From Jiangella mangrovi (GTDB taxonomy: Bacteria; Actinomycetota; Actinomycetes; Jiangellales; Jiangellaceae): a DNA stretch of 64,000 bases. The notes below the pieces were generated by a model. That model made no database searches and was not told where the DNA came from. It was given only the letters and a program-made list of their open reading frames with translations. Where the stretch lies: the NCBI RefSeq assembly GCF_014204975.1, contig NZ_JACHMM010000001.1, positions 1 through 64,000 on the forward strand. The letters run 5' to 3'. The first letter of the stretch is position 1. Each line of letters starts with the position of its first letter. Positions 1-64,000 of the stretch are shown here, piece after piece. A program made the translations under genes and the position numbers.

Positions 1-405
1 GGCACATCCACTCGATTTCCTTTCGGAAATCTCCGTGAAGCGCTGGTGTTACTTTAGGTTTTCCCGGTCTGCCGAGTCAAATTCGCGTTTCTCGAATTCG
101 GCTGGCTGTCGATCGAATGATCCTCGCCCGGGCAACCCGTCTAGCTTACCCCACCGCCCTCGCCGGATCAAGCCCGTAGGCCGATCTGGTTCTGCTTGGC
201 AGGGGTGACTCTGTGAGTCCGGTCCGCCTTGCGGCGTCCCGCGCTCTCACGAGCCGACGGAGAACTTACAAAGATCGGCCCGGCGGAGTCAAATCGAGTC
301 CCGACGATCTCTTCGGCCGAACCGGCCGCTACATCGCCAGAACGGTAGTAGACCTGGTGAGAGGCCTGATCACGGGCTCACGACACCGACCTTGGATGGT
401 GCGCC
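1..405. other. Intergenic region, no gene seen
   Basis: This stretch is less GC-rich than the rest and shows no convincing coding frame; an open frame that starts at 213 is only an out-of-frame shadow of the next genes. It holds a perfect 7-bp hairpin at 14-31 (GATTTCC, loop TTTC, GGAAATC) near the left edge, perhaps the end of a terminator for a gene outside the window. The promoter of the DUF4389 gene should lie in the last 150 bases, but I see no clear -35/-10 pair. Confidence 0.5.
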
Positions 406-1062
406 ATGCAGCAGATGCCACCGACGCCACCGATCGAACCGCCCGCCTACCCCGTCACGCTCGCGGTCGACTACCCCGACCGGCAGCTGGACCGGCTGAC
501 GACGTTCTTCCGCCTCATCGTCGCGATCCCGATTCTCATCGTCCTCGGCAGTGTGGCCGGGGGCACCTGGCAGTGGTCCTACGAACAGGGCGAAGCGGCG
601 GCGGCCGGCGCCGGCGGGCTGCTCTTCTTCGGCCCGCTGCTGCTGATCCTGTTCCGGCAGAAGTACCCGCGCTGGTGGTTCGACTGGAATCTCGAGCTGC
701 AGCGGTTCATCACGCGGGTGGTCTGCTACCTGGCGCTGATGAACGACCGCTACCCCTCCACCGACGAGCACCAGTCCGTCCGCCTGGACTACCGGTACCC
801 GGACGTGCCCGCGGAGCTCAACCGGTTTCTGCCGCTGGTGAAGTGGTTCCTGGCCATCCCGCACTACATCGTGCTGTTCTTCCTGGGCATCGGGGCGTTC
901 TTCGCCATCGTGATCGCCTGGTTCGCCGTGCTGTTCACCGGCCGCTACCCACGCGGGCTGTTCGACTACGTCGAGGGCGTGCTGCGCTGGCAGAACCGGG
1001 TCACCGGCTATGCCGTCACGCTGGTCACCGACAAGTACCCGCCGTTCCGGCTCGAGGCCTGA
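406..1062 (+). CDS. DUF4389 family membrane protein
   Basis: A 218-residue integral membrane protein. Hydrophobic segments lie at about 37-55, 70-84, 103-113 and 145-175. The repeated pattern of short YP-containing motifs ([48 protein letters not shown]) is what I recognise as the DUF4389 family, whose function is unknown. The ATG follows a GGATGG-type ribosome binding site. It ends 52 bases before the response-regulator gene and is on the same strand, but the regulator seems to have its own promoter in the gap, so a functional link is not established. Confidence 0.8.
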
Positions 1063-1074
1063 GCGCGCCCGGCC

Positions 1075-1108
1075 TTCTCAGGCTGCTCTTAACCTCGCCC
1101 TCCACACT
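1075..1108 (+). promoter_or_regulatory. Probable response-regulator box and promoter of the two-component system
   Basis: Bases 1075-1092 read TTCTCAGGCTGCTCTTAA. Within it TCTCAG and TCTTAA are spaced 11 bp apart, the tandem half-site plan used by OmpR-type regulators. A nearly identical copy sits at 3164-3181 before the efflux genes. A weak -10 (CACACT, 1103-1108) would put transcription start at about the GTG at 1115, so the mRNA may be leaderless; no separate ribosome binding site is visible. Autoregulation by the gene just downstream is inferred. Confidence 0.55.
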
Positions 1109-1114
1109 GCGAGG

Positions 1115-1795
1115 GTGCGGGTCCTTGTCGTCGACGACGAGCCGGTGCTCCGGGAGTCCCTGGCGCGATCGCTGCGCTTCGAGGGCTACGCCGTCACGAC
1201 CGCGGCCGACGGCGTCGAGGCGCTGAGCCGCGTCCCGGACGTGCGCCCCGACGTGCTGGTGGTCGACGTGGTGATGCCGCGCCTGGACGGCATCGAGGTG
1301 TGCCGGCGGCTGCGCGGCGACGGCGACCGCACGCCCGTCCTCATGCTGACCGCGCGCGACGCCGTCCGCGACCGAGTCCTGGGGCTGGACGCCGGCGCCG
1401 ACGACTACCTGGTGAAGCCGTTCGCGCACGAGGAGCTGCTGGCCCGGCTGCGCGCGATGCTGCGGCGCACGTCGGCCAGCGGCGACGACCCGCCGCTCGT
1501 GGTCGGCGACCTGCGGCTGGACCCGCGGACGTGGCAGGTCCGCCGTCGTGACCGGGAGATCACGCTGACCCGGACGGAGTTCGGCCTGCTGGAGCTGCTC
1601 ATGCGCCATCCGCGCCAGGTGCTCACACGCGGCCAGCTCTACGAGGGCGTGTGGGGCTGCGACCTGGACGGCTCGACGAACTCGCTGGACGTCTACATCG
1701 GCTACCTGCGCAAGAAGCTCGAGGCCGGCGGCGAGCCGCGCATGCTCCACACCGTCCGCGGCGTCGGTTATTCCCTGCGTGCGGAGACATCGTGA
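1115..1795 (+). CDS. OmpR-family response regulator
   Basis: A 226-residue two-domain regulator. The receiver domain (1-115) has the acidic pocket D7/D8, phospho-acceptor D51 in VVDVVMP, T79 and K101 in LVKPF. The winged-helix DNA-binding domain (about 130-224) has the family's [11 protein letters not shown] and RGVGYSL motifs. I chose the GTG at 1115 because the receiver fold begins right there (VRVLVVDDE); upstream codons in the same frame read through the previous gene. The stop overlaps the GTG of the sensor kinase. Its likely target is the efflux operon downstream, judged from the shared box and gene order. Confidence 0.9.
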
Positions 1796-3192
1796 CCCTC
1801 CGGGCCCGCCTCGCGGTGCTGACATCGGTGGCGGTGGCGCTGGCGATCGTCGCGGCGTCGGTCGCCGCCTGGCTGCTGATCCGCTCCAGTCTGCTCGACG
1901 ACATCGACCAGCGGCTGCTCTCCCGCGTTCCCGACGTCGAGGAGATGGCGCGGACGGCGGCGGAGGTGCCCCAGGGCGCGCGGCACCGACTCTCCCTGTT
2001 CCTCGGCAACGACCCGCTCGGCGTGCAGACCATCACGTCCGACGGCGCCGTCGAGCCGGGACTGCTACCGGGCAACGGCCCGGAGTCGCTGGTGCTGGAC
2101 GACGAGGAACGGCGGATGCTGGCCGGCGAGCTCGAGGGACCGCTGCTGCGCAACGAGGTGGTCGGCGGCGAGGACGTCCGGGTCATGACGGCGGCCCTGG
2201 AGCACGGCGGGGCGCTGCGGTTGGTCCAGCCGCTGAAGAGCGTGCACGAGACGCTCACCCGGATCGCCTGGCTGCTGGCCGGGATCACCGGGGCGGGCGT
2301 CGCGCTGGCCGCGGCGCTGGGCTGGACTACCGCGCGCACCGGGCTGCGGCCCATCGACCGGCTGGTCGACGCGGCCGAGCAGGTCGCGACCACGAAGGAT
2401 CTGGCGCACCGGATCGACCCGCCGGGCAACGAGCGCCACGAGGTGGCCCGCCTCGCCGGCTCCGTCAACGCCATGCTGGCCGCACTCGACGACGCCCGCA
2501 CCCAGCAGCGCCGGCTGGTCGAGGACGCCGGGCACGAGCTGCGCACCCCGCTGACGACGCTGCGCACCGACCTCGGGGTCCTGCTGCGCAGCGAGCAGCA
2601 GCCCGGCCGCACGCTGACGCCGTCGGAGCGCGCCCGCCTGCTGCGCGACCTGGAGACCGAGGCGGCCGCGCTGTCGGACATGGTCGCCGAGATCGTCGAG
2701 CTAGCCCGCGGCGGCACCGAGCCCGAGCCGCCGCTGGAGACGGATCTGCGCGCCCTGGTCGACCGCGCGGTGGCCCGCACCCGCCGCGTCGCGCCCGCCG
2801 TCACCGTCGTCGTCGCCGGTCGCTCGTTCGAGGCCGTCGTCCACCCGGTCGTGCTGGAGCGGGCCGTCGCGAACCTGGTCCGCAACGCCGTCCAGGTCAG
2901 CGCGCCCGGCGCCACCGTCGACGTGCTGCTGGACGAGTATCGCGGCGCCGCCCGGATCCGGGTCCTGGACCGCGGGCCGGGCATCTCCGACCTCGACCTG
3001 CCGCGCGTCTTCGACCGGTTCTACCGCGGCCAGGCGGCCCGCGAACGACACGGCTCCGGGCTGGGCCTCGCCATCGTCGCGCAGGCTGCGGAGCTGCACG
3101 GCGGCACGGTCGCGGCCGGCCGGCGCAAGGGCGGCGGCGCCGTCCTGACCCTGGAGCTGCCGATTCTCAGCCCGCTCTTAGACCGGGCCTAA
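1792..3192 (+). CDS. Sensor histidine kinase
   Basis: A 466-residue membrane sensor. One membrane helix is at about 9-31, followed by an extracytoplasmic sensor segment (about 32-153) and a second helix (about 156-178). HAMP follows at about 180-235. The HisKA domain has phospho-acceptor H248 in [10 protein letters not shown], and the HATPase_c domain has N361/N365, D393 in DRGPGI and GSGLGLAIV at 421-429. The GTG start overlaps the regulator's stop (GTGA), so the pair should be translated together. The last codons contain the second copy of the regulator box (3164-3181). The signal it senses cannot be read from sequence; neighbours suggest an envelope-active compound. Confidence 0.9.
3164..3184 (+). 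promoter_or_regulatory. Second response-regulator box, inside the 3' end of the kinase gene
   Basis: TTCTCAGCCCGCTCTTAG at 3164-3181 differs from the box at 1075-1092 at four of 18 positions and keeps the same half-sites and spacing. It overlaps the final kinase codons and lies about 88 bases before the lipoprotein ATG. CTTAG at 3177-3181 also pairs with CTAAG at 3189-3193. I read it as the operator through which the two-component system controls the efflux genes; no clear -10 could be placed. Confidence 0.5.
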
Positions 3193-3268
3193 GGACGTCT
3201 CATCCGGCGCCGGGAGCGTGGCGGGTGTACGGCAACGACCGACATCCGACACGTCCCCGGAGGACATC

Positions 3269-3889
3269 ATGACCCGATCCACCCGGCGCAGGTCCGGCCT
3301 GCTGCCGGCCCTCGCGCTCCTGCTCGCCGTCGCGCTGACCGGCTGCGGCTCCGACGACGGCGGCGACGACCTGTCCGCGGCCGGCACCGCAGCCGCCGAC
3401 GGCGATGCCGACTCCGGCGACGGGGCGGGCGACGGCGGCAGCAGCGGCGACGGCGCCAGTGACGACGGCGGCAGCGGCGGCGACCGCAGCGAGGTCGACC
3501 CCGAGCAGGCCGAGCTCGACTTCTACGAGTGCATGCGCGAGCACGGCGTCGACCTGCCGGACCCCGACCCGGGCCAGCCGGGCATGCAGCTGCGCCTCCC
3601 CCAGGGCGACCCGAACGCGCAGGCCGCCGCCGAGGAGTGCCGCGCCCTGTTGCCCAACGGCGGCGAGCCGCCGCAGCTGGACGCGAGCCAGCTGGAGTCG
3701 CTGCGGGCGTTCACCGGCTGCATGCGCGACAACGGCATCGACATGGCCGACCCGGGCGCCGACGGCACGCTGTCGGTGCCGCAGGGCGTGAACCCGGAGT
3801 CGGCGGAGTTCCAGACCGCGATGAGCACGTGCCAGCCGCTGCTCGAGGGTGCCCCGATCCGGATGCGCGCCGGCGGTGGTCCGCAGTGA
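3269..3889 (+). CDS. Secreted lipoprotein with two Cys-containing repeats
   Basis: A 206-residue predicted lipoprotein of unknown function. A basic N-terminus and hydrophobic stretch lead to a lipobox LTGC with lipidated C26. Next is a low-complexity Gly/Asp/Ser linker (about 27-80). Two copies of a short motif follow, CMREHGVDLPDP and CMRDNGIDMADP, with further cysteines (AAEEC, STC). The start has a good ribosome binding site (CGGAGGA at 3258-3264). Its stop overlaps the GTG of the adaptor gene, so it is part of the efflux operon. A role as ligand-binding partner of the adaptor or of the kinase sensor domain is only inference from position. Confidence 0.75.
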   Translation: MTRSTRRRSGLLPALALLLAVALTGCGSDDGGDDLSAAGTAAADGDADSGDGAGDGGSSGDGASDDGGSGGDRSEVDPEQAELDFYECMREHGVDLPDPDPGQPGMQLRLPQGDPNAQAAAEECRALLPNGGEPPQLDASQLESLRAFTGCMRDNGIDMADPGADGTLSVPQGVNPESAEFQTAMSTCQPLLEGAPIRMRAGGGPQ

Positions 3890-5070
3890 CGACCACGCTC
3901 GAGGACGGGCGCCTGGACGACCCGGACGCGGACCTGGACCGGCCGCGCCGCTCCCGGACCCGGCTGCTCTGGCTGACGCTCGGCGTGATCGGCGTCGCCG
4001 GGGCGGGCGGCGCGGCCTGGTACCTCACCCAGGAGGACGGCGGCGAGCCCGCGCCCCAGTCGGCGGCGCCGGTGGCGACGGCGACCGTGACCCGCGAGAC
4101 CATCGCCTCGTCGGAGACCTGGACCGGCACCCTCGGCCACGGCGAGGCGCTCACCGTCCAGGCGGCGCAGGCCGGTGACCCGGCCGGCCAGGGAGGCACC
4201 GTCACCCGCGTCGCCGCCGCCGACACCGAGGTGACCCGTGGCACCGAGCTGTACCGGCTGGACGAGCGGCCGGTGACGGCGCTGCTCGGGGTGATCCCGA
4301 TGTACCGGGACCTCGGATCCGGCGACTACGGCGTCGACGTCGAGCAGCTGGAGGCGAACCTGGTCGCGCTCGGCTACACCGGGTTCACCGCCGACGACGA
4401 GTACACCTACAACACCGCCGAGGCCGTCGAGGAGTGGCAGGAGGACCTCGGCCGCGACGAGACCGGAACGGTGGGCCGCGGCGACGTGGTCTTCCTGCCC
4501 GAGGGCGGGCGGGTCGGGACGGTGCACGCCGACGTCGGCACGCCGGTCACGCCGGGCACGCCGGTGCTCGACGTCACCGGGACCGACCAGGTGGCGACGC
4601 TCGAGGTCGACGTCGCCGACCGCGACCTGCTCGCCGTCGGCGCCGCCGTCACCGTCGTGCTGCCCGACGGCGCGGAGGCGGCCGGGACGGTGACGGCGTC
4701 GACGGTGGTGGAGGCGCCCTCCGCGGCCGGCGCGAGCGCGGCCGCTGGCGCCGGTTCCGGTGAGGAGGCGGCCAGCGCCGAGGACGCCGTCGTCGAGATC
4801 GAGGTGGCGCTGGCCGCACCGGTCGACGCCGCGCTCGCCGGGTCGCCGGTGGACGTGGTGCTGCCGGTCGGCGAACGGGTCGACGTGCTGGTGGTCCCGG
4901 TGACGGCGCTGCTGGCGACGGCCGGCGGCGGCTACGGGCTCGAGCTCGTGGGCGACGACGGCGCGACGTCGGTGGTCCCGGTCGAGCCGGGGCTGTTCGC
5001 CGACGGCCGGGTCGAGGTGACCGGCGACGGCATCGCCGAGGGCGACGTCGTGGGGGTGGCCGGGCGATGA
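3886..5070 (+). CDS. Efflux periplasmic adaptor (MacA-like) with peptidoglycan-binding domain
   Basis: A 394-residue membrane-anchored adaptor. A cytosolic tail is followed by one membrane helix (about 26-46). Beta-barrel and lipoyl-like segments flank a peptidoglycan-binding-1-type domain at about 145-195 (YGVDVEQLEANLVALGY...WQEDLGRDETG). An Ala/Gly-rich insertion lies at about 275-305. Adaptors of this type link a MacB-like ABC permease to the cell wall in monoderm bacteria. The GTG start overlaps the lipoprotein stop, and the gene's stop overlaps the ATG of the ATPase, so the four genes are translationally coupled. Confidence 0.85.
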   Translation: MTTTLEDGRLDDPDADLDRPRRSRTRLLWLTLGVIGVAGAGGAAWYLTQEDGGEPAPQSAAPVATATVTRETIASSETWTGTLGHGEALTVQAAQAGDPAGQGGTVTRVAAADTEVTRGTELYRLDERPVTALLGVIPMYRDLGSGDYGVDVEQLEANLVALGYTGFTADDEYTYNTAEAVEEWQEDLGRDETGTVGRGDVVFLPEGGRVGTVHADVGTPVTPGTPVLDVTGTDQVATLEVDVADRDLLAVGAAVTVVLPDGAEAAGTVTASTVVEAPSAAGASAAAGAGSGEEAASAEDAVVEIEVALAAPVDAALAGSPVDVVLPVGERVDVLVVPVTALLATAGGGYGLELVGDDGATSVVPVEPGLFADGRVEVTGDGIAEGDVVGVAGR

Positions 5071-5774
5071 GCGTGTCGACGGCGCGGCCGGTGGTCCGGC
5101 TGCGCAACGTGCACCGCCGCTACCCCGGCCGGCCGCCGGTGCGGGCGCTCGACGGCGTCAGCCTCACCGTCGCGCCGGGCGAGCTCGTCGCGATCGTGGG
5201 GCCGTCGGGGTCGGGGAAGTCCACGCTGCTGAACATCCTGGGCACGCTGGACCGGGCCGACGCCGGCGAGGTGTCGATCGACGGCCAGGACGTCGCCGAG
5301 CTGAGCGACCGGCAGCTGTCGGCGCTGCGAGCGCACCGCATCGGCTTCGTGTTCCAGCAGTTCTTCCTCTCCCCCGGCGTCAGCGCGCTGGACAACGTCG
5401 CCGACGGGTTGCTCTACACCGGGATGTCGCCGCGGGAGCGCCGACGGCGGGCCGCACGGACGCTGGCCCGGGTCGGGCTGGCCGACCGCACGCACCACCG
5501 GCCGAACGAGCTGTCCGGCGGGCAGCGGCAGCGGGTCGCCGTCGCGCGGGCGCTGGTCGGGCGACCGTCGTTCCTGCTGGCCGACGAGCCGACCGGCGCG
5601 CTGGACTCCGCGTCCGGCGCGGCGGTGCTCAAGCTGCTGCACGAGCTGCACGACGGCGGCACCACCGTCATCGTCATCACGCACGACCACGGCGTGGCCG
5701 CCGAGCTGCCGCGGCAGGTGCACATCCTGGACGGGCGCATCGAGTCCGACGAGTACTCCCTGGGGCCGTCGTGA
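5067..5774 (+). CDS. ABC transporter ATPase (MacB/LolD-type)
   Basis: A 235-residue nucleotide-binding subunit. Walker A is GPSGSGKST with K51, the signature LSGGQRQRVA starts near residue 149, Walker B is LLADEPTGALDS near 170, and the switch histidine lies in VITHDHG. The DEPTGALDS form is typical of the MacB/LolD/FtsE group that pairs with permeases of the FtsX fold. It overlaps the adaptor (ATGA) and the permease (GTGA). Together they should form an exporter or a mechanotransmission complex for antimicrobial peptides or lipids; the substrate is unknown. Confidence 0.9.
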   Translation: MSVSTARPVVRLRNVHRRYPGRPPVRALDGVSLTVAPGELVAIVGPSGSGKSTLLNILGTLDRADAGEVSIDGQDVAELSDRQLSALRAHRIGFVFQQFFLSPGVSALDNVADGLLYTGMSPRERRRRAARTLARVGLADRTHHRPNELSGGQRQRVAVARALVGRPSFLLADEPTGALDSASGAAVLKLLHELHDGGTTVIVITHDHGVAAELPRQVHILDGRIESDEYSLGPS

Positions 5775-6964
5775 CTGCGCCGCGCTCGCGGCTGCGCCCG
5801 CGCGACACAGTCCGGGTGGCGTTCTCGGGGCTGCGCGCCCGTCCGCTGCGCGCCGTCCTGTCCGCACTGGGCATCGCGGTCGGCATCGCGGCGATGGTCG
5901 CCGTCGTCGGGATCTCCGCGTCCAGCCGCGAGCAGGTGCACGAGCAGCTGCGCAGCCTCGGGACCAACCTGCTCACCGTCGCGCCCGGCCAGTCCTTCGT
6001 GGGCGAGGCGTCGCTGCCGCCGGAGAGCGTCGACATGGTGGCGCGGCTCGACGACGTCGGCGCCGTCAGCGCGGTCGGCGTCGTCGCGGACACCGCGGTG
6101 TACCGGACCGACGAGATCGACCCGAACCAGACCAACGCGATCGCCGTCAGCGCCGCCCGCACCGACCTGCTCGACACGGTGAGCGCGACGGTCGCGTCGG
6201 GACGCTGGCTGGACGACGCGCTGGGCGCGTTCCCGGTGGTCGTCCTCGGCTCGGACGCGGCGGCCCTGCTGGGGGTGTCGCGGACCGACGGCGACGTGCA
6301 GGTCTGGCTCGGCGGCGAGTGGTTCACCGTCGCCGGCGTCCTCGACCCCGTGCCGCTGGCGCCGGAGCTGGACTCGTCGGCGCTGGTCGGCTGGCCGGTT
6401 GCCGCGTCGCTGCTGGACTTCGACGGCTCGCCGACCACCATCTACCAGCGGGTCGACGAGACGGCGATCGACGACGTCCGCGCACTGCTGCCGACGACGG
6501 TCGACCCCGCGACGCCGGAGGAGGTCGCCGTCAGCCGGCCGTCGGACGCGCTCGAGGCGCAGGCGGCGACCGACGAGACGCTGACGACGCTGCTGCTGGC
6601 GCTCGGCGGCGTGGCGCTGCTGGTCGGCGGTATCGGCGTGGCCAACACCATGGTGATCGCCGTCCTGGAACGGCGCTCCGAGGTGGGGCTGCGGCGGGCG
6701 CTCGGCGCGACCCGGGCGCACATCCGCCGGCAGTTCCTCGGCGAGTCGGTGCTGCTGGCGGCACTCGGCGGGGTCGGCGGGGCGCTGCTCGGCGGTGCGG
6801 CGACGGCGGCCTTCGCCGGGTCGCGGGGCTGGCCGTTCGCGCTGCCGGTGTGGGTGCTGGCGGGCGCGGCCGGCGCGACCATGGTGGTCGGCGCGCTGGC
6901 CGGGGCGTACCCGGCGGCGCGGGCGGCGCGGATGCCCCCGACGGCGGCGCTGTCGAGCGTGTGA
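5771..6964 (+). CDS. ABC transporter permease (MacB/FtsX family)
   Basis: A 397-residue permease. A first membrane helix lies at about 27-48 (LSALGIAVGIAAMVAVVGIS), followed by a large extracytoplasmic MacB-PCD-like domain (about 50-270). Three helices at about 275-300, 325-350 and 360-385 form the FtsX domain. LERRSEVGLRRALGA before the last helices is the usual coupling segment. It is the last gene of the coupled operon with the adaptor and ATPase. The gap after it (6965-7056) carries a separate start signal for the next gene. Confidence 0.88.
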   Translation: MTAPRSRLRPRDTVRVAFSGLRARPLRAVLSALGIAVGIAAMVAVVGISASSREQVHEQLRSLGTNLLTVAPGQSFVGEASLPPESVDMVARLDDVGAVSAVGVVADTAVYRTDEIDPNQTNAIAVSAARTDLLDTVSATVASGRWLDDALGAFPVVVLGSDAAALLGVSRTDGDVQVWLGGEWFTVAGVLDPVPLAPELDSSALVGWPVAASLLDFDGSPTTIYQRVDETAIDDVRALLPTTVDPATPEEVAVSRPSDALEAQAATDETLTTLLLALGGVALLVGGIGVANTMVIAVLERRSEVGLRRALGATRAHIRRQFLGESVLLAALGGVGGALLGGAATAAFAGSRGWPFALPVWVLAGAAGATMVVGALAGAYPAARAARMPPTAALSSV

Positions 6965-7056
6965 CACGTTTGCGCGAATCGGTGGTGGCGGCCGCCGCCC
7001 AGGAGTTCAATGACCCCGTTGAGCTGCTAGAACGGCACGAAGGGACATACGGGGAC

Positions 7057-8538
7057 ATGGCACGTGGGATGGTGCGGGCGGTGGCCGCCGCCGCCGGGGC
7101 GGCGGCGCTCGCGCTCGGCGTCGCGGGATCGGCGTACGCGGAGGGGTCGTACGCCGAGGTGACGCTGAGCGGTGGCGCGGGTGCCTACGAGGGGACGGTG
7201 ACGCTGCCGCCCGGCTTCCCGGCGGTCTCGTTCAGCAGCGACTCGCGTGCGGCCGCGACCGTGCCGACCGGCGCGTCGAACTGGATCTCGGCCGGGACGC
7301 CGTGGGGCGAGGTGTTCGGGTCGAGCCGGGACCAGCCGTACCTCAACCTGCGCCCGGCCGCCGACGCCACGGGGTCGCCGTCGACCACCGTCTACACGTT
7401 CGACACGCCCACGCCGGCCGGCGGCTGGGGGTTCGCGCTCGGCGACATCGACTCCGACATCGCCATGGTCAGCGCGCTGGATGCTTCGGGCGAGCCGGTC
7501 GCCGCCGCGGACCTGGGCTTCGAGGGCGCGTTCAACTACTGCGACGCGTCGCCGCGGCCGAGCGGCAGCGTCTGCTCCTCCGGCCCGCCCGCGGGCGGCG
7601 ACGGCTTCGACCTGCCCGCCGCCGCGAGCGGGGAGAGCTCCGTCACGCTGACCGGCAACGGCCCGGACACCGGCGGCGCGTCGGGCTGGTTCCGGCCGAC
7701 GGTCGCGCTGTCGACGCTGACGGTCGAGTTCGCCTGGCAGACCGGCTTCCCCGTCTACCACACCTGGTTCGCGACGGAGCTGCGCTCGGTCGCCGGCACG
7801 GTCACGCTGGACAGGACGACGCCGCAGGCCGGTGTGGAACTGACGCTGACCTCTCCTGGCGGCGAGGTCGTGGCGACCGCGGTCACCGGCGACGACGGCG
7901 GCTACGTCTTCGAGGGCGTCGCGCCCGGCGAGTACGACGTGACGATGACGGTGCCGGACGGGCTCTTCCCGGTGGGGCCGACGGAGCTGCCTGCGGACGC
8001 CGTCGCCGCGGAGGTGACGGGGGTCGACTTCGACCTCACCGCCTCCGAGCCCGAGCCCGAGGTCCACGACGTGCCCGGCACCGTCACCGACCCGTCGGGC
8101 GACCCGGTACCGGACGCCGACGTCGTGCTCGAGACCCCCGACGGTGACCCCGTCGCCGAGACCACCACCGACGAGAACGGCGACTTCCTGCTCCCCGACG
8201 TCCCGGCCGGCGACTACGACCTGGTCATCACCCCGCCCGGCGGCGCGCCGACGGAGGTCCCGGTGACCGTCCCGCTCGACGAGCCGCTGGACATCGTTGC
8301 GGACCCGACGCCGACCCCGACGCCCACGCCGTCGCCCACCGAGGAGCCGACGTCCACACCGTCGCCCACGGGTGAGCCGACACCGTCGCCCACGGATGGG
8401 CCGGACGAGCCGGACGAGCCGGGCGAGGAGCTGCCGGACACCGGCACCGGAGCCGGGCGGGTCGCCGTCGCCGTCGGCCTGCTCGGTGCGGGCGCCGCCA
8501 TGGTGCTGCTCGCGCGTCGCCGCATGGGGTACGAATAG
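7057..8538 (+). CDS. LPDTG-anchored cell-wall protein with carboxypeptidase-regulatory-like (SdrD B-like) domains
   Basis: A 493-residue exported surface protein. The signal peptide is about 1-29 (ending SAYAEG). A beta-rich N-terminal domain (about 30-245) has several cysteines. Two carboxypeptidase-regulatory-like/Cna B-type repeats follow (about 250-325 and 335-405), each with a GxYxF/GDYDL-type core. A Pro/Thr/Glu-rich wall-spanning linker (about 412-455) leads to the sorting signal LPDTG, a hydrophobic helix and the basic tail ARRRMGYE. A sortase should cleave at LPDTG and attach it to peptidoglycan. The ATG follows GGGG; upstream in-frame codons belong to the permease gene's other frame. 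Confidence 0.85.
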   Translation: MARGMVRAVAAAAGAAALALGVAGSAYAEGSYAEVTLSGGAGAYEGTVTLPPGFPAVSFSSDSRAAATVPTGASNWISAGTPWGEVFGSSRDQPYLNLRPAADATGSPSTTVYTFDTPTPAGGWGFALGDIDSDIAMVSALDASGEPVAAADLGFEGAFNYCDASPRPSGSVCSSGPPAGGDGFDLPAAASGESSVTLTGNGPDTGGASGWFRPTVALSTLTVEFAWQTGFPVYHTWFATELRSVAGTVTLDRTTPQAGVELTLTSPGGEVVATAVTGDDGGYVFEGVAPGEYDVTMTVPDGLFPVGPTELPADAVAAEVTGVDFDLTASEPEPEVHDVPGTVTDPSGDPVPDADVVLETPDGDPVAETTTDENGDFLLPDVPAGDYDLVITPPGGAPTEVPVTVPLDEPLDIVADPTPTPTPTPSPTEEPTSTPSPTGEPTPSPTDGPDEPDEPGEELPDTGTGAGRVAVAVGLLGAGAAMVLLARRRMGYE

Positions 8539-8541
8539 CGC

Positions 8542-8919
8542 GTGGAGAGTGACGGGGACCGGCCGGCGTTCGTGCTGCACGAGCACCGCCGGCCCCGTCA
8601 CCACTTCGACCTGCGGTTGGAGGAGGGCGGCGTCCTGCGCTCGTGGGCCGTGCCCCGCGGGCTGCCGCGCGAACCGGGCGAGAACCGGCTCGCCGTCGAG
8701 GTGCCCGATCACGACCTCGACCACCTCGGCTACGAGGACGCCGACAAGTCCGTCGCCGACACCGGCTGGTGGGAGGAGCACGACCGCACCGAGCGGCGCA
8801 TGCTCTTCACCCTGCACGGCCGCGGCGGCGCCGCCCGGTACGCGCTGATCCGCACCGGCACGGACTGGTTGCTGCGCCGGACCCTCGATCAGCCGCCGTC
8901 CGGTGACGAATCGTCGTGA
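8542..8919 (+). CDS. Stand-alone LigD-type 3'-phosphoesterase domain protein
   Basis: A 125-residue protein consisting almost only of the LigD polymerase-ligase phosphoesterase (PE) module. The core RPRHHFDLRLEEGGVLRSWAVPRG and the following HDLDHLGYE match the family's consensus, including the active-site His/Asp/Arg cluster (HHFDLR). In full LigD this module trims 3' phosphates and ribonucleotides during end joining; here no polymerase or ligase domain is attached or adjacent. The GTG starts three bases after the preceding stop. Its substrate as an isolated domain is unknown. Confidence 0.8.
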   Translation: MESDGDRPAFVLHEHRRPRHHFDLRLEEGGVLRSWAVPRGLPREPGENRLAVEVPDHDLDHLGYEDADKSVADTGWWEEHDRTERRMLFTLHGRGGAARYALIRTGTDWLLRRTLDQPPSGDESS

Positions 8920-8999
8920 GGGTCGTCGAGAACGGCGCGCCGGCTCCGACTCACTGACGAACCGCCGGGGAGGCCGGCGACAGAGCGAAAGGCACGACC

Positions 9000-9482
9000 A
9001 TGAGCCAGAAGATCACGCCGTTCCTGTGGTTCGACGACGACGCCGAAGAGGCGCTCACCCTGTACACCTCCATCTTCGACGACGCCCGCATCACGTCGCT
9101 CAGCCGTTACGGCGAGGGCGGCCCGTTCCCCGCCGGCACCCTGCAGTCGGCGACGTTCGAGCTGGCCGGGCAGGAGTTCATGGCCCTCAACGGCGGCCCG
9201 CACGACGAGTTCAACGACGCCATCTCGCTGTTCGTGAGCTGCGAGACGCAGGAGGAGATCGACCGCTACTGGGACGCCCTGCTCGCCGACGGCGGCAAGG
9301 CCACCCAGTGCGGCTGGCTGAAGGACCGCTTCGGCGTGTCCTGGCAGGTGACGCCGGTGCAGCTGCTGCAGTACCTCAGCGACCCGGATCCCGAGAAGGC
9401 CGGCCGCACCGCCGCCGCGATGATGTCGATGGTCAAGCTCGACCTGCACGCCCTCACGGCCGCCTACGAAGGCCGCCCTTGA
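9000..9482 (+). CDS. VOC-superfamily PhnB-like protein
   Basis: A 160-residue vicinal-oxygen-chelate fold protein. The opening KITPFLWFDDDAEEALTLYTSIF, then FMALNGGP, a GGKATQCGWLKDRFGVSWQ segment and VTPVQLLQYL are typical of the PhnB/YjdN '3-demethylubiquinone-9 3-methyltransferase-like' group. That database label is historical and no methyltransferase activity should be assumed. An AAAGG stretch precedes the ATG. It is a single gene ending at a strong bidirectional hairpin shared with the convergent alcohol dehydrogenase. Confidence 0.82.
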   Translation: MSQKITPFLWFDDDAEEALTLYTSIFDDARITSLSRYGEGGPFPAGTLQSATFELAGQEFMALNGGPHDEFNDAISLFVSCETQEEIDRYWDALLADGGKATQCGWLKDRFGVSWQVTPVQLLQYLSDPDPEKAGRTAAAMMSMVKLDLHALTAAYEGRP

Positions 9483-9501
9483 CGAACCGCTCCGCGCCCA
9501 T

Positions 9502-9575
9502 GGCGCCCGCGATGGTTGAGGGAAAGGTGTCGCCAGAGCGACACGGATCCCTCAACCATCGACCGCGCGGGCGCC
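9502..9575. terminator. Large bidirectional terminator hairpin
   Basis: Nested inverted repeats: GGCGCCCGCG (9502-9511) with CGCGGGCGCC (9566-9575), ATGGTTGAGGGA (9512-9523) with TCCCTCAACCAT (9548-9559), and GTGTCGC (9527-9533) with GCGACAC (9538-9544) around loop CAGA. It fills the gap between two convergent genes (stops at 9482 and 9577), so it should end transcription from both sides. There is no U-tract, as is usual in high-GC actinobacteria. Confidence 0.85.
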
Positions 9576-9576
9576 C

Positions 9577-10716
9577 CTACGCGGCGGTGGGGCGGAGGAG
9601 CTGGCGTACGGCGCGGCCGGCGGCGAGCTCGTCGAAGGCGGCGGCGAGGCCGTCGAAGCCGATGACGCCGGTGCGGAGCTGCTCAATCGGCAGCTTGCCC
9701 GCCTCCCAGAGGCGGATGAGCCGGGGGATGTCGCGCGCCGGCGCGGCCGAGCCCATGTAGGAGCCGCGCAGCACGCGGCCCTCGCCGGTGAGGGTGACGG
9801 CGGGGAGCGAGCTGCGATGGGAGGGGTCGGGCAGGCCGACGGCAACGGTGGAGCCGCCGCGGGCGGTGACGGCGAACGCGGTCTCGAGGACGGCGGCGCT
9901 GCCGACGCACTCGAACGCGTGGTCGGCACCACCCCCGGTCGCCGAGCGCACTGCCTCCACCAGGTCATCCACCGCACCGGGGTCCAGCACAGCGGTCGCC
10001 CCCAACGACTGGGCCAGCTCGAGCTTCGACGCCACCGTGTCGACGGCGACGACGGGGTGCGCGCCGGCCAGGGCGGCGCCCATGACCGCGGACAGCCCCA
10101 CCCCGCCCAGCCCGAACACGACCGCCGACTCCCCCGGCCGGACGCCCGCCGTGTTGACGGCGGCGCCGAAGCCGGTGAGCACCGCGCAGCCGAGCATCGC
10201 GGCGACGTCGAACGGCACGCTGTCAGGGACGACGACCACCGAGCCGCGCGACACGACGGTGCGCTCGGCGAACGCCGACACGCCCAGGTGGTGGGCGAAC
10301 TCCACGCCGGAGCGGCCGAACCGGGTGCCGCCGGCGACCAGCCGGCCGGCGCCGTTGGCGGCCGCGCCGACCACGCACATCGCCGGGCGACCGCCGGCGC
10401 ACTCGACGCAGTGGCCGCACGACGGCACGAACGTCATGACGACGTGGTCGCCGGGCGCGACGTCGATGACCCCGGGACCGACCTCCTCGACCACGCCGGC
10501 CGCCTCGTGCCCCAGCACCATGGGCGTCGGCCGCGGCCGGCTGCCGTTGATGACGGACAGGTCGGAGTGGCAGAGCCCGGCCGCCTCGACACGGACCAGC
10601 AGCTCACCGGCGTCGGGCGGCGCCAACGTCAACGACTCCACCGTCAGCGCCGAACCACTGGCGTACGGAGGCGCGTCACCCAGTCGCCACAACACCGCTG
10701 CGCGGGTCTCGATCAC
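9577..10716 (-). CDS. Zinc-dependent alcohol dehydrogenase (MDR family)
   Basis: A 379-residue medium-chain dehydrogenase. Catalytic zinc ligands are C49 (in GLCHSD), H70-E71 (GHEAAG) and a later Cys. The structural zinc site is C100, C103, C106 and C114. The Rossmann motif GLGGVGLSAVMG lies near 205 and an acidic residue at the end of beta-2 (VAVD) suggests NAD. The length and the S-C-G-H-C-x-x-C pattern fit class III/arylalcohol-type enzymes. The GTG start overlaps the stop of the amidohydrolase (GTGA), making it the last gene of the long minus-strand operon. The substrate is unknown; a primary or sugar-derived alcohol/aldehyde would fit the context. Confidence 0.88.
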   Translation of the reverse strand: MIETRAAVLWRLGDAPPYASGSALTVESLTLAPPDAGELLVRVEAAGLCHSDLSVINGSRPRPTPMVLGHEAAGVVEEVGPGVIDVAPGDHVVMTFVPSCGHCVECAGGRPAMCVVGAAANGAGRLVAGGTRFGRSGVEFAHHLGVSAFAERTVVSRGSVVVVPDSVPFDVAAMLGCAVLTGFGAAVNTAGVRPGESAVVFGLGGVGLSAVMGAALAGAHPVVAVDTVASKLELAQSLGATAVLDPGAVDDLVEAVRSATGGGADHAFECVGSAAVLETAFAVTARGGSTVAVGLPDPSHRSSLPAVTLTGEGRVLRGSYMGSAAPARDIPRLIRLWEAGKLPIEQLRTGVIGFDGLAAAFDELAAGRAVRQLLRPTAA

Positions 10717-11543
10717 AGCAGCCCCAGCGCCTCGCGCGGGTCGCCGTCGATCAGCCAGTCCAGTGTCGACGGCAGCACGTACGGCATGGTCGGCGGGCGC
10801 ATCGCCGCGATCTCGCGGAGTCCCTCCACGGCCTGGGCCGGTGTCCAGATCGGGAAGTCCGAGCCGAACAGCAGCTTGTCGACCACGCCCCACTCCTGCG
10901 CGCGGACCAGTGCGTGGTAGCCGTCGAACGGGCGCGCCCACGACGCGGACACGTCGGTGAAGACCCGCCGGTTCTTCCGGCACACGACCATGGCCTCGCG
11001 CTGCCACGGGTGACCCATGTGCGCCATGACCATGGTGAGGTCGGGGTGCCGGCGGGCAACCTCGTCGACGACCAGCGGCTGGCTGACCATGAGCGACCCG
11101 GCCGGGCTCGGCGTCGCGCCCATGTGCCACAGGATCACCAGGCCGGCCGCCGTCGCCGCCTCGTAGAACGGGTCGAACCGCTCGTCCCGTGCGTCGAACA
11201 GGGACAGGACGGGGTACAGCTTGATGCCCCGCAGCCCGCGGGCGACCCCGTCGGCCAGCTGGTCGAGCACGTCCGAGTCCGTCGGGTCCAGCGCCATGAA
11301 CCCGATGGTGTTCGTGCTGGTGTTCTTGCAGAACCACTCGACGTACTCGTTCGGCGTCGCCACTCCGGCCGCCGTCGCCCGCAGGCCGAAGACGCAGGCG
11401 ACGGAGACGCCCTTCATCGCCTCGTCGTACTCCTCGGGCGTGAAGGCGTGCGCCTCCTCCTGTCCGTACACCGGCGCCCAGTGGGCCCGCCACTCCGGGC
11501 CCCAGTGCTCGGGCTGGTGGCAGTGGGTGTGGACGTCGAACAT
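10713..11543 (-). CDS. Amidohydrolase-2 family metal-dependent hydrolase
   Basis: A 276-residue TIM-barrel hydrolase. It has the N-terminal HxH metal motif (DVHTHCH), LRGIKLYPV, a barrel histidine in ILWHMGA, a second in MAHMGHPW and the C-terminal aspartate in FGSDFPIW. This arrangement is typical of the amidohydrolase-2 (PF04909) group of decarboxylases and lactonases acting on small carboxylic acids. A GGAGGCC ribosome binding site precedes the ATG. It lies 43 bases after the IclR gene and is coupled to the alcohol dehydrogenase, so it likely handles an intermediate of the same pathway. Confidence 0.83.
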   Translation of the reverse strand: MFDVHTHCHQPEHWGPEWRAHWAPVYGQEEAHAFTPEEYDEAMKGVSVACVFGLRATAAGVATPNEYVEWFCKNTSTNTIGFMALDPTDSDVLDQLADGVARGLRGIKLYPVLSLFDARDERFDPFYEAATAAGLVILWHMGATPSPAGSLMVSQPLVVDEVARRHPDLTMVMAHMGHPWQREAMVVCRKNRRVFTDVSASWARPFDGYHALVRAQEWGVVDKLLFGSDFPIWTPAQAVEGLREIAAMRPPTMPYVLPSTLDWLIDGDPREALGLL

Positions 11544-11586
11544 GCGGCCTCCTGAGCCTCAGCTGAGAAACGTACGTCGGCTACGC

Positions 11587-12444
11587 CTAGCGGGCGGGAC
11601 GCAGCGAGCTGTGGACGATGCGCATGGCGGCGGCGGTGTCGGGGTCGCCGGCCAGCTCGGCCGCCGTCTCGTTCAGCCGCTCGAGGTAGAACTGCTGGCG
11701 GTCCGGGCCGAACTCGCCGGACGGGCCCGAGACGCTGACCGCCGCCAGGCACTCGCCGTCGACCTCGACCGGGACGGCGACGCAGCGCAGGCCGACGCTG
11801 CGCTCGTTGTCGTCGAACGCGTAGCCGCGCCGCTCGATCAGCCGCAGCTCGCGGGCGAGCTCGTCGAGCGTGGTGATGGTGTCGTCGGTGAACTTGGTGA
11901 ACGGGTCCGGCGGCACGTGCTCGGCCAGCCGGTCCACGGGCAGCCGCGACAGCAGCATCTTGCCCAGGCCGGTGCAGTAGCCGTGGTCGCGGACGCCGGG
12001 GCTGGCGCGGAACCGGATCGGCCGGTCCGGCTCGTGCACGCCGACGTGGATGACCTGCTCGCCGTCGAGCATGCCGAGGTTCGCCGTCTGCCCGGTGCGC
12101 ACGGCCAGCGGCGCGAGGTAGCGGTCGGCCACCACGGACAGGTCCAGCGAGGACATGTACGCGTTCGACAGCCGCAGCACCTTGTGCCCGAGCCGGTACG
12201 AAGGGCGCTCGTCGACGCGGACGATGTACTCCATCTCCGCCAGCACCGCGAGCAGCCGGACCAGCGTGCTCTTCGGCAAGCCGGTCGACTCGCTGATGTC
12301 CACCAGTGTCAGCGGCTCGTCGCCGTTGGACAGCAGTTCCAGCAGCGCGAGCCCGCGCGCCAGCGCGTTCGCGTGGTAGTTGGCCGACGCCGGCCGGTCG
12401 TCGTCGACCGACGTCCGCCGGGTTGTTCTCGCGACAGGTCTCAT
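11587..12444 (-). CDS. IclR-family transcriptional regulator
   Basis: A 285-residue regulator. The N-terminal winged helix (about 25-90) contains LARGLALLELLSNGDEPLTLVDIS and GLPKSTLVRLLAVLAEM. The C-terminal IclR effector domain (about 100-270) has the family's GYCTGLGKMLLS, RRGYAFDDNER and GLRCVAVPV motifs. IclR proteins bind TGGAA-N5-TTCCA-like sites and sense small carboxylates or aromatics. Its ATG overlaps the deacylase stop (ATGA), so it is part of the long operon that starts at 22684, near one copy of the putative operator. I infer it is autoregulated and controls the six-promoter regulon described under findings. Confidence 0.9.
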   Translation of the reverse strand: MRPVARTTRRTSVDDDRPASANYHANALARGLALLELLSNGDEPLTLVDISESTGLPKSTLVRLLAVLAEMEYIVRVDERPSYRLGHKVLRLSNAYMSSLDLSVVADRYLAPLAVRTGQTANLGMLDGEQVIHVGVHEPDRPIRFRASPGVRDHGYCTGLGKMLLSRLPVDRLAEHVPPDPFTKFTDDTITTLDELARELRLIERRGYAFDDNERSVGLRCVAVPVEVDGECLAAVSVSGPSGEFGPDRQQFYLERLNETAAELAGDPDTAAAMRIVHSSLRPAR

Positions 12445-14048
12445 GGTCGCTGCCCCTTGTCCCTCGTCCCTGCTCTGAGTACGTGTCCGGCCCGCGCTCC
12501 GGTGTGGTCCCCCTGGCCGGCCGTCGGCTCGCCGTTGACGATCACGGTGTCGACGCCGGCGGGATAGCGCCGGGGGTCGGCGAACGTGGCGCGATCGGCG
12601 AGCCGGCCGGCGTCGAGAATCACGATGTCCGCGGCCTGCCCTGCGGTGATGGTCCCACGATCGGTGATCCCCGCCCGGTGCGCCGCACCCGACGTGCACT
12701 TGCGGATCGCCTCGGGCAGCGTGAGCGTGCCGTCGGCGACGTACTCGGAGAGCAGCCGCGCGTAGGTGCCGTAGGACCGGGGGTGCGGGTTGCCCTCCGC
12801 GGTCGGCCCGGTCAGGTCGAGCGCCTGGCCGTCGGAGCCGATGACGGACGCGGGGTGCGACAGGACGGCGCGCAGGTCGCCGCCGTCGCGCCCGCCGGCC
12901 ACCATCGAGACGGCGTTGCCGAACCGGGCGATGAGGTCGACGGCGATGGTGTCGGCATCGGTCCCGCTCGACGCGGCCAGCTCGGTCACCGTCCAGCCGA
13001 CCACCTCGGGCGCGCCGGGCGCGGAGTTGACGGTGATCTCGTCCCAGCCGACCGCCTGGCCGGACCAGGCCTCGCGGATCCGGGCGACGACGTCGGCGTC
13101 GGCGAGCCGGGCGCGCATCGCGTCCTCGCCGCCGGCCTGCGCCCACGCGGGCAGCCGCTGCGACAGCGGGGCGTTGCCGGCGAGGTACGGGTACATGTCG
13201 ACGGCGACGTCGAGGCCCTCGTCGCGGGCGGTGTCGATCAGCTCGAGCGCCTTCGCGACGCTGCCCCAGTTGCGCCGGCCGACGGCGGTCAGGTGCGAGA
13301 GCTGGGTGCGCACCCCGGTGGCCGCGGCGACGTCGAGCGCCTCCTGGACGGCGGGCAGCACGTCGTCGCCGTAGTCGCGCAGATGCCAGGCGAACAGGGC
13401 GTCGTGGTCGGCCACCACCTCGGCCAGGGCGACCAGCTCGGCCCGGCCGGCGAAGGTCAGCGGCGCGTACATGAGCCCCGTCGACAGCCCGACGGCGCCG
13501 GCGTCCAGCGCCTCGGCCAGCAGGTACGCCATGGCCGCCAGGTCGCGTTCGGCCGCCGGCCGGTCCTCGAACCCGACGACACCGGCGTGCAGCGGCAGGT
13601 GCCCGACCAGGCCGGCGACGTTGACGCTCGGCCGCGCGGCGGCGAGCGTGTCGGCGTACTCCGACCACGACGTCCAGTCCCAGTCGACGGACGGGTCGAG
13701 GTCGAGGTAGCCGACGGCGGCCCTGACGGCGGCGACGTTCGCCCCCGCGGGCAGCGGCGCGACACCGAGCCCGCAGTTGCCGATCACCGTTGTCGTGACG
13801 CCCTGGTGAACGGCGCTGCGGGCCTCCGGGGCGGACAGCAGCGTGAGGTCGGAGTGCGTGTGCAGGTCGACGAAGCCCGGGCAGACGACCTTGCCGGCGG
13901 CGTCGATCACGCGCGCGGCCTCGGCCTCCGCGGCCACCCCACCGACCGCCACGATCACGCCGTCGGCGACCGCGACGTCCGCCCGCACGCCGTCGGCGCC
14001 CGTGCCGTCGACGACCGTGCCTCCGGTGATCAGCAGATCGAGGGTCAC
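12441..14048 (-). CDS. N-acyl-D-amino-acid deacylase (D-aminoacylase family)
   Basis: A 535-residue amidohydrolase-fold enzyme. A small beta domain (LLITGGTVVDGTG) opens the chain. The HTHSD metal motif, the GNCGLGVAP loop with a zinc-ligand Cys, the family hallmark GAVGLSTGLMYAP, HLRDYGDDV, LSHLTAVG and VIGSDGQA follow. The length is close to the family's usual 480-550. Enzymes of this group cut the acyl group from N-acyl-D-amino acids or related dipeptides. The GTG start overlaps the OppF stop (GTGA). With the adjacent Opp importer it suggests uptake and hydrolysis of an N-acylated or peptide-like D-compound; the exact substrate is inferred only. Confidence 0.85.
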   Translation of the reverse strand: MTLDLLITGGTVVDGTGADGVRADVAVADGVIVAVGGVAAEAEAARVIDAAGKVVCPGFVDLHTHSDLTLLSAPEARSAVHQGVTTTVIGNCGLGVAPLPAGANVAAVRAAVGYLDLDPSVDWDWTSWSEYADTLAAARPSVNVAGLVGHLPLHAGVVGFEDRPAAERDLAAMAYLLAEALDAGAVGLSTGLMYAPLTFAGRAELVALAEVVADHDALFAWHLRDYGDDVLPAVQEALDVAAATGVRTQLSHLTAVGRRNWGSVAKALELIDTARDEGLDVAVDMYPYLAGNAPLSQRLPAWAQAGGEDAMRARLADADVVARIREAWSGQAVGWDEITVNSAPGAPEVVGWTVTELAASSGTDADTIAVDLIARFGNAVSMVAGGRDGGDLRAVLSHPASVIGSDGQALDLTGPTAEGNPHPRSYGTYARLLSEYVADGTLTLPEAIRKCTSGAAHRAGITDRGTITAGQAADIVILDAGRLADRATFADPRRYPAGVDTVIVNGEPTAGQGDHTGARAGHVLRAGTRDKGQRP

Positions 14049-15094
14049 GACGCGGCTCCCGAGACCGGCAGCACGTTCAGCAGCTCCGGGAAGTGGCAGG
14101 CGCTGGGGTGGCCGGTGCCCAGCCGGTCCTCGAGCAGCGGCACCTCTTCGGCGCACTTGGCCTGCGCCTTCCAGCAGCGGGTCCGGAACCGGCAGCCCGA
14201 CGGCGGGTTGGCCGGGTTCGGGACGTCGCCCTTCAGCGTGATCCGCTCGCGGGCGCCGCGCAGCCGCGGGTCCGGCACCGGCACGGCCGACAGCAGTGCC
14301 TGCGTGTACGGGTGCTGCGGCGCGGTGAAGATCTCGTCGCGGGTGCCGGTCTCGACGATGACGCCGAGGTACATGACGGCGATCCGGTGCGACACGTGCC
14401 GCACGATCGAGAGGTCGTGCGAGATGAACAGGTACGCCAGCCCCAGCCGCTGCTGCAGCTCGCGCAGCTTGTTCACCACCTGCGCCTGGATCGACACGTC
14501 CAGCGCCGACACCGGCTCGTCGAGCACCAGCAGCTCCGGGTCGAGCGAGAGCGCGCGGGCGATGCCAATGCGCTGGCGCTGGCCGCCGGAGAACTCGTGC
14601 GCGTATCGGTTGGCGTGCTCGGGCTGCAGACCGACGAGGTCGAGCAGCTCGGACACTCGGTCGGCGCCGCCCTGCCGGTACTTGCCCTGCACCCGCAGCG
14701 GCTCGGCGATGATGTCGTGCACCGTCATCCGCGGCGACAGCGACGCGTACGGGTCCTGGAAGACGATCTGCGTCTTGCTGCGCCACGGCCGCAGGTCCGC
14801 CTCGCTCATGGTCGAGAGGTCGTGGCCGTTGTAGAGGATGCGCCCCGACGTCGGCTCGAGCAGCCGCACGACCATGCGCCCGGTGGTGGACTTCCCGCAG
14901 CCGGACTCGCCGACCAGGCTCAGCGTCTCGCCCTGGTCGATGGCGAACGAGACGCCGTCGACCGCGCGGACCGCCCCGACCTCGCGGCGGAACACGCCGC
15001 CGCGGATCGGGAAGTGCATCTTCAGGTCCTCGACGCGCAGGACCTCCTCGCCCAGGCGCTCGAGCCGGTCGGCGGCCGCGGTCTCGACGGTCAT
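14045..15094 (-). CDS. Oligopeptide/dipeptide ABC importer ATPase (OppF-type)
   Basis: A 349-residue ATPase with Walker [10 protein letters not shown], signature [10 protein letters not shown], Walker [13 protein letters not shown] and switch histidine in FISHDLS. The C-terminal oligopeptide extension has a cysteine cluster of the Fe-S type (about 305-335, GCRFRTRC...KCAEE...ACH). The [13 protein letters not shown] segment is characteristic of OppF/DppF. It overlaps the preceding OppD gene (stop and start share bases near 15091-15094) and the deacylase that follows. It energises uptake together with OppD. Confidence 0.92.
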
Positions 15095-16113
15095 CGGGTC
15101 ACCTCCGTGGGGACGCCCGCGAGCTCCTCGGCGAAGTGGCAGGCCGTCCGGTGGATCGCGGTGCCGTTGCCGACGACCCGCAGGTCCGGCCGCTCGGTGC
15201 GGCAGCGGTCGCGGGCCAGCGGGCAGCGCGGGTGGAACGGGCAGCCCGGCGGCGGGGCGAGCAGACTCGGCGGGCTGCCCGGGATCGGGTGCAGCTCGTC
15301 GACGTCGCGGTCCAGCCGGGGCAGGCTCTCGAGCAGCCCGACGGTGTACGGGTGCCGCGGCGCGGTGAAGACGGTGGTGACATCGCCCTGCTCGACGACG
15401 CGGCCGGCGTACATGACGACGACGCGGTCGGCGAGCTCGGCCACCACACCCAGGTCGTGCGTGATGAGCAGCGTCGCCGCCTGCGTCTCCTGCTGCGCGA
15501 TCTTGAGCAGGTCGAGCACCTGCGCCTGGATGGTGACGTCGAGCGCCGTCGTCGGCTCGTCGGCGATGAGCAGGCTCGGGCCGTTGGCGATCGCCATGGC
15601 GATCATGGCCCGCTGGCGCATGCCGCCGGAGAACTCGTGCGGGTACTGCTTGAACCGGGCCGGGGCGTCGGGCATGCCGACCAGCGCCAGCAGCTCGATC
15701 GCGCGGTCGCGGGCGGCTGCCTTCGACATCTTCTTGTCGTGCAGCCGCAGCGCCTCGACGATCTGCCGGCCGATGGTGACGACCGGGTTGAGCGCGGTCA
15801 TCGGGTCCTGGAAGATCATCGCGATCTCGGCGCCGCGGATGGCCCGCAGTTCCTTGGCCGGCAGCGCGGCGAGGTCGCGGCCGCGGAACCGGATCGCCCC
15901 GCGCACCCGCCGGCCCGACTTCACCAGGCCGAGGATCGACATCGCGGTGACACTCTTGCCGGAGCCGGACTCGCCGACGACGCCGACGATCTCGCCCCGG
16001 TCGATGGTGAACGCGGCTCCGTCGACGGCCTTGACCACGCCCTCGTCGGTGCGGAACTCGACGGCGAGGTCGTCGACGACCAGCAGCGGCTCGGTGGTGG
16101 CGTCCAGCGTCAT
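15091..16113 (-). CDS. Oligopeptide/dipeptide ABC importer ATPase (OppD-type)
   Basis: A 340-residue ATPase with Walker [19 protein letters not shown], signature [10 protein letters not shown], Walker [13 protein letters not shown] and LITHDLG. The C-terminal extension carries [16 protein letters not shown], the oligopeptide-type cysteine cluster. I start it at the ATG at 16113, where [20 protein letters not shown] begins the normal fold; in-frame codons further upstream read through the OppC gene. The upstream stop and this ATG share one base (TGATG). Confidence 0.92.
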
Positions 16114-17066
16114 CAGGACCTCCCCGACTGCCGCGGGTCGACGGCGTCGCGCAGCCCGTCGCCGACGAAGTTGACCGCGAGCACCGTCGCGGCGATGGCC
16201 AGGCCCGGCGGCAGCCACAGCCACGGCATGGACTGGATGACGGTCAGGCTCTGCGCGTCGTTGAGCATGTTGCCCCAGCTGGCCTGCGGCGGCTGGACGC
16301 CGAGCCCGAGGAAGGACAGCACCGCCTCGGCCAGGATGGCGCCGGCGACCGTGATGGTGCCGACGACCACGATCTGGCCCATGGCGGCCGGCACGATGTG
16401 CTTGCGCAGCATCCAGCCGCGCGACGCCCCGGCCACCCGGGCGGCGTGCAGGTACTCGCGTTCGCGCACGGCCAGCGTGACACCGCGGACCAGCCGCGCC
16501 GTCGTCGGCCAGGTGGTGACGGCGATCGAGAGGATGAGGATCGGGATGCTCGGCCCCAGGATGCCGGCCAGCACGATGATGATGACGATGCTCGGGAACG
16601 ACAGCATCATGTCCGCCGTCCGCATGAGGACGGTCTCCACCCAGCCACCGAACAGCCCGGCGACCGCGCCGACGATGGTGCCCAGCAGCACCGCCAGCAA
16701 CGCCGCGCCCACGCCGACCAGCAGCGAGACCCGGGCCGCGTAGATCAGCCGGGCGAACACGTCGCGGCCGGACGCGTCGGTGCCGAGCCAGTGCTCGCCC
16801 GACGGCGCACGCCGGATCGCGCCGAGGTCGACGGCGGTGGGCGACTGCTGCGCGATGAGCGGCGCGAACACCGCCAGCAGCAGGATGAGAAGCAGGAACA
16901 CGCTGCCGGCGACGGCGATCTTGTTGCGCCGGAACCGGCGCGCCGCCATGCCCAGCGGCGAGCGGCGAGTCGACCGCGTGACGGCCTCGCCGGTGGCCTC
17001 GGCCGCCAGCGCACCTTCGGCGGCGGCCACCTCGGGAGTGTCGAGGGACGGGCGCAGGTCGCTCAT
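16113..17066 (-). CDS. Peptide-type ABC importer permease (OppC-type)
   Basis: A 317-residue permease. The N-terminal cytosolic tail contains RRFRRNKIAVAGSV. The first helix is at about 52-73, followed by the family's HWLGTDASGRDVFARLIYAARVSL segment and five more helices. The EAA-type loop reads EYLHAARVAGASRGWMLRKHIVPA, and the C-terminus has VNFVGDGLRDAVDPR, both typical of OppC/DppC. It pairs with the OppB-type permease one gene upstream, separated by a single base. Confidence 0.92.
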   Translation of the reverse strand: MSDLRPSLDTPEVAAAEGALAAEATGEAVTRSTRRSPLGMAARRFRRNKIAVAGSVFLLLILLLAVFAPLIAQQSPTAVDLGAIRRAPSGEHWLGTDASGRDVFARLIYAARVSLLVGVGAALLAVLLGTIVGAVAGLFGGWVETVLMRTADMMLSFPSIVIIIVLAGILGPSIPILILSIAVTTWPTTARLVRGVTLAVREREYLHAARVAGASRGWMLRKHIVPAAMGQIVVVGTITVAGAILAEAVLSFLGLGVQPPQASWGNMLNDAQSLTVIQSMPWLWLPPGLAIAATVLAVNFVGDGLRDAVDPRQSGRS

Positions 17067-17067
17067 G

Positions 17068-18027
17068 TCACGTCACCTTCACTCTCGGGTCGACGGCGGC
17101 GTAGGCGATGTCGGCGAGCAGGTTGCAGATGAGCACCAGCGCGGCGACGTAGAGCGCGAAGCCGACGATCACCGGGTAGTCCTGCGCCGTCACCGCGCGC
17201 ACCGCGAGCTGCCCCATGCCCGGCCAGGCGAAGACCTGCTCCAGGACCACGGCGCCGGCCAGCATCTGCGGGACGTTGATCATGATGATCGTGATGAGGG
17301 GGATCAGCGAGTTGCGCAGCGCGTGCCGCGTCACCACCCGTCCCGGCGCGGCGCCCTTGGCCTCGGCAGTGCGGACGTAGTCGGCGGACAGCTCGTCGAT
17401 CAGGCTGCCGCGCACGTATCTCGTCAAGGGTCCGGCACTGGCCAGCCCGAGGATCGCCGCCGGCATGATCAGGTGCTGCAGGACGTCCGTCCCGCCCCCG
17501 CCGCCGGGTGTGGACATCCCCGACGACGGCAGCCAGCCCAGCTGCAGCGAGAAGATGTAGATCGAGACGATGCCGAGGAAGAACGACGGCACCGAGATGA
17601 CGCCCAGGCTGAGCGCCGCGGCCGCGTAGTCGACGCTGGTGTTGCGGCGGACCGCCGCGATGGTGCCCAGCGGGATCGCGATCAGCAGCGAGATCGCGAG
17701 CGCGGTCGACATCAGCAGCACCGTCGGGCCGAGCCGCTTGAGGAGCAGGCCGCTGACCGGCTGCCGGTTGACGAACGAGTCGCCGAGATTGCCCGTGAGT
17801 GCGTCCAGGAACCAGCGGCCGTACTGGATGAGGATCGGGTCGTCGAGCCCGAGCTCCGCGCGCCGGGCCGCGATGAACGCCTCGCCGCCCTCCTGCATGT
17901 CCTCGGGCCTGATCATCATCCGCACCGGGTCGCCCGGGGCGGCTCGGACCAGCAGGAACACGCCGATCCCGATCAGGATGAACACGACGATGTTCACCAG
18001 GATCCGTCTGACGACGAACGCCGTCAC
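17068..18027 (-). CDS. Peptide-type ABC importer permease (OppB-type)
   Basis: A 319-residue permease with six predicted helices. N-terminal RRILVNIVVFILIGIGVFLL and RAAPGDP, the EAA loop DYVRTAEAKGAAPGRVVTRHALRNSLIP, and C-terminal LLADIAYAAVDPRV are hallmarks of OppB/DppB. The GTG at 18027 has a strong ribosome binding site (AGAGGAGG a few bases upstream), which decides the start. It follows the binding-protein gene by 80 bases, a normal place for mRNA processing or attenuation in such operons. Confidence 0.92.
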   Translation of the reverse strand: MTAFVVRRILVNIVVFILIGIGVFLLVRAAPGDPVRMMIRPEDMQEGGEAFIAARRAELGLDDPILIQYGRWFLDALTGNLGDSFVNRQPVSGLLLKRLGPTVLLMSTALAISLLIAIPLGTIAAVRRNTSVDYAAAALSLGVISVPSFFLGIVSIYIFSLQLGWLPSSGMSTPGGGGGTDVLQHLIMPAAILGLASAGPLTRYVRGSLIDELSADYVRTAEAKGAAPGRVVTRHALRNSLIPLITIIMINVPQMLAGAVVLEQVFAWPGMGQLAVRAVTAQDYPVIVGFALYVAALVLICNLLADIAYAAVDPRVKVT

Positions 18028-18107
18028 CGCTCACCTCCTCTTCGTCCGGCCGCGGTGCCGGGCGGTCGCGCGTGGCGGCCGCCCGGCATCCGCGGGTCGT
18101 GCGGAAC

Positions 18108-19757
18108 CTAGCGCTCCAGCGTCCATTCCTGGACGTTCCAGAACGGGTTCGTGAAGTCGCCGTTCGGGACGAAGCCCTTCAGCGCGTCGGTGTGCGCCCA
18201 GATGGTGTCCGGGTTGTACAGGTAGATCATCGGCACCTCGGCGTTCTCGATGCGCGCTGCCTGCTGGTAGAGGTCGTAGCGGGCGGCCTCGTCGACCGTC
18301 GCGTTGGCCTCGAGCATCAGCTGGTCGAACTCCTCGTTGCACCAGTACGACAGGTTGCCGCCGGCCGGGAAGTGTGTGCTGCAGGCGTTGATGGCGAACA
18401 CGGCGAACGGCTCGGTGGCGTAGTTGCCGCCACCATAGAGCGTCATGTCGTAGGACTGGTTGTTCATCATGTCCGTCAGCTGGCCCGGCTGCACCTGGTT
18501 GAGCTCGAGCTTGATGCCGACCTCGTTGAGCTGGCTCTCCAGGATGGTGGCCGCCGTGTCGCGGTCGCGCTGGCCGGCGATCCAGGAGAGCTGGACCACC
18601 TGGTTCGGGTCCCAGTTCATCTCGGCCAGCAGCTCGCGGGCCTTGTCCGGGTCGTAGTCGTACGTCTCGAGGTCGTCCGGCATTGCGTCGTTCATGAAGC
18701 TGGCGTTGACCGGCGTGGCGTTCCCGCCGAGCGCCTCGTCGATGAGCTGCTGCCGGTCGACGGCGTACAGCATCGCCTGGCGCAGGCGCGGGTCCTGCAG
18801 GTACGGCTTCAGCTCGTTCACCGACGTGCGGATGTAGCCGGCGCCGGGGCCGGAGCCCACCTCGATGCCGTCCATCGCCTCGACCGTCTCGAGGTCGGGC
18901 GCGGCGATCTGCACCAGGTCCATCTCACCCGTGCCCAGCTGGGCGGTGGCGACGTCCGAGGTCACCGGCCGCAGGTAGATCTCGTCGATGTCCACCTCGC
19001 CCTCGCGGAACGACGGGTTCTTCACCAGGTGGACGTACTGGTCGGTGGCGTACTCCTGGAAGATGTACGGCCCCATGCCGACGTTCGGGCTCTGGGTGAA
19101 GAACTCCGCGGTGTCCATCTCGTCCACCGGCACGTCGGCGAGCACGTGCTGCGGCACGATCCAGATGTTGCCGGTCAGGCCCACGAGGCCGATGTTCGGC
19201 TTGGACAGCTGGATCTGGAAGGTGGTGTCGTCGGGGGCGGTGAACCCGGTGACGGTGTCGGCGGTGCCGGCCGCGACCTCGGGACCGCCGACGACGTCGG
19301 CGAACCGGCCCGACGCGGTGCTGCCCGTGTCCGGGTCGGCCATGAGGTTGTAGGTGAAGACGACGTCCTCGGCGGTGAAGGGCTCACCGTCGCTCCAGGT
19401 CAGGCCCTCCTGGAGCGTGTACGTGATGGTGAGGCCGTCCTCGGAGATCTCCGGCAGGTCGGCGGCCAGGCGCGGGTACAGCTTGTAGTCCGGGTCGACG
19501 CCCAGCAGCGAGTCGTAGATGAGGTTCATGACGACCCCGTCGGGGCCGCTGGCCGGGGCCATCGGGCTCCAGTTCGCCGCCGGCGGCTGGTACAGGTACG
19601 CGTTGAGCGTCGTGTCCTCGGAGCCGCTGCTGGCGCCGTCGTCACCGGAACCGCTGGTGTCCTCGTTCTGGGTCGGATCGGAACAGGCCGCGACGGCGAG
19701 GACCATCGCCATGCCGGCGGAGATCAGGGCTGCGCGTTGCGCTCGGGAACGTCTCAC
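18108..19757 (-). CDS. Peptide-type ABC importer substrate-binding lipoprotein (SBP family 5)
   Basis: A 549-residue extracellular lipoprotein. The signal peptide ends in a lipobox with lipidated C25 (AVAACSD), followed by a Ser/Gly/Asp linker. Then comes a family-5 binding fold: LTWSDGEPFTAEDVVFTYNLM, NPNVGMGPY-like and KNPSFREG segments, DPRLRQAMLYAVDRQQLI and the C-terminal LYQQAARIENAEVPMIYLYN. Family members bind di/oligopeptides, nickel or glycosides, so the ligand cannot be named. The GTG has a GAGAGG ribosome binding site. The gene sits 25 bases after the FAH hydrolase, so it is transcribed from the promoter before 22684. Confidence 0.92.
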   Translation of the reverse strand: MRRSRAQRAALISAGMAMVLAVAACSDPTQNEDTSGSGDDGASSGSEDTTLNAYLYQPPAANWSPMAPASGPDGVVMNLIYDSLLGVDPDYKLYPRLAADLPEISEDGLTITYTLQEGLTWSDGEPFTAEDVVFTYNLMADPDTGSTASGRFADVVGGPEVAAGTADTVTGFTAPDDTTFQIQLSKPNIGLVGLTGNIWIVPQHVLADVPVDEMDTAEFFTQSPNVGMGPYIFQEYATDQYVHLVKNPSFREGEVDIDEIYLRPVTSDVATAQLGTGEMDLVQIAAPDLETVEAMDGIEVGSGPGAGYIRTSVNELKPYLQDPRLRQAMLYAVDRQQLIDEALGGNATPVNASFMNDAMPDDLETYDYDPDKARELLAEMNWDPNQVVQLSWIAGQRDRDTAATILESQLNEVGIKLELNQVQPGQLTDMMNNQSYDMTLYGGGNYATEPFAVFAINACSTHFPAGGNLSYWCNEEFDQLMLEANATVDEAARYDLYQQAARIENAEVPMIYLYNPDTIWAHTDALKGFVPNGDFTNPFWNVQEWTLER

Positions 19758-19782
19758 AGCTACCTCTCAGGGTTTGGTGGGT

Positions 19783-20655
19783 TCAGACGACGCGGTTGGT
19801 GAGGGCTCCGAGACCGGCGATGCGCACCGTCATCTCGTCACCCGAGGCGAGGAAGGTTCCGGACGCCGCACCGACCCCGGCCGGCGTCCCGGTCAGGATG
19901 ATGTCGGTGGGCTCGAGTGTCATCAGCCGCGACGCGAACGAGACCAGCTCGGCCACGCTGAAGATCATGTCGGCGGTGCTCCCCTTCTGCCGGAGCGTGC
20001 CGTTGACCTCGAGCTCGACGTCGAGGTCCTGCGGATCGGGCACCTCGTCGGATGTGACGAGGTAGGGGCCGTACGGGGCGAACCCGTCCGGCCACTTGCC
20101 GGCGAGCCAGTCGAAGAAGCCGACCGCGGGGGACGAGGTGTCACGCTCGTACCCGTAGTCGACCGACCGGGCCGACACGTCGTTGCCCACGGCGTAGCCG
20201 GCCACGTGCTCGAGGGCCTGCTCCACCGGGATGTCCCTGCCGCCCACGCCCACGACGACGACCAGCTCGGCCTCCCAGTCGACCTGGGTGCTGACGGACG
20301 GGAGGGCGATGTCGGCGCCCGGGTCCGCGATCGACGTGCCGGGCTTGAGGAACAGCCGCGGCGCCAGGGTCTGCTTGTCCAGCGGAGCCCCGCCGCCCTC
20401 GGCGACGTGGTCCTGGTAGTTCGCGGCCACCGCCAGCACCTTCGTGGGGCGCGTGATCGGTGCGCGGACGGTGACGTCGGCGAGCCGGTGGGTCCCGACG
20501 GTGTCGCCCGGCCGCCAGCCGGTGGTGGTGCCGGCGCCGGCCGCGACCAGCGCGCCGAGGTCGCCGTCGCCGAGCTCGGCCACGGTGGCCGCGGCCTCGT
20601 CGGCGACGTACCCGTGCCGGGTGACGCCGTCGCGGGTATAGGTGACCAGCTTCAT
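19783..20655 (-). CDS. Fumarylacetoacetate hydrolase (FAH) family protein
   Basis: A 290-residue member of the FAH superfamily. The active core has VAANYQDHVAEGG, LFLKPGTSI, the metal ligands in DWEAELVVVVG, GYAVGNDVSARSVDY, LEVNGTLRQKGSTADMIFSV and GDILTGTPAGVG-like sequence (IILTGTPAGVGAAS). Known members hydrolyse or decarboxylate 2,4-diketo acids or 2-keto-3-deoxy sugar acids. Because L-rhamnonate dehydratase is encoded 10 kb away in a putatively co-regulated region, 2,4-diketo-3-deoxy-L-rhamnonate hydrolase (LRA6-type) is an attractive, unproven assignment. Its ATG overlaps the stop of the upstream dehydrogenase. Confidence 0.85.
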   Translation of the reverse strand: MKLVTYTRDGVTRHGYVADEAAATVAELGDGDLGALVAAGAGTTTGWRPGDTVGTHRLADVTVRAPITRPTKVLAVAANYQDHVAEGGGAPLDKQTLAPRLFLKPGTSIADPGADIALPSVSTQVDWEAELVVVVGVGGRDIPVEQALEHVAGYAVGNDVSARSVDYGYERDTSSPAVGFFDWLAGKWPDGFAPYGPYLVTSDEVPDPQDLDVELEVNGTLRQKGSTADMIFSVAELVSFASRLMTLEPTDIILTGTPAGVGAASGTFLASGDEMTVRIAGLGALTNRVV

Positions 20656-21641
20656 CGGCTGCCTTCCTGGAGGTCGACGGGTTGTCCGGACGCGGCCGAC
20701 GTGCGGGCCGCGTCGACGATCTCGGCGATGTGGACGGCGTCGGCGGCGGACGGGCTGGGCGGGCGGCCGGCGGTGATCGCCGCGTGCAGCTCGTCCAGTA
20801 GGCGGTCCACGGTGCTCGGGCCGTGCCAAGTCGACGACAGCCGGCCGCGAGGTCCGACGCCAGTCCCCGATGTATTGCTCGACGCCTCGCCCCGGCGGAG
20901 GACGACAGCCGGGCGCGAGGCGTCGATGTCGAGGACGCCGTGCGAGCCGCTGACGCGGTAGCGGTGCACGGCGAGTCCGGCCGGCCGGGTGTCGGCCAGC
21001 TCGTTGGTCCGGCCGACGCTGATGGTGCTGGTCAGGCCGTTCTCGTGGGTGAGGAAGAGCAGCGCGAAGTCGTCGCCGGCGCCCTCGGCCCAGTGCGTCG
21101 TGAGCCGGGCGTACACGCGGCGGACCCGCAGGCCGGTGAGCGCGAGCACCACGTCGACCGGGTAGACGGCGAAGTTGGCCAGCTCGCCCGCCGGCGACGG
21201 GGTGCCACCGGCCACGAGGAAGTCGGCCTGCACGTTCCACGGCAGCCCGACCTTGCCCCCGGCGACCGCGCCGCGCGCGGCCGCGATCATCGGGTGGAAC
21301 CGCTGGTGGTGAGCCGGCAGGCAGACCTTCCCGGTCTCGGCGGCGACGGCGGCGACCTTGGCCGCGTCGGCCGCGGTCAGCGCCAGCGGCTTGTCGACCA
21401 GGACGTGCTTGCCGGCCTGCAGGGCGGCGATGACGGCGTCGGCACGGCGGTCCGGCTCGACGCAGACGCTCACGACGTCGACGGCGGGGTCGTCCACGGC
21501 GCCGGCGTCGGCCGCGGTCGCGACGACCTCGAAGCCGGGATGCGCCTCGAAGGCGGGCCGGTACATCGCGCTCTGGTGGTCCTGGTCCGGCCCGAGCCCG
21601 GCGAAGCCGAGCAGCAGCACGCCGAGAGTCGTGTCACTCAT
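20652..21641 (-). CDS. Gfo/Idh/MocA family oxidoreductase
   Basis: A 329-residue NAD(P)-dependent dehydrogenase-like protein. The family motif appears as AALQAGKHVLVDKPLAL (DKP in place of the usual EKP). The N-terminal nucleotide loop LLLGFAGLGPDQDH departs from the normal GxGxxG, so cofactor binding may be altered. The C-terminal alpha/beta substrate domain follows from about 120. The ATG at 21641 overlaps the stop of the second dehydrogenase (ATGA) and its own stop overlaps the FAH start. It likely acts on a sugar or sugar acid in the operon's pathway. Confidence 0.85.
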   Translation of the reverse strand: MSDTTLGVLLLGFAGLGPDQDHQSAMYRPAFEAHPGFEVVATAADAGAVDDPAVDVVSVCVEPDRRADAVIAALQAGKHVLVDKPLALTAADAAKVAAVAAETGKVCLPAHHQRFHPMIAAARGAVAGGKVGLPWNVQADFLVAGGTPSPAGELANFAVYPVDVVLALTGLRVRRVYARLTTHWAEGAGDDFALLFLTHENGLTSTISVGRTNELADTRPAGLAVHRYRVSGSHGVLDIDASRPAVVLRRGEASSNTSGTGVGPRGRLSSTWHGPSTVDRLLDELHAAITAGRPPSPSAADAVHIAEIVDAARTSAASGQPVDLQEGSR

Positions 21642-22684
21642 GCGTGCACCCCCTGCATGACCTCGTCGAGCGTGACCGGCTCGCCGCGCTCGATGGACAG
21701 CTCGGTCGCGACGCCCAGCGCGACCGCGCGAACGCCGTCGGCCGGGGTCATCGCCCGCTCGGCGGCGGGGTCGGCGACGGCGTCGAGGAACGCGTCGAGC
21801 TGCACGGCGAACCCATTGGCGGCCTGCGGGTGCAGCAGGCTGGTGCCGGACTCGGTCACGACGGTGGAGCCCCAGCCGTCGGCGGGCAGTTGCAGCACGC
21901 CGTCGGTGCCGGCGACCAGCACGTCGCGGCGGTCCAGCGTCGAGGGCCGGTGCCCGCGGCTCATCTCGCAGACCGCGTCGGCGCCGCCGGCGTACTCCAC
22001 GTGCATCTCCAGGTAGTCGTAGATTCGCAGCTCGGCGGCGGTCTGGGCGCGGCCCCTGGCGTAGACGACGGTGGGCTCGTCGCGCAGCCACCACGTCACC
22101 AGGTCGAGCAGGTGGACGCCGTTGTGCAGCGCGTGCCCGCCGGACTTCGCCGGGTCGAGCACCCAGGCCCGCCAGTCCGGCCAGATCCAGCCGCCGAGCA
22201 GCGCGAACCGGGCGAACACCGGGCGGCCGACGGCGCCGTCGGCGATCGCGTCGTTCACCGCCCGGGCGTAGTCGTAGAACCGGTGCGTGTGGGCCGCCAT
22301 GACGACGGTGCCGGCCTCGTCGAACGCGTCGGCGACGGCGTGGGCGGACGGGACCGTGATGGTGAGCGGCTTCTCCATCAGCAGGTGCTTGCCAGCGGCG
22401 GCGATCTGCAGTGCGATGGGCTCGTGCGTCATGTTCGGCGTGCACACGATCGCCGCGTCGATGTCGGGCCGGGCCAGCGCCTCGGCCAGGTCGGTGGTCC
22501 ACGGCACGCCGCCGGCGGCGGTCGCGGCCGCACTGGCGCGGCCGGCGTCGACGTCGACGATGCCGGCGAGCCGGGCGCGGGCGCTGGCTCGCAGCGCGGC
22601 GCCGTGGTGGTCGGCGATGAAGCCGGCCCCGACGATCACCACGCCGAGCGGGCGGCTGTCGTCAATCACGGAATGGCGTGCCAT
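21638..22684 (-). CDS. Gfo/Idh/MocA family oxidoreductase, first gene of the long operon
   Basis: A 348-residue dehydrogenase with a proper Rossmann loop (VVIVGAGFIADHHGAALRA), the EKPLTI motif with catalytic Lys in AAGKHLLMEKPLTI, and a substrate-domain HNGVHLLDLVTWWL containing the usual H-x3-D type residues. The ATG lies eight bases after a -10 box, so the mRNA is probably leaderless. It heads the operon that runs to 9577. Together with its neighbour it may oxidise a sugar or inositol-like compound; the substrate is not identifiable. Confidence 0.87.
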   Translation of the reverse strand: MARHSVIDDSRPLGVVIVGAGFIADHHGAALRASARARLAGIVDVDAGRASAAATAAGGVPWTTDLAEALARPDIDAAIVCTPNMTHEPIALQIAAAGKHLLMEKPLTITVPSAHAVADAFDEAGTVVMAAHTHRFYDYARAVNDAIADGAVGRPVFARFALLGGWIWPDWRAWVLDPAKSGGHALHNGVHLLDLVTWWLRDEPTVVYARGRAQTAAELRIYDYLEMHVEYAGGADAVCEMSRGHRPSTLDRRDVLVAGTDGVLQLPADGWGSTVVTESGTSLLHPQAANGFAVQLDAFLDAVADPAAERAMTPADGVRAVALGVATELSIERGEPVTLDEVMQGVHA

Positions 22685-22692
22685 GCCGAGTC

Positions 22693-22721
22693 ATCTTTGG
22701 GTCGCGGCACCGCTGTGTCAA
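22693..22721 (-). promoter_or_regulatory. Promoter of the long minus-strand operon
   Basis: On the minus strand TTGACA (22721-22716), a 17-bp spacer and AAAGAT (22698-22693) form a good sigma-70/HrdB-type promoter. The -10 ends nine bases before the first base of the ATG at 22684, which predicts transcription starting at or within two bases of that ATG. The IclR-type site at 22759-22775 lies about 40 bp upstream of this -35. Confidence 0.65.
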
Positions 22722-22758
22722 GGCCCGCCGCTATGACGATCGCGTAACGCAACGCAAA

Positions 22759-22797
22759 ATGGAACGTCTTGCCATGCTTGACGAAGCAACCTACGCT
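22759..22797 (+). promoter_or_regulatory. IclR-type operator (copy A) and promoter of the aminotransferase gene
   Basis: ATGGAA-CGTCT-TGCCAT at 22759-22775 is one copy of the 17-bp inverted repeat. It overlaps a plus-strand -35 TTGCCA (22769-22774); 17 bp later TACGCT (22792-22797) gives a good -10. Start of the aminotransferase transcript would be near 22804. The site lies between divergent transcripts, so one bound regulator could affect both the aminotransferase and the Opp operon. Confidence 0.6.
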
Positions 22798-22871
22798 TCC
22801 GGACAACGACACCACCGAGAGGCGTCGCGTGACGGCCATGTGCCGGGCCGCGACGCGGGAACAGGAGTCCG

Positions 22872-24224
22872 ATGTCCCCGGGGATCGGCACGGCAGCCTC
22901 CGACCACAATCCACGCAACACGGCGACCCGCGGCTGGGCCTTGCACCAGGCCGCCGCTGAGGTCATTCCGGGCGGCGTGAACTCCGCGACGCGCTACGTG
23001 GGTCACCCGTACGCGTTCGGCGGTGGCGACGGCGCCTACGTCGTCGATCTCGACGGCAACCGCTACCTCGACTACCACGCCGCGTTCGGTGCGATCCTGC
23101 TCGGCCACAACTCGCCCGTGGTCGACGACCCGGTCCGGGCCGCCGTCGGCGCCCTCGACCTGTTCGGCCTCGGGGTCACCGAGCTCGAGGTCGAGCTGGC
23201 CACGCGCGTCACCGAGGCGATCCCGTCGGCCGAGATGATGATCGCCACCATGAGCGGCTCCGAGGCGACGGCGCAGGCGGTGCGGCTGGCCCGTGCGGCC
23301 ACCGGCCGGCAGCTGCTGGTGAAGTTCCAGGGCGGCTTCCACGGCTGGCACGACGCCGTCGCCCGCAACGTCATCTCCCGCCCGGAGCTGGCGTACGGCC
23401 GCGACCCGCTGTCGGCCGGCATCCTCGACTCGGTCCTCGAGTCGACGCTGATCGCCGAGTTCAACGACCTCGACTCCGTCAAGGCGCTGTTCGAGCAGTA
23501 CCCGGACCGGATCGCCGGGGTCATCATGGAGCCGATCCCGCACAACGTCGGCGCCCTGGTGCCCACCCAGGAGTTCGTCGACGGCCTGCGCGCGCTGACC
23601 GCCGACCACGGCGCCCTGCTCATCTTCGACGAGGTCATCACCGGCTTCCGGCACGCACTGGGCGGCTACCAGGAGGTCTGCGGCGTCCAGCCCGACCTCA
23701 CGACGTTCGGCAAGGGCATGGCCAACGGCTACCCGATCGGCGGGCTGGCCGGGCCGCGCTCGCTCATGGAGCGCTTCGACGGCCAGAAGGGCGACGTGCT
23801 GCTGGCCGGCACCTTCAACGGCTACGCCCTCGGCGCGACGGCCGCGATCGCGACCATCGACCACCTGCGCTCGAACCCGGACTTCTACACCCGCACCCAC
23901 GCGCTGGGCGCGCGGATGCGCTCCGGCCTCGAGGGCATCGTGTCCGAGCTGGACCTGCAGGCGACGGTGGCCGGCTTCGGCGGCGTGTTCTCGCTCTACT
24001 TCACCGCCGGCCCGATCAAGGGCTACCGCGACCTCATGCGCAACGACGACCAGGCCTACGCCACGTTCCACCGCCGCATGACCGACGCCGGCTTCCTGAT
24101 GATCCCGATGTCGCTCAAGCGCAACCACATCTCCGGCTCGCACACCGAGGAGGACGTGGACCGCACCCTCGACGCGGCCCGCGACGTCCTGGCCTCGATG
24201 AAGGCCGACGGCTCGGCCCACTAG
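22872..24224 (+). CDS. Class III PLP aminotransferase, glutamate-1-semialdehyde aminomutase-like
   Basis: A 450-residue fold-type-I PLP enzyme. PLP lysine K281 lies in LTTFGKGMANG. FQGGFHGWHD, LLIFDEVITGFR and LAGTFNGYALGATAA are typical of the HemL group. The catabolic context and distance from haem genes suggest it is not the housekeeping HemL but a paralogue acting on an amino sugar or amino acid. The ATG has an ACAGGAG ribosome binding site. It is divergent from the Opp operon and shares its operator region. Its TAG stop shares the sequence CTAG with the convergent gene's TAG. Confidence 0.82.
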   Translation: MSPGIGTAASDHNPRNTATRGWALHQAAAEVIPGGVNSATRYVGHPYAFGGGDGAYVVDLDGNRYLDYHAAFGAILLGHNSPVVDDPVRAAVGALDLFGLGVTELEVELATRVTEAIPSAEMMIATMSGSEATAQAVRLARAATGRQLLVKFQGGFHGWHDAVARNVISRPELAYGRDPLSAGILDSVLESTLIAEFNDLDSVKALFEQYPDRIAGVIMEPIPHNVGALVPTQEFVDGLRALTADHGALLIFDEVITGFRHALGGYQEVCGVQPDLTTFGKGMANGYPIGGLAGPRSLMERFDGQKGDVLLAGTFNGYALGATAAIATIDHLRSNPDFYTRTHALGARMRSGLEGIVSELDLQATVAGFGGVFSLYFTAGPIKGYRDLMRNDDQAYATFHRRMTDAGFLMIPMSLKRNHISGSHTEEDVDRTLDAARDVLASMKADGSAH

Positions 24225-25024
24225 CCGCTGAGTCCGACGGCGGTGTCGCCGGCCGTGTCCCCGACCGGCGCCACCGCCGTCTCTGCCGTCTCGCGCAGGA
24301 CCCGCAGCACCCGCGTCACCCGCGGGTCGGTGCTCTCGATCTCGTGCAGCGGCGCCACCCGTATGACCCCATGCGGCGTCGCCACCTCGACGTACCGCTC
24401 CACCTCGGCCGGCGGCACCAGCCGCACCCGAGCCCGGTAGCCGACCGAAGCCATCCAGAACACGCCGTCGGGACACTGCTCTCGAAGCAGGTCACGCAGA
24501 CGCGTACCCAGGTCGGCGACCCGGCTCTCGTCGTCGTTCGAGCCCGCCTTCGGCCAACCGAACGGCCAGGTGTCGCGCCGCACTGACAGCGCCGGCCACG
24601 ACCATCCGGGCTGCTGCACGAGGACTGCGTAGGACTCGGGCGCGTCGGCGAGCGCGAGGTCGAGGTGATCCACCGGCACCGGTGCACCCAGCAGCTCCGC
24701 CGCCGCGACGCCCTCGACCCGGTAAGCCGGGCCGACGAACGTGTGCACCCACGCCCAGTGCCTCGCCGACGGGCGGTCCTCCATCGGCGCGCCCGCGAGC
24801 CGGGCGATCGCCGCTCTGACGTCGGCGTCGAGCGGCTCCAGCTCGGCGTGCAGTTGCTTGCCCGTGGCCTCGAGGATCGACCGCAGTGCGGGGATCGACG
24901 GCAGCAGGACGCCGCACTCGTAGTGCGAGATGGCATAACGGCTCACGCCCGCCCGCTCGGCCAGCTCACCCTGGGAGAGCCCCGCCTCGTATCGAGCTTT
25001 CTTGATCAACGCGCCGACGTCCAT
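24221..25024 (-). CDS. XRE-type helix-turn-helix protein with unknown C-terminal domain
   Basis: A 267-residue protein. Residues 4-58 form a Cro/C1-type helix-turn-helix (IKKARYEAGLSQGELAERAGVSRYAISHYECG). Residues about 70-267 (PSARHWAWVHTFVGPAYRVEGV...YRARVRLVPPAEVERYVEV) are a domain I do not recognise. Proteins of this build in actinobacteria sometimes accompany nucleotidyltransferase-like or abortive-infection genes, but none is adjacent. I start it at the ATG at 25024, where the helix-turn-helix begins; the longer in-frame reading upstream is proline/arginine-rich and unlike protein. It ends convergent with the aminotransferase. Confidence 0.72.
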   Translation of the reverse strand: MDVGALIKKARYEAGLSQGELAERAGVSRYAISHYECGVLLPSIPALRSILEATGKQLHAELEPLDADVRAAIARLAGAPMEDRPSARHWAWVHTFVGPAYRVEGVAAAELLGAPVPVDHLDLALADAPESYAVLVQQPGWSWPALSVRRDTWPFGWPKAGSNDDESRVADLGTRLRDLLREQCPDGVFWMASVGYRARVRLVPPAEVERYVEVATPHGVIRVAPLHEIESTDPRVTRVLRVLRETAETAVAPVGDTAGDTAVGLSG

Positions 25025-25156
25025 GCCGACATCGTCGTGGCGACGGCCCGCAGCATGCCACCCGGATCGGCCCGATTGTGGACGACTCACGCCTGGTCGG
25101 TCGCCTGTGGACGGCCGCTGCACCGGCGTGTCGCGACCGATCGCGAGAGTCCGATG

Positions 25157-25208
25157 TCGACGTGTAGACGCTGATGCCAACTGCTTGGCGTCAGCGTCTA
25201 CACGTCGA
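25157..25208. repeat. Near-perfect 24-bp inverted repeat with 4-base loop
   Basis: The left arm (25157-25180, starting TCGACGTGTAGACG and ending GCCAA) pairs with the right arm (25185-25208, starting TTGGCG and ending CACGTCGA) at 23 of 24 positions; the loop is CTGC. It lies 133 bases upstream of the XRE gene and contains the TAG that would end the gene remnant on the minus strand. It could be a terminator, an operator for the XRE protein, or the end of a small mobile element. Confidence 0.75.
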
Positions 25209-25424
25209 TAGTGGAGAGACTCGAGATTGCGCCAGCGAAGGCTCCCTGGCCCCGGTTCTTGAGCGCCAGTTGAACCGAACTCTCAGTCGCCATCCCGATC
25301 CACATGAAGGCGTGGCCCTGCTCGGTCGAGTGCGCCGCCAACTGACGTCCAGCCCAAGGACACGGCTCACAATCAATCGAGCAAGCTTCTCGTCGCGACC
25401 CTCCGCGGGCATGACGACATCCAA
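25200..25424 (-). pseudogene. Possible frameshifted gene remnant
   Basis: Minus-strand reading from about 25424 gives MDVVMPAEGRDEKLARLIV and shortly after, one frame over, EQGHAFMWIGMATE and LALKNRGQGAFAGA before a TAG in the hairpin. Each half has reasonable third-position GC only in its own frame, as if one frameshift separates them. I do not recognise either part. It may be noise; it is listed because it is the only coding-like trace in this gap. Confidence 0.25.
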
Positions 25425-25445
25425 GCACCGACCGCCGACACCGAC

Positions 25446-25480
25446 GGCGCGACCGGGGGCCCGGAGGCCCCGGCCGCGCC
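25446..25480 (-). terminator. Terminator of the BNR/discoidin gene
   Basis: The hairpin GGCGCGACCGGGGGCC / GGCCCCGGCCGCGCC (25447-25462 and 25466-25480) begins 11 bases after the stop of the minus-strand gene. It is GC-rich with a short loop and no U-tract. Confidence 0.7.
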
Positions 25481-25490
25481 GCTGATCACC

Positions 25491-27728
25491 TCAGGACTGC
25501 TCGACGTCGTCGATGAGGAAGTGGTCGTACTGGCTGGGGGTGCCGCTGGAGGAGAACTGGTGGCCGGTCAAGGCGGTGAGACCGGGCGTCGACGGCTCGA
25601 CGGTGCCGACCGACTCGCCGCCGAGGAAGACCTCGGCGCCGTCGAGGGCGGCCTCGACCCGGAGGTCGTGCCAGGCCCGCTGGGGTGCGCTGCCGGCCGG
25701 CGCGATCTTCGTCCACGTGTTCGTCTCGTACGAGTACCAGCCGATGCTGCCGTCGGCGCCGATGTTGAGGTGGTAGGCGGGCACCTCCGAGTCGTCGTCG
25801 GTGGAGCCCATCGTGGTGAAGGCGAAGCCGCGCGCGTAGCCGATCGAGTTCACCCGGAACGCCAGCGTCTGCTCGTCCGCCGGGTCCGACACCCAGCGCG
25901 CCGTCGCGATCTTGTCGGTCCAGGCGTCGGCCAGCCGCATGACGTGGCGGGAGTCGTCGACGTCGAAGTCGGTGACGGTGGCGCCGATGGCGCTGGTGTA
26001 GCCGCGCGGCACCTGGCCGACCGGGTCGTTCTCGAAGGAGTCGGTGGTGGAGTAGAGCTCGAGCTCGCCGAGGAACTCCGGGCCCTGCGGGTCGGTGTCG
26101 GCGACGGTGACCCGCACGTGCCGGGCCCGCACGTCGGAGACCGGGTAGTAGGTCTGCGTGTACGACGTGATGGTGCCGGTGTCGACGACCTCGGTCCACG
26201 AGGCGCCGTCGGCCGACACCTCGACCCGGGCGGCGCCGGGCGCGCCGTACTGCAGGGCCAGCCCGATCTGGTTCAGCGTGTACTCGCGGTCCAGGTGCAC
26301 CGTGTAGACGCCCTCGCCGCGCACCGAGCGGAACATCGCCGCCGAGGCCCAGTCGGTGCTGCCGTCGATGGCGCCGAGCCGGCTGGTCTCGGGCAGCTTC
26401 GGCGGCGTGTGCGTCATGTTCGTGTCGATCGTGACGGTGCCGGCCTCGACCTTGCCGAGCAGGTCGATCTTGCCGACGTTGGGGCCGACGACGTCGACGA
26501 ACTTCTTCCAGACCCGGTACTCGCCGTCGACGGTGAAGCCGGCGTCGGTCTCGGGGCAGCCCCAGCTCGGCGCGCAGTTGTCGCCGACGATCATGACCCG
26601 GTTCGCGGCCACGACGGCGTGCGCGCCGTTACCGGAGGAGCCGTGGTTGCGCTGGAACGCCGCGTTGACCCGGGGGTGGTTGACGTAGGTGGTCTGCGCC
26701 TGCTCGAAGCTGTGGCCGAGGCCGTCGGGCGAGATGGCGATCCAGTTGTCCGGGCGGCCGAACGTCAGCGTCATGATCCCGTTCGGCAGCAGCCGCAGCA
26801 CGGGCATGACGCCGGTCGCCGGCGCGGGCTCGCCGGACGCCGTCGTCAGCTGCAGCGGCTCCGGACGGGTCCAGGTGCGACCGTCGTCGCTGGAGCGGTT
26901 GACGTACAGCGGCCCGAAGTTGGCGCCGCCCGGAATGCCGGTGCGGTGGACGGCGACGAGGTCGCCGTTGGCGGCCCGCTCGATGCCGGACTCGCCCATG
27001 GTCCGGCCGTCGGTGAACTGGGCGACCGTCGCGTACCGGTTCCAGGTCGCGCCGCCGTCGGTGCTGCGGGCCAGCTCGGTGCGGTAGCCGGGGTCGCCGG
27101 CGTAGGTCGTGTAGTACGTCATCAGCAGCGCGCCGTCGCCGGCGTAGAAGATGTCGCGGTGCACGCGGATGCCGCGGTCGAACTTGGAGCCGTCGAACGA
27201 CAGGTCCGTGGTGAACGTGGACGGAAGGTCCTTCCACGTGCTGCCGTTGTCGGTGGAGCGGCGGGCGATCAGCTCGACGGTGTGCTCGTCGACGACGCGC
27301 CGCGGGATGAACTCGACCCCGATGAGCGACCCGTCGCGCAGCTTCGAGAACCAGCCGGCGCCGGTGTCGGTGTTGAGGCCGCTGGGGAAGGTGTAGCCAC
27401 CGTCGTCGGACAGGACCATCGACGCCTCGCTGTCGGCGGCTGCGACGTCCTCGTTGGACTGCCAGGTCATCTGCACACGGCGAACCGGCAGGCCATCGGC
27501 GTCGACGGCGTCGAAGGCCTCGACCGTGGCGTTGCCGCCGATGACGCCGGGCGGCGGCTCGAAGACGGTGGTCGGGTCGTGCTGGGCGATGACGTAGCCG
27601 TTGGGGTCGGCGCCGTCGGTGGGGACGTCGATGTCGCGCGCCGAGGGCGCGGTGGCCGGGATCAGCGAGGCGACGACGCCGGCGACGGTCACCCCCGCCG
27701 TCAGCGCGAGAGGCCGGGACACACGCAT
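25491..27728 (-). CDS. Secreted BNR propeller protein with discoidin-like and LamG-like C-terminal domains
   Basis: A 745-residue exported protein. The signal peptide is about 1-30 (LALTAGVTVAGVVASLIPATAPSA). A six/seven-bladed propeller (about 45-420) has Asp-boxes STDNGSTWKD, STDGGATWNR and SSDDGRTWTR. A discoidin/F5-8C-like module (about 440-560) and a concanavalin-like module (about 565-745) follow. I do not see the (F/Y)RIP arginine motif of true sialidases near the N-terminus. The ATG at 27728 has an AGGAGG ribosome binding site. A paralogue of the same architecture is at 32247-34490. Its promoter overlaps IclR-type operator copy F. Most databases would call it an exo-alpha-sialidase, which I doubt. 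Confidence 0.8.
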   Translation of the reverse strand: MRVSRPLALTAGVTVAGVVASLIPATAPSARDIDVPTDGADPNGYVIAQHDPTTVFEPPPGVIGGNATVEAFDAVDADGLPVRRVQMTWQSNEDVAAADSEASMVLSDDGGYTFPSGLNTDTGAGWFSKLRDGSLIGVEFIPRRVVDEHTVELIARRSTDNGSTWKDLPSTFTTDLSFDGSKFDRGIRVHRDIFYAGDGALLMTYYTTYAGDPGYRTELARSTDGGATWNRYATVAQFTDGRTMGESGIERAANGDLVAVHRTGIPGGANFGPLYVNRSSDDGRTWTRPEPLQLTTASGEPAPATGVMPVLRLLPNGIMTLTFGRPDNWIAISPDGLGHSFEQAQTTYVNHPRVNAAFQRNHGSSGNGAHAVVAANRVMIVGDNCAPSWGCPETDAGFTVDGEYRVWKKFVDVVGPNVGKIDLLGKVEAGTVTIDTNMTHTPPKLPETSRLGAIDGSTDWASAAMFRSVRGEGVYTVHLDREYTLNQIGLALQYGAPGAARVEVSADGASWTEVVDTGTITSYTQTYYPVSDVRARHVRVTVADTDPQGPEFLGELELYSTTDSFENDPVGQVPRGYTSAIGATVTDFDVDDSRHVMRLADAWTDKIATARWVSDPADEQTLAFRVNSIGYARGFAFTTMGSTDDDSEVPAYHLNIGADGSIGWYSYETNTWTKIAPAGSAPQRAWHDLRVEAALDGAEVFLGGESVGTVEPSTPGLTALTGHQFSSSGTPSQYDHFLIDDVEQS

Positions 27729-27758
27729 GGGCTGCCTCCTGGGGGTCGGTGGCAGACC

Positions 27759-27787
27759 AGAAGACACGGAAGGTCATTCCATGTCAA
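27759..27787 (-). promoter_or_regulatory. Promoter with IclR-type operator (copy F)
   Basis: On the minus strand -35 TTGACA (27787-27782), a 17-bp spacer and -10 TCTTCT (27764-27759). The operator ATGGAA-TGACC-TTCCGT (27782-27766) starts at the last base of the -35 and fills the spacer, an arrangement expected for repression by occlusion. The transcript would start near 27752, 24 bases before the BNR gene. Confidence 0.65.
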
Positions 27788-27795
27788 TACGGGCG

Positions 27796-28797
27796 TTATC
27801 GCCAGTCGCGGTCGGCGATCTCGTTGAGCAGCGGCTCGCCGGACCGGAACCGGCCGAGGTTCAGCGCGAACAGCTCCCACAGCCGGGCGGTGAAGTGCGG
27901 ACTCCCCGTCGACCCGGAGACGTGCGGGGTGACGACGGTGTTCGGTGCGGTCCAGAACGGGTCGTCCGGCGGCATCGGCTCGCGGTACTGGCTGTCCAGC
28001 GCGGCGCCGGCCAGCCGCCCGGACCCCAGCGCGTCCAGCAGCGCGGTCTCGTCGACGATGTGCGCGCGGGCCGGATTGAGCAGGACGGCGCGCGGCGGCA
28101 GCAGCGCCAGCTCGGTCGCGCCGAACGTGCCGCGGGTCTCGTCGGTGAGTGGCGCGGTGATGACGAGGACGTCCAACCCGGCGAGGAACTCCGGCAGCTC
28201 GGCCGGCCCGAACCCACGGTCGGGCGCGATGTCGGCGCCGGCCGCGCCGAAGCGGTCCGGTCGCGGGCCGAACCCGCTGCGCGAGAGCGCCCAGACCTCG
28301 AGCCCCAGGCCGCGGGAGAGCCGGGCGACCTCGCGGCCGATGCTGCCGTAGCCGAAGATCCCGACCCGGCGGCCGCGCACCTCGACCTGGTACGCGACGT
28401 CGCGGTTCCAGCGGCGGGCGGCCTGGTCGCGCAGCGCGTCGGGCAGCCGCCGGCCGAGCGTGAGCATCATCAGCACGCACCACTCAGCGATCGGGATGTC
28501 GTTGACGCCGCTGGCGTTGGCGACCCGGACGCCGTCGGGCAGCGGCGCCCCGGCCAGCTGCTGGTAGCCGGCCGACCCGAGCTGCAGCCAGCGCAGTGAC
28601 GCCAGCGCCTCGGCGTTGGCCGGCGGGTGGTCGGTGAACAGGACGGTGCGGTGGCGCAGCTCGGCCTCGGGCAGCTTCTCGCCGGGGACGATCGGGTCGC
28701 GGAGATCGATGACGGCATCCGGCACGGCGGCGCGGACGCGGGCCAGCCACTCCTCGTGCACCGGCTGGGCGACGAGGAGGTTCACGGGGTCCGCCAC
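27796..28797 (-). CDS. D-isomer-specific 2-hydroxyacid dehydrogenase
   Basis: A 333-residue NAD-dependent dehydrogenase. The Rossmann motif is GIFGYGSIGREVA (about 142-154). The catalytic triad is Arg in NPARAHIVDE, Glu in DSQYREP and His in VTPHVSGS. I place the start at the GTG at 28797 because the promoter upstream (E) would begin transcription exactly there, so the mRNA would be leaderless; a second GTG four codons later is the alternative. It may reduce or oxidise a 2-keto/2-hydroxy acid from sugar-acid breakdown. It is divergent from the BNR gene at 28922 with twin operators between. Confidence 0.87.
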   Translation of the reverse strand: MADPVNLLVAQPVHEEWLARVRAAVPDAVIDLRDPIVPGEKLPEAELRHRTVLFTDHPPANAEALASLRWLQLGSAGYQQLAGAPLPDGVRVANASGVNDIPIAEWCVLMMLTLGRRLPDALRDQAARRWNRDVAYQVEVRGRRVGIFGYGSIGREVARLSRGLGLEVWALSRSGFGPRPDRFGAAGADIAPDRGFGPAELPEFLAGLDVLVITAPLTDETRGTFGATELALLPPRAVLLNPARAHIVDETALLDALGSGRLAGAALDSQYREPMPPDDPFWTAPNTVVTPHVSGSTGSPHFTARLWELFALNLGRFRSGEPLLNEIADRDWR

Positions 28798-28803
28798 CGT
28801 CCC

Positions 28804-28832
28804 AGGAAACGCACAACGGCATTCCATGTCAA
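28804..28832 (-). promoter_or_regulatory. Promoter with IclR-type operator (copy E)
   Basis: On the minus strand -35 TTGACA (28832-28827), 17-bp spacer, -10 TTTCCT (28809-28804). ATGGAA-TGCCG-TTGTGC (28827-28811) is an operator copy with a strong left half and a weak right half. The predicted start is at about 28797, the first base of the dehydrogenase GTG. Confidence 0.6.
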
Positions 28833-28859
28833 GCAGGGCCGCACGATCGTTCGAGGCCA

Positions 28860-28888
28860 TTGACATGGAATGCCGTGCTGGGTTTCCT
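28860..28888 (+). promoter_or_regulatory. Promoter with IclR-type operator (copy D)
   Basis: -35 TTGACA (28860-28865), 17-bp spacer, -10 TTTCCT (28883-28888). ATGGAA-TGCCG-TGCTGG (28865-28881) shares the first 17 bases (TTGACATGGAATGCCGT) and the -10 with promoter E, which faces the other way 27 bp apart. The pair looks like a duplicated, inverted control unit serving both genes. Confidence 0.6.
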
Positions 28889-28921
28889 CGTCACACTTGA
28901 CTCGGCGTCGGAGGTGCGGTC

Positions 28922-30124
28922 ATGACACGACTCGATGCACGCAAGGGAATCTCGATCGTCGCCGGACTCGCGGCGACACTCGCCGTGGCACTCGCCGGGC
29001 TCCCGGCCACGGCCACCACGGCGGACACGGCCGCCGAACCGAAGGCCGCCGGCGACATGGCGCCGGCGGCGATCGTCCAGTCCGTCGCCGTGCCGGGCGG
29101 CCCGTGCGGCGACTCGGCGCTGGGCACCACCTGCCGGGCCTACTTCCCCGACCTGACCCGCGACCCGCACGGCGACGCGGACGACCTGCTGATGGTGTAC
29201 CGCTGGTCCAGCGCCCACTCGCAGCAGGCCAGCCAGCTGCGGATGATGCGCAGCCGTGACGGCGGCGCCACCTGGCAGCAGGCGACGCCGTTCATCGTCG
29301 CCGACCTCGAGAACTACGACTTCCGCGACCCGTCGCTGACCACCCTGAGCAGCGGCCGGCTGCTGCTGTCGTACTTCGTGGCCGACGGCAACACCGGCGC
29401 CTTCGTGCAGACGCAGGTGAAGCGGCGCGACGCCGACAACGCCGCGTTCTCGGCACCCGTCCAGGTCTTCTCGAGCACGATGCCGCGACCGATCAACAGC
29501 GCCAAGATCGCCGAACTGGACAACGGCCAGCTCCTGATCCCCCTGTACGGCACGCCCAACGGGTCGAGCACGCACGCCTCGATCGTGGTGGCCAGCGTCG
29601 ACGGCGGTGTCACCTGGGACGGCCGGGTCACGGGCCGGCAGAAGACGATCGCCAGCAGCCCCACGGTGAACTACCAGGAGCCGGCCATCACCGAGATCGA
29701 GCCGGGGCACGTCCGCGCGATCATCCGCACGGCGTCGACGTCGGGCGCCAGCACCGCCGGCGTGCAGACCGATTCCTACAACAACACCTACATGACGACC
29801 TGGACCGCGCCGACCTCGCTGGGCGTGGCGATGCACGGGCCCGAGGTCGAGTTCATCCCGGGCACGAACCTGGTGCCGACGCTGTGGAGCCAGCCGAACG
29901 CCAGCACGTCGCCGACCAACCGGCCGACCGTGATCGCGCTGCGGCGGACCAACGTGCTCTGGGCCGACACCCCGAAGCACGTGCTCTACAACCCGGGCTC
30001 GAACTGGGACTCCGGGTATCCGGGCACGGCCGCTATTGGCACGACGCGACTGGTCACCGTCGTCTACGACACCGACCGCAACGCCGCCATAGCGCTGCGC
30101 TACAACACCACCGACGTCGACTAG
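28922..30124 (+). CDS. Secreted BNR propeller protein (sialidase-like), short form
   Basis: A 400-residue exported protein. The signal peptide is about 1-37 (AGLAATLAVALAGLPATATTA). A single propeller domain has Asp-boxes SRDGGATWQQ and SVDGGVTWDG and blade motifs FRDPSLTTL and YQEPAITEI. No C-terminal carbohydrate-binding module is present, unlike the two longer BNR proteins nearby. The ribosome binding site GGAGG (28909-28913) supports the ATG. The RIP motif of sialidases is not seen. The stop TAG shares CTAG with the convergent L-rhamnonate dehydratase stop. A glycosidase or lyase acting on terminal sugars is likely; sialic acid is not supported by neighbours. Confidence 0.78.
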   Translation: MTRLDARKGISIVAGLAATLAVALAGLPATATTADTAAEPKAAGDMAPAAIVQSVAVPGGPCGDSALGTTCRAYFPDLTRDPHGDADDLLMVYRWSSAHSQQASQLRMMRSRDGGATWQQATPFIVADLENYDFRDPSLTTLSSGRLLLSYFVADGNTGAFVQTQVKRRDADNAAFSAPVQVFSSTMPRPINSAKIAELDNGQLLIPLYGTPNGSSTHASIVVASVDGGVTWDGRVTGRQKTIASSPTVNYQEPAITEIEPGHVRAIIRTASTSGASTAGVQTDSYNNTYMTTWTAPTSLGVAMHGPEVEFIPGTNLVPTLWSQPNASTSPTNRPTVIALRRTNVLWADTPKHVLYNPGSNWDSGYPGTAAIGTTRLVTVVYDTDRNAAIALRYNTTDVD

Positions 30125-31308
30125 CGCGGGTAGGGACGGCGCAGCGGCCGGCCCGGGTTCAGGCGCACGCCGAACCCGGGCCGGTCCAGCTCCGCCACCT
30201 TCAGCCGCCCGTTCACCGGCACCGGCTCGTCGACCAGCAGCGGCGAGAACATCGGCACGACCTCGGTGCCGTCGGGGTGCATCATGAGGAACTCCGCGAA
30301 CGGGCTGCTCTGCCGGGTCGCGACGAAGTGGTACGAGTACACGCTCGACCCGTGCGGCACGACCATGGCGCCGTGCGCCTCGGCGAGGGCGGAGATGCGC
30401 AGCAGCTCCGTCAGCCCGCCGCACCAGCCCACGTCGGGCTGGACGAGGTCGACCTTGCCGAGCTCGAGCAGCGCCCGGAAGCCGTAGCGCGTCGACTCGT
30501 GCTCGCCGCTGCTCAGCAGCATGCCGGCCGGCATCCGCTCGCGCAGCGTGGCGTGCGACCAGTAGTCGTCGGGCAGCAGCGGCTCCTCGAGCCAGCGCAG
30601 GCCGACGCCGTCGAGTGCGCGGGAGAGCCTGACGGCGTGGTCGAGCGTCAGGGACATCCAGCAGTCGAGCATGAGCCAGAACTCCGGCCCGACGGCGTCG
30701 CGCGCGGCGGCCAGCCGGGCGACGGTCTTGGCGATGCCCTCGTCGCCCTCGGCCGGGCCGTGCTGCAGCGGCAGCTTGCCACCGATGAAGCCCAGCTTCT
30801 GTGCGACGTCGGGGCGCGGGCCGGTGGCGTAGAACGGGATCTCGTCGCGGACGGCGCCGCCGATCATCGCGTGCACCGGCAGGCCGCGCACCTTGCCGAG
30901 CAGGTCCCAGAGCGCGAGGTCGACGCCGCTGATGGCGTTGACCACCAGGCCCTTGCGGCCGTAGTAGAGCGTCGAGAGGTACATCTGGTCCCAGAGCCGC
31001 TCGAGGTCGGTGACGGGCGCGCCCTCGACCAGCCGGGACAGGTGGTTCTCGATGATCCAGGCGGCCGGCTCGCCGCCGGTGGTGGGCGCGAAGCCGACGG
31101 TGCCGTCGGACGCCTCGACCTCGACGACGACGTTGCCGAGCAGGCTCAGCCCGAACGAGCGCCGGCTCTCGCGGTACTCCGGGTACTTCGCCATGGGGCT
31201 GGCGATGTGGTCGTCGATCCAGTGCCCGGCCCGCTGCGCGTGGTAGTCGGCGCCGCCGGTGGTGTCGGGCACGTAGGCCCGCAGCGCGGTGATGGTCGGC
31301 GTCGTCAT
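30121..31308 (-). CDS. rhmD: L-rhamnonate dehydratase
   Basis: A 395-residue enolase-superfamily enzyme. It closely follows E. coli RhmD along its length: NHWIDDHI-like (GHWIDDHIASPMAKY), GLVVNAISGVDLALWDL, VRDEIPFYATGPRPD, MGFIGGK-like (LGFIGGKLP), FWLMLDCWMS with a metal Asp, WLEEPLLP, SSGEH, QPDVGWCGGLT, VVPHGSSVYS with the His base, and the ending PGFGVRLN. It removes water from L-rhamnonate to give 2-keto-3-deoxy-L-rhamnonate. L-mannonate and L-lyxonate are possible side substrates. Its ATG overlaps the stop of the lactonase gene upstream (ATGA). Confidence 0.93.
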   Translation of the reverse strand: MTTPTITALRAYVPDTTGGADYHAQRAGHWIDDHIASPMAKYPEYRESRRSFGLSLLGNVVVEVEASDGTVGFAPTTGGEPAAWIIENHLSRLVEGAPVTDLERLWDQMYLSTLYYGRKGLVVNAISGVDLALWDLLGKVRGLPVHAMIGGAVRDEIPFYATGPRPDVAQKLGFIGGKLPLQHGPAEGDEGIAKTVARLAAARDAVGPEFWLMLDCWMSLTLDHAVRLSRALDGVGLRWLEEPLLPDDYWSHATLRERMPAGMLLSSGEHESTRYGFRALLELGKVDLVQPDVGWCGGLTELLRISALAEAHGAMVVPHGSSVYSYHFVATRQSSPFAEFLMMHPDGTEVVPMFSPLLVDEPVPVNGRLKVAELDRPGFGVRLNPGRPLRRPYPR

Positions 31309-32234
31309 GCGGCGGCCTCCTTCGGGCGGACGTCATCGATGCGGTACACGCGCCGGGCGGTCCCCGCGAACAACGCCGCACGCTCGCCGGCGGAGAAGTC
31401 GGCTGTGATCGTATCGAACGCCTCGTACAGCTCACCGAAGGAGGAGTAGAGGGAGTCGACGGGGAAGTTGCTGGCGAACATCGCGCGGTCGACGCCGAAC
31501 GCCTCGATCACCTCGAGCACGAGCGGACGCAGCGAGCCGACGCTCCAGCGGTGGTCGGTCATGCCCAGCCCGGAGATCTTGACCGACGTGTTCGGCTGCT
31601 CGGCCAGCAGGTCCAGGCCCTTGCGCCAGGCCCGGACGGAGTCGAGGTCGCGGCCCAGCGGCATGCCGGCGTGGTCGAGGATCACCGCCGTGTCCGGGTG
31701 CGCGGCCGCGAGCCGGGCGCCGTCGGCCAGCTGGTCCGGGTAGACCTGCAGGTCGAACGAGAACCCGTGCCGCGCCAGCAGGGCGAAGCCGCGCAGCCAG
31801 GCCGGGTCGCTGACGAGGTCCGGGCGGTCGGTGTAGGTGAGCTTCGGGTCCGGGTGCCAGTTGAGGTTGTGCCGGACGCCGCGGACGTTCGGCAGCTCGG
31901 CCAGCGCCGCGAGCCGGTCGGCGACGCCGTCGTCGTGCAGCGCCGCGCCGGCCACGATCGCCTGCGGGAAGCCGGCCCCGTCGGTTCCGTCGGCCAGGTC
32001 CTGCAGCCAGCGCGCCTCCGCGAGGGCGTCGGCGGCGCCGGCGTCGACGTGCACCGAGGCGACCAGCCGCAGCGGCGCCGCGTCGGCCAGGTAGTCCGCC
32101 AGCAGGTAGTCGCGGCGGATCGCGGTGTCGTCGCCGTGCACCTGCAACTGCCCGGCCGCCTCCTGCAGCCACGGGTACGGCTGGGAGAGGTCCCACAGGT
32201 GGTGATGGGCGTCGACGATGTCGAGGTCGAGCAA
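31305..32234 (-). CDS. Amidohydrolase-2 family sugar lactonase (probable L-rhamnono/L-fucono-lactonase)
   Basis: A 309-residue TIM-barrel hydrolase of the COG3618 type. It has IVDAHHHLWDL (HxH), GVRHNLNWHPD, VILDHAGMP, VKISGLG and MFASNFPVD, where Asn replaces the Asp seen in other subfamilies. Characterised relatives open L-fucono- or L-rhamnono-lactones, and coupling to rhmD makes L-rhamnono-1,4-lactone the likely substrate. The start is an unusual TTG at 32234, supported by AAGGAG about eight bases upstream and by the fold beginning at DIVDAHHH. It follows the BNR gene by 12 bases. Confidence 0.82.
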   Translation of the reverse strand: MLDLDIVDAHHHLWDLSQPYPWLQEAAGQLQVHGDDTAIRRDYLLADYLADAAPLRLVASVHVDAGAADALAEARWLQDLADGTDGAGFPQAIVAGAALHDDGVADRLAALAELPNVRGVRHNLNWHPDPKLTYTDRPDLVSDPAWLRGFALLARHGFSFDLQVYPDQLADGARLAAAHPDTAVILDHAGMPLGRDLDSVRAWRKGLDLLAEQPNTSVKISGLGMTDHRWSVGSLRPLVLEVIEAFGVDRAMFASNFPVDSLYSSFGELYEAFDTITADFSAGERAALFAGTARRVYRIDDVRPKEAAA

Positions 32235-32246
32235 GGGGTCTCTCCT

Positions 32247-34490
32247 TCAGTTGCCGCTGATGCGGACGTCGTCGAGGAACCAGGTGGTGCTGGTGACGCC
32301 GGTGCCTGCGGACGTGAACGACATACCGGCGAGGGCGGTGGCCGGCTGGAACGTCGTCGTGGTGGTGAACGACTGGCCGCCGATCGTGACGGTGGCGCCG
32401 TCCAGCGTCGCATCGACGGTGACCGTTCGCCAGGTGTGCGGGTGGACGGGCTCGTCCAGCGTGCCGACCGGCAGCCAGCGCGAGCCGTTCCACGCCTGCA
32501 GGGTCGGCTTCGCGGGAGTGCCGCTCGAGCCCGGCGCCGGGTACGCCCCGGGCGTGAGCAGGAAGTGCCAGCGCACGGTGGAGCTGTCGCCGTTGCGGCC
32601 GACGACGTCGAAGACGAACTGCCCGCGGTAGTTCCACTCGGAGCTGCCCAGCTCGAACGTCGCTACCTGGCGGTCGCGCTCCGGCGCCGGCCGGGTGATC
32701 TTCGCGACCTGGTCGACGTAGTTGTCGAACAACCGCAGCGACCGCCGGCTCTCGAAGCCGGCGAGGTCGACGTCGGTGGTGGTGACGTTGAGCGCGTCGG
32801 TCCAGCCGCGCGGCACGCCGAACACCGGGTCGTTCTCGAAGGTGTCGACGTCGGCGGCGTAGAGCTCCAGCTCGGTGACCGGGGTGTCGGTGCCGGCGAC
32901 GCCCGTGACCCGCACGTACCGCGCCTGCTGCGGCTCGATGTCGGTGTAGCGCAGCGCGTGGTCGCGGGTCCGGGTGGCCCGCACGACCGGCGCCGTCCAC
33001 CGTCGCCCGTCCTCGGACAGCTGCACACTCGCGCTGTACGGCCGGTCGTGGCCGAGCATCAGGCCGATGCGGTCCAGCAGGTAGGTCCGGTCCAGCTCGA
33101 CGACGAGCGACGGGGGGCCGGCGCCCTCCCCGCCCCGCAGCACCGCGGCGGCGTGCCGTTCCGAGCTGCCGTCGACGGCACCCTCGAGACGGGTCTCCGG
33201 GAAGACCGGGTCGGCCGGGGCGACGTCGCCGCTGATGGTGGCGGTGCCGGCCCGCAGCTTCGTCGCCACGTCGATCTTCCCGCCGCCGGGCGTGACGGCG
33301 TCGACGTAGGCGCCCCAGATGCTGTACTGCTCGTTGTACGGCTTGCAGAGGTTGTTGCTGTGGCAGCGGTCGTAGAAGACGATCGAGCGGTTCGCCTCGA
33401 CGGTCGTCAGGCCGGTGTTGCCGCTGGAGCCCATGTCGCGGGCCGGTCCGCTGGTGGCCGGGGCGTTGCCGAAGACGAACTCGTGCTGCGCCCACGAGCG
33501 GCCGGTGCCGTCGGTGCTGACCAGCAGGTTGTTGTCGGGCCGGCCGTAGCTGAGCAGCAGCATGCCGTTCGGCTGCAGGGTGAGCACCGGGCTGATGCTG
33601 CCGACCGGCCCGTCCGGCCCGGTCACGACCTCCGGGGCGGACCAGGTGCGGCCGTCGTCGTCGGAGAACGCCTGGCGCAGGTGGTACGGCTGAGGGGTGT
33701 CCGGCCGCATGGCGGCGATGAGCCGGCCGTCGGTCGTGTACGAGAGACCCACCTCGTTGGTGCCGAGATCGGTGGTCGGCTCGACGATGGTCGAGCGCAG
33801 CGTCCACGTCGCGCCCAGGTCGTCGGTCTGCAGGATCAGGCTGGCGTTGCGGGTGTCGCTCGCGTACTCCGTGTAGGCCGGCACGATCACCGTCCCGTCG
33901 GAGAGCAGGATCGGCCCGCGCCAGACCCGCAGGAACCCCATCGGCTCCGGCGCCGTGTAGTCGCCCTGGGTCAGCGTCCACGTCTCGCCCTGGTCGGTGG
34001 AGCGCCAGGTGCGGATCTGCACGTGCGTCGAGTCGACCCAGTCAGGGATGAACTCGACCGACAGGAACGACCCGTCGTCGAGGCGCACCATGTTCAGCGC
34101 CGTCCACGGCGTCTGCTCCGATGTGAGGAAGCGCTGCCCGGCGTCGTCGGACGTGGCCGTGTAGAACACCGACGCCGCCGTCGAGACGTCCGGCTGGGCG
34201 CCGAAGCTCAGGAAGATCCGCTTGGTGGTCTCGCCGTCGATGACGGTGTCGTAGCCGAACGGCTGCGGGACGGCGGCGATGTTGCCGGGCGCGTAGCCGA
34301 CCATCCCCCACGTCGGGCCGAGCGCGGTGACCGGGTCCGCGGGGTTCGCGCCGTTCCCGCTGGGGGCGACGGCGGCAGCTGCCGCCTCGATGGGCGGCGT
34401 CGGCTCGGGGTGCGCGACGACCGAGGCGGCCACGTACGCCGCGATTGCAGTGGACACGTACGGCAGCAGTTTCCGCGGCGTCGTCGGCAT
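32247..34490 (-). CDS. Secreted BNR propeller protein with discoidin-like and LamG-like domains (paralogue)
   Basis: A 747-residue exported protein with the same domain order as the one at 25491-27728. After an N-terminal signal (ends near residue 32) comes a propeller with Asp-boxes STDQGETWTL, TDDLGATWTL and SDDDGRTWSA. A discoidin-like module includes RYTDIEPQQARYVRVTG, and the C-terminal concanavalin-like module opens with FENDPVFGVPRGWTDAL, matching FENDPVGQVPRGYTSAI in the paralogue. I start it at the ATG at 34490; its ribosome binding site is weak. It heads a BNR-lactonase-rhmD operon, which ties this propeller to L-rhamnose release. Confidence 0.8.
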   Translation of the reverse strand: MPTTPRKLLPYVSTAIAAYVAASVVAHPEPTPPIEAAAAAVAPSGNGANPADPVTALGPTWGMVGYAPGNIAAVPQPFGYDTVIDGETTKRIFLSFGAQPDVSTAASVFYTATSDDAGQRFLTSEQTPWTALNMVRLDDGSFLSVEFIPDWVDSTHVQIRTWRSTDQGETWTLTQGDYTAPEPMGFLRVWRGPILLSDGTVIVPAYTEYASDTRNASLILQTDDLGATWTLRSTIVEPTTDLGTNEVGLSYTTDGRLIAAMRPDTPQPYHLRQAFSDDDGRTWSAPEVVTGPDGPVGSISPVLTLQPNGMLLLSYGRPDNNLLVSTDGTGRSWAQHEFVFGNAPATSGPARDMGSSGNTGLTTVEANRSIVFYDRCHSNNLCKPYNEQYSIWGAYVDAVTPGGGKIDVATKLRAGTATISGDVAPADPVFPETRLEGAVDGSSERHAAAVLRGGEGAGPPSLVVELDRTYLLDRIGLMLGHDRPYSASVQLSEDGRRWTAPVVRATRTRDHALRYTDIEPQQARYVRVTGVAGTDTPVTELELYAADVDTFENDPVFGVPRGWTDALNVTTTDVDLAGFESRRSLRLFDNYVDQVAKITRPAPERDRQVATFELGSSEWNYRGQFVFDVVGRNGDSSTVRWHFLLTPGAYPAPGSSGTPAKPTLQAWNGSRWLPVGTLDEPVHPHTWRTVTVDATLDGATVTIGGQSFTTTTTFQPATALAGMSFTSAGTGVTSTTWFLDDVRISGN

Positions 34491-34559
34491 GGACGTCAGC
34501 ACAGCGCAGCGCGGCGGTCCGCTCAATACACCCCGCACCGGGAGCGTTGCACGGACCGC

Positions 34560-35396
34560 CTACGGCGACGGCAGCCGGCCGCGACGCCGGATCTCGCCGG
34601 GCGTGGCGTTCAGGGCCGCCTTGACGTGCCGGCTCAGGTGGCTGGCGGAGTGGTAGCCGCAGCGCTCGGCGACGGAGGCCAGCGTGAGGTCCGAGGTCTG
34701 CAGCAGCGAGACGGCGTGACGCAGCCGGATGTCGAGCAGCCGGCTCTGCGGCGACGTGCCCAGTTCCGCGGCGAAGTGCGCCCGCAGCGTCGACCCCGAG
34801 ACACCGACCTCGCGGGCCAGGGCGTCGATGCCGACGTGCTCGGCGTAGCGCTCCTCCATGAGCTGCTCGACGGCGTTGACGACGGCGCGCGCGGCGGAGT
34901 CGTGCCGCCGGGCGAGGTCGCGGCGCAGCAGGATGTCGACCTGCCGGACCAGGGCGTCGACCATGGCGCGGGCGTGCTCGTCGGGGTCGGACTTCTCGCG
35001 GACCAGGGCCGCGAACGCCGCGCCGAGCCGCTGCTCGCCGTCGTCGGTGGTGAGCCGCGGCCAGGGCTGGTCCGGCCGGGCGTTGACCAGGACGAAGTAG
35101 TTCGAGTACGCCGTGTGGGCGAGCTCGGCGTGGTCGGCGTGCGGCGGGACGACGAGCACCGACCCGGCCGCGACGGGATAGCCGACCCCGTCGACCAGTG
35201 CATCGATGGAGCCGGAGCGGTAGTACGCCAGCTTCCACACCGCGTACCGGTGCGGGGCGGCGTGCCGCAGCCGCGGCGCGGCGTAGGCGCCGGCCGACAC
35301 GAACATCGGGCGCGGCGGGCTCGGCCACTGCCGCGCGGCGGCCTCGGCCCTGCTCAGCGCGGAGCCCGGGAAGCGCTCCACCGGTGGACTGGTCAT
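34560..35396 (-). CDS. AraC-family transcriptional regulator
   Basis: A 278-residue regulator. The N-terminal cupin-like sensing domain is about 40-130 (HRYAVWKLAYYRSG, PPHADHAELAH). The C-terminal double helix-turn-helix is about 175-270 (HVGIDALAREVGVSGSTLRAHFAAELGTSP and TLASVAERCGYHSASHLSRHVKAALNATPGEIR). It lies directly upstream of, and on the same strand as, the BNR-lactonase-rhmD genes and divergent from the PhyH dioxygenase. It is the natural candidate regulator for those genes, since no IclR-type site was found before 34490. Confidence 0.88.
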   Translation of the reverse strand: MTSPPVERFPGSALSRAEAAARQWPSPPRPMFVSAGAYAAPRLRHAAPHRYAVWKLAYYRSGSIDALVDGVGYPVAAGSVLVVPPHADHAELAHTAYSNYFVLVNARPDQPWPRLTTDDGEQRLGAAFAALVREKSDPDEHARAMVDALVRQVDILLRRDLARRHDSAARAVVNAVEQLMEERYAEHVGIDALAREVGVSGSTLRAHFAAELGTSPQSRLLDIRLRHAVSLLQTSDLTLASVAERCGYHSASHLSRHVKAALNATPGEIRRRGRLPSP

Positions 35397-35606
35397 GGTG
35401 CCGCTGGATGCTACCGGCTCCGCGCCGGTTTCGGAATGGTCGACGCCCGGTGGGCCCGCGCGGCCGGGTCCCGAGCGGGAGGTGAGCCGACGCCGTCGTC
35501 GATCCGTGCAAACACCGGGACGGCTGCTGCATTGCCCGCCGGACCAGCCGCGGGGTGCGATGGAGGACGCCACGAACCACCCGACGGACCGACAGGAGCC
35601 GCCGTC

Positions 35607-36380
35607 ATGACCACGACCACCGACCCGAGCCTGCAGACCGCGCTGTCCGACCTCGGGGCGACGACGGACGCGCTGACGGACCAGCAGCGCGCCCAGCTCG
35701 ACGCCGACGGGTTCCTCGCGCTGCCCGGCCTGTTCGCCGGCGAGCGGCTCGAGGCGCTGCGCGCACGGACCGACGAGCTGCGGCGGTTCGAGGGCTCGGC
35801 CGCCGGGCACGAGATCGGCGGGCAGGCCGGCGCCGCCATCCTGGCCGACCTGGTGAACAAGGGCGAGGTGTTCGAGTCGATCTTCACCGAGCCGGCCGTC
35901 CTGGCCGCCGCGCACCACGTGGTCGGCAACGTCCGGGTCAACTCGCTGAACTTCCGCGCCGCCCTCCCCGGCGAGGGCCACCAGCACCTGCACTCCGACT
36001 GGGGCAAGCCCGTCGACGAGGGCGACTACCACATCTGCAACTCGATGTGGCTGCTCGACGACTTCACCCCGGACAACGGCGCGACGCGGGTGGTGCCCGG
36101 CTCGCACCGGTGGGGCCGCGTCCCGGCCGACGACCTCGCCGACCCGACGGCGGCGCACCCGGACGAGCGGCTGCTGCTCGGCGAGGCGGGGACGGTCGTG
36201 ATCTTCAACGCGCACCTGTGGCACGGCGGCACCCTCAACCGCACGGGCGTCCCGCGACGCGGCCTCACCATGTCCTACTGCCGCCGCGACGAGCCGCAGC
36301 AGCTCGACCAGGCCGGCTACGTCCGCAAGGCGGTGTACGACCGGCTCTCCCCCGCCGCCCGGGTCGTCCTGGACGTGTGA
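35607..36380 (+). CDS. PhyH-family Fe(II)/2-oxoglutarate dioxygenase
   Basis: A 257-residue non-haem iron oxygenase. The iron triad is H129, D131 (LHSDWGKP) and H206 (LWHGGTLNRTG), with R212 as the likely 2-oxoglutarate ligand. The double-stranded beta-helix core runs through about 30-225. Family members hydroxylate diverse small molecules; with AraC and sugar genes around it, a role in opening an unusual carbon source is possible but unproven. GACAGGAG precedes the ATG. It is not closely similar to the tandem PhyH pair at 54434-56115. Confidence 0.85.
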   Translation: MTTTTDPSLQTALSDLGATTDALTDQQRAQLDADGFLALPGLFAGERLEALRARTDELRRFEGSAAGHEIGGQAGAAILADLVNKGEVFESIFTEPAVLAAAHHVVGNVRVNSLNFRAALPGEGHQHLHSDWGKPVDEGDYHICNSMWLLDDFTPDNGATRVVPGSHRWGRVPADDLADPTAAHPDERLLLGEAGTVVIFNAHLWHGGTLNRTGVPRRGLTMSYCRRDEPQQLDQAGYVRKAVYDRLSPAARVVLDV

Positions 36381-36407
36381 CGCCCGCGCGGGGGAGGATG
36401 CGGCCTC

Positions 36408-36851
36408 ATGACCTCCTGGCGCGACGCCGTCTCCGCCGAAGCCCAGCGCGAGCTCGACGCGCTGCTGACCGGCGTCCTCCCCTTCGCCCGCCAGCAGCTC
36501 GACGCGCACGGGGCGTTCTTCCCCTACGGCATGATCGTCGGCCACGACCGCGAGGGCCGGCTGGTCAGCGCGTGGGACGGCGACGGTGACGAGGCGCCGG
36601 CCGCGCCGGAGCTGCTCGAGCTGCTCTACATCGGGGTCCAGCAGCAGGCCGGCGACCTGCGGGCGGCCGCCTTCGTCGCCCAGGTCGTGGTCGACGGGTC
36701 CGACGCGATCCGGGTCGAGCTGGAGCACCGCGAGGGCGCGGCGATCGCCGTCCTGTTGCCGTATGCGGGCGCCGAGCCGGGTGGCGGTGGCGTGGAGTAC
36801 GGCGAGCTGTCGGCCGGGCCGGGCGAGCACCAGGTGTGGCCGTCGTCCTGA
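36408..36851 (+). CDS. Small protein of unknown function
   Basis: A 147-residue acidic protein I do not recognise. It has a helical N-terminus (AVSAEAQRELDALLTGVLPFARQQL), an alternating alpha/beta middle (FFPYGMIVGHDREGRLVSA, AAFVAQVVVDGSDAIRVELEHREGAAIAVLLPY) and a Gly-rich end. No signal peptide or membrane segment is seen. Codon use is like its neighbours, which supports it being real. It sits 27 bases after the PhyH gene on the same strand and may be co-transcribed with it. Confidence 0.6.
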   Translation: MTSWRDAVSAEAQRELDALLTGVLPFARQQLDAHGAFFPYGMIVGHDREGRLVSAWDGDGDEAPAAPELLELLYIGVQQQAGDLRAAAFVAQVVVDGSDAIRVELEHREGAAIAVLLPYAGAEPGGGGVEYGELSAGPGEHQVWPSS

Positions 36852-36870
36852 CGCGGACGGGGGGCATCCG

Positions 36871-36901
36871 TTGACATGGAACGTCTTGCCATGACTAGGC
36901 T
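36871..36901 (+). promoter_or_regulatory. Promoter with IclR-type operator (copy B)
   Basis: -35 TTGACA (36871-36876) and -10 TAGGCT (36896-36901) with a 19-bp spacer; a 17-bp choice gives only ACTAGG. The operator ATGGAA-CGTCT-TGCCAT (36876-36892) is identical to copy A in all 17 bases. Transcription should begin at about 36907, the first base of the alpha-galactosidase GTG. Confidence 0.65.
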
Positions 36902-36906
36902 GCGGC

Positions 36907-38982
36907 GTGCCTGCCGTGGAGCACCTCACCGACCGGAACGCCTTCCTGCTGCGGGGCGACGGGTTCGCCTACGCGCTCGCCGTCACCCCTGACGGCGACC
37001 TGCGCCACCTGCACTGGGGCGGCCCGATCCCACCCGACGACGTCGCCGTCCTGCTGGCCGACGACGCGCGCGACTTCGGCTCCAACACGTGGTCCAGCCC
37101 GCGCGCGCACACCGAGGAGCTGGTCGCTCATGGCGGGCGGCGGCTGGACGAGACCGCGCTCAAGGTGGAGTTCGCCGACGGCGTCCGGGCGCTCGATCTC
37201 GCCGTCACGTCGTCGGCGGTGAGCCCGGACGGCGACGAGCTGACGGTCCGGCTCGCCGACCGGCACTACCCGTTCGCCGCCGACCTGCACTACCGCGTCC
37301 GCGGCGGCGCGCTGGAGCGGTGGACGACGCTGGTGAACGACGGCGACACCGCGGTCGTCCTCGACCGGGCGTACTCCGCGAGCTGGGGGCTGCCGTGGCA
37401 GCCGCGCTGGGAGGCGACCTGGCTGGCCGGCATGTACGCGGCGGAGACCCAGGTGACGCGCCGTCCGCTCGGGCCGGGCCGGCTGGTGCTCGAGTCGCGG
37501 CGCGGCATCCCCGGGCACGCGGCCCAGCCCTGGCTGGCGCTCGACGCGGGCGCGGGCGACGAGGCCGGCGCCGTCTGGAGCGTCGCGCTGGCGTGGAGCG
37601 GTTCGTGGCGCCTGGCCGCCGAGCTCGCCCACGACGGCCGGCTGCATGTCACCGCCGGGGTCAACGACTTCGACCTGCGGCATCCGCTGGCGCCGGGCGC
37701 GTCGTGGACCACCCCCGTCACCGTCGGCGTCTACACGTCCGCCGGCCACGACGACCTCACCGACCGCTGGCACGCCTACGAGCGCCGCTTCGTCGTGCCG
37801 CGCCCCGGCGTCGTCCGGCCGGTGCTCTACAACAGCTGGGAGGCGACGTTCTTCGACGTCCGCCCGGAGTCGCAGCTCGAGCTGGCCCGGCGGGCGGCCG
37901 GCCTGGGCGCCGAGCTGTTCGTCCTCGACGACGGCTGGTTCACCGGCCGCGACGACGAGAGCGCCGGCATCGGCGACTGGACGCCGTCGCCCACGGCCTT
38001 CCCCGACGGCCTGAAGCCGCTGGCCGACGAGGTGCACGCGCTCGGCATGCGGTTCGGCGTGTGGGTCGAGCCGGAGGCCGTCAGCCCCGACAGCGACCTC
38101 TTCCGCGCCCACCCGGACTGGATCCACCAGTGGCCGACCCGCCCGCGCACGCTCGCCCGGCAGACCCACCTGCTGGCGCTGGGCATGGCGGACGTCCGCA
38201 ACCACCTCGTCGAGACCCTGGACGCGCTGTTGTCGTCGGCGCCCATCGACGCGCTGAAATGGGACCTCAACCGGCCGCTGACCGAGGCGTCGGACGGCTG
38301 GATCGGGTCCGTCGAGGGGTTCTACGAGGTGATCGACCGGCTGCGGGCGCTGCATCCGGACGTCTGGATCGAGAGCTGCGCCTCCGGCGGCGGCCGGGCC
38401 GACCTCGGCGTGCTGTCGCGCACCGAGTGGGTCTGGCCGAGCGACCAGACCGACGCCCTGGAGCGGCTGTCGATCCAGCACGGGTACGCCTACGCCCACT
38501 CGCCGCACACCATGATGGCCTGGGTCACCGACTCCCCCACCTACCTCACGAAGCGCGAGATCCCGCTGCGGTTCCGCTTCCACTCGGCGATGACCGGGCT
38601 GCTGGGGATCGGCGGGAACCTGGCTGTGTGGCCGGACGCCGAGCTGGCCGAGGCGGCCGAGTACGTCGCCCAGTACAAGCGGGTGCGAGAGACGGTGCAG
38701 TTCGGCTCGATGCGGCGGCTGAGCGACGCGCCCGACGACGTGACGGCGCTCAGCTACCGGTCGCCGTCGGGGCACCAGCTCGCCGTGTTCGCCTTCGCGC
38801 CGTCCGTGCGGCACCTGCGCCGGACGGTGCTGCTGCGGCTGCGCGGCCTCGACCCGGCGGCCGTGTATGTGGATGCGGGGACGGGGGCGCGGTACAGCGG
38901 TGCGCTGCTCATGCACCACGGCCTGCGGGTCGGCCTGGTCGGCGACTACGCCAGCGACCTGGTCGTTCTCGACCGCGCCTGA
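36907..38982 (+). CDS. Alpha-galactosidase, glycoside hydrolase family 36
   Basis: A 691-residue enzyme without a signal peptide, so cytoplasmic. The TIM-barrel core has VLYNSWEATFFDV, LFVLDDGWF, FGVWVEPEAVSPDSDL, nucleophile D453 in LKWDLNR and acid/base D513 in PSDQTDALERL. CASGGGRADLG is another GH36 hallmark. A beta-sandwich N-terminal domain (about 1-280) and a C-terminal beta domain complete the usual 690-730-residue layout. The GTG start coincides with the predicted transcription start, so translation is probably leaderless. It would split alpha-galactosides taken up by the cell. Confidence 0.93.
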   Translation: MPAVEHLTDRNAFLLRGDGFAYALAVTPDGDLRHLHWGGPIPPDDVAVLLADDARDFGSNTWSSPRAHTEELVAHGGRRLDETALKVEFADGVRALDLAVTSSAVSPDGDELTVRLADRHYPFAADLHYRVRGGALERWTTLVNDGDTAVVLDRAYSASWGLPWQPRWEATWLAGMYAAETQVTRRPLGPGRLVLESRRGIPGHAAQPWLALDAGAGDEAGAVWSVALAWSGSWRLAAELAHDGRLHVTAGVNDFDLRHPLAPGASWTTPVTVGVYTSAGHDDLTDRWHAYERRFVVPRPGVVRPVLYNSWEATFFDVRPESQLELARRAAGLGAELFVLDDGWFTGRDDESAGIGDWTPSPTAFPDGLKPLADEVHALGMRFGVWVEPEAVSPDSDLFRAHPDWIHQWPTRPRTLARQTHLLALGMADVRNHLVETLDALLSSAPIDALKWDLNRPLTEASDGWIGSVEGFYEVIDRLRALHPDVWIESCASGGGRADLGVLSRTEWVWPSDQTDALERLSIQHGYAYAHSPHTMMAWVTDSPTYLTKREIPLRFRFHSAMTGLLGIGGNLAVWPDAELAEAAEYVAQYKRVRETVQFGSMRRLSDAPDDVTALSYRSPSGHQLAVFAFAPSVRHLRRTVLLRLRGLDPAAVYVDAGTGARYSGALLMHHGLRVGLVGDYASDLVVLDRA

Positions 38983-39256
38983 GGTTGGCCGGGTGTGATG
39001 AGGTTCTGCCGGGGTGGTGAGGTGGGCTCCCCGGGCACGCCTCGCCCCTTCCGTGCCCGTTTCGTCCCGCTTCGGTGGCTGTGGACAGCGATGATCATCA
39101 AGGATCGCGTACATCACCAGGATTACCCGAGCCTCAACACGATTACAGGCCTCGTGATGCACGGGTAAACGTGGTGGGCGGCCCAAAAAACCGCCCCGTA
39201 ATCCCACATCGCGGACGCAAAGCGGCCGCCGCGCCCCCGCACCCGTCGCCAGACTC

Positions 39257-39390
39257 CCCCCGTCCCCCTGATAGCTGCCCGTTCTTAGGCCGCACGCCTG
39301 CGGGTCAAGCGGTCCCTCCGCGCGAAGCGCCATCGGTCCGCTTGAGGCGCAGGTGCGCGGCCAAGAGAATGGGCAGCAGGGGGACGGGGG
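39257..39390. repeat. 134-bp imperfect palindrome
   Basis: Perfect 14-bp outer arms (CCCCCGTCCCCCTG at 39257-39270 and its complement at 39377-39390). Inward, matched blocks follow with small bulges: GCTGCCC/GGGCAGC, GGCCGC/GCGGCC, CCTGCG/CGCAGG and TCAAGCGG/CCGCTTGA, leaving about 25 bases of loop near 39312-39336. It has no open frame of note. It could fold as one long stem in RNA or DNA. A MITE-like or REP-like element, or a structured regulatory RNA, are the main options. Confidence 0.8.
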
Positions 39391-39424
39391 AACCCAACGC
39401 AACCACGCGAGACCCCACAGAACC

Positions 39425-39453
39425 TTGACATGGAATGAGGTTCCGTGTGTGCT
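39425..39453 (+). promoter_or_regulatory. Promoter with IclR-type operator (copy C)
   Basis: -35 TTGACA (39425-39430), 17-bp spacer, -10 TGTGCT (39448-39453). The operator ATGGAA-TGAGG-TTCCGT (39430-39446) fits the consensus in both halves. Transcript start near 39460 leaves a leader of about 36 bases with a GGAGA ribosome binding site before the PIG-L ATG. Confidence 0.65.
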
Positions 39454-39495
39454 CCTGCCAGGCGCTGGCGCACCTCGGACACACCGGAGACCTCC

Positions 39496-40338
39496 ATGAA
39501 GATCATGACGATCTATGCCCACCCGGCCGACACGATCACGAACTGCGGCGGCACCCTCGCGCTGCACGCGGCACGCGGCGACGAGGTCGTCGCGCTGATC
39601 CTGAGCCACGGCGGGCGCATCCACGCGAACAAGTACGCCGAGGAGTGGCGCAAGGACCACCCGGACGACGACATCGCGACCGCGGGCCTGGACGACATCG
39701 TCGCGAACAAGAAGAACGAGCTCGAGCGGGCCGCGGACATCATCGGCATCAGCAAGATCATCACGCTCGACCACGAGGACACGTACGCGACGGTCCAGGA
39801 GGAGATGGTCGAGCAGATCGCCGAGCAGATCGCGATCGAGCAGCCCGAGATCGTCATCGCCGACCACCCGCGCAACCCGGCGTACTTCGACCCGCACTAC
39901 GTCGCGACCGGCATGGCGCTGGCCGCACTGTCGCGGGCCGGCCTCTACCTGCGCAACCTCGACGGGCGCGACGAGGTCCCCGTGCGGCAGGTGTTCCTGA
40001 CCGGGCTGCCGGTCTACAACCTCGACGCGCTGAGCCTGAACGGGCTGCGCAACGACACCTACGTCGACATCACCGACGTGGTCGGGACGAAGCTGGCCGC
40101 CATGGACCAGTTCGTCAGCCAGGGGTACCACGGCGTGTTCGCCCGCAAGCTGGTCGAGTCGTACAACGGCGAGTCGGGCCGGGCCGCGGGCGTCAACTTC
40201 GCCGAGGCGTTCGTGCGGCTCTACAACGAGACGCACGCGCACCTGCCGGTCACCGACGCCGCGCTGGCGACCGACCCGCTGACCAGGCACATCGCCTACT
40301 CCTCGGTCAACCTGCGGGGAACCTTCCCGGTACCGTGA
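39496..40338 (+). CDS. PIG-L family (LmbE-like) zinc deacetylase
   Basis: A 280-residue de-N-acetylase-like protein. The N-terminal motif IYAHPADTITNCGGTLALHAARGDEV is a variant of the family's AHPDD-x(n)-GG (here HPAD). LILSHGG, a C-terminal zinc-ligand candidate in VIADHPRNPAYFDPHYVATG and the downstream helical region complete the domain. The family removes N-acetyl groups from GlcNAc-type sugars or conjugates. The change of HPDD to HPAD leaves one acidic residue and could tune or weaken activity. The ATG at 39496 is chosen from its GGAGA site; the longer frame upstream runs into the promoter. Confidence 0.82.
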   Translation: MKIMTIYAHPADTITNCGGTLALHAARGDEVVALILSHGGRIHANKYAEEWRKDHPDDDIATAGLDDIVANKKNELERAADIIGISKIITLDHEDTYATVQEEMVEQIAEQIAIEQPEIVIADHPRNPAYFDPHYVATGMALAALSRAGLYLRNLDGRDEVPVRQVFLTGLPVYNLDALSLNGLRNDTYVDITDVVGTKLAAMDQFVSQGYHGVFARKLVESYNGESGRAAGVNFAEAFVRLYNETHAHLPVTDAALATDPLTRHIAYSSVNLRGTFPVP

Positions 40339-41513
40339 CGCCCGTGACGCATCCGACTGCAGGTCAGTCCATCCACGAGCTGCCCACACCGTTCGCGGTC
40401 CTCGACGACGCCGCGCTGGAGCACAACCTCGCCACCATGGCGGCGTGGTGCCGCGACCACGGCGTGGAGCTGCAGCCGCACGGCAAGACGACCATGGCGC
40501 CGGCGCTGTTCCGCCGCCAGCTGGCCACCGGCGCCACCGGCATCACCGCGGCGACACCCGCCCAGGTGCGGATCATGCGCGCGCACGGAGTGCCGGCGGT
40601 GCAGTTGGCGAACGAGCTGGTGCAGCCCGCCGAGGCGGCCTGGATCGCGGGCGAGCTGGCCGGCGGCGACGGGTTCGGCTTCCGCGCGTGGGTGGACTCC
40701 GTCGACGGTGTCGAGATCCTGCAGGCGGCCGCGGCTCCCACGGGCGCCGTCGTCGACGTCCTGCTCGAGGTGGGCACGCCCGGCGGTCGCACCGGCACCC
40801 GCACGAAGGCCGACCGCGACACCGTCCGGGCCGCCGTCGACAGTGCGCCGAACGTGCGGCTGACCGGCGTCGCCGGCTACGAGGGCTCGGTGGCGGGCGA
40901 CCGCACGCCGCCGTCGCTGGCCGCCGTCCGCGCCTACCTGGAGTCGCTGCGGGCGGCGGGCGAGGAGCTGCGCGACGACGTGCCGTCGGACGGGCTCGAC
41001 GGCGGCCTCGTGCTGTCGGCCGGCGGGAGCATGTTCTACGACGTCGTGGCCGACGTGCTGGGCGGCGGCGGGCGGGTGGTCGTGCGCAGCGGCTGCTACG
41101 TCACGCACGACTCCGGCATGTTCCACCGCAACTCGCCGCTCGACGGGCCGGACGCGCCGGTCCGGCTGCGGGCCGCGCTCACCGTCTGGGGCACCGTCGT
41201 GTCGCGGCCGGAGCCGGACCGCGCCTTCCTCGACGTCGGCCGCCGCGACGCCTCGTTCGACCAGGGGCTGCCGATCCCGCTCGCCGTCCTCCCCCGGGGC
41301 GCGACGACGGCGCAGCCGCTGGACGGCGCCGAGGTCACCGCGCTCAACGACCAGCACGCGTTCCTCGCCGTCGCGGCCGGCAGCTCGATCGCCGTCGGCG
41401 ACCGCGTCCAGCTGGGCATCTCGCACCCGTGCACCACCTTCGACAAATGGCGGGCGATCCCGCTCGCCGGGGCCGGCGGCGTCGTCACCGACATCGTCGA
41501 GACCTGGTTCTGA
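40335..41513 (+). CDS. D-serine dehydratase / D-threonine aldolase-like PLP enzyme (DSD1 family)
   Basis: A 392-residue fold-type-III PLP enzyme. The PLP lysine is in LQPHGKTTMAP, just after an alanine-racemase-like N-terminal strand (ELPTPFAVLDDAALEHNLATMAAW). The metal-binding His and Cys of the DSD1 group are in GISHPCTTFDKW near the C-terminus. Family members deaminate D-Ser/D-Thr-like amino acids or cleave beta-hydroxy amino acids. The GTG at 40335 overlaps the PIG-L stop (GTGA); a second GTG three codons later is possible. With the D-aminoacylase elsewhere in the putative regulon it hints at D-amino-acid use. Confidence 0.85.
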   Translation: MTPVTHPTAGQSIHELPTPFAVLDDAALEHNLATMAAWCRDHGVELQPHGKTTMAPALFRRQLATGATGITAATPAQVRIMRAHGVPAVQLANELVQPAEAAWIAGELAGGDGFGFRAWVDSVDGVEILQAAAAPTGAVVDVLLEVGTPGGRTGTRTKADRDTVRAAVDSAPNVRLTGVAGYEGSVAGDRTPPSLAAVRAYLESLRAAGEELRDDVPSDGLDGGLVLSAGGSMFYDVVADVLGGGGRVVVRSGCYVTHDSGMFHRNSPLDGPDAPVRLRAALTVWGTVVSRPEPDRAFLDVGRRDASFDQGLPIPLAVLPRGATTAQPLDGAEVTALNDQHAFLAVAAGSSIAVGDRVQLGISHPCTTFDKWRAIPLAGAGGVVTDIVETWF

Positions 41514-41534
41514 CCCCACCCCGGAGGTGGCCGC

Positions 41535-43091
41535 ATGAGTGCCTGGGTCGACCAGTCACGCGTCATCCGGTTCGAGGGACCGGCGGCGTTCTCGCCCCGG
41601 TTCGTCGGGCCGCCGGTCCTGCGGTGGGCGCCGGTGCCCGCGGCCACCCGCTTCGAGGTCGCCGTCGCCGACCGCGAGCGCGTCGTCTGGACCGGGTCCT
41701 TCCCGACCGAGGCCGCCGACCTCGCCGAGGCCTGGCCGCTGCTCCCCCTCGGCCCGGTGGACGTGCTGGTCCGCGGCTTCGACGGCGAGCGCGAGGTCGC
41801 CGTCCGCAAGCACCGGCAGTTCTGGAAGGTGCCGGGGTTCGACGGCGTCAGGCCCGCCCCCGCCGACTGGACCGGCGCCGTCCACCGCGCCGTCGGCTAC
41901 CTGCTCCAGCCGGCCCGCGACGAGGTCGACGGCTACGAGGACGGCTACCCGCGCAGCGCGTGGAGCTCGTTCGAGGACACCGTGACGGGGCTGCGCGGCC
42001 GGTTGGCGTTCCCCGCGCAGCACCACGCCAGCTACATCCACGCCTACCTGACCTACGCCGACCGCTTCCCGGACCACCCGCAGGCGGCCGAGGCGGAACG
42101 GCAGGCGCTGGAGTACGGGCGGTGGCTGCTGGAGCATCGCCTTCCCGACGACTGGCGCCTGGGCGGACTGTCGCCCTCGACGGTGCTCGAGGGCGGGTTC
42201 GGCGGCTGGGTCGAGGGCGACCACGTCACCGTGTTCCGGGCCGCGCGCGTCGGCGAGGTCATGCTGCGGCTGTTCGCACGCACCGGCGACTCGCGGTACC
42301 TGGACCGCGCCGCCCGCATCGGCGACGTCATGGTCGACCTGCAGAACCCGGACGGCTCCTGGCCCTTCCGCGTCGACCCGCGCACGGGCGAGCCCAGCAT
42401 CGGCTACACCTCCGCCGTCGTGACCCCGCTGTGGCTGCTCACGCTGCTCGGCGAGCTGCCCGACGCGCCCGGGACGGCGCAGCAGCGGGCGGCTGCCGCG
42501 GCCAAGGGCGAGGCCTGGCTCCTGGCCGGTCCCGTCGCCGACGGCCGGTGGGAGGGCATGTACGAGGACATCCCCGAGACGCCGCCGTGGAGCAACCTGC
42601 AGCACTGGGACACCAACGAGACCATCCGCTACCTGCTCTCCGGCCGCTGCGACGTCCCCGATCGGGTGGCCTTGGCCGCCCGGCTGAACGCCTACATTGA
42701 GGACCAGTTCGTGGTGTGGGCGCCCGAGGAGTCCCCCGTCCCGCCGCACTGCCCGACGCCGACGGTGCTCGAGCAGTACCGCTGCTACTGGCCCATGGAG
42801 GTGCACACGGGCCACTGGCTGGTCTCGCTGCTCACCCTGCACCGCTCCACCGGCGACGACCGCTACCTGGACCGCGCGGTGGCCGCCGCCAACGCCATCG
42901 TCGCCGGCCAGGACGAGCAGGGCTCGCTGTCGACCTGGGGACTGGACACCCGGTTCGGCACCCGCCTGGTGACCATGGACTGGCCCGGCTGCAACGCGGT
43001 CGCCGTGACAGCCCTGCTGCACTGGTCCGCCTACGTCGACGCCCTGAGCGACCCCGCCGCCGAGCTCGGGCCTGCCTTCGAGAGCCTCTAA
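41535..43091 (+). CDS. Six-hairpin glycosidase-like protein of unknown specificity
   Basis: A 518-residue protein with no signal peptide. The N-terminal beta domain (about 1-100, VLRWAPVPAATRFEVAVADRE) resembles a fibronectin/Ig-like module. From about 105 onward, helical hairpins repeat with tandem motifs (DSRYLDRAARIGDVMVDLQNPDGSWPFRVD and DDRYLDRAVAAANAIVAGQDEQGSLSTWG), typical of an (alpha/alpha)6 barrel as in uronate hydrolases, epimerases and pectate-type enzymes. I cannot assign a family number. It follows the DSD1-like gene by 21 bases with GGAGG before the ATG, so it is the third gene of the copy-C operon. Confidence 0.7.
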   Translation: MSAWVDQSRVIRFEGPAAFSPRFVGPPVLRWAPVPAATRFEVAVADRERVVWTGSFPTEAADLAEAWPLLPLGPVDVLVRGFDGEREVAVRKHRQFWKVPGFDGVRPAPADWTGAVHRAVGYLLQPARDEVDGYEDGYPRSAWSSFEDTVTGLRGRLAFPAQHHASYIHAYLTYADRFPDHPQAAEAERQALEYGRWLLEHRLPDDWRLGGLSPSTVLEGGFGGWVEGDHVTVFRAARVGEVMLRLFARTGDSRYLDRAARIGDVMVDLQNPDGSWPFRVDPRTGEPSIGYTSAVVTPLWLLTLLGELPDAPGTAQQRAAAAAKGEAWLLAGPVADGRWEGMYEDIPETPPWSNLQHWDTNETIRYLLSGRCDVPDRVALAARLNAYIEDQFVVWAPEESPVPPHCPTPTVLEQYRCYWPMEVHTGHWLVSLLTLHRSTGDDRYLDRAVAAANAIVAGQDEQGSLSTWGLDTRFGTRLVTMDWPGCNAVAVTALLHWSAYVDALSDPAAELGPAFESL

Positions 43092-43103
43092 CTCACCCTG
43101 CCG

Positions 43104-44105
43104 TCAGTGGGGCGCGGCGGCGGCCTCGGGCGAGAGTGGGACGGCGTCGGGCTCGGCGCCCTCGGGAGCCGAGGGCGGCGGCTCCGAGCCCGTCCCGCCG
43201 ACCTCCGCCACGGTGATACCGGCCAGCACGATCAGCCCGCCCGCCATCTGCGCTGCCGTGAGGTTCTGCCCCAGCCAGGCCCAGGCGACGACCGCGGACC
43301 CGACCGGCTCGGACATGCCGATGACGCCGCAGGCGGTCGGCGAGATGTGCCGCAGCGCGGCGAGGTTCAGCCCGTACGCCACGATCGTCCCGAACAGGAT
43401 GATCCACAGCACCGTCGTCCACGCCGGCACGCTCCACCCGTCCAGGGCGCCGAGCAGCGAGGTCGAGCGGCCCAGGGGCGCGAGGTCGACGGTCCACCAG
43501 GGCTGCACGACCGCCCAGAACAGCGCCGCGAACGCGAACATCCAGAAGGTCAGCGAGAGCGAGTCGCGGTGGCCGGTCATCCGCGAGCCGATGAGGTAGT
43601 AGCTGGCCAGGCACGCCGCCGCACCGAACGCGGCCAGCACGCCGACCGCGTCGAGGCCCATGTCGGTCCAGACCTGCGCGACCAGCGCGAGCCCGATCAG
43701 CGCGACGCCGATGCCGAGCCAGGTCTGGCGGCGGATGCGCTGGCGCAGGACGGCCCAGCTGAACAGTGCCACCATGGCCGGCGCCGTGAACTCCAGCAGC
43801 AGCGCGATGCCCACCGGGAGCCGGTCGATCGCCGTGAAGTAGAGCCACTGCACCAAGGCGCCGCCGGCGACGCCCAGCGCGATCAGGAACGGCAGCTCCC
43901 GCAGCCCGATCCGCAGCCGGCCCGGGGCCAGCACGAGCACCGCGACCAGCAGGATCAGGGCGGCGCCGGTCGAGCGCAGCGCCGCCAGCACGGACGGTTC
44001 CACCCCGGACCCGAGCGCGACCTTCGACATGGACGCGTTCACGGAGAAGAACACCGCGGCGAGGCAGACGTAGACCACGCCCCGGAACTGGTTCTGACGG
44101 CTCAT
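43104..44105 (-). CDS. EamA-family (drug/metabolite transporter) exporter
   Basis: A 333-residue membrane protein with ten predicted helices in two EamA halves (about 8-140 and 150-290). It includes FFSVNASMSKVAL, LEFTAPAMVALFSWAVLRQRI and the second-half equivalent ISPTACGVIGMSEPVGSAVVAWAWLGQ. A hydrophilic acidic tail follows (about 300-333). RhaT/YdcZ-type relatives export amino acids or metabolites; the substrate here is unknown. It is convergent with the six-hairpin gene, with 12 bases between stops. Confidence 0.88.
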   Translation of the reverse strand: MSRQNQFRGVVYVCLAAVFFSVNASMSKVALGSGVEPSVLAALRSTGAALILLVAVLVLAPGRLRIGLRELPFLIALGVAGGALVQWLYFTAIDRLPVGIALLLEFTAPAMVALFSWAVLRQRIRRQTWLGIGVALIGLALVAQVWTDMGLDAVGVLAAFGAAACLASYYLIGSRMTGHRDSLSLTFWMFAFAALFWAVVQPWWTVDLAPLGRSTSLLGALDGWSVPAWTTVLWIILFGTIVAYGLNLAALRHISPTACGVIGMSEPVGSAVVAWAWLGQNLTAAQMAGGLIVLAGITVAEVGGTGSEPPPSAPEGAEPDAVPLSPEAAAAPH

Positions 44106-44149
44106 CGGGCGACAGTAGTCAAACCGGGCTTTGCTCCTCAACCCCCATC

Positions 44150-44728
44150 TCACGGACGGGGGACGACGGCGACACCTGCGGCCACCGCGGCGGCCCGGTA
44201 CGCCGTCGCCAGGCTGTCGGCGGTCTCGTGGGCGTTGAGGCCGCTCGGGTTCGGCAGCACCCACAGCTCGGCCCCGGCCAGATCCGAGGGCTGGCGCCCC
44301 GCGACGGCGCGAGGCCGGGCGAACGCCGTCCGGTAGGCGGTGATGCCGAGCACCGCGACCACCCGCGGCGCGATCCGCGCGACCCGCGACGCCAGAGCCA
44401 CGGACCCGGCCCGCAGCTCGGCCGCCATCAGCTCGTCGGCCCGCGCGGTCGCCCGGGCGACGAGGTTGGTGATGCCGAGGCCGCGGCCGGTGAGGTACGC
44501 GTCGTCCTCGGGCGACGTGCCGCCGGTGACGTCGATGAGGCGGTCGACGATGCCGGCGCGGTACAGCGCCGGGTAGAACCGGTTGCCCGGCCGGCCGAAG
44601 TGCGTCTGCACGGCCACCGTCATGAGGCCGGGGTTGATGCCCACGAACAGCAGCCGGACGTCCGGCCCGAGCAGGTCCGGGAGTGTGCCGTCGCGGAACG
44701 CCTCCAGCTCCGCCCGCGTGAACCCCAC
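44150..44728 (-). CDS. mug: Mismatch-specific (G:U/T) uracil-DNA glycosylase, Mug family
   Basis: A 192-residue base-excision enzyme. FVGINPGL contains the catalytic Asn of the GINPG motif, and the minor-groove wedge motif is LPNPSGLNAH. FGRPGNRFYPALYRAG is also family-typical. It removes uracil or ethenocytosine opposite G. I start at the GTG at 44728; TACGCT six bases upstream could be the -10 of a leaderless transcript, although the -35 is poor. It is not clearly linked to its neighbours. Confidence 0.88.
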   Translation of the reverse strand: MGFTRAELEAFRDGTLPDLLGPDVRLLFVGINPGLMTVAVQTHFGRPGNRFYPALYRAGIVDRLIDVTGGTSPEDDAYLTGRGLGITNLVARATARADELMAAELRAGSVALASRVARIAPRVVAVLGITAYRTAFARPRAVAGRQPSDLAGAELWVLPNPSGLNAHETADSLATAYRAAAVAAGVAVVPRP

Positions 44729-44757
44729 GCCCGCAGCGTAGCCGTGCGCCCGGGCGA

Positions 44758-45561
44758 TCAGCCGAGGGTGATGCGGCGGACGAACTCCAGCACGACGGGG
44801 TGCGCGGGGTCGATGAGGTGCCCACCCGAGACGACCGCGGCCGACGCACGTGGCAGGCCGCCGGCCAGTCGCGGGACCACCCGGCGCAGCGGGGCGGGCG
44901 ACTCCGACGCCGACACCAGCAGGGTCGGCACGTCGATGGCGGCGAGGTCGTCGCCTGTCAGCTCCAGCGGCGCCGCGCTGAGGTCGAGGCCCCGGCCGCG
45001 GATCTCGGCCAGCACGGCGCGGCCGCCGGCCCGCAGCAGCTCCCGTACGTCCGGCTCCAGCCGCTCCCAGGTCTCGTCGCCGAGGGCCACCCGGACGACG
45101 GCCTCGGCGGCCTGGGCGGGGTCGTCGCCGGTCGCCGCGAGGACCTTCGCCCGCAGCTCCGCCGCCCACGCGCGGGTGTCGCCGTCGACGGTGAACAGGG
45201 CCGGCTCGAGCAGCACCAGGCCGTCGACCCGCTCCGGCCGCGTGTGGGCCAGCTCCAGCGCGATCAGCCCGCCCGTGCTCCGGCCCACGACGACCGCCGT
45301 GTCCGCGCCGAGGCGGTCCAGCAGGGCGGCGGCGTCGGCCACCTGGTCGTCGAGGTCGGTGGTCTCGAACGGCTCCGGAGCGGAGCTGCGGCCGTAGCCG
45401 CGGCGGTCGTAGACGACGCAGGTGCCGAGGGTGCCGAGCCGGACCGCGGCGGGCTCCCAGAGGGCGGCCGAACTCGGGCTGCCGTGGATGCCGAGGATGA
45501 CCGGACCGTGTCCGTGTGCCTCGTAGTACAGATCGACGCCGTTGGCGACCGCACTCGGCAT
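44758..45561 (-). CDS. Alpha/beta hydrolase
   Basis: A 267-residue hydrolase. The oxyanion-hole strand is LGIHGSPSSAALW. The nucleophile Ser is in VVGRSTGGLIAL. Further elements are VYDRRGYGRSS, the acid in TLLVSASES and the catalytic His in VSGGHLIDP. Closest in style to esterase/haloperoxidase-like enzymes; no specific substrate can be named. It lies 29 bases upstream of mug on the same strand, and the two may be transcribed together. Confidence 0.85.
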   Translation of the reverse strand: MPSAVANGVDLYYEAHGHGPVILGIHGSPSSAALWEPAAVRLGTLGTCVVYDRRGYGRSSAPEPFETTDLDDQVADAAALLDRLGADTAVVVGRSTGGLIALELAHTRPERVDGLVLLEPALFTVDGDTRAWAAELRAKVLAATGDDPAQAAEAVVRVALGDETWERLEPDVRELLRAGGRAVLAEIRGRGLDLSAAPLELTGDDLAAIDVPTLLVSASESPAPLRRVVPRLAGGLPRASAAVVSGGHLIDPAHPVVLEFVRRITLG

Positions 45562-45615
45562 GCCGTCACCGTACGCCCGCCCGCCGGACCGTACCAGACC
45601 GTTGTGACCAGGTAG

Positions 45616-45652
45616 GACGGGCCCGAGCCGCCATGTGCGGCCCGGGCCCGTC
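45616..45652 (-). terminator. Terminator of the M64 peptidase gene
   Basis: The stem GACGGGCCCGAGCCGC (45616-45631) pairs with GCGGCCCGGGCCCGTC (45637-45652) at 15 of 16 positions around a 5-base loop CATGT. It starts 23 bases after the peptidase stop on the minus strand. Confidence 0.8.
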
Positions 45653-45675
45653 GACGCGGTTCGATCAGGTGTCGC

Positions 45676-48306
45676 TCAGAGCCCCGAGCACTCCCCGGTC
45701 GCGGTGCCGCGGATCTCGTTGTCCGCGCCGAAGTCGCGGACCGGAGCGCTGCTGCCGGAGCAGGTGAGCCGGCCGGCGAACGAGTTGCCCGCCAGGATCG
45801 GCCCGTACGCCTCGCCGTACTGGGTGTACCGCTCCTCCGACGCGTTGCCGGGAACCCGCCCGTTGCCGGTCAGGGCGACCGACCCGCGGAACGAGGACCC
45901 GACGGCGGTGACGCCCTCGACGGTGTCGCCGATGCGCACCTGGCCGGCCAGCGTGGAGCCGAGCACCTGAATCTCACCGGCGCCGTCGGCCAGCAGGCTG
46001 CCGGCCACGGTGCTGTCCTTCACGACCAGCGACGCGCCGTTGCGGACGGTCACCGTGCCCGCCACCGTCGCGCCGTCGAGGCAGGTGACGCCGCTGGTGA
46101 CCAGCAGCGACCCGGCCCGCGGCCCGGTGATGGTCTGGGTGCACTCGAGCTCGGCGCCCGGGACCACCGTCGCGGTGTACGACTCCGCCGCGCCGATGTT
46201 GCCGGCGGGGTCGACGGCACGGTGCTCGACGGTGTGCGTGCCGTAGCCCGGGACGAACGGGCCGTTCGGGTCGTCGGGACCGTAGGACTGCTCGAACGTC
46301 GCCTTCGACAGGCCACCCGTGCCGAGGTTGCCGTAGGTGAGCGCCTTGACGTCCTGGCCGGAGTGGCGGAACTCGAACGGCGAGACCGGCATCGGCTTCT
46401 CGGGGAACCCGAAGTAGTTGAACCAGCCGTCGCCGTTGAGCCGCAGCTCGCCGACGACGTAGGGCTCGCCGTCCCAGCCGGTGCGGTCGTCCTGCGGCGT
46501 GAGCAGCATGTCCCAGCCGTCGAAGTAGATGCCGTGGCCGTCGTCCGACGTCATCGTCGCCAGCGGCTCGGACAGCGTGCGCGGCGCCGTCGGCATGGCG
46601 TTGTCGACGGTCCAGGTGACGGTGTCCGACGCGCCCGGAGCGGCCGGGTCGGTCACCGTCGCCGTCAGCTCGTGCGTGCCCGCCGGCAGGTCCAGCGAGC
46701 CGAGGTCCAGCACGCGTCCGTCGCCGGAGCTCGGGACGGCCGCGCCGTTCAGCGTCCACGCGACGCCGAACACGCGGTCGGCGGCGTGCGAGGTCTCGAC
46801 GTAGACGACCTCGTCACCGGCGACCGGCCGGACGGTCGGGCTCGACCCGGTGATCTCCGGCGCGACGGTGTCGGCCGCCGCCGGGTCCGAGCCGACGGTC
46901 CACGAACGCGTCTGGACGAACCGCGCGCCGTTGTAGCCGGAGTTGGTCGCGGAGGTGGCCGTCGACGGGTTGCGCACCCAGTCGATGCCGTCCGGGCCGA
47001 CGGGGTCGCGGACCTCGACGTGGACGGTGGTGCCCGGTTCCAGGCCCAGCGCCCCCAGGTCCAGGTGGCGGGTCCCGGTGGCGAGGACCGGGCCGGCCGG
47101 ACCGCCGCTGCGCCACGTCACCTGCAGGTCGTGGAAGCGCGGGTGCGGGGTCTGCAGCCAGAGGACGCCGTCCCGTGCGACGGTGCCCGCGGGCGTGGAG
47201 AGCAGGCTCATCTGGCCCTTGTCGCGCTGGCCGGTGATGCGCGCGACCATGTGCTCGAGGCCGACCTGGTCGAAGTAGAAGCCGATCCACCGCATCATCG
47301 AGTGCGAGCTCGGCCGCCAGACGTTGGAGCCGTTGTAGGTGCCGCTCTCGTACCCGTCCGGGTCGGCGCCGCGGATGGGGCCGCCCGAGAGGCTCTCCTC
47401 GCCGAGCCAGCGCCACCACTTGTGCTGGTTGGCGACCATCTGCTCCGACGTCTGCCGGGTGTGGTGGAACGAGCTGGGCTCGTTGTTGCCGTGCGGCGGT
47501 CCCGGCGTCGGCCGGTTGGAGTACGGGTACTCGTCGGCCAGCGTGCCCAGCGAGTGGCCCAGCTCGTGCAGCGAGATCAGCGGCGACTGCGGGCTGCCGC
47601 CGGACGCCGTCGCGTCACGGCCGCCGATGCCGCCGTAGGTGAACGTGTTCGAGATGGCCAGCGTCTGCACGTTCTGCGGGCCCTGCCCGGTGAACACGCC
47701 CGGCGCCAGCCCGAGCACGGGCGCGACGTAGGAGTTCAGGTACATCTGGCGCTGCTGGTTGCCGCTGCAGCGCGGATCGCCGAGGATGCCCGGCGCCAGC
47801 GGATACGCGGGGTTGGGGTGGCCGGGGCAGGAGCCGGTGGCGCCGGCCAGCGCCGGGCCGTAGGTGATCCCGCGGGCCAGCGGGTTGGTCAGGCCGTCGG
47901 AGTACCAGAGCCGCAGCGGCGTGTTCTTGCCGTCCTTGACCTGGTCCGACGCGTCCTCCTCCGGGTCGCGGCGCACGCCGGAGTCCTGCGACACGATCTG
48001 CAGCAGGTAGACGTTGATGTAGTCGCGGTAGGTGCGGAAGGGCTCGACGCCCCACTGGATGGCCTGGTTGCGGTCGACGTCCTCTTCGCACCGGTCCATC
48101 TGGTCGGCCGTGTAGCCGTCACAGATGACGATGAGGTTGAGGCGCTCGCTCGGCGCCCCCGTCTCCTGGAGCGGGACGACTCGCGCACTGCCCACCTCCG
48201 GCCACTGCGGCAGCGCCTCGTTGGCCGACGGGACGCCCGCCATGGGCACCGTCAAGAGGCCTGCCGCCAGGGCCGTCGGCGCGAGCGCGGCGACGATCTT
48301 CTTCAT
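45676..48306 (-). CDS. Secreted M64-family metallopeptidase with beta-helix C-terminus
   Basis: An 876-residue exported protein. The signal peptide is about 1-28. The catalytic zinc motif H247-E248-x-x-H251-x-x-G-x-x-x-D258 (HELGHSLGTLADEY) and the met-turn-like HSMMRWIGFYFDQ place it in the M64 (IgA-peptidase-like) group, with LNLIVICDGYTADQM typical of the N-terminal part. Ig-like segments follow (about 395-650). The last 150 residues are short repeats with small and charged residues alternating (GSLLVTSGVTCLDGATVAGTVTVRNGA...), which look like a beta-helix, and several cysteines. It probably degrades or binds extracellular proteins; IgA as a target is not implied. Confidence 0.88.
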   Translation of the reverse strand: MKKIVAALAPTALAAGLLTVPMAGVPSANEALPQWPEVGSARVVPLQETGAPSERLNLIVICDGYTADQMDRCEEDVDRNQAIQWGVEPFRTYRDYINVYLLQIVSQDSGVRRDPEEDASDQVKDGKNTPLRLWYSDGLTNPLARGITYGPALAGATGSCPGHPNPAYPLAPGILGDPRCSGNQQRQMYLNSYVAPVLGLAPGVFTGQGPQNVQTLAISNTFTYGGIGGRDATASGGSPQSPLISLHELGHSLGTLADEYPYSNRPTPGPPHGNNEPSSFHHTRQTSEQMVANQHKWWRWLGEESLSGGPIRGADPDGYESGTYNGSNVWRPSSHSMMRWIGFYFDQVGLEHMVARITGQRDKGQMSLLSTPAGTVARDGVLWLQTPHPRFHDLQVTWRSGGPAGPVLATGTRHLDLGALGLEPGTTVHVEVRDPVGPDGIDWVRNPSTATSATNSGYNGARFVQTRSWTVGSDPAAADTVAPEITGSSPTVRPVAGDEVVYVETSHAADRVFGVAWTLNGAAVPSSGDGRVLDLGSLDLPAGTHELTATVTDPAAPGASDTVTWTVDNAMPTAPRTLSEPLATMTSDDGHGIYFDGWDMLLTPQDDRTGWDGEPYVVGELRLNGDGWFNYFGFPEKPMPVSPFEFRHSGQDVKALTYGNLGTGGLSKATFEQSYGPDDPNGPFVPGYGTHTVEHRAVDPAGNIGAAESYTATVVPGAELECTQTITGPRAGSLLVTSGVTCLDGATVAGTVTVRNGASLVVKDSTVAGSLLADGAGEIQVLGSTLAGQVRIGDTVEGVTAVGSSFRGSVALTGNGRVPGNASEERYTQYGEAYGPILAGNSFAGRLTCSGSSAPVRDFGADNEIRGTATGECSGL

Positions 48307-48466
48307 GCGGTCTCCGTCTCACCTGCACGTACCTCGTCACGGACGCGAGTCTGACCCGGCCCGTGATGAGAATGGTGCTCGGTGACGCTACCGGGCACCC
48401 GGTGACATGGCACCCGACAGATGACGGAAGATCGCCCCGCCCCGTCCGACCTCCGACGAAGGATCG

Positions 48467-50419
48467 TCAGTCGTGGTGATGGCCCTCGTGGCCGCCGTGG
48501 CCCCCGTGGCCGCAGTGGTCGGTCTGGCCGCTGGGCACGTCGAGCGTCGGGTTGCGGTCGAAGAAGCCGACCGGGCGCAGCGTGAAGCCGCAGTAGTCCA
48601 CCGGCATGACCGGCCAGTCCTCGGGCCGCGGGTAGTGCACGGCGCCGAAGGTGTGCCACAGGACGATGTCCTGGTCCTCGATGGAGCGGCCCGCCGCCAC
48701 GAAGGCCGGCAGCCCTGCGCCGCCCGGGTGCTGGTTGATGAGGTCGCCGGCCGGGTACCGCTCGGCGGGGTCGTAGCGGGTGACCCAGAGCGACTTCGTG
48801 GCGAACGCCGCCCGGCTGGCCGTCGCCGACGCGGGGTCGGCCAGCAGCAGCGGCCGGCCCTCGGGGCGCAGCTCGTAGGCGGCCGGCCGGCCGAGCCGGT
48901 TCCGGGAGTCGGAGCTGGAGATCTGCCACGTCCGCCCGGCCATGGGGTCCGCCGTCCGGGCGCCCTCGGCCTCGGAGCGCAGCCGCGTCGTCTTGCGGGT
49001 GAACGCGTTGCCGTTGGGGTTGGCCGGGCCGATGGGCAGCTGCTGGACCTCGAGCTCGTCGACGGCGTTGTCGAGGCCGTCGACCATCATGTCGAGGCGC
49101 GCGCAGTAGAGGTGCTGGTGGTACGGCGCGCCGAGGCCCGGCGCCACCTCCGAGGCGTACGCGCTGTCGGGCTTGTACGACGACGTCGCCACGACGCCGG
49201 TGGCCTTGACCTCCAGCTGGATCGTGCCGTCGAGGTACAGGTACCAGTAGAAGCCGTAGTCGTAGTTGCCGACGGTGACGAAGAACGAGATGACCAGCCG
49301 CCGCTGCCGCCTGGTCTCGGCGGACTCGGTGAAGATGTCGGTGTGCTTCCAGAGCACGCCGAAGTCCTCTTCGTGCAGGCAGACGGCGTTGCGGACCTCG
49401 CGCGGCTCGCCCTCGGCGTCGGCCATGACGGCGTCGAAGTAGTGGATCTCGCCGAGGCAGTCGCAGCCCAGCTCGAGCGAGTTGACCTGCTGGCCGAGCA
49501 GGTACTCGCCGACGTCGAAGTAGCTCTGCCAGAAGCGCACCGGGCTGGGGTCGGCGTACGGAACGACCATCTCGGCCAGCGAGGCCCGGTAGACCACGGG
49601 CCGCACGCGGTCGCCGTCGCGCCACGAGAGCTGGTGCAGCACCAGGCCCTCGCGCGGGTCGAAGCCGACCCGGAAGGTCCAGTTCTCCCACGTGACGACG
49701 TCGTCGTCGACGGTGAAACTCGCCCCCTCCGGCTGGGTGATCTCGATCGGCTTCAGCGTGGTGCGCGGCGGTCCGGTGTAGGCCGGGTCGTCGTGGTTGG
49801 CCTCCTCGTCCGGGATCGGGAGGACGGCGTCGTCGATGAGCTCGATGACCTTCTTCTCGATGAGGTCGACGTAGGCGACCACGCCGTCGATGGGGTGCGC
49901 CCAGGCGTGGTCCTCGGGCCGGTGCTGCAGGAACGAGAGCACGTGCAGCACGCGCCGGCCGCGCTCGGCGGGGATGCCGAAGTTGCTGGCCGCCAGCGGG
50001 CACGGGCGCACGAGGGTGAGGTCGGTGATGCCTCGGCGCTCCATGGCCTCGCACCAGCCGGGGTCCGATTTCACGATCTCGTCGACCGTCATCAGCTCTT
50101 CCAGCAGGATCGCCGGCTGGCCGTCGGTGACCGGGTCGACCTCCTCGACGGAGTCGACCGCGCGCCGGCTCAGCGACGCGACGACGATGCGGGTGGCGCC
50201 CGTGGCGAGGTCGAGCAGGACCGCGCGGACGCGGCGGTCGACCGGGTCGCCGGGCCGGTGCCCGAGCACCGTCAGTTTGTCCGGTTCTTCCAGCCCGAGC
50301 AGCGCGAACCTCGTCGTGGGCGAGACCAGTCCGTGGTCGTCGAGGAGGGCGCGTGCGGCGCGGATCTCGTCCGCGGAGAGGCGCTGGAGTGGATGCGTCT
50401 GAACCGGCGTGACCGTCAC
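48467..50419 (-). CDS. Copper-containing primary-amine oxidase with His-rich tail
   Basis: A 650-residue oxidase related to Arthrobacter globiformis phenylethylamine oxidase. The topaquinone precursor Y386 is in VGNYDYG, the catalytic base D302 in SYFDVGEY, copper ligands are in HQHLY, and the third His lies in WHTFGAVHYPRPEDWPV. The offsets of Y386 and D302 from the Arthrobacter enzyme's 382 and 298 agree, which supports starting at the GTG at 50419 over an earlier ATG at 50509 whose extra residues look like untranslated DNA. The last 15 residues are Gly/His repeats (HGGHGGHEGHHHD). It oxidises primary amines to aldehyde, ammonia and peroxide. Confidence 0.92.
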   Translation of the reverse strand: MTVTPVQTHPLQRLSADEIRAARALLDDHGLVSPTTRFALLGLEEPDKLTVLGHRPGDPVDRRVRAVLLDLATGATRIVVASLSRRAVDSVEEVDPVTDGQPAILLEELMTVDEIVKSDPGWCEAMERRGITDLTLVRPCPLAASNFGIPAERGRRVLHVLSFLQHRPEDHAWAHPIDGVVAYVDLIEKKVIELIDDAVLPIPDEEANHDDPAYTGPPRTTLKPIEITQPEGASFTVDDDVVTWENWTFRVGFDPREGLVLHQLSWRDGDRVRPVVYRASLAEMVVPYADPSPVRFWQSYFDVGEYLLGQQVNSLELGCDCLGEIHYFDAVMADAEGEPREVRNAVCLHEEDFGVLWKHTDIFTESAETRRQRRLVISFFVTVGNYDYGFYWYLYLDGTIQLEVKATGVVATSSYKPDSAYASEVAPGLGAPYHQHLYCARLDMMVDGLDNAVDELEVQQLPIGPANPNGNAFTRKTTRLRSEAEGARTADPMAGRTWQISSSDSRNRLGRPAAYELRPEGRPLLLADPASATASRAAFATKSLWVTRYDPAERYPAGDLINQHPGGAGLPAFVAAGRSIEDQDIVLWHTFGAVHYPRPEDWPVMPVDYCGFTLRPVGFFDRNPTLDVPSGQTDHCGHGGHGGHEGHHHD

Positions 50420-50708
50420 AAGTCCATAGACTCGCCGCCCGGTGCGGATGTCGTCAAGACATTGCGGACGCAACGCCACTAGGTAAGGCGTCACGGACCC
50501 ACCACGCATTACCGCTGAAATTGCCTCTTGTCTTGGCGGACAAACGCCGACAAACTACCGGGCGTGAATCGGAACGCGGAATCGCGAGCACCGCAACCGG
50601 TCAGAACCGCGCGCCTCAGGGGTGGGAGCGCGCCTGTCCATGTCCCGTATGGCCCCGGACGTCCCGTCGCATCCCGGCTCTCGCGCCCGGGGTGGAGGTG
50701 CAGGCGGC

Positions 50709-51332
50709 GTGCTCCTGGCCAATGACTTCTTCCACATCGTCCACGACGTCGGCAGCGGCAAGCTCCGGCTGCACAGCAGAGCCGCCGGGCTCGGGCTGGC
50801 TGGGGCGTTGCTGGGCGAGCTGATCCTCAACAACAACCTGCACGTGGCGTCGGGAACACTGTCATTGACGGGCGCTCAGCCACCGGCCGATGATCTCGGA
50901 TACAGGATCGTCCGCCAGCTCACGGCCGATCAACAGAACCGGTCGCTGCGCACGTGGCTGTCGTTCCTCGGGCAGAGCGCGCTCGAGCGCGTGGCGGTCC
51001 GGCTGACCCGTGAGGGTGAGATCGAACCCGTCAAGAGCCGCAAGCTCTTCGGCACCTCGGTCAGGTATCTGCCGGTCGACCCCAAGGTCGCCGCCTGGCC
51101 GAGCGACCGGCTCTACGGGCTGGTCAACCGGGGCGATCCGCTCGACTTCCACGACGCCATGCTGGCCGGACTGGTCGCGGTGACCGGCTTCACCAAGGGG
51201 GTGTGGTGGGACGGCGACGCCGTCACGTTGCGCCACATCGCCGCCGCGGTGGGCTCGATGCCGATGTCGATGCGCGAGGTCCTGGCCCATACCGAAGCAG
51301 CTGTGGGTGACGCCACCCTCAGCCCCCGATAG
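50709..51332 (+). CDS. GPP34 (GOLPH3-like) family protein
   Basis: A 207-residue protein of the GPP34/VPS74-like family (PF05719), whose bacterial members are common in actinobacteria but poorly understood. It starts LLANDFFHIVHDVGSGKLRLHSRAAGLGLAGALLGELIL. Later helices contain VAVRLTREGEIEPV, YGLVNRGDPLDFHDAMLAGLVAVTGF and LRHIAAAVGSMP. Eukaryotic relatives bind PI4P in Golgi membranes. I chose the GTG at 50709, preceded by GGAGG and directly at the fold's first strand; a longer frame from 50622 adds unlike sequence. It lies 69 bases before the APC permease. Confidence 0.82.
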   Translation: MLLANDFFHIVHDVGSGKLRLHSRAAGLGLAGALLGELILNNNLHVASGTLSLTGAQPPADDLGYRIVRQLTADQQNRSLRTWLSFLGQSALERVAVRLTREGEIEPVKSRKLFGTSVRYLPVDPKVAAWPSDRLYGLVNRGDPLDFHDAMLAGLVAVTGFTKGVWWDGDAVTLRHIAAAVGSMPMSMREVLAHTEAAVGDATLSPR

Positions 51333-51401
51333 CGAGACCTCCGGCGCGACCTCGATACCCCCATCGACGGAGATCCGCGAACCCCTCAAGGAGAGTCCCC
51401 C

Positions 51402-52928
51402 GTGTCCCATTCGAGCCGCCTGGGCGCCGACCGCGTGTCGCGGACGCTCGCCAGCAACAGGCTCGGCGTCCCCGCCGTCGTGTTCTTCGTCCTCAGCGCC
51501 GCGACGCCGCTGACCGTCGTCGCCGGCGTCGTCACCACCGGCTTCGCCGTCACCGGCATCATCGGCCTGCCCATCGCCTTCGCCGCCATCGCCGCCCTGC
51601 TGGCGCTGTTCAGCGTCGGCTACGTCGCGATGTCGCGGCACGTCACGAATGCCGGTGCGTTCTACACCTATGTCACGCACGGCCTCGGCCGTCCGGCCGG
51701 CGTCGCCGCCGCCTACATGGCGCTGCTCGCCTACAACCTGCTCCAGGTCGGCCTCTACGGCATCATCGGCGTCGCGGCCGCGCCGCAGCTGGACGAGTGG
51801 TTCGGCATCACGCTCGACTGGTGGGTCATCGCGCTGATCGCCTGGGCGATCGTCGGCATCCTCGGCGTGCTGCGCATCGACGTCAACGGCACGGTCCTCG
51901 CCGTGCTGCTGCTCGCCGAGATGGCCATCATCCTCATCTACGCGTTCGCGAGCCTCCTGAACCCGGCGGACGGCGACGTCACGTTCGACGCGCTGCAGGT
52001 CGGCAACCTGTTCGAGTCCGGCGCCGGCGCGATCCTCGTGCTCGCGGTGCTCGGCTTCGTCGGCTTCGAGGCCTCGGTCGTGTACTCCGAGGAGTCGCGC
52101 GACCCGAAGCGGACCATCGCCCTGGCCACCTACATCTCGATCGTGGTCGTCGCGGCCGTGTACGTGCTGGCGTCGTGGGCGATGACGGTGGCGGCCGGCC
52201 CGGACAACATCGTCCCGTTCGCGCAGGAGTTCCAGAACGGCGTGATCTTCATCCAGGCCGAGGAGTTCCTCGGGACGACGTGGGTGGACATCGGCGAGAC
52301 GCTCTTCATCACCTCGGTGTTCGCCGCGATGATCTCCTTCCACAACACCGTCGCCCGGTACGTGTTCGCCCTCGGCCGCGAGCGGGTGCTGCCCGGCGCG
52401 CTCGGCCGCACGTCGCCGTCGTCGGGTGCCCCCGTCGCCGCGTCGATCGTGCAGAGCGCCATCGGCCTGATCGTCATCCTGGTCTACGCGTTCTTCGACC
52501 TCGACCCACTGGTGCAGCTGTTCTTCAACCTCGGCACCACGGGCGGCTTCGGCGTGCTCTCGCTGGTCGCGCTCACCTCGGTGGCCGTGCTCGCGTTCTT
52601 CTGGCGGCACCCGTCGGGTGAGAACGCCTGGCGGCGGGTCATCGCACCGGGGCTTGCCACGATCCTGCTGCTCATCGTCGTGATCCTGGCGATCTCGAAC
52701 TACGACATCCTCATCGGTGTCGCGACGGACGCGCCCGAGCGCTGGATCCTGCCCGGCTTGTTCGTCATCGCCGCCCTCATCGGGGTGGTGTGGGCTCGCT
52801 TCCTCAAGTCGTCCCGGCCGGACGTCTACGAGGCCATCGGCCGCGGCGCCAACGCGGCGACCGGCATCTCCGTCCTGGACCTCTCCGCCCAGGAGGAGGA
52901 CGAGCCCGGCCAGCCGTCGCTGCGCTGA
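51402..52928 (+). CDS. APC-superfamily amino acid/amine permease
   Basis: A 508-residue transporter with about 12 helices. The N-terminal SAATPLTVVAGVVTTGFAVTGIIGLP and AGAFYTYVTHGLGRPAG match the substrate-binding unwound helix of the APC fold. GFVGFEASVVYSEESRDPKRTI is the family's conserved loop. The GTG has an AAGGAGA ribosome binding site. An amine oxidase is encoded less than 1 kb away on the other strand, so uptake of a primary amine for oxidation is a sensible guess. A perfect terminator follows 28 bases after the stop. Confidence 0.9.
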   Translation: MSHSSRLGADRVSRTLASNRLGVPAVVFFVLSAATPLTVVAGVVTTGFAVTGIIGLPIAFAAIAALLALFSVGYVAMSRHVTNAGAFYTYVTHGLGRPAGVAAAYMALLAYNLLQVGLYGIIGVAAAPQLDEWFGITLDWWVIALIAWAIVGILGVLRIDVNGTVLAVLLLAEMAIILIYAFASLLNPADGDVTFDALQVGNLFESGAGAILVLAVLGFVGFEASVVYSEESRDPKRTIALATYISIVVVAAVYVLASWAMTVAAGPDNIVPFAQEFQNGVIFIQAEEFLGTTWVDIGETLFITSVFAAMISFHNTVARYVFALGRERVLPGALGRTSPSSGAPVAASIVQSAIGLIVILVYAFFDLDPLVQLFFNLGTTGGFGVLSLVALTSVAVLAFFWRHPSGENAWRRVIAPGLATILLLIVVILAISNYDILIGVATDAPERWILPGLFVIAALIGVVWARFLKSSRPDVYEAIGRGANAATGISVLDLSAQEEDEPGQPSLR

Positions 52929-52956
52929 CCCGTCACGAAAGCTCTGCGGAGACGCA

Positions 52957-52989
52957 GCGCCCCTGCCGCACCGGGTGCGGCAGGGGCGC
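52957..52989 (+). terminator. Terminator of the APC permease gene
   Basis: GCGCCCCTGCCGCACC (52957-52972) and GGTGCGGCAGGGGCGC (52974-52989) are perfectly complementary over 16 bases, so about 14 bp can pair around a 5-base loop. No U-tract follows. Confidence 0.88.
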
Positions 52990-53100
52990 CGTCGTGGTCA
53001 CCGCCGTCCGGACTGAGTACATGTGGGGAAAGGGCTCCTCGACCCGATTCGTGGGCGCGTGCCCGCTTGCGTGCACCGGCAATGCGGCGAGGCCTCGACG

Positions 53101-53184
53101 GTGTGACACTGCTGCCGGACCTGGGTGGCGCAGCTGTTGCCAGGGCGACAGTTCGGCCACCCACCAGGTGCAGCGATGCCACAT
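53101..53184. repeat. 84-bp imperfect palindrome
   Basis: Paired blocks from outside in: GTGTG/CACAT, GCTGC/GCAGC, ACCTGG/CCAGGT, GGGTGGC/GCCACCC and CTGTTGC/GCGACAG, with single mismatches and small bulges and a loop near 53140-53145. It lies in the middle of a convergent gap. It is similar in style, though not in sequence as far as I can see, to the palindrome at 39257-39390. Confidence 0.7.
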
Positions 53185-53320
53185 CGTTCACCCGCGCGAC
53201 ACGACACGACTGATCAGATGGGTCGGCGTCCTGGGTTTCGGGCGCGTCCCGGACCCTGGCACCAACCACCTCGTTCCGTCACTTGGGCACGCCGCACCAC
53301 ATTCACGTTCCCAACACGTT

Positions 53321-54349
53321 CTAAGCGGGGCAGTCTGTGCCCCACTGGACGTCGGCGGTGATCGGGTTACTCGGGACTGACGCGTTGCCCGCACGGTCGA
53401 CCGCGACGATGGTGACAGTGTTGGCGCCGGACACGTCGGTGTAGCTGACCCACCGCGTGGCACCGCGGGCGACGTCGATGATGGTGCCGTTCACGCGGAT
53501 CTCGTACTCGATGGCCGTCGCCGCGTCAACGTCATCCGTCGACGCGGTCCATTGCAGCCAGAGCTCCTCAGGGCAGTAACTCGTGCCTATGCTGCCAGCC
53601 GACAGCAGGGTGGGCCTCGTGGGAGCGACATCGTCGCCGCTCGGATCCGTCGTGGCGGTCACCGTGTTACTCAGCGCCGACACGTTGCCGGAGCCGTCAC
53701 GGGCGCGGACGGCGAACTGGTACGTCCTGCCCGGCTCCAGCTGGCGGACCCAGGCGCCCTGGGCGGTCCGGGCCGGGCTGCCGGCCGGGGCGATGGACCA
53801 GGCGTCGTCCGTCGGCGCGCCGTTCACCAGCACCTCGTACTCGACCGGGCCGAAGTCGTCGGTGGCGAGGTCCCAGCGCAGCAGGACCGTCGACGCCGTC
53901 ACACCGTCGACCGGCGTGCCGAAGTCGTTGTCGCCGAGCCGCAGGTTCCCCGGCGTGGTCGGCGGCGTCGTCTCGCGCTGGGTGGTGACGGTGAGGTCGT
54001 TGCTCGGGAACGACCAGTTCCAGCCGTCCCACGCCTGCACCTTGAAGGTGTACGACGTGTTCGGGTGCAGGCCCACGACCTGCGCCGTCGTCTGGTTGCC
54101 GGGCACCCGCACGATCGGCAGGCCGGGCGCCCAGAGCGCGTACTCCGTCACGCGGACGTTGTCGGTGGACGGGTTCCAGGCGAAGCTCGCCGTCGTCTGC
54201 GACACGGCGGTGGTGCGCAGGTTCGCCGGGACGGTCGGCGGCTTGGTGTCACGGGGCGCCCAGCCCGCCTGAGCGGACGCCGTCGAGCCTGCCACCAGTG
54301 TCAGGGCGAGTGCCAGGCTCACGAGCGTGCGGCTGCGGATCCTGAACAT
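53321..54349 (-). CDS. Secreted fibronectin type III repeat protein
   Basis: A 342-residue exported protein. The signal peptide is about 1-29 (LALALTLVAGSTASAQAG). Three fibronectin type III modules lie at about 35-125 (PPTVPANLRTTAVSQTTASFAWNPSTDN), 130-235 and 240-342. Modules 1 and 2 share the phrase TSYTFKVQAWD / RTYQFAVRARD. Module 3 has one Cys pair (YCPEEL and DCPA at the end). There is no catalytic domain or sorting signal, so it may be freely secreted and help bind polysaccharide. A GGAGGAGA site precedes the ATG. Confidence 0.85.
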   Translation of the reverse strand: MFRIRSRTLVSLALALTLVAGSTASAQAGWAPRDTKPPTVPANLRTTAVSQTTASFAWNPSTDNVRVTEYALWAPGLPIVRVPGNQTTAQVVGLHPNTSYTFKVQAWDGWNWSFPSNDLTVTTQRETTPPTTPGNLRLGDNDFGTPVDGVTASTVLLRWDLATDDFGPVEYEVLVNGAPTDDAWSIAPAGSPARTAQGAWVRQLEPGRTYQFAVRARDGSGNVSALSNTVTATTDPSGDDVAPTRPTLLSAGSIGTSYCPEELWLQWTASTDDVDAATAIEYEIRVNGTIIDVARGATRWVSYTDVSGANTVTIVAVDRAGNASVPSNPITADVQWGTDCPA

Positions 54350-54433
54350 GATCTCCTCCTTCGGTCCAGAGGAGTACGGAGCCGGCTCCGCGATGGTTTG
54401 CCCCTGATGTGAGCCGTCTCACAGAGCGGACGC

Positions 54434-55246
54434 CTACAGGCCGTCCTTGAGGTGCCAGTGCTGCTGCCAGCGCCAGTCGATCGGCTCGCTGGCACGCTGG
54501 TAGCGGATGTCGGTCGAGAGCCGGTAGTCGTCGTCCACGTTGTCCAGCGACGCGTGCACCGTGAAGGCGGAGTGCACGACCATGTCGCCGGCCGCGTAGC
54601 CCGCGACCAGCCAGCGCGCGTCGTGCTCGTCGGCCAGTCCCGGCAGGTCCGCCGTAATCGACTTCGCCGGGTGCTGCAGCGTGCCGGCCCGCTCCTGCGC
54701 GAGCACGCGGTGGTGGCTGCCCTCGAGGTACGTGAGGCCGCCGCGCGACACCGGGCAGTCGCCCAGCGGGATCCACGACGACAGCACCCGGTCGGTGCCC
54801 TCCCGCAGGTACACGAGGTCGTAGTGCGCCTGGGTCGCCGTGCCGATACCGGACTCCCCCGGCCGCACGTGCCGGATCAGCTTGCGCCGGTGCAGGAACG
54901 TCTCGCCGCCGAGGAACCAGGCGTACCAGTCGCGGACGGCGGGCTGGGTGCAGAACGCCTCGTACTCCGGGCCCGGGACGACCTCCTGGAACAGCAGCCG
55001 GCGGTACTCGGCGCGGTCCTCGTCGCCCTCCCACACGCCCGACGGCGCCAGCGCGTCGTGGTAGTAGGCGCGGAAGCCGTTCACCACGTCCGGGTCCAGC
55101 GCGCCGCGCAGCCACAGGTAGCCGTCGCGGCGCAGCCGCTCCCACAGGGCGTCGCGGTCGTGGCGCTCGCGGTCCGGGACGGCGTCGAGCTCGCCCAGCC
55201 GCCGGGCGGACTCGTCGAGCACGTAGCCGTTGGAGGTGAGCGTCAC
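54434..55246 (-). CDS. PhyH-family dioxygenase, downstream copy of a tandem pair
   Basis: A 270-residue Fe(II)/2-oxoglutarate dioxygenase. The iron motif H-x-D is in TQAHYDLVYLREG, the distal His in VHSAFTVHASLDN and the likely 2-oxoglutarate Arg in DIRYQRASEPIDW. It is a clear tandem duplicate of the next gene upstream; most residues are the same and the differences cluster at about 70-95, where this copy lacks an insertion. The GTG start overlaps the other copy's stop (GTGA). Substrate unknown; the conserved WIPLGDCP and YLEGSHH segments are general PhyH features. Confidence 0.85.
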   Translation of the reverse strand: MTLTSNGYVLDESARRLGELDAVPDRERHDRDALWERLRRDGYLWLRGALDPDVVNGFRAYYHDALAPSGVWEGDEDRAEYRRLLFQEVVPGPEYEAFCTQPAVRDWYAWFLGGETFLHRRKLIRHVRPGESGIGTATQAHYDLVYLREGTDRVLSSWIPLGDCPVSRGGLTYLEGSHHRVLAQERAGTLQHPAKSITADLPGLADEHDARWLVAGYAAGDMVVHSAFTVHASLDNVDDDYRLSTDIRYQRASEPIDWRWQQHWHLKDGL

Positions 55247-56115
55247 GACGCCTCCCGCCACTTGCTCATGTCGCCGTCGTACCAGTGGTCCTCCCAGCGC
55301 CAGTCGATCGGCTCGGCCGCCCGCTGGTACCGGATGTCCGTCGACAGTCGCATCACCCCGCCGGCGTCGACGTTGTCGAGCGCGGCGTGCACGATGTGCG
55401 CCGAGTGCACGACCATGTCGCCGGCCGCGTAGTCGGTGACCAGCCAGCGCGCGTCGTGCTCGTCGGCGAGGCCGGGCAGGTCCGCGGTGATCGAGGCGGC
55501 CGGCAGCTTCAGGGTGCCGGCCCGCTCCTGCGCCATGACCCAGTGGTGGCTGCCCTGCAGGTACGTCAGGCCGCCGCGCGGGATCGGGCAGTCGCCCAGC
55601 GGAATCCACGACGACAGCACCCGGTCGGTGCCGTCGCGCAGGTAGACGAGGTCGTAGTGCGCCTGCGTCGCCGCGCCGACGCCCGTCTCGCCGGGGCGGG
55701 TGCAGCGCAGCAGCTTGCGCCGGTGCAGCAGCGGCTCCTCGCCCAGGAACCAGGCGTACCAGTCGCGGACGGCCGGCTGGGCGCAGAACGCGGCGTACTC
55801 CGCGCCGGGGACGACCTGGCGGAACAGGATGTGGCGGAGCGCTGCGGGATCGGCCGTGGCGTCGGCGTCGGCGACGCCCTGGGCGGGTTCGGTGCCCGGC
55901 GCCGTCAGCCCGATGTCCGCGAAGCTCTCGAAGTAGTGCGCCCGGAACCCGTTGACGACGTCCGGGTCCAGCGCGCCGCGCAGGAACAGGTAGCCGTCGC
56001 GGCGCAGCCGCTCCCACAAGGCGTCGCGGTCGTGGCGCTCGCGGTCCGGGACGGGCTCCAGCTCGCCCAGGCGGCGCTCGGACTCGTCGAGCACGTAGCC
56101 GTTCGACGTCAGCAT
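55243..56115 (-). CDS. PhyH-family dioxygenase, upstream copy of a tandem pair
   Basis: A 290-residue dioxygenase with iron motif TQAHYDLVYLRDG, distal His in VHSAHIVHAALDN and DIRYQRAAEPIDW. Compared with its partner it carries about 20 extra residues near 75-100 (Ala/Asp-rich, ADADATADPAA). Both start with the same segment (TSNGYVLDES) and the same DRERHDRDALWERLRRDGYL stretch. Being coupled and alike, the two may form a heteromer or act one after the other on the same substrate. Confidence 0.85.
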   Translation of the reverse strand: MLTSNGYVLDESERRLGELEPVPDRERHDRDALWERLRRDGYLFLRGALDPDVVNGFRAHYFESFADIGLTAPGTEPAQGVADADATADPAALRHILFRQVVPGAEYAAFCAQPAVRDWYAWFLGEEPLLHRRKLLRCTRPGETGVGAATQAHYDLVYLRDGTDRVLSSWIPLGDCPIPRGGLTYLQGSHHWVMAQERAGTLKLPAASITADLPGLADEHDARWLVTDYAAGDMVVHSAHIVHAALDNVDAGGVMRLSTDIRYQRAAEPIDWRWEDHWYDGDMSKWREAS

Positions 56116-56184
56116 GCGTCCACTGTGTCGGCCCGCGGCCCGCCCCGGCCATGGACTAACCCGCCCCGCCCCCTGGACTTTCCG

Positions 56185-56631
56185 TCAGCCGCCCGGCTCG
56201 GCCACGTCGGCGGCCGGCTCCGGAATCGGCACCGCGACCACGTCCAGACCGTCGATCCTGGCGAAGTCATCCGGGTTGCAGGTGAAGACCGGCAGCTCGT
56301 TCGAGAGCGCGATCGCCGCGATCATCGCGTCGTAGGCGCGAGCCGCCGGCTTGCGGCCCGCGCGACGCAACGAAGCCGCCACCCGGCCGAATGTCCGGGC
56401 CGCGGCACGGTCGAAGGGAAGCGGATCGAAGTCGGCCTCGGCCTGCTGGACGTGAGCCTGGCGCTCAGCGCGCTCTCGCTCGGTCGAAGCGACGAGCGGA
56501 CCGACGGACAGCTCCGCGAGTGTGACGGCCGTGATCAGTGGCTCGGCTGGAAGCCGACTCGGCTCCGTCAGCCGCGGCAACATGATGACCGTGCTGGTGT
56601 CGAGTACGCCGCGCAGATGCCGGGTGCTCAC
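56185..56631 (-). CDS. vapC: PIN-domain toxin (VapC-like)
   Basis: A 148-residue PIN-domain ribonuclease. Acidic active-site residues are D10 in GVLDTSTVI, E40 in VTLAELSVG, D101 in RAYDAMIAAIA and D120/D121 in TCNPDDFARI. Such toxins cut tRNA or rRNA when not held by their antitoxin. The GTG start overlaps the antitoxin stop. The C-terminus (IPEPAADVAEPGG) is slightly longer than usual. A housekeeping or stabilising role cannot be decided here. Confidence 0.85.
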   Translation of the reverse strand: MSTRHLRGVLDTSTVIMLPRLTEPSRLPAEPLITAVTLAELSVGPLVASTERERAERQAHVQQAEADFDPLPFDRAAARTFGRVAASLRRAGRKPAARAYDAMIAAIALSNELPVFTCNPDDFARIDGLDVVAVPIPEPAADVAEPGG

Positions 56632-56864
56632 AACGACGGATCCAGAACCGCGTCGATGTCGTCGCGCAACCGCTGCGGGTCGACATCGGGTAGCCCTCGC
56701 CAGCGACGGAGCAGCTCACCGGCGGGCAGCGGCCGCCTCGGCAGCGGCCGGAGCTCGGCGACCGGATCGCCGTCGCGGGTGACCGTCACCGACTCTCCCG
56801 CGGCAACCCGGCGCAGCACCTCGCCGCCGTGGTGCCGGAGGTCCCGGATGGTGACTTCGCTCAT
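56628..56864 (-). CDS. vapB: Antitoxin of the VapBC-like pair (Phd/YefM-type N-terminus)
   Basis: A 78-residue protein. The N-terminal DNA-binding fold is MSEVTIRDLRHHGGEVLRRVAAGESVTVTRDGDPVAELRPL, typical of Phd/YefM-related antitoxins that accompany PIN toxins in actinobacteria. The C-terminal segment (about 50-78) should wrap the toxin. Its ATG overlaps the stop of the SDR gene (ATGA), so it can be translated from the SDR mRNA, and a palindrome lies nine bases upstream. Confidence 0.83.
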   Translation of the reverse strand: MSEVTIRDLRHHGGEVLRRVAAGESVTVTRDGDPVAELRPLPRRPLPAGELLRRWRGLPDVDPQRLRDDIDAVLDPSL

Positions 56865-57640
56865 GAATCGATGGTATCACCGGTGACACCAAACGAGTCC
56901 GAGCGAGCGGGGGGATCGCGGAGCAGGACGGAGGCGCCGTCGTCGAGCATGAGGACGTGGCCGTTGACGAAGCGGCCGCCGGGCCCCGCCAGGTAGACGA
57001 CCGCCGCGGCGACGTCCTCGGGAGTGCCCCAGGTGCCGGTCAGGGTGCCGGACGGGCCGGACTCCGCGCCGGCGGGAGCGATCGGTCCCGGTGCGACGGC
57101 GTTGACGCGGATGCCGTGTGGGGCGAGCTCGCCGGCCAGGCAGTGCGTCAGCATGACCAGCCCGGCCTTGCTGGTCGCGTAGTCAGCGGAGCCGCGCGTG
57201 GGCCGCACCCCCTGGACCGAGCCGATGTTGACGATCAGCCCGCCGCGCCCGGCGGCGGCCATGCGGCGAGCGGTCTGCTGCGCGCAGATGAACGCGCCCG
57301 TGAGGTTGACGTCGAGGACGCGGCGCCACTGGGCCAGCGGCAGCTCCAGCACGGGCCGACCCCGCCAATCAGGGTCCGACGCGGTGACCGCGGCGTTGTT
57401 GACCAGCAGCCCGGGCTCACCGAACCGGGCGACGACGGCGTCCAGCCCGGCCGAGACGGCGGCCTCGTCGGTGACGTCGACATCCAGGGCGAGCAGCGCA
57501 CCGTCCGGCGACGAAGCAAGCGGAGCAGCGACGTCGAACACCGCCACCCGCGCACCGCCGGCCATCAACGCCGACGCGATGGCCGCGCCGATGCCCTGCC
57601 CACCGCCCGTGACCAGCGCGACGAGGCCGGACAGATCCAC
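56861..57640 (-). CDS. Short-chain dehydrogenase/reductase (SDR)
   Basis: A 259-residue classical SDR. The cofactor motif is TGGGQGIGAA, with NNAA, catalytic Ser in NIGSVQG and YATSK (Tyr-x3-Lys). D at the end of beta-2 (VAVFDVAAP) suggests NAD. I start at the GTG at 57640, eight bases after GGAGG; two in-frame GTGs upstream lie within or on top of that site. The last 18 or so residues (RDPPARSDSFGVTGDTIDS) extend beyond the usual SDR end and are encoded by the vapB operator region. It is divergent from the GntR operon. Confidence 0.87.
   Translation of the reverse strand: MDLSGLVALVTGGGQGIGAAIASALMAGGARVAVFDVAAPLASSPDGALLALDVDVTDEAAVSAGLDAVVARFGEPGLLVNNAAVTASDPDWRGRPVLELPLAQWRRVLDVNLTGAFICAQQTARRMAAAGRGGLIVNIGSVQGVRPTRGSADYATSKAGLVMLTHCLAGELAPHGIRVNAVAPGPIAPAGAESGPSGTLTGTWGTPEDVAAAVVYLAGPGGRFVNGHVLMLDDGASVLLRDPPARSDSFGVTGDTIDS
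56873..56890 (-). promoter_or_regulatory. Probable VapBC operator inside the SDR 3' end
   Basis: GGTATCACC (56873-56881) and GGTGACACC (56882-56890) form an 18-bp palindrome with one mismatch per arm pair. It ends nine bases before the antitoxin ATG. Antitoxins of this type repress their own promoters by binding such repeats. It is embedded in SDR codons. Confidence 0.55.
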
Positions 57641-57655
57641 TCGAACCACCTCCAC

Positions 57656-57684
57656 TTGACACTGGAATACTGGTATACCACAAT
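57656..57684 (+). promoter_or_regulatory. Promoter and GntR-type operator of the sugar operon
   Basis: -35 TTGACA (57656-57661), 17-bp spacer, -10 CACAAT (57679-57684). The perfect palindrome TGGTATACCA (57671-57680) fills the 3' half of the spacer and resembles FadR/VanR-type GntR sites. The GntR gene is the first in the operon, so autoregulation is likely. The leader to 57738 has a strong AGGAGG site. Confidence 0.7.
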
Positions 57685-57737
57685 CCCGGCATGCCACGAT
57701 CGTCGTACGTCAGGCATGCAACCCGCAGGAGGACAGA

Positions 57738-58427
57738 GTGGTGGATCAGGTGACGGCGCTCCCCGCGCTCGAGCAGCCCGCGTCCCGGGCCGACCGGGTC
57801 TACGACTCGCTGCGCCGGGCGATCCTCGAGGGCACGCTGCCGCCCGGCCGGGCACTGGTCGAGCGCGAGCTCGGCGAGATGCTCGGCGTCTCGAAGACCC
57901 CGGTGCGCGAGGCGTTGAAGCTGCTGCGCTCGACCGGGCTGGTGGAGATGAACGCCTACCAGGGTGTCAGCGTCCGCCGCCTCGACGAGCACACGGTGAG
58001 CGAGGTCTACACCGCGCGCTCCACCGTCGAGCCGGCCGCGGTCCGGCTGGCGGTCGAGCGGCACGACGTCCCGGACTGGACGTCCGCACGGCAGACCCTC
58101 GAGGAGGCCGAGACGCTGCGGCGGCGCGGCGAGACGACCTCGCTGGTCATCGCGAACCGGCGGTTCCACCGCGAGCTCTACGCCGGCTGTGGCAACGACC
58201 TGCTGTGCGGCTTCCTCGACCAGCTCCAGGACCTGACGGCGTTCGTGGCGACGGCCGGCTGGCGGGTCCGGGCCACGTTCGAGCAGGAGGCCGCGGAGCA
58301 CGAGGCGATGCTCCGCTCGGCCGAGGCCGGCGACGCCGCGGAGGCCGAACGCCTCACGCGCGCGCACATCGACGGCGCCACCCGGACGCTGCTCGAGATG
58401 TTCCGCGGCGCGGAGCCGCAGGCATGA
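57738..58427 (+). CDS. GntR-family regulator (FadR/FCD type)
   Basis: A 229-residue regulator. The N-terminal winged helix (about 12-78) has RVYDSLRRAILEGTLPPGRALVERELGEMLGVSKTPVREALKLL. The helical FCD effector domain (about 85-215) has metal-type residues in the NRRFHRELYAGCGND and EHEAML regions. Two adjacent GTG codons (57738 and 57741) can both serve as start; AGGAGG upstream fits either. It heads an operon with RraA-like, ABC transporter, dehydrogenase and GH3 genes, and probably senses their substrate. Confidence 0.9.
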   Translation: MVDQVTALPALEQPASRADRVYDSLRRAILEGTLPPGRALVERELGEMLGVSKTPVREALKLLRSTGLVEMNAYQGVSVRRLDEHTVSEVYTARSTVEPAAVRLAVERHDVPDWTSARQTLEEAETLRRRGETTSLVIANRRFHRELYAGCGNDLLCGFLDQLQDLTAFVATAGWRVRATFEQEAAEHEAMLRSAEAGDAAEAERLTRAHIDGATRTLLEMFRGAEPQA

Positions 58428-59179
58428 CCGACCTGCAGGAGCGCCTCGACCCCGCCCATCTGGCCGCGCTCGGGTCCGCGAGCACGGCCACCATCTCGAC
58501 GCAGTTGCTGAAGCTCGGGCTGCGCAACACGTTCCTGGCCGGACTGGCCAACCACACACCTCTGGCGCCCCGGCTCATCGGCGAGGCGTTCACGCTGCGC
58601 TACATCCCGGCGCGCGAGGACCTCGACGTCATCGAGGTCTACGACGACTACGACCACCCGCAGCGCCGGGCGGTCGAGCAGATCGGCCCCGGGCAGGTGC
58701 TGGTCATGGACTCCCGCGGCGACGGCCGTGCGGCGTCCGCGGGCAACATCCTGCTCACCCGCATGGCGGTCCGCGGCGCGGCGGGCGTCGTCACCGACGG
58801 GACGCTGCGCGACATGGCCGGCATCAGCGAGCTCAGCATGCCGGTCTATGCCACGGGCGCCTCGGCGATGACGAACCTGGCGCGCCACCACGCCGTCGAC
58901 CTGCAGGTGCCGGTCGCCTGCGCCGGCGTGGCCGTCTACCCCGGCGACGTGCTGGTGGGCGACACCGACGGCGTGGTCTGCATCCCCCGCCACCTGGTGC
59001 CGGTCATCGCGCTGCCGGCCCACGACCAAGAACGCCTGGAGGAGTTCATCCAGGCGAAGATCCGCGGCGGCTCGCCGCTGCGCGGCACGTATCCGCCCGA
59101 CGCCGACACCCTGCGCGAATACCACGAGACGCGGGCCCGAGCGAACGGCGAGTTGCTCATGACGGAGGAGGAGAACTGA
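58424..59179 (+). CDS. RraA-like family protein
   Basis: A 251-residue member of the RraA/class II HMG-aldolase-like fold. The Mg-binding motif lies in AAGVVTDGTLRDMAGI (Arg and Asp of the D-G-x-x-R-D pattern), preceded by GNILLTRMAVRG. Some members are 4-hydroxy-4-methyl-2-oxoglutarate or sugar-acid aldolases, others regulate RNase E; the sugar operon favours a catabolic lyase. The ATG overlaps the GntR stop, and the stop shares a base with the binding-protein ATG (TGATG). Confidence 0.82.
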   Translation: MTDLQERLDPAHLAALGSASTATISTQLLKLGLRNTFLAGLANHTPLAPRLIGEAFTLRYIPAREDLDVIEVYDDYDHPQRRAVEQIGPGQVLVMDSRGDGRAASAGNILLTRMAVRGAAGVVTDGTLRDMAGISELSMPVYATGASAMTNLARHHAVDLQVPVACAGVAVYPGDVLVGDTDGVVCIPRHLVPVIALPAHDQERLEEFIQAKIRGGSPLRGTYPPDADTLREYHETRARANGELLMTEEEN

Positions 59180-60987
59180 TGGGACAGCACATCGCGTCCG
59201 GCAGCTTCGACCGCCGGATGTTCCTGCGGGGCGCCGCGTTCGTCGGCGCCGCCGGCCTCGCCCCCTGGCTCATCTCGGCGTGCTCGAACGGCGGCGGGTC
59301 CGGGTCGGACGGCGGCGCGGGCGAGGGCCTCGGCTCGGAGTTCTTCGAGGTGCCGGCCGACCAGGTCGCGAACCTGTCGGAGGACATGATCCCGGCCGAC
59401 CAGCAGCAGATGACGGTCGAGCAGTGGATGGCGAAGGCCGACGACGCGTTCGACCCGCCGATCGACATCTCGACGATCACCCGCACCAGCACGCCGGTGA
59501 AGTTCCCCGACGGCGACTCGATCGAGGACAACATCTGGACGCGGGCCTACGAGAGCAAGCACGGCATCAAGGTCACGACGCAGTTCGCCGTCGACCAGTC
59601 GCAGTGGGAGCAGCGCGTCAACCTGATGATCGGCTCCGGCGACCTGCCGGACTTCTTCGAGGCCACGCAGGCCCAGCTCGACCAGCTGGTCCGCGCCGAC
59701 CTGGTCGAGGACCTCGCCGACGTCTTCCGCGAGCACGCGTCGGACAAGGTGCGCGCCACCATCCTCGAGGGCGGCCCCATCCCGCTGCAGTCGGCGGTCT
59801 ACGACGGCAAGCTCATGGCGCTGCCGTTCACCGAGCAGAAGGAGCAAGCGCCGCTCTGGTTCATCCGCAAGGACTGGCTGGACAACCTCGGCCTGGACGT
59901 GCCGGAGACGCTGGACGACCTGATCGCCGTCGCCGAGGCGTTCACCACGCAGGACCCCGACGGCCAGGGCACGCCCGGGCGCTACGGCATCGCCGTGGCG
60001 CCGCAGGGGCCGCGCGACCTCGCCTACCTCGAGGCGTTCTGGAACGGCTACCACGCCTACCGGGGCATCTGGATCGAGAAGGACGGCGAGCTCGCCTACG
60101 GCAGCATCCAGCCGGAGATGAAGGCGGCGCTGGGCCGGCTGCAGGAGATGTACCAGGCCGGCCTGCTGCACCCCGAGCTCGGCACCATCACCGAGGAGAC
60201 CCTCTTCGAGGACTGGGGCACCGGCCGCGTCGGCATCCTGCAGGGCCGCGGCTCCGCGACCAGCGGCACCGACGTGCTCAAGGACTCCTACCCCGACGCC
60301 GAGGTCATCGCGATCCCCTGCCTGTCCATCGACGGCGACGTCGCGCGGGTCCAGGTGAACCAGCCGAACGTGCGCAGCGGCGGCGGCTACTGGGTCGTCC
60401 GCAAGGGCTACGAGCACCCCGAGGCGCTGCTGAAGATGCTCGACTTCTTCATCGAGACCTTCTACTTCACCCCGTCCGACGAGGTGCAGACGGCGTTCAT
60501 CTCCGACGGCGTCGAGCCCAACTTCTGGACGCTCAACAAGATCGCCACCTACCGGGCGTACAAGAACACCGACGCCTACCTCACCGTCACCAAGCTGCTG
60601 GACGAGCCGAACCCGGACCTGGCGAGCTACCGGCCGGAGCCGCGGTTCTGGTACGGCCAGATCAAGCCGATCCTCGACGGGCAGCCGTTCACCGGCGTGC
60701 AGTACCGCGGCTACGTCGGCTACTACGGCCCCAACTGCGGCCGGGCGGTCCAGGACCTCTACCGGACCGAGGACCGGTACATGTCCAACGAGTTCTACGG
60801 GGTACCCACGCGCACGATGTCGCAGCGCAAGTCCAGCATGGACAGCCTCGAGGCCGAGACGCTGGTCAAGATCATCCAGGGCACGTCGTCCGTCGACGAC
60901 TTCGACGCGTTCGTCGAGGAGTGGAAGAGCATCGGCGGCGACCAGGTCACCGACGAGGTCAACGAGTGGCGCGCGCAGCAGGCGTGA
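59179..60987 (+). CDS. Sugar ABC importer substrate-binding lipoprotein (LplA-like)
   Basis: A 602-residue extracellular lipoprotein. A twin-arginine-like start DRRMFLRG followed by a hydrophobic stretch and lipobox ISAC (C35) suggests Tat export and lipidation. The mature fold is a family-1 solute-binding protein (FEATQAQLDQLVRADLVEDL, LPFTEQKEQAPLWFIRKDWLD, YWVVRKGYEHPEALLKML) of the large type paired with LplB/YtcP permeases. Such systems take up oligosaccharides or uronates. No ATPase gene is visible in the operon; these transporters commonly share a multitask MsmK/UgpC-type ATPase encoded elsewhere. Confidence 0.9.
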   Translation: MGQHIASGSFDRRMFLRGAAFVGAAGLAPWLISACSNGGGSGSDGGAGEGLGSEFFEVPADQVANLSEDMIPADQQQMTVEQWMAKADDAFDPPIDISTITRTSTPVKFPDGDSIEDNIWTRAYESKHGIKVTTQFAVDQSQWEQRVNLMIGSGDLPDFFEATQAQLDQLVRADLVEDLADVFREHASDKVRATILEGGPIPLQSAVYDGKLMALPFTEQKEQAPLWFIRKDWLDNLGLDVPETLDDLIAVAEAFTTQDPDGQGTPGRYGIAVAPQGPRDLAYLEAFWNGYHAYRGIWIEKDGELAYGSIQPEMKAALGRLQEMYQAGLLHPELGTITEETLFEDWGTGRVGILQGRGSATSGTDVLKDSYPDAEVIAIPCLSIDGDVARVQVNQPNVRSGGGYWVVRKGYEHPEALLKMLDFFIETFYFTPSDEVQTAFISDGVEPNFWTLNKIATYRAYKNTDAYLTVTKLLDEPNPDLASYRPEPRFWYGQIKPILDGQPFTGVQYRGYVGYYGPNCGRAVQDLYRTEDRYMSNEFYGVPTRTMSQRKSSMDSLEAETLVKIIQGTSSVDDFDAFVEEWKSIGGDQVTDEVNEWRAQQA

Positions 60988-61949
60988 CCGAGACCCAGGA
61001 GCGCCGGGCGGCCGGCCACGAGCCGAGCCCCCCGGCACCTCCGAAGCGGCGACGGCGTCGCAGCCGGGTCAGCTCGCGGCCGCTGCACCTGATGCTGCTG
61101 CCGGCGATCGTGCTGGTGGTCATCTACGAGTACGGCCCCATGGTCGGCATCGTGATGGCGTTCCAGGACTACGTGCCGGCGTTCGGGTTCTTCGGCTCCG
61201 AGTGGGTCGGCTGGGACAACTTCGAGTTCGTCCTCAGCCTGCCCGACACCCGGCAGGTGGTCTGGAACACGATCTTCATCGCCAGCATGAAGATCGTGGC
61301 CGGGCTGATCGCGCCGCTGCTCACGGCCCTGCTGCTGAACGAGGTCGGCAAGGCGGCGTTCCGGCGTAGCGTCCAGACCGTCATCTACCTGCCGCACTTC
61401 CTGTCGTGGGTGATCCTGGGCGGCATCCTGATCGACGTCCTGTCGCCGTCGAACGGCATCGTGAACCAGTTCCTGGGGATCTTCGGCGTCGACCCGATCT
61501 ACTTCCTGGGCGACAACGACTGGTTCCCGTACACGCTGGTGGTGTCGGACACCTGGAAGGAGTTCGGCTTCAACACGGTCGTCTACCTCGCGGCGATCAC
61601 GGCCATCGACCCGTCGCTGTACGAGGTGGCGTCGGTCGACGGGGCCGGGCGGCTGCGGCAGACGTGGCACATCACGCTGCCGGGCATGGCGCCGATCATC
61701 GTGCTGCTGGCCACGCTGAGCCTGGGCAACGTCCTGAACGCCGGGTTCGAGCAGGTCTTCGTGATGTACAGCCCGCAGGTCTACGACAGCGGCGACATCA
61801 TCGACACCTTCGTCTTCCGGCTGGGCCTCATCGACTTCCAGTACAGCGCGGCGGCCGCCGTCGGCTTGTTCAAGAGCGTGGTGTCACTGCTGTTCATCGG
61901 CCTCTCGTACTTCCTGGCCTACCGCTTCGCCCGCTACCGGATCTTCTGA
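60984..61949 (+). CDS. Sugar ABC importer permease (LplB-type)
   Basis: A 321-residue permease. After a basic cytosolic tail (KRRRRRSRVSSRPLH) come six helices with the PAIVLVVIYEYGPMVGIVMAFQDYVP segment typical of LplB. The EAA loop is EVASVDGAGRLRQTWHITLPGMAP near 232. The GTG start overlaps the binding-protein stop (GTGA). It pairs with the YtcP-type permease 12 bases downstream. Confidence 0.9.
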   Translation: MTETQERRAAGHEPSPPAPPKRRRRRSRVSSRPLHLMLLPAIVLVVIYEYGPMVGIVMAFQDYVPAFGFFGSEWVGWDNFEFVLSLPDTRQVVWNTIFIASMKIVAGLIAPLLTALLLNEVGKAAFRRSVQTVIYLPHFLSWVILGGILIDVLSPSNGIVNQFLGIFGVDPIYFLGDNDWFPYTLVVSDTWKEFGFNTVVYLAAITAIDPSLYEVASVDGAGRLRQTWHITLPGMAPIIVLLATLSLGNVLNAGFEQVFVMYSPQVYDSGDIIDTFVFRLGLIDFQYSAAAAVGLFKSVVSLLFIGLSYFLAYRFARYRIF

Positions 61950-61961
61950 GAGGAGGCCACC

Positions 61962-62855
61962 ATGCCCGTCGCCACGGCCAAACGCGTCGACAGCCGCCGT
62001 GTGTTCGTCGTCGTCAACTACGTCCTGCTGGGGCTCCTGGCGCTGCTGTGCCTCTTCCCGCTGCTGCACATCCTGGCGCTGTCCTTCAGCTCCAGCGCGG
62101 CGGCGAGCACCGGGCGCGTGGTCCTGTGGCCGGTGGAGTTCACCACGGCCGCCTACGAGTACGCGTTCAGCAACCCGCAGTTCCTGCGCTCGTTCGGCAC
62201 CAGCGTCGAGCGGGTCGTGCTCGGCGTGACAGTGAACATGGTGCTGACGGTCCTGGTGGCGTACGCGCTGTCCAAGGAGTCGCATGTCCTGCGCGGCCGG
62301 ACGGTGTACGTCTGGTTCTTCGTCATCACCATGCTGTTCGGCGGCGGGCTGATCCCGACGTTCATGGTGGTGCAGTCGACCGGCCTGCTGGACAGCATCT
62401 GGGCGCTCGTCCTGCCCAAGGCCGTGCCGGTGTTCAACGTGATCCTGCTGCTCAACTTCTTCCGCGGGCTCCCGCGCGAGCTGGAGGAGGCGGCGTTCGT
62501 CGACGGCGCCGGGCACTGGCGGGTGCTGTGGAACGTGTACCTGCCGCTGTCGAAGCCGGCGCTGGCCACGATCATGCTGTTCACCATCGTGGCGCACTGG
62601 AACAGCTGGTTCGACGGCATCATCTACATGAACTCGCCGGAGAACTACCCGCTGCAGAGCTACCTGCAGACGCTCGTCGTCGAGGACACCCTGAGCGTGC
62701 GCTCGCCGGAGGAGCTGGAGCTCCTCCAGGACATCTCGAACCGCACCTACAAGGCGGCGCAGATCTTCCTCGCCGCGCTGCCGGTCCTCGCGGTCTACCC
62801 GTTCCTGCAGCGCTACTTCGTCAAGGGCATCACCCTCGGCAGCGTCAAGGGCTAG
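61962..62855 (+). CDS. Sugar ABC importer permease (YtcP/LplC-type)
   Basis: A 297-residue permease with six helices. The EAA loop ELEEAAFVDGAGHWRVLWNVYLPLSKPALAT lies near 178, and WNSWFDGIIYMNSPENYPLQSYLQ and the end FVKGITLGSVKG are typical of the LplC/YtcP group. GAGAGGAGG precedes the ATG. It is the second membrane subunit of the importer with LplB and the binding protein. Confidence 0.9.
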   Translation: MPVATAKRVDSRRVFVVVNYVLLGLLALLCLFPLLHILALSFSSSAAASTGRVVLWPVEFTTAAYEYAFSNPQFLRSFGTSVERVVLGVTVNMVLTVLVAYALSKESHVLRGRTVYVWFFVITMLFGGGLIPTFMVVQSTGLLDSIWALVLPKAVPVFNVILLLNFFRGLPRELEEAAFVDGAGHWRVLWNVYLPLSKPALATIMLFTIVAHWNSWFDGIIYMNSPENYPLQSYLQTLVVEDTLSVRSPEELELLQDISNRTYKAAQIFLAALPVLAVYPFLQRYFVKGITLGSVKG

Positions 62856-62883
62856 ATCCCGCCCCATCCCGGAAGGTCACACC

Positions 62884-63876
62884 ATGTCGTTCAGAGCGGC
62901 CATCGTCGGCTGCGGCGCGTTCGGCCGGGTCCATGCCGGCTGCCTCGCCCAGCTCGACGACGTCGAGACGATCGCGTTCTGCGACGTCGCCGAGGAGCGC
63001 GCCCAGGAGCTTGCGCGCGAGTTCGGCGGCGAGTACGCCACCGCCGATCCCGAGAAGGTCTTCGCCGACGGGTCGGTCGACGTCGTCTACATCGCCACAC
63101 AGCACGACTCGCACGCCGACCTGTGCGTCCGCGCGCTCGAGGCGGGCAAGCACGTGCTGGTCGAGAAGCCGCTGGCGCTGACGGTGGACGACTGCCGCCG
63201 GGTGGGCGAGGCGGTCGAGCGGACCGGCCTGCGGCTCATGGTCGGCTTCAAGGTGCGCTACACCGACATGGTCCGCAAGGCCAGGGAGCTGATCCCGGAC
63301 CCCATCGTCGTGACGATGCAGATGATGGACGACCGCTGGCCGGCCGGCGCCTGGACCAACGACCCCGTCACCGGCGGCGGCAACGTGCTCAGCCAGGGCT
63401 GCCACTCCGCCGACCTGCTGCGCTTCGTGTCCGGACGGGACCCGCTCGAGGTGTACGCGGCGGGCGGGAACTACTACCAGCCGTCCGGTGTGGTCGACAA
63501 CCTGACGGCGACGGTGCGCTTCGACGGCGGCGCGGCCGGCAGCTGGGTGCAGGGCGACGCCAGCAGGCCGCCGCTGACCAGCAAGATGTTCCTGCAGCTG
63601 TTCGCCGAGGACGCCTCGGTGACGCTGACCGACCGGCTCACCACGCTCACCTACGCCCGCGCCGGCCAGGAGCCCCAGGTGTTCCGCGGCGGCGAGCCCG
63701 GCTTCCTCGAGGAGAGCCGAGACTTCCTGCAGAGCCTGCGCGACGGAACCCCGCCGCCCATCGACCACGTCGACGGCCTGTTCGCCACCCTCACGGTGCT
63801 GCAGGCCATCGCGTCCGCCCGCAGCGGCCGGCCCGAGCCCGTCGCCGAGCTCGTCACCTCGTGGAGGAACCGATGA
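62884..63876 (+). CDS. Gfo/Idh/MocA family oxidoreductase
   Basis: A 330-residue dehydrogenase. The nucleotide loop is AIVGCGAFGRVHAGCLAQL, with catalytic Lys in EAGKHVLVEKPLAL. The C-terminal domain contains GGNVLSQGCHSADLLRFVSG with the family's His-x3-Asp. It is in the sugar operon after the two permeases, with GGAAGG before the ATG. A sugar or cyclitol released by the GH3 enzyme or imported by the transporter is the likely substrate. Its stop overlaps the start of the GH3 gene. Confidence 0.88.
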   Translation: MSFRAAIVGCGAFGRVHAGCLAQLDDVETIAFCDVAEERAQELAREFGGEYATADPEKVFADGSVDVVYIATQHDSHADLCVRALEAGKHVLVEKPLALTVDDCRRVGEAVERTGLRLMVGFKVRYTDMVRKARELIPDPIVVTMQMMDDRWPAGAWTNDPVTGGGNVLSQGCHSADLLRFVSGRDPLEVYAAGGNYYQPSGVVDNLTATVRFDGGAAGSWVQGDASRPPLTSKMFLQLFAEDASVTLTDRLTTLTYARAGQEPQVFRGGEPGFLEESRDFLQSLRDGTPPPIDHVDGLFATLTVLQAIASARSGRPEPVAELVTSWRNR

Positions 63877-64000
63877 CCCCCGCCGATGACGTCCTGCTCC
63901 CGCTGGTCGGGAAGCTGAGCCTGGAGCAGAAGGTCCGCCTGCTCACCGGCGCGGACCTGTGGAGCACGCACCCGGAGCCGGCCATCGGGTTGGGTCGGGT
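63873..64000 (+). CDS. Glycoside hydrolase family 3 beta-glucosidase-like protein, cut by the window edge
   Basis: Only the first 42 codons are present. MTPADDVLLPLVGKLSLEQKV followed by RLLTGADLWST is typical of the N-terminus of GH3 beta-glucosidases/xylosidases (LSLEEKV-x-L-LTG-x-DFW). There is no signal peptide, so the enzyme should be cytoplasmic. The ATG overlaps the dehydrogenase stop (ATGA) and GGAGG precedes it. Confidence 0.8.
   Translation, partial: MTPADDVLLPLVGKLSLEQKVRLLTGADLWSTHPEPAIGLGR

Follow-up and report, generated by a model that had tools for sequence, protein, structure and literature searches.

The palindrome at 39257-39390 of the Jiangella mangrovi window, the whole stretch of 64,000 nucleotides that was analysed, lies between a GH36 melibiase gene (36916-38982) and a PIG-L family gene (39496-40338). 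The question raised by this locus is whether the palindrome is a non-autonomous mobile element or REP-like repeat, a structured RNA that controls the operon beginning at 39496, or an accidental structure.

Dispersed copies and covarying arms

CCCCCGTCCCCCTG at 39257-39270 and CAGGGGGACGGGGG at 39377-39390 are perfectly complementary in inverted orientation, which bears out the perfect 14-bp ends described in the initial annotation. The fold of the 134-bp palindrome contains 54 pairs at −116.8 kcal/mol, compared with a mean of −72.75 kcal/mol for shuffled sequences (z = −10.2), and none of 200 shuffles equals it. Instead of the loop of about 25 bases supposed earlier, the apex pairs too (GCGC-GAA-GCGC) and leaves a 3-nt terminal loop. 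The gene caller returns zero genes in 38982-39496, in agreement with the lack of coding sign noted before.

A BLAST search of the own genome (Jiangella mangrovi, 7,162,500 bp, one contig) with the palindrome, in which 40 of the 126 first-look candidates were scored, listed 65 matches, a number that reflects matching of the palindromes in reverse as well. The 5'-arm motif gave 42 + 36 = 78 matches at up to two mismatches, with 0 for the reversed-pattern control, and 46 + 43 matches at up to three mismatches, with 3 + 0 for the control. Three of the 78 matches (195002, 5460947 and 5662360) resemble chance, and the near-perfect palindrome L262 is counted on both strands; therefore, the genome holds about 75 copies. 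From the places found at up to three mismatches, eight weak ones were left out (two with two and six with three mismatches), and two analysed places (the pair near 195002, and 6935201) yielded zero features. Mean identity is 77% for 45 own-genome copies compared with each other, and 20 units of J. rhizosphaerae have a best interior match of 92%; neither value points to recent movement.

The motif matches in the 12 Jiangella genomes number 221, 104, 78, 75, 73, 62, 36, 33, 15, 14, 4 and 2, with 0-2 for the controls, so that six of the 12 genomes carry 62-221 matches. Among the 120 loci listed in the scan of genome_contigs, 118 belong to Jiangella, one to Kribbella antiqua and one to a Planctomycetaceae MAG, and the last was rejected as a copy, as the hairpin is absent by eye. 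Kribbella antiqua gave five matches with E < 1e-20 and a short sixth, corresponding to about five copies; by eye, both arms and internal blocks are common with the Jiangella hairpin, and no gene-bearing copy was found among the Kribbella loci examined. An exact gapped pattern applied to a class sample of 393 genomes matched 10, all of them Jiangella, and 0 of the 381 others, where the pattern is insensitive and also misses the Jiangella genomes G002 and G005. The viral contig collection, searched for phage carriage, gave 0 exact matches, and literature searches by title gave nothing on this repeat in Jiangella or Kribbella. Many dispersed copies had been named as the sign of a mobile or REP-like element; copies of this kind were found in the own genome and in relatives, and this reading is favoured.

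An alignment of 29 copies (28 from the own genome and one from Kribbella) supports 46 pairs, and 96.2% of the alignment cells pair, compared with 35-45% for slid structures. Changes on both sides are seen in 19 of the 46 pairs, where the shuffled mean is 9.3 and 0 of 500 shuffles reach 19; the structure was predicted from the same alignment, and the shuffle control leaves the relatedness of the copies in. The initial annotation had reserved the name of an accidental structure for a single copy whose pairing is not conserved in relatives, and the dispersed copies and covarying arms exclude this. No supporting point was found for an accidental or locally formed structure, and the fold far beyond the shuffles, the dispersed copies and the covariation already refute it, so that its probability is practically negligible.

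Inverted hairpin pairs around variable palindromic modules

Comparison with the relatives modifies the extent given earlier: the 134-bp palindrome is real, and the inserted unit is larger, at about 38983-39424. The parts in the window are the following.

38983..39424, no strand: whole mosaic insertion of about 440 bp, from just after the stop codon of the melibiase gene to the promoter region of PIG-L (ends accurate to a few bases)
38999..39033, minus strand: outer flank of the missing left hairpin, TGAGGTTCTGCC...GGGCTCCCC, matched by the sequence on the outer side of intact left hairpins such as those of L012 (1472-1505) and L028 (1471-1505)
39033..39034, no strand: junction, at which other copies (L012, L026, L028 and others) have a left hairpin of about 135 bp in minus orientation
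39034..39058, no strand: inner flank of hairpin type A, GGGCACGCCTCGCC..., common to other own-genome copies (GGGCACAGCC in the copies of G008)
39080..39106, plus strand: core motif TGTGGACAGCGATGATCATCAAGGATC, whose right-part pattern was counted in 12 genomes; also beside AbiEi/DUF559-like genes
39112..39176, no strand: core (middle) hairpin, palindromic and free of strand bias; in other copies, 39115-39176 is matched on the opposite strand
39240..39256, no strand: inner flank of hairpin type B, CACCCGTCGCCAGACTC, conserved in own-genome copies (CGTCGCCACACTCCCCC in the copies of G008)
39257..39390, plus strand: 134-bp hairpin, the right hairpin, type B, from fold, BLAST, alignment and covariation
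39391..39424, no strand: outer flank of type B, ending CAGAACC; similar outer flank in other copies
39425..39453, plus strand: promoter-like block of the PIG-L operon (TTGACA, 17 nt, TGTGCT, with GGAA..TTCC inside), outside the insertion

The window copy has the right-hand hairpin and is missing the left-hand one; comparison with other copies shows that it is the right half of a larger mosaic unit. The order in a complete unit is left hairpin (minus), inner flank A, core module, optional palindromic modules, inner flank B and right hairpin (plus). Using a codon-statistics gene caller, 66 sites were mapped in 56 of 57 stretches (L211 was without a feature), consisting of 22 two-hairpin, 36 one-hairpin and eight core-only sites. 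All 22 two-hairpin sites have the '- +' order, i.e. a fixed inverted orientation, and the 13 units read in the relative G008 have the same outer hairpins around different palindromic modules. The unit ends are GGTTC...GAACC in the own genome and are different in J. rhizosphaerae; the ends vary between species.

Several minor features of the units were observed. The left hairpins of L265 (at 7119040) and L249 (at 5489841) in the own genome are reduced to a small stem; together with the units lacking hairpins, this looks like decay of palindromes by internal deletion. At L262 (3529-3659), the right lower arm mirrors the left arm exactly in reverse complement, even in the bulge, which looks like arm-to-arm correction by template switching. 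The core modules of the own genome lie more often on the contig plus strand (33 versus 16 sites; 48 versus 32 pattern matches).

The mosaic insertion at 38983-39424 is missing in all seven relatives in which both genes are adjacent, and their gap is 14-91 bp. Overall, the unit upstream of the PIG-L gene was seen in none of the 10 relatives with a PIG-L orthologue (G002 is without one), a comparison that comprises the seven with the melibiase gene 14-91 bp upstream, two that run into contig ends (L387 and L393, about 200 bp) and one with another neighbour (L396). In the own genome, a unit of 778 bp also separates the pccB stop codon from that of maf, and it was found in none of the 10 relatives in which these genes are adjacent; in G007, pccB is not adjacent, and this genome stands outside the comparison. 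The computed gap between pccB and maf is at most 9 bp in G006, G004, G011, G001 and G010, with an accuracy of a few bases, and 30 bp in G002. At the pccB/maf and PIG-L sites, no target-site duplication was visible by eye against the empty sites. The unit of site L262 is missing in one relative (L354).

The pccB/maf gap holds other inserts of 66-165 bp in G008 (L443), G009 (L445), G003 (L446) and G005 (L450), which are palindromic by eye in at least three cases; that of G005 is a solo palindrome and resembles those beside L123, an AbiEi-like gene of the same genome. Upstream of PIG-L, at a distance of 100-200 bp, G011 (L387) and G005 (L393) have yet another palindrome by eye, GTTGATCNTGGAGT...ACTCCAAGATCAAC.

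At 11 own sites, the relatives carry hairpins in the same gap, in comparisons that drew on loci selected for carrying hairpins. The closeness ranks of these same-gap hairpins across species are 18, 36, 10, 59, 52, 51, 60, 60, 24, 4 and 11 of 66; as they are not each other's closest copies, they are unusable as orthologues, and they may result from independent insertion or from conversion between copies.

None of the 80 mapped hairpin features overlaps a called gene by more than 20 bp. The gaps bearing the element (n = 66) consist of 33 convergent, 28 codirectional and five divergent ones, compared with 25, 185 and 58, respectively, for the other gaps of the same stretches and the window (n = 268), which corresponds to an enrichment in convergent gaps (Fisher p = 1.6e-12) and a depletion in divergent gaps (p = 0.008). 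For the 70 hairpins with a recognised outer arm (the other 10 features, which were short hairpins or had no recognisable outer arm, were dropped), 55 face the 3' end of a gene at a median of 34 bp (range 3-374), and 15, including the window copy, face a 5' end at a median of 176 (range 100-398). The sequence GAACC, with up to one mismatch, abuts the stop codon in 19 of the 50 copies within 70 bp of one, and is found at other offsets in 203 of 5203 cases (3.9%). TGA is the stop codon beside 45 of these 50 copies, a share similar to that among all called genes (242 of 297).

The palindrome is probably a terminal hairpin, the right-hand one, of an intergenic mosaic repeat that is non-autonomous, belongs to Jiangella and resembles REP, BIME and REPIN repeats in its working. 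The earlier suggestion of a non-autonomous mobile element or REP-like repeat finds support in the dispersed copies, the empty gaps of the relatives and the extragenic layout in inverted pairs.

Strand bias in the stem, absent from two other types of palindrome

Free MFE folds of either strand gave an ambiguous comparison, with G-U counts about equal on both strands and the plus strand more stable in 50 of 62 own copies and 135 of 202 copies of relatives, and were replaced by a symmetric self-alignment, in which each copy is aligned to its own reverse complement and both strands are treated alike. Copies containing N and the Kribbella and MAG loci were set aside. The expectation is that without constraint, or when the palindrome acts as a double-stranded cruciform, G.T and A.C departures are equally frequent on one strand.

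In positions 1-40 of the 5' arm, the ratio of G.T to A.C on the plus strand is 143:10 for the 62 own copies and 426:80 for the 202 copies of relatives, counts that are not independent, since the copies share ancestry and a large part comes from a few fixed positions. Positions 28-39 give 61:7 and 209:17, respectively, and other mismatches in the first 40 positions (142 own, 379 in relatives) are about as frequent as G.T. The controls lack this skew: the ratio is 31:34 (30 own) and 158:163 (111 in relatives) for the core hairpin, and 21:15 and 15:16 for the AbiEi-type palindromes (16 loci on each side). Beyond position 40, in the apex and its CA-rich loops, the skew is reversed (12:149 own and 33:404 in relatives), which, like the about equal G-U counts of the free folds, speaks against a strand-specific fold. 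As the stem has an excess of G.T while the other palindromes of the mosaic are near 1:1, one strand seems to fold. That one strand of the 134-bp hairpin folds in single-stranded form, as RNA or ssDNA, is moderately supported by these counts. Comparing G.T with A.C departures thus needs nothing but sequence to suggest the folding strand of a palindrome, and it separates the 134-bp hairpin from its symmetric neighbours.

The strong fold, the covariation and the strand bias are also what a structured RNA controlling the PIG-L operon, the other alternative of the initial annotation, would have in its favour. The hairpin, however, ends at 39390, 34 bp before the TTGACA-17-TGTGCT block (39425-39453). 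This block, which starts as TTGACATGG at 39425 immediately after the mosaic insertion, is present as TTGACATGGAA in L387, L389, L392, L393, L394 and L396, with the hairpin seen in none of them, and is missing in L388, L390, L391 and L395. Since the hairpin lies upstream of the block and the block is kept in six of 10 hairpin-less relatives, the hairpin is probably outside the PIG-L leader RNA. Moreover, the 20 genes at ten other copy sites are unrelated by appearance, judged by eye, and no Rfam family fits; the one match, at chance level (E = 0.35; 18.9 bits where the gathering score is 95), lies outside the palindrome. Control of the PIG-L operon by such an RNA is therefore very improbable. 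The consensus scanner flagged no promoter at the 39425-39453 block. Four relatives have a gap of 14-16 bp between melibiase and PIG-L and no TTGACA block, so that a promoter of the PIG-L operon itself seems to have been acquired or lost.

For 55 of 70 hairpins, the favoured strand is antisense to the neighbouring gene and sense to read-through from the far side, an orientation that fits either an ssDNA substrate or a direction-specific barrier. A barrier is the basis of a further explanation, in which the repeat is a mobile terminator or insulator, retained mainly because its hairpins, as RNA made by transcription across the unit, stop antisense run-on into the opposite gene of a convergent pair; it could have spread by any means, and selection at the RNA level would give the strand bias. 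The convergent gaps at 33 of 66 sites are in line with this explanation, as are the neighbour's stop codon at a median of 34 bp in 55 of 70, the pccB/maf gap, which measures a few bp in five relatives and is filled by other inserts in four more, and the fit of the strand bias to the strand transcribed by far-side read-through. However, the scanner for intrinsic terminators (hairpin and T run) found 0 in 38900-39600, 15 of the 70 hairpins face a 5' end, and the unit of the window is codirectional with a single hairpin left. A terminator or insulator is, accordingly, possible and rather doubtful, both in its supposed action on run-on and in the supposed RNA-level origin of the bias.

For the mosaic repeat preferred here, the plus strand of the hairpin would be folded and recognised as a single strand, most likely as ssDNA, and a candidate strand-specific transposase or nuclease would copy the two-hairpin unit into intergenic gaps. 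The copies would persist where they are harmless, in convergent gaps and at gene 3' ends, and in these places they may in addition be direction-specific barriers to transcription, because read-through from the far-side gene transcribes the favoured strand. The different palindromic inserts in the same convergent gap of relatives make the question of junk in a safe place versus a recruited insulator directly testable.

Candidate mobilisers and related repeat systems

A RAYT or IS200 enzyme was rejected as the mobiliser, as PF01797, the one profile used in the genome-wide transposase search, was found in none of the 12 Jiangella genomes, while five of 14 control genomes were positive. Without the known enzyme, the repeat must have, or must once have had, a different mobiliser. 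Six long-spaced hairpin pairs were read (L161, L218, L230 and L259 in the own genome; L168 and L169 in G008), and all contain transposase genes, which belong to four unrelated types, IS110, DDE_Tnp_1, Mutator and rve. Because the types are unrelated and some recur in several units, these IS genes were read as later inserts and not as an autonomous partner, although one of these types may have a role, which weighs slightly against the preferred explanation. Several IS types inside the units recur in two or more of them; the units seem to attract IS insertions, or else their movement is aided by one of the IS.

The repeat shares with BIMEs and REPINs the extragenic palindromes in inverted pairs, the spacer modules, the mosaic make-up, the convergent and codirectional gaps, the proximity to 3' ends and the high copy number. 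It differs in that the Jiangella hairpins are about 134 bp long, compared with 20-40 bp for REP units (PMC3733652), that the internal modules are palindromes of other families, that RAYT (TnpAREP, a Y1 transposase) occurs in 0 of 12 Jiangella genomes, and that the host is an actinomycete, where the main text of PMC3733652 does not contain the word actinobacteria. REPs are described there as bearing an unpaired GTAG or CGTC tag and as lying in gaps whose flanking genes are convergent or codirectional, and the CGTC-tagged class as lacking a dedicated transposase (PMC3733652). The CGTC-tagged REPs resemble the Jiangella repeat in their palindromic form, dimers, convergent or codirectional gaps and lack of an associated transposase found; however, their tag is an unpaired end, whereas the Jiangella CGTC pairs with GACG in the stem base and a conserved GATA bulge makes up what is unpaired in the lower stem, and the sequence and size differ. 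As the size, the unpaired tag and the RAYT of a BIME are not found in Jiangella, the repeat is regarded as working like a BIME and is not classed as one.

A MITE or the 127-bp RU-1 is similarly non-coding, about 130-500 bp long, inverted in structure and mainly intergenic; for the Jiangella repeat, no parent transposon was found in the genome-wide PF01797 search and the six long-spaced pairs and no target duplication by eye at two sites, and two hairpins with modules stand in place of one palindrome. RU-1 is also called ERIC. The subterminal hairpins of IS200/IS605 are a strand-specific hairpin signal, which would fit the G.T bias of the Jiangella stem and not the opposite skew of its apex, and their Y1 transposase was not found there (PF01797, 12 genomes). 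Integron attC sites have the core sites RYYYAAC/GTTRRRY at their ends, and an attC site was rejected on the palindrome ends CCCCCGTCCCCC/GGGGGACGGGGG, read by eye. The present results extend REP/BIME-like genome repeats to a group in which the known mobilising enzyme was not found.

A different candidate mobiliser is an AbiEi/DUF559-like gene bracketed by palindromes, for which the 134-bp hairpin would be a passenger module. The core motif of the window, TGTGGACAGCGATGATCATCAAGGATC, recurs in reverse complement at the 5' flank of these genes, and TGTGGACAGC.ATGATCATCAA.GATC is common to the mosaic core and this flank. Each of the 12 genomes has 2-12 matches to the family (AbiEi_4, E = 2.6e-6), counting distant ones, and many of its genes are bracketed by palindromes of about 50-58 bp. 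These AbiEi-type palindromes compare, left against right, at 0.78 within a locus and 0.36 between loci (0 of 10000 permutations), in the 17 of 29 loci that passed the filter. On the other side, they give no BLAST match (E <= 1) to the 134-bp hairpin, G008 has 75 hairpin matches and only 10 core-motif matches with other modules in its units, and the DUF559 profile scores below the Pfam cut-off. Mobilisation of the mosaic by this gene is, on balance, unlikely. The core of L086 and L098 resembles a complete palindrome with the same outer arms; going by such likeness, it is the core module, not the 134-bp hairpin, that ties to the AbiEi/DUF559-like gene family.

Returning to the REP-like repeat, we tentatively suggest, with considerable doubt, that the system evolved without RAYT: a putative ssDNA enzyme would act on the 134-bp strand-specific hairpin, which brackets palindromic modules, and some of these modules would be offshoots of single-gene mobile elements, in each of which an AbiEi/DUF559-like gene for a putative nuclease lies between two copies of a private palindrome.

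A PDB search with P0001 gave three weak matches (E = 0.22-0.46), two of them named acetyltransferases, which were taken as chance. AbiEi_4/DUF559-like loci were read at L095 (1527-2516), L081 (1543-2529), L106, L117, L118, L121, L123 and others. In their bracketing palindromes, e.g. CCATGATCATC...GATGATCATGG, the inner arms vary between elements and match from left to right, and the palindrome-bracketed gene is possibly a new single-gene mobile element.
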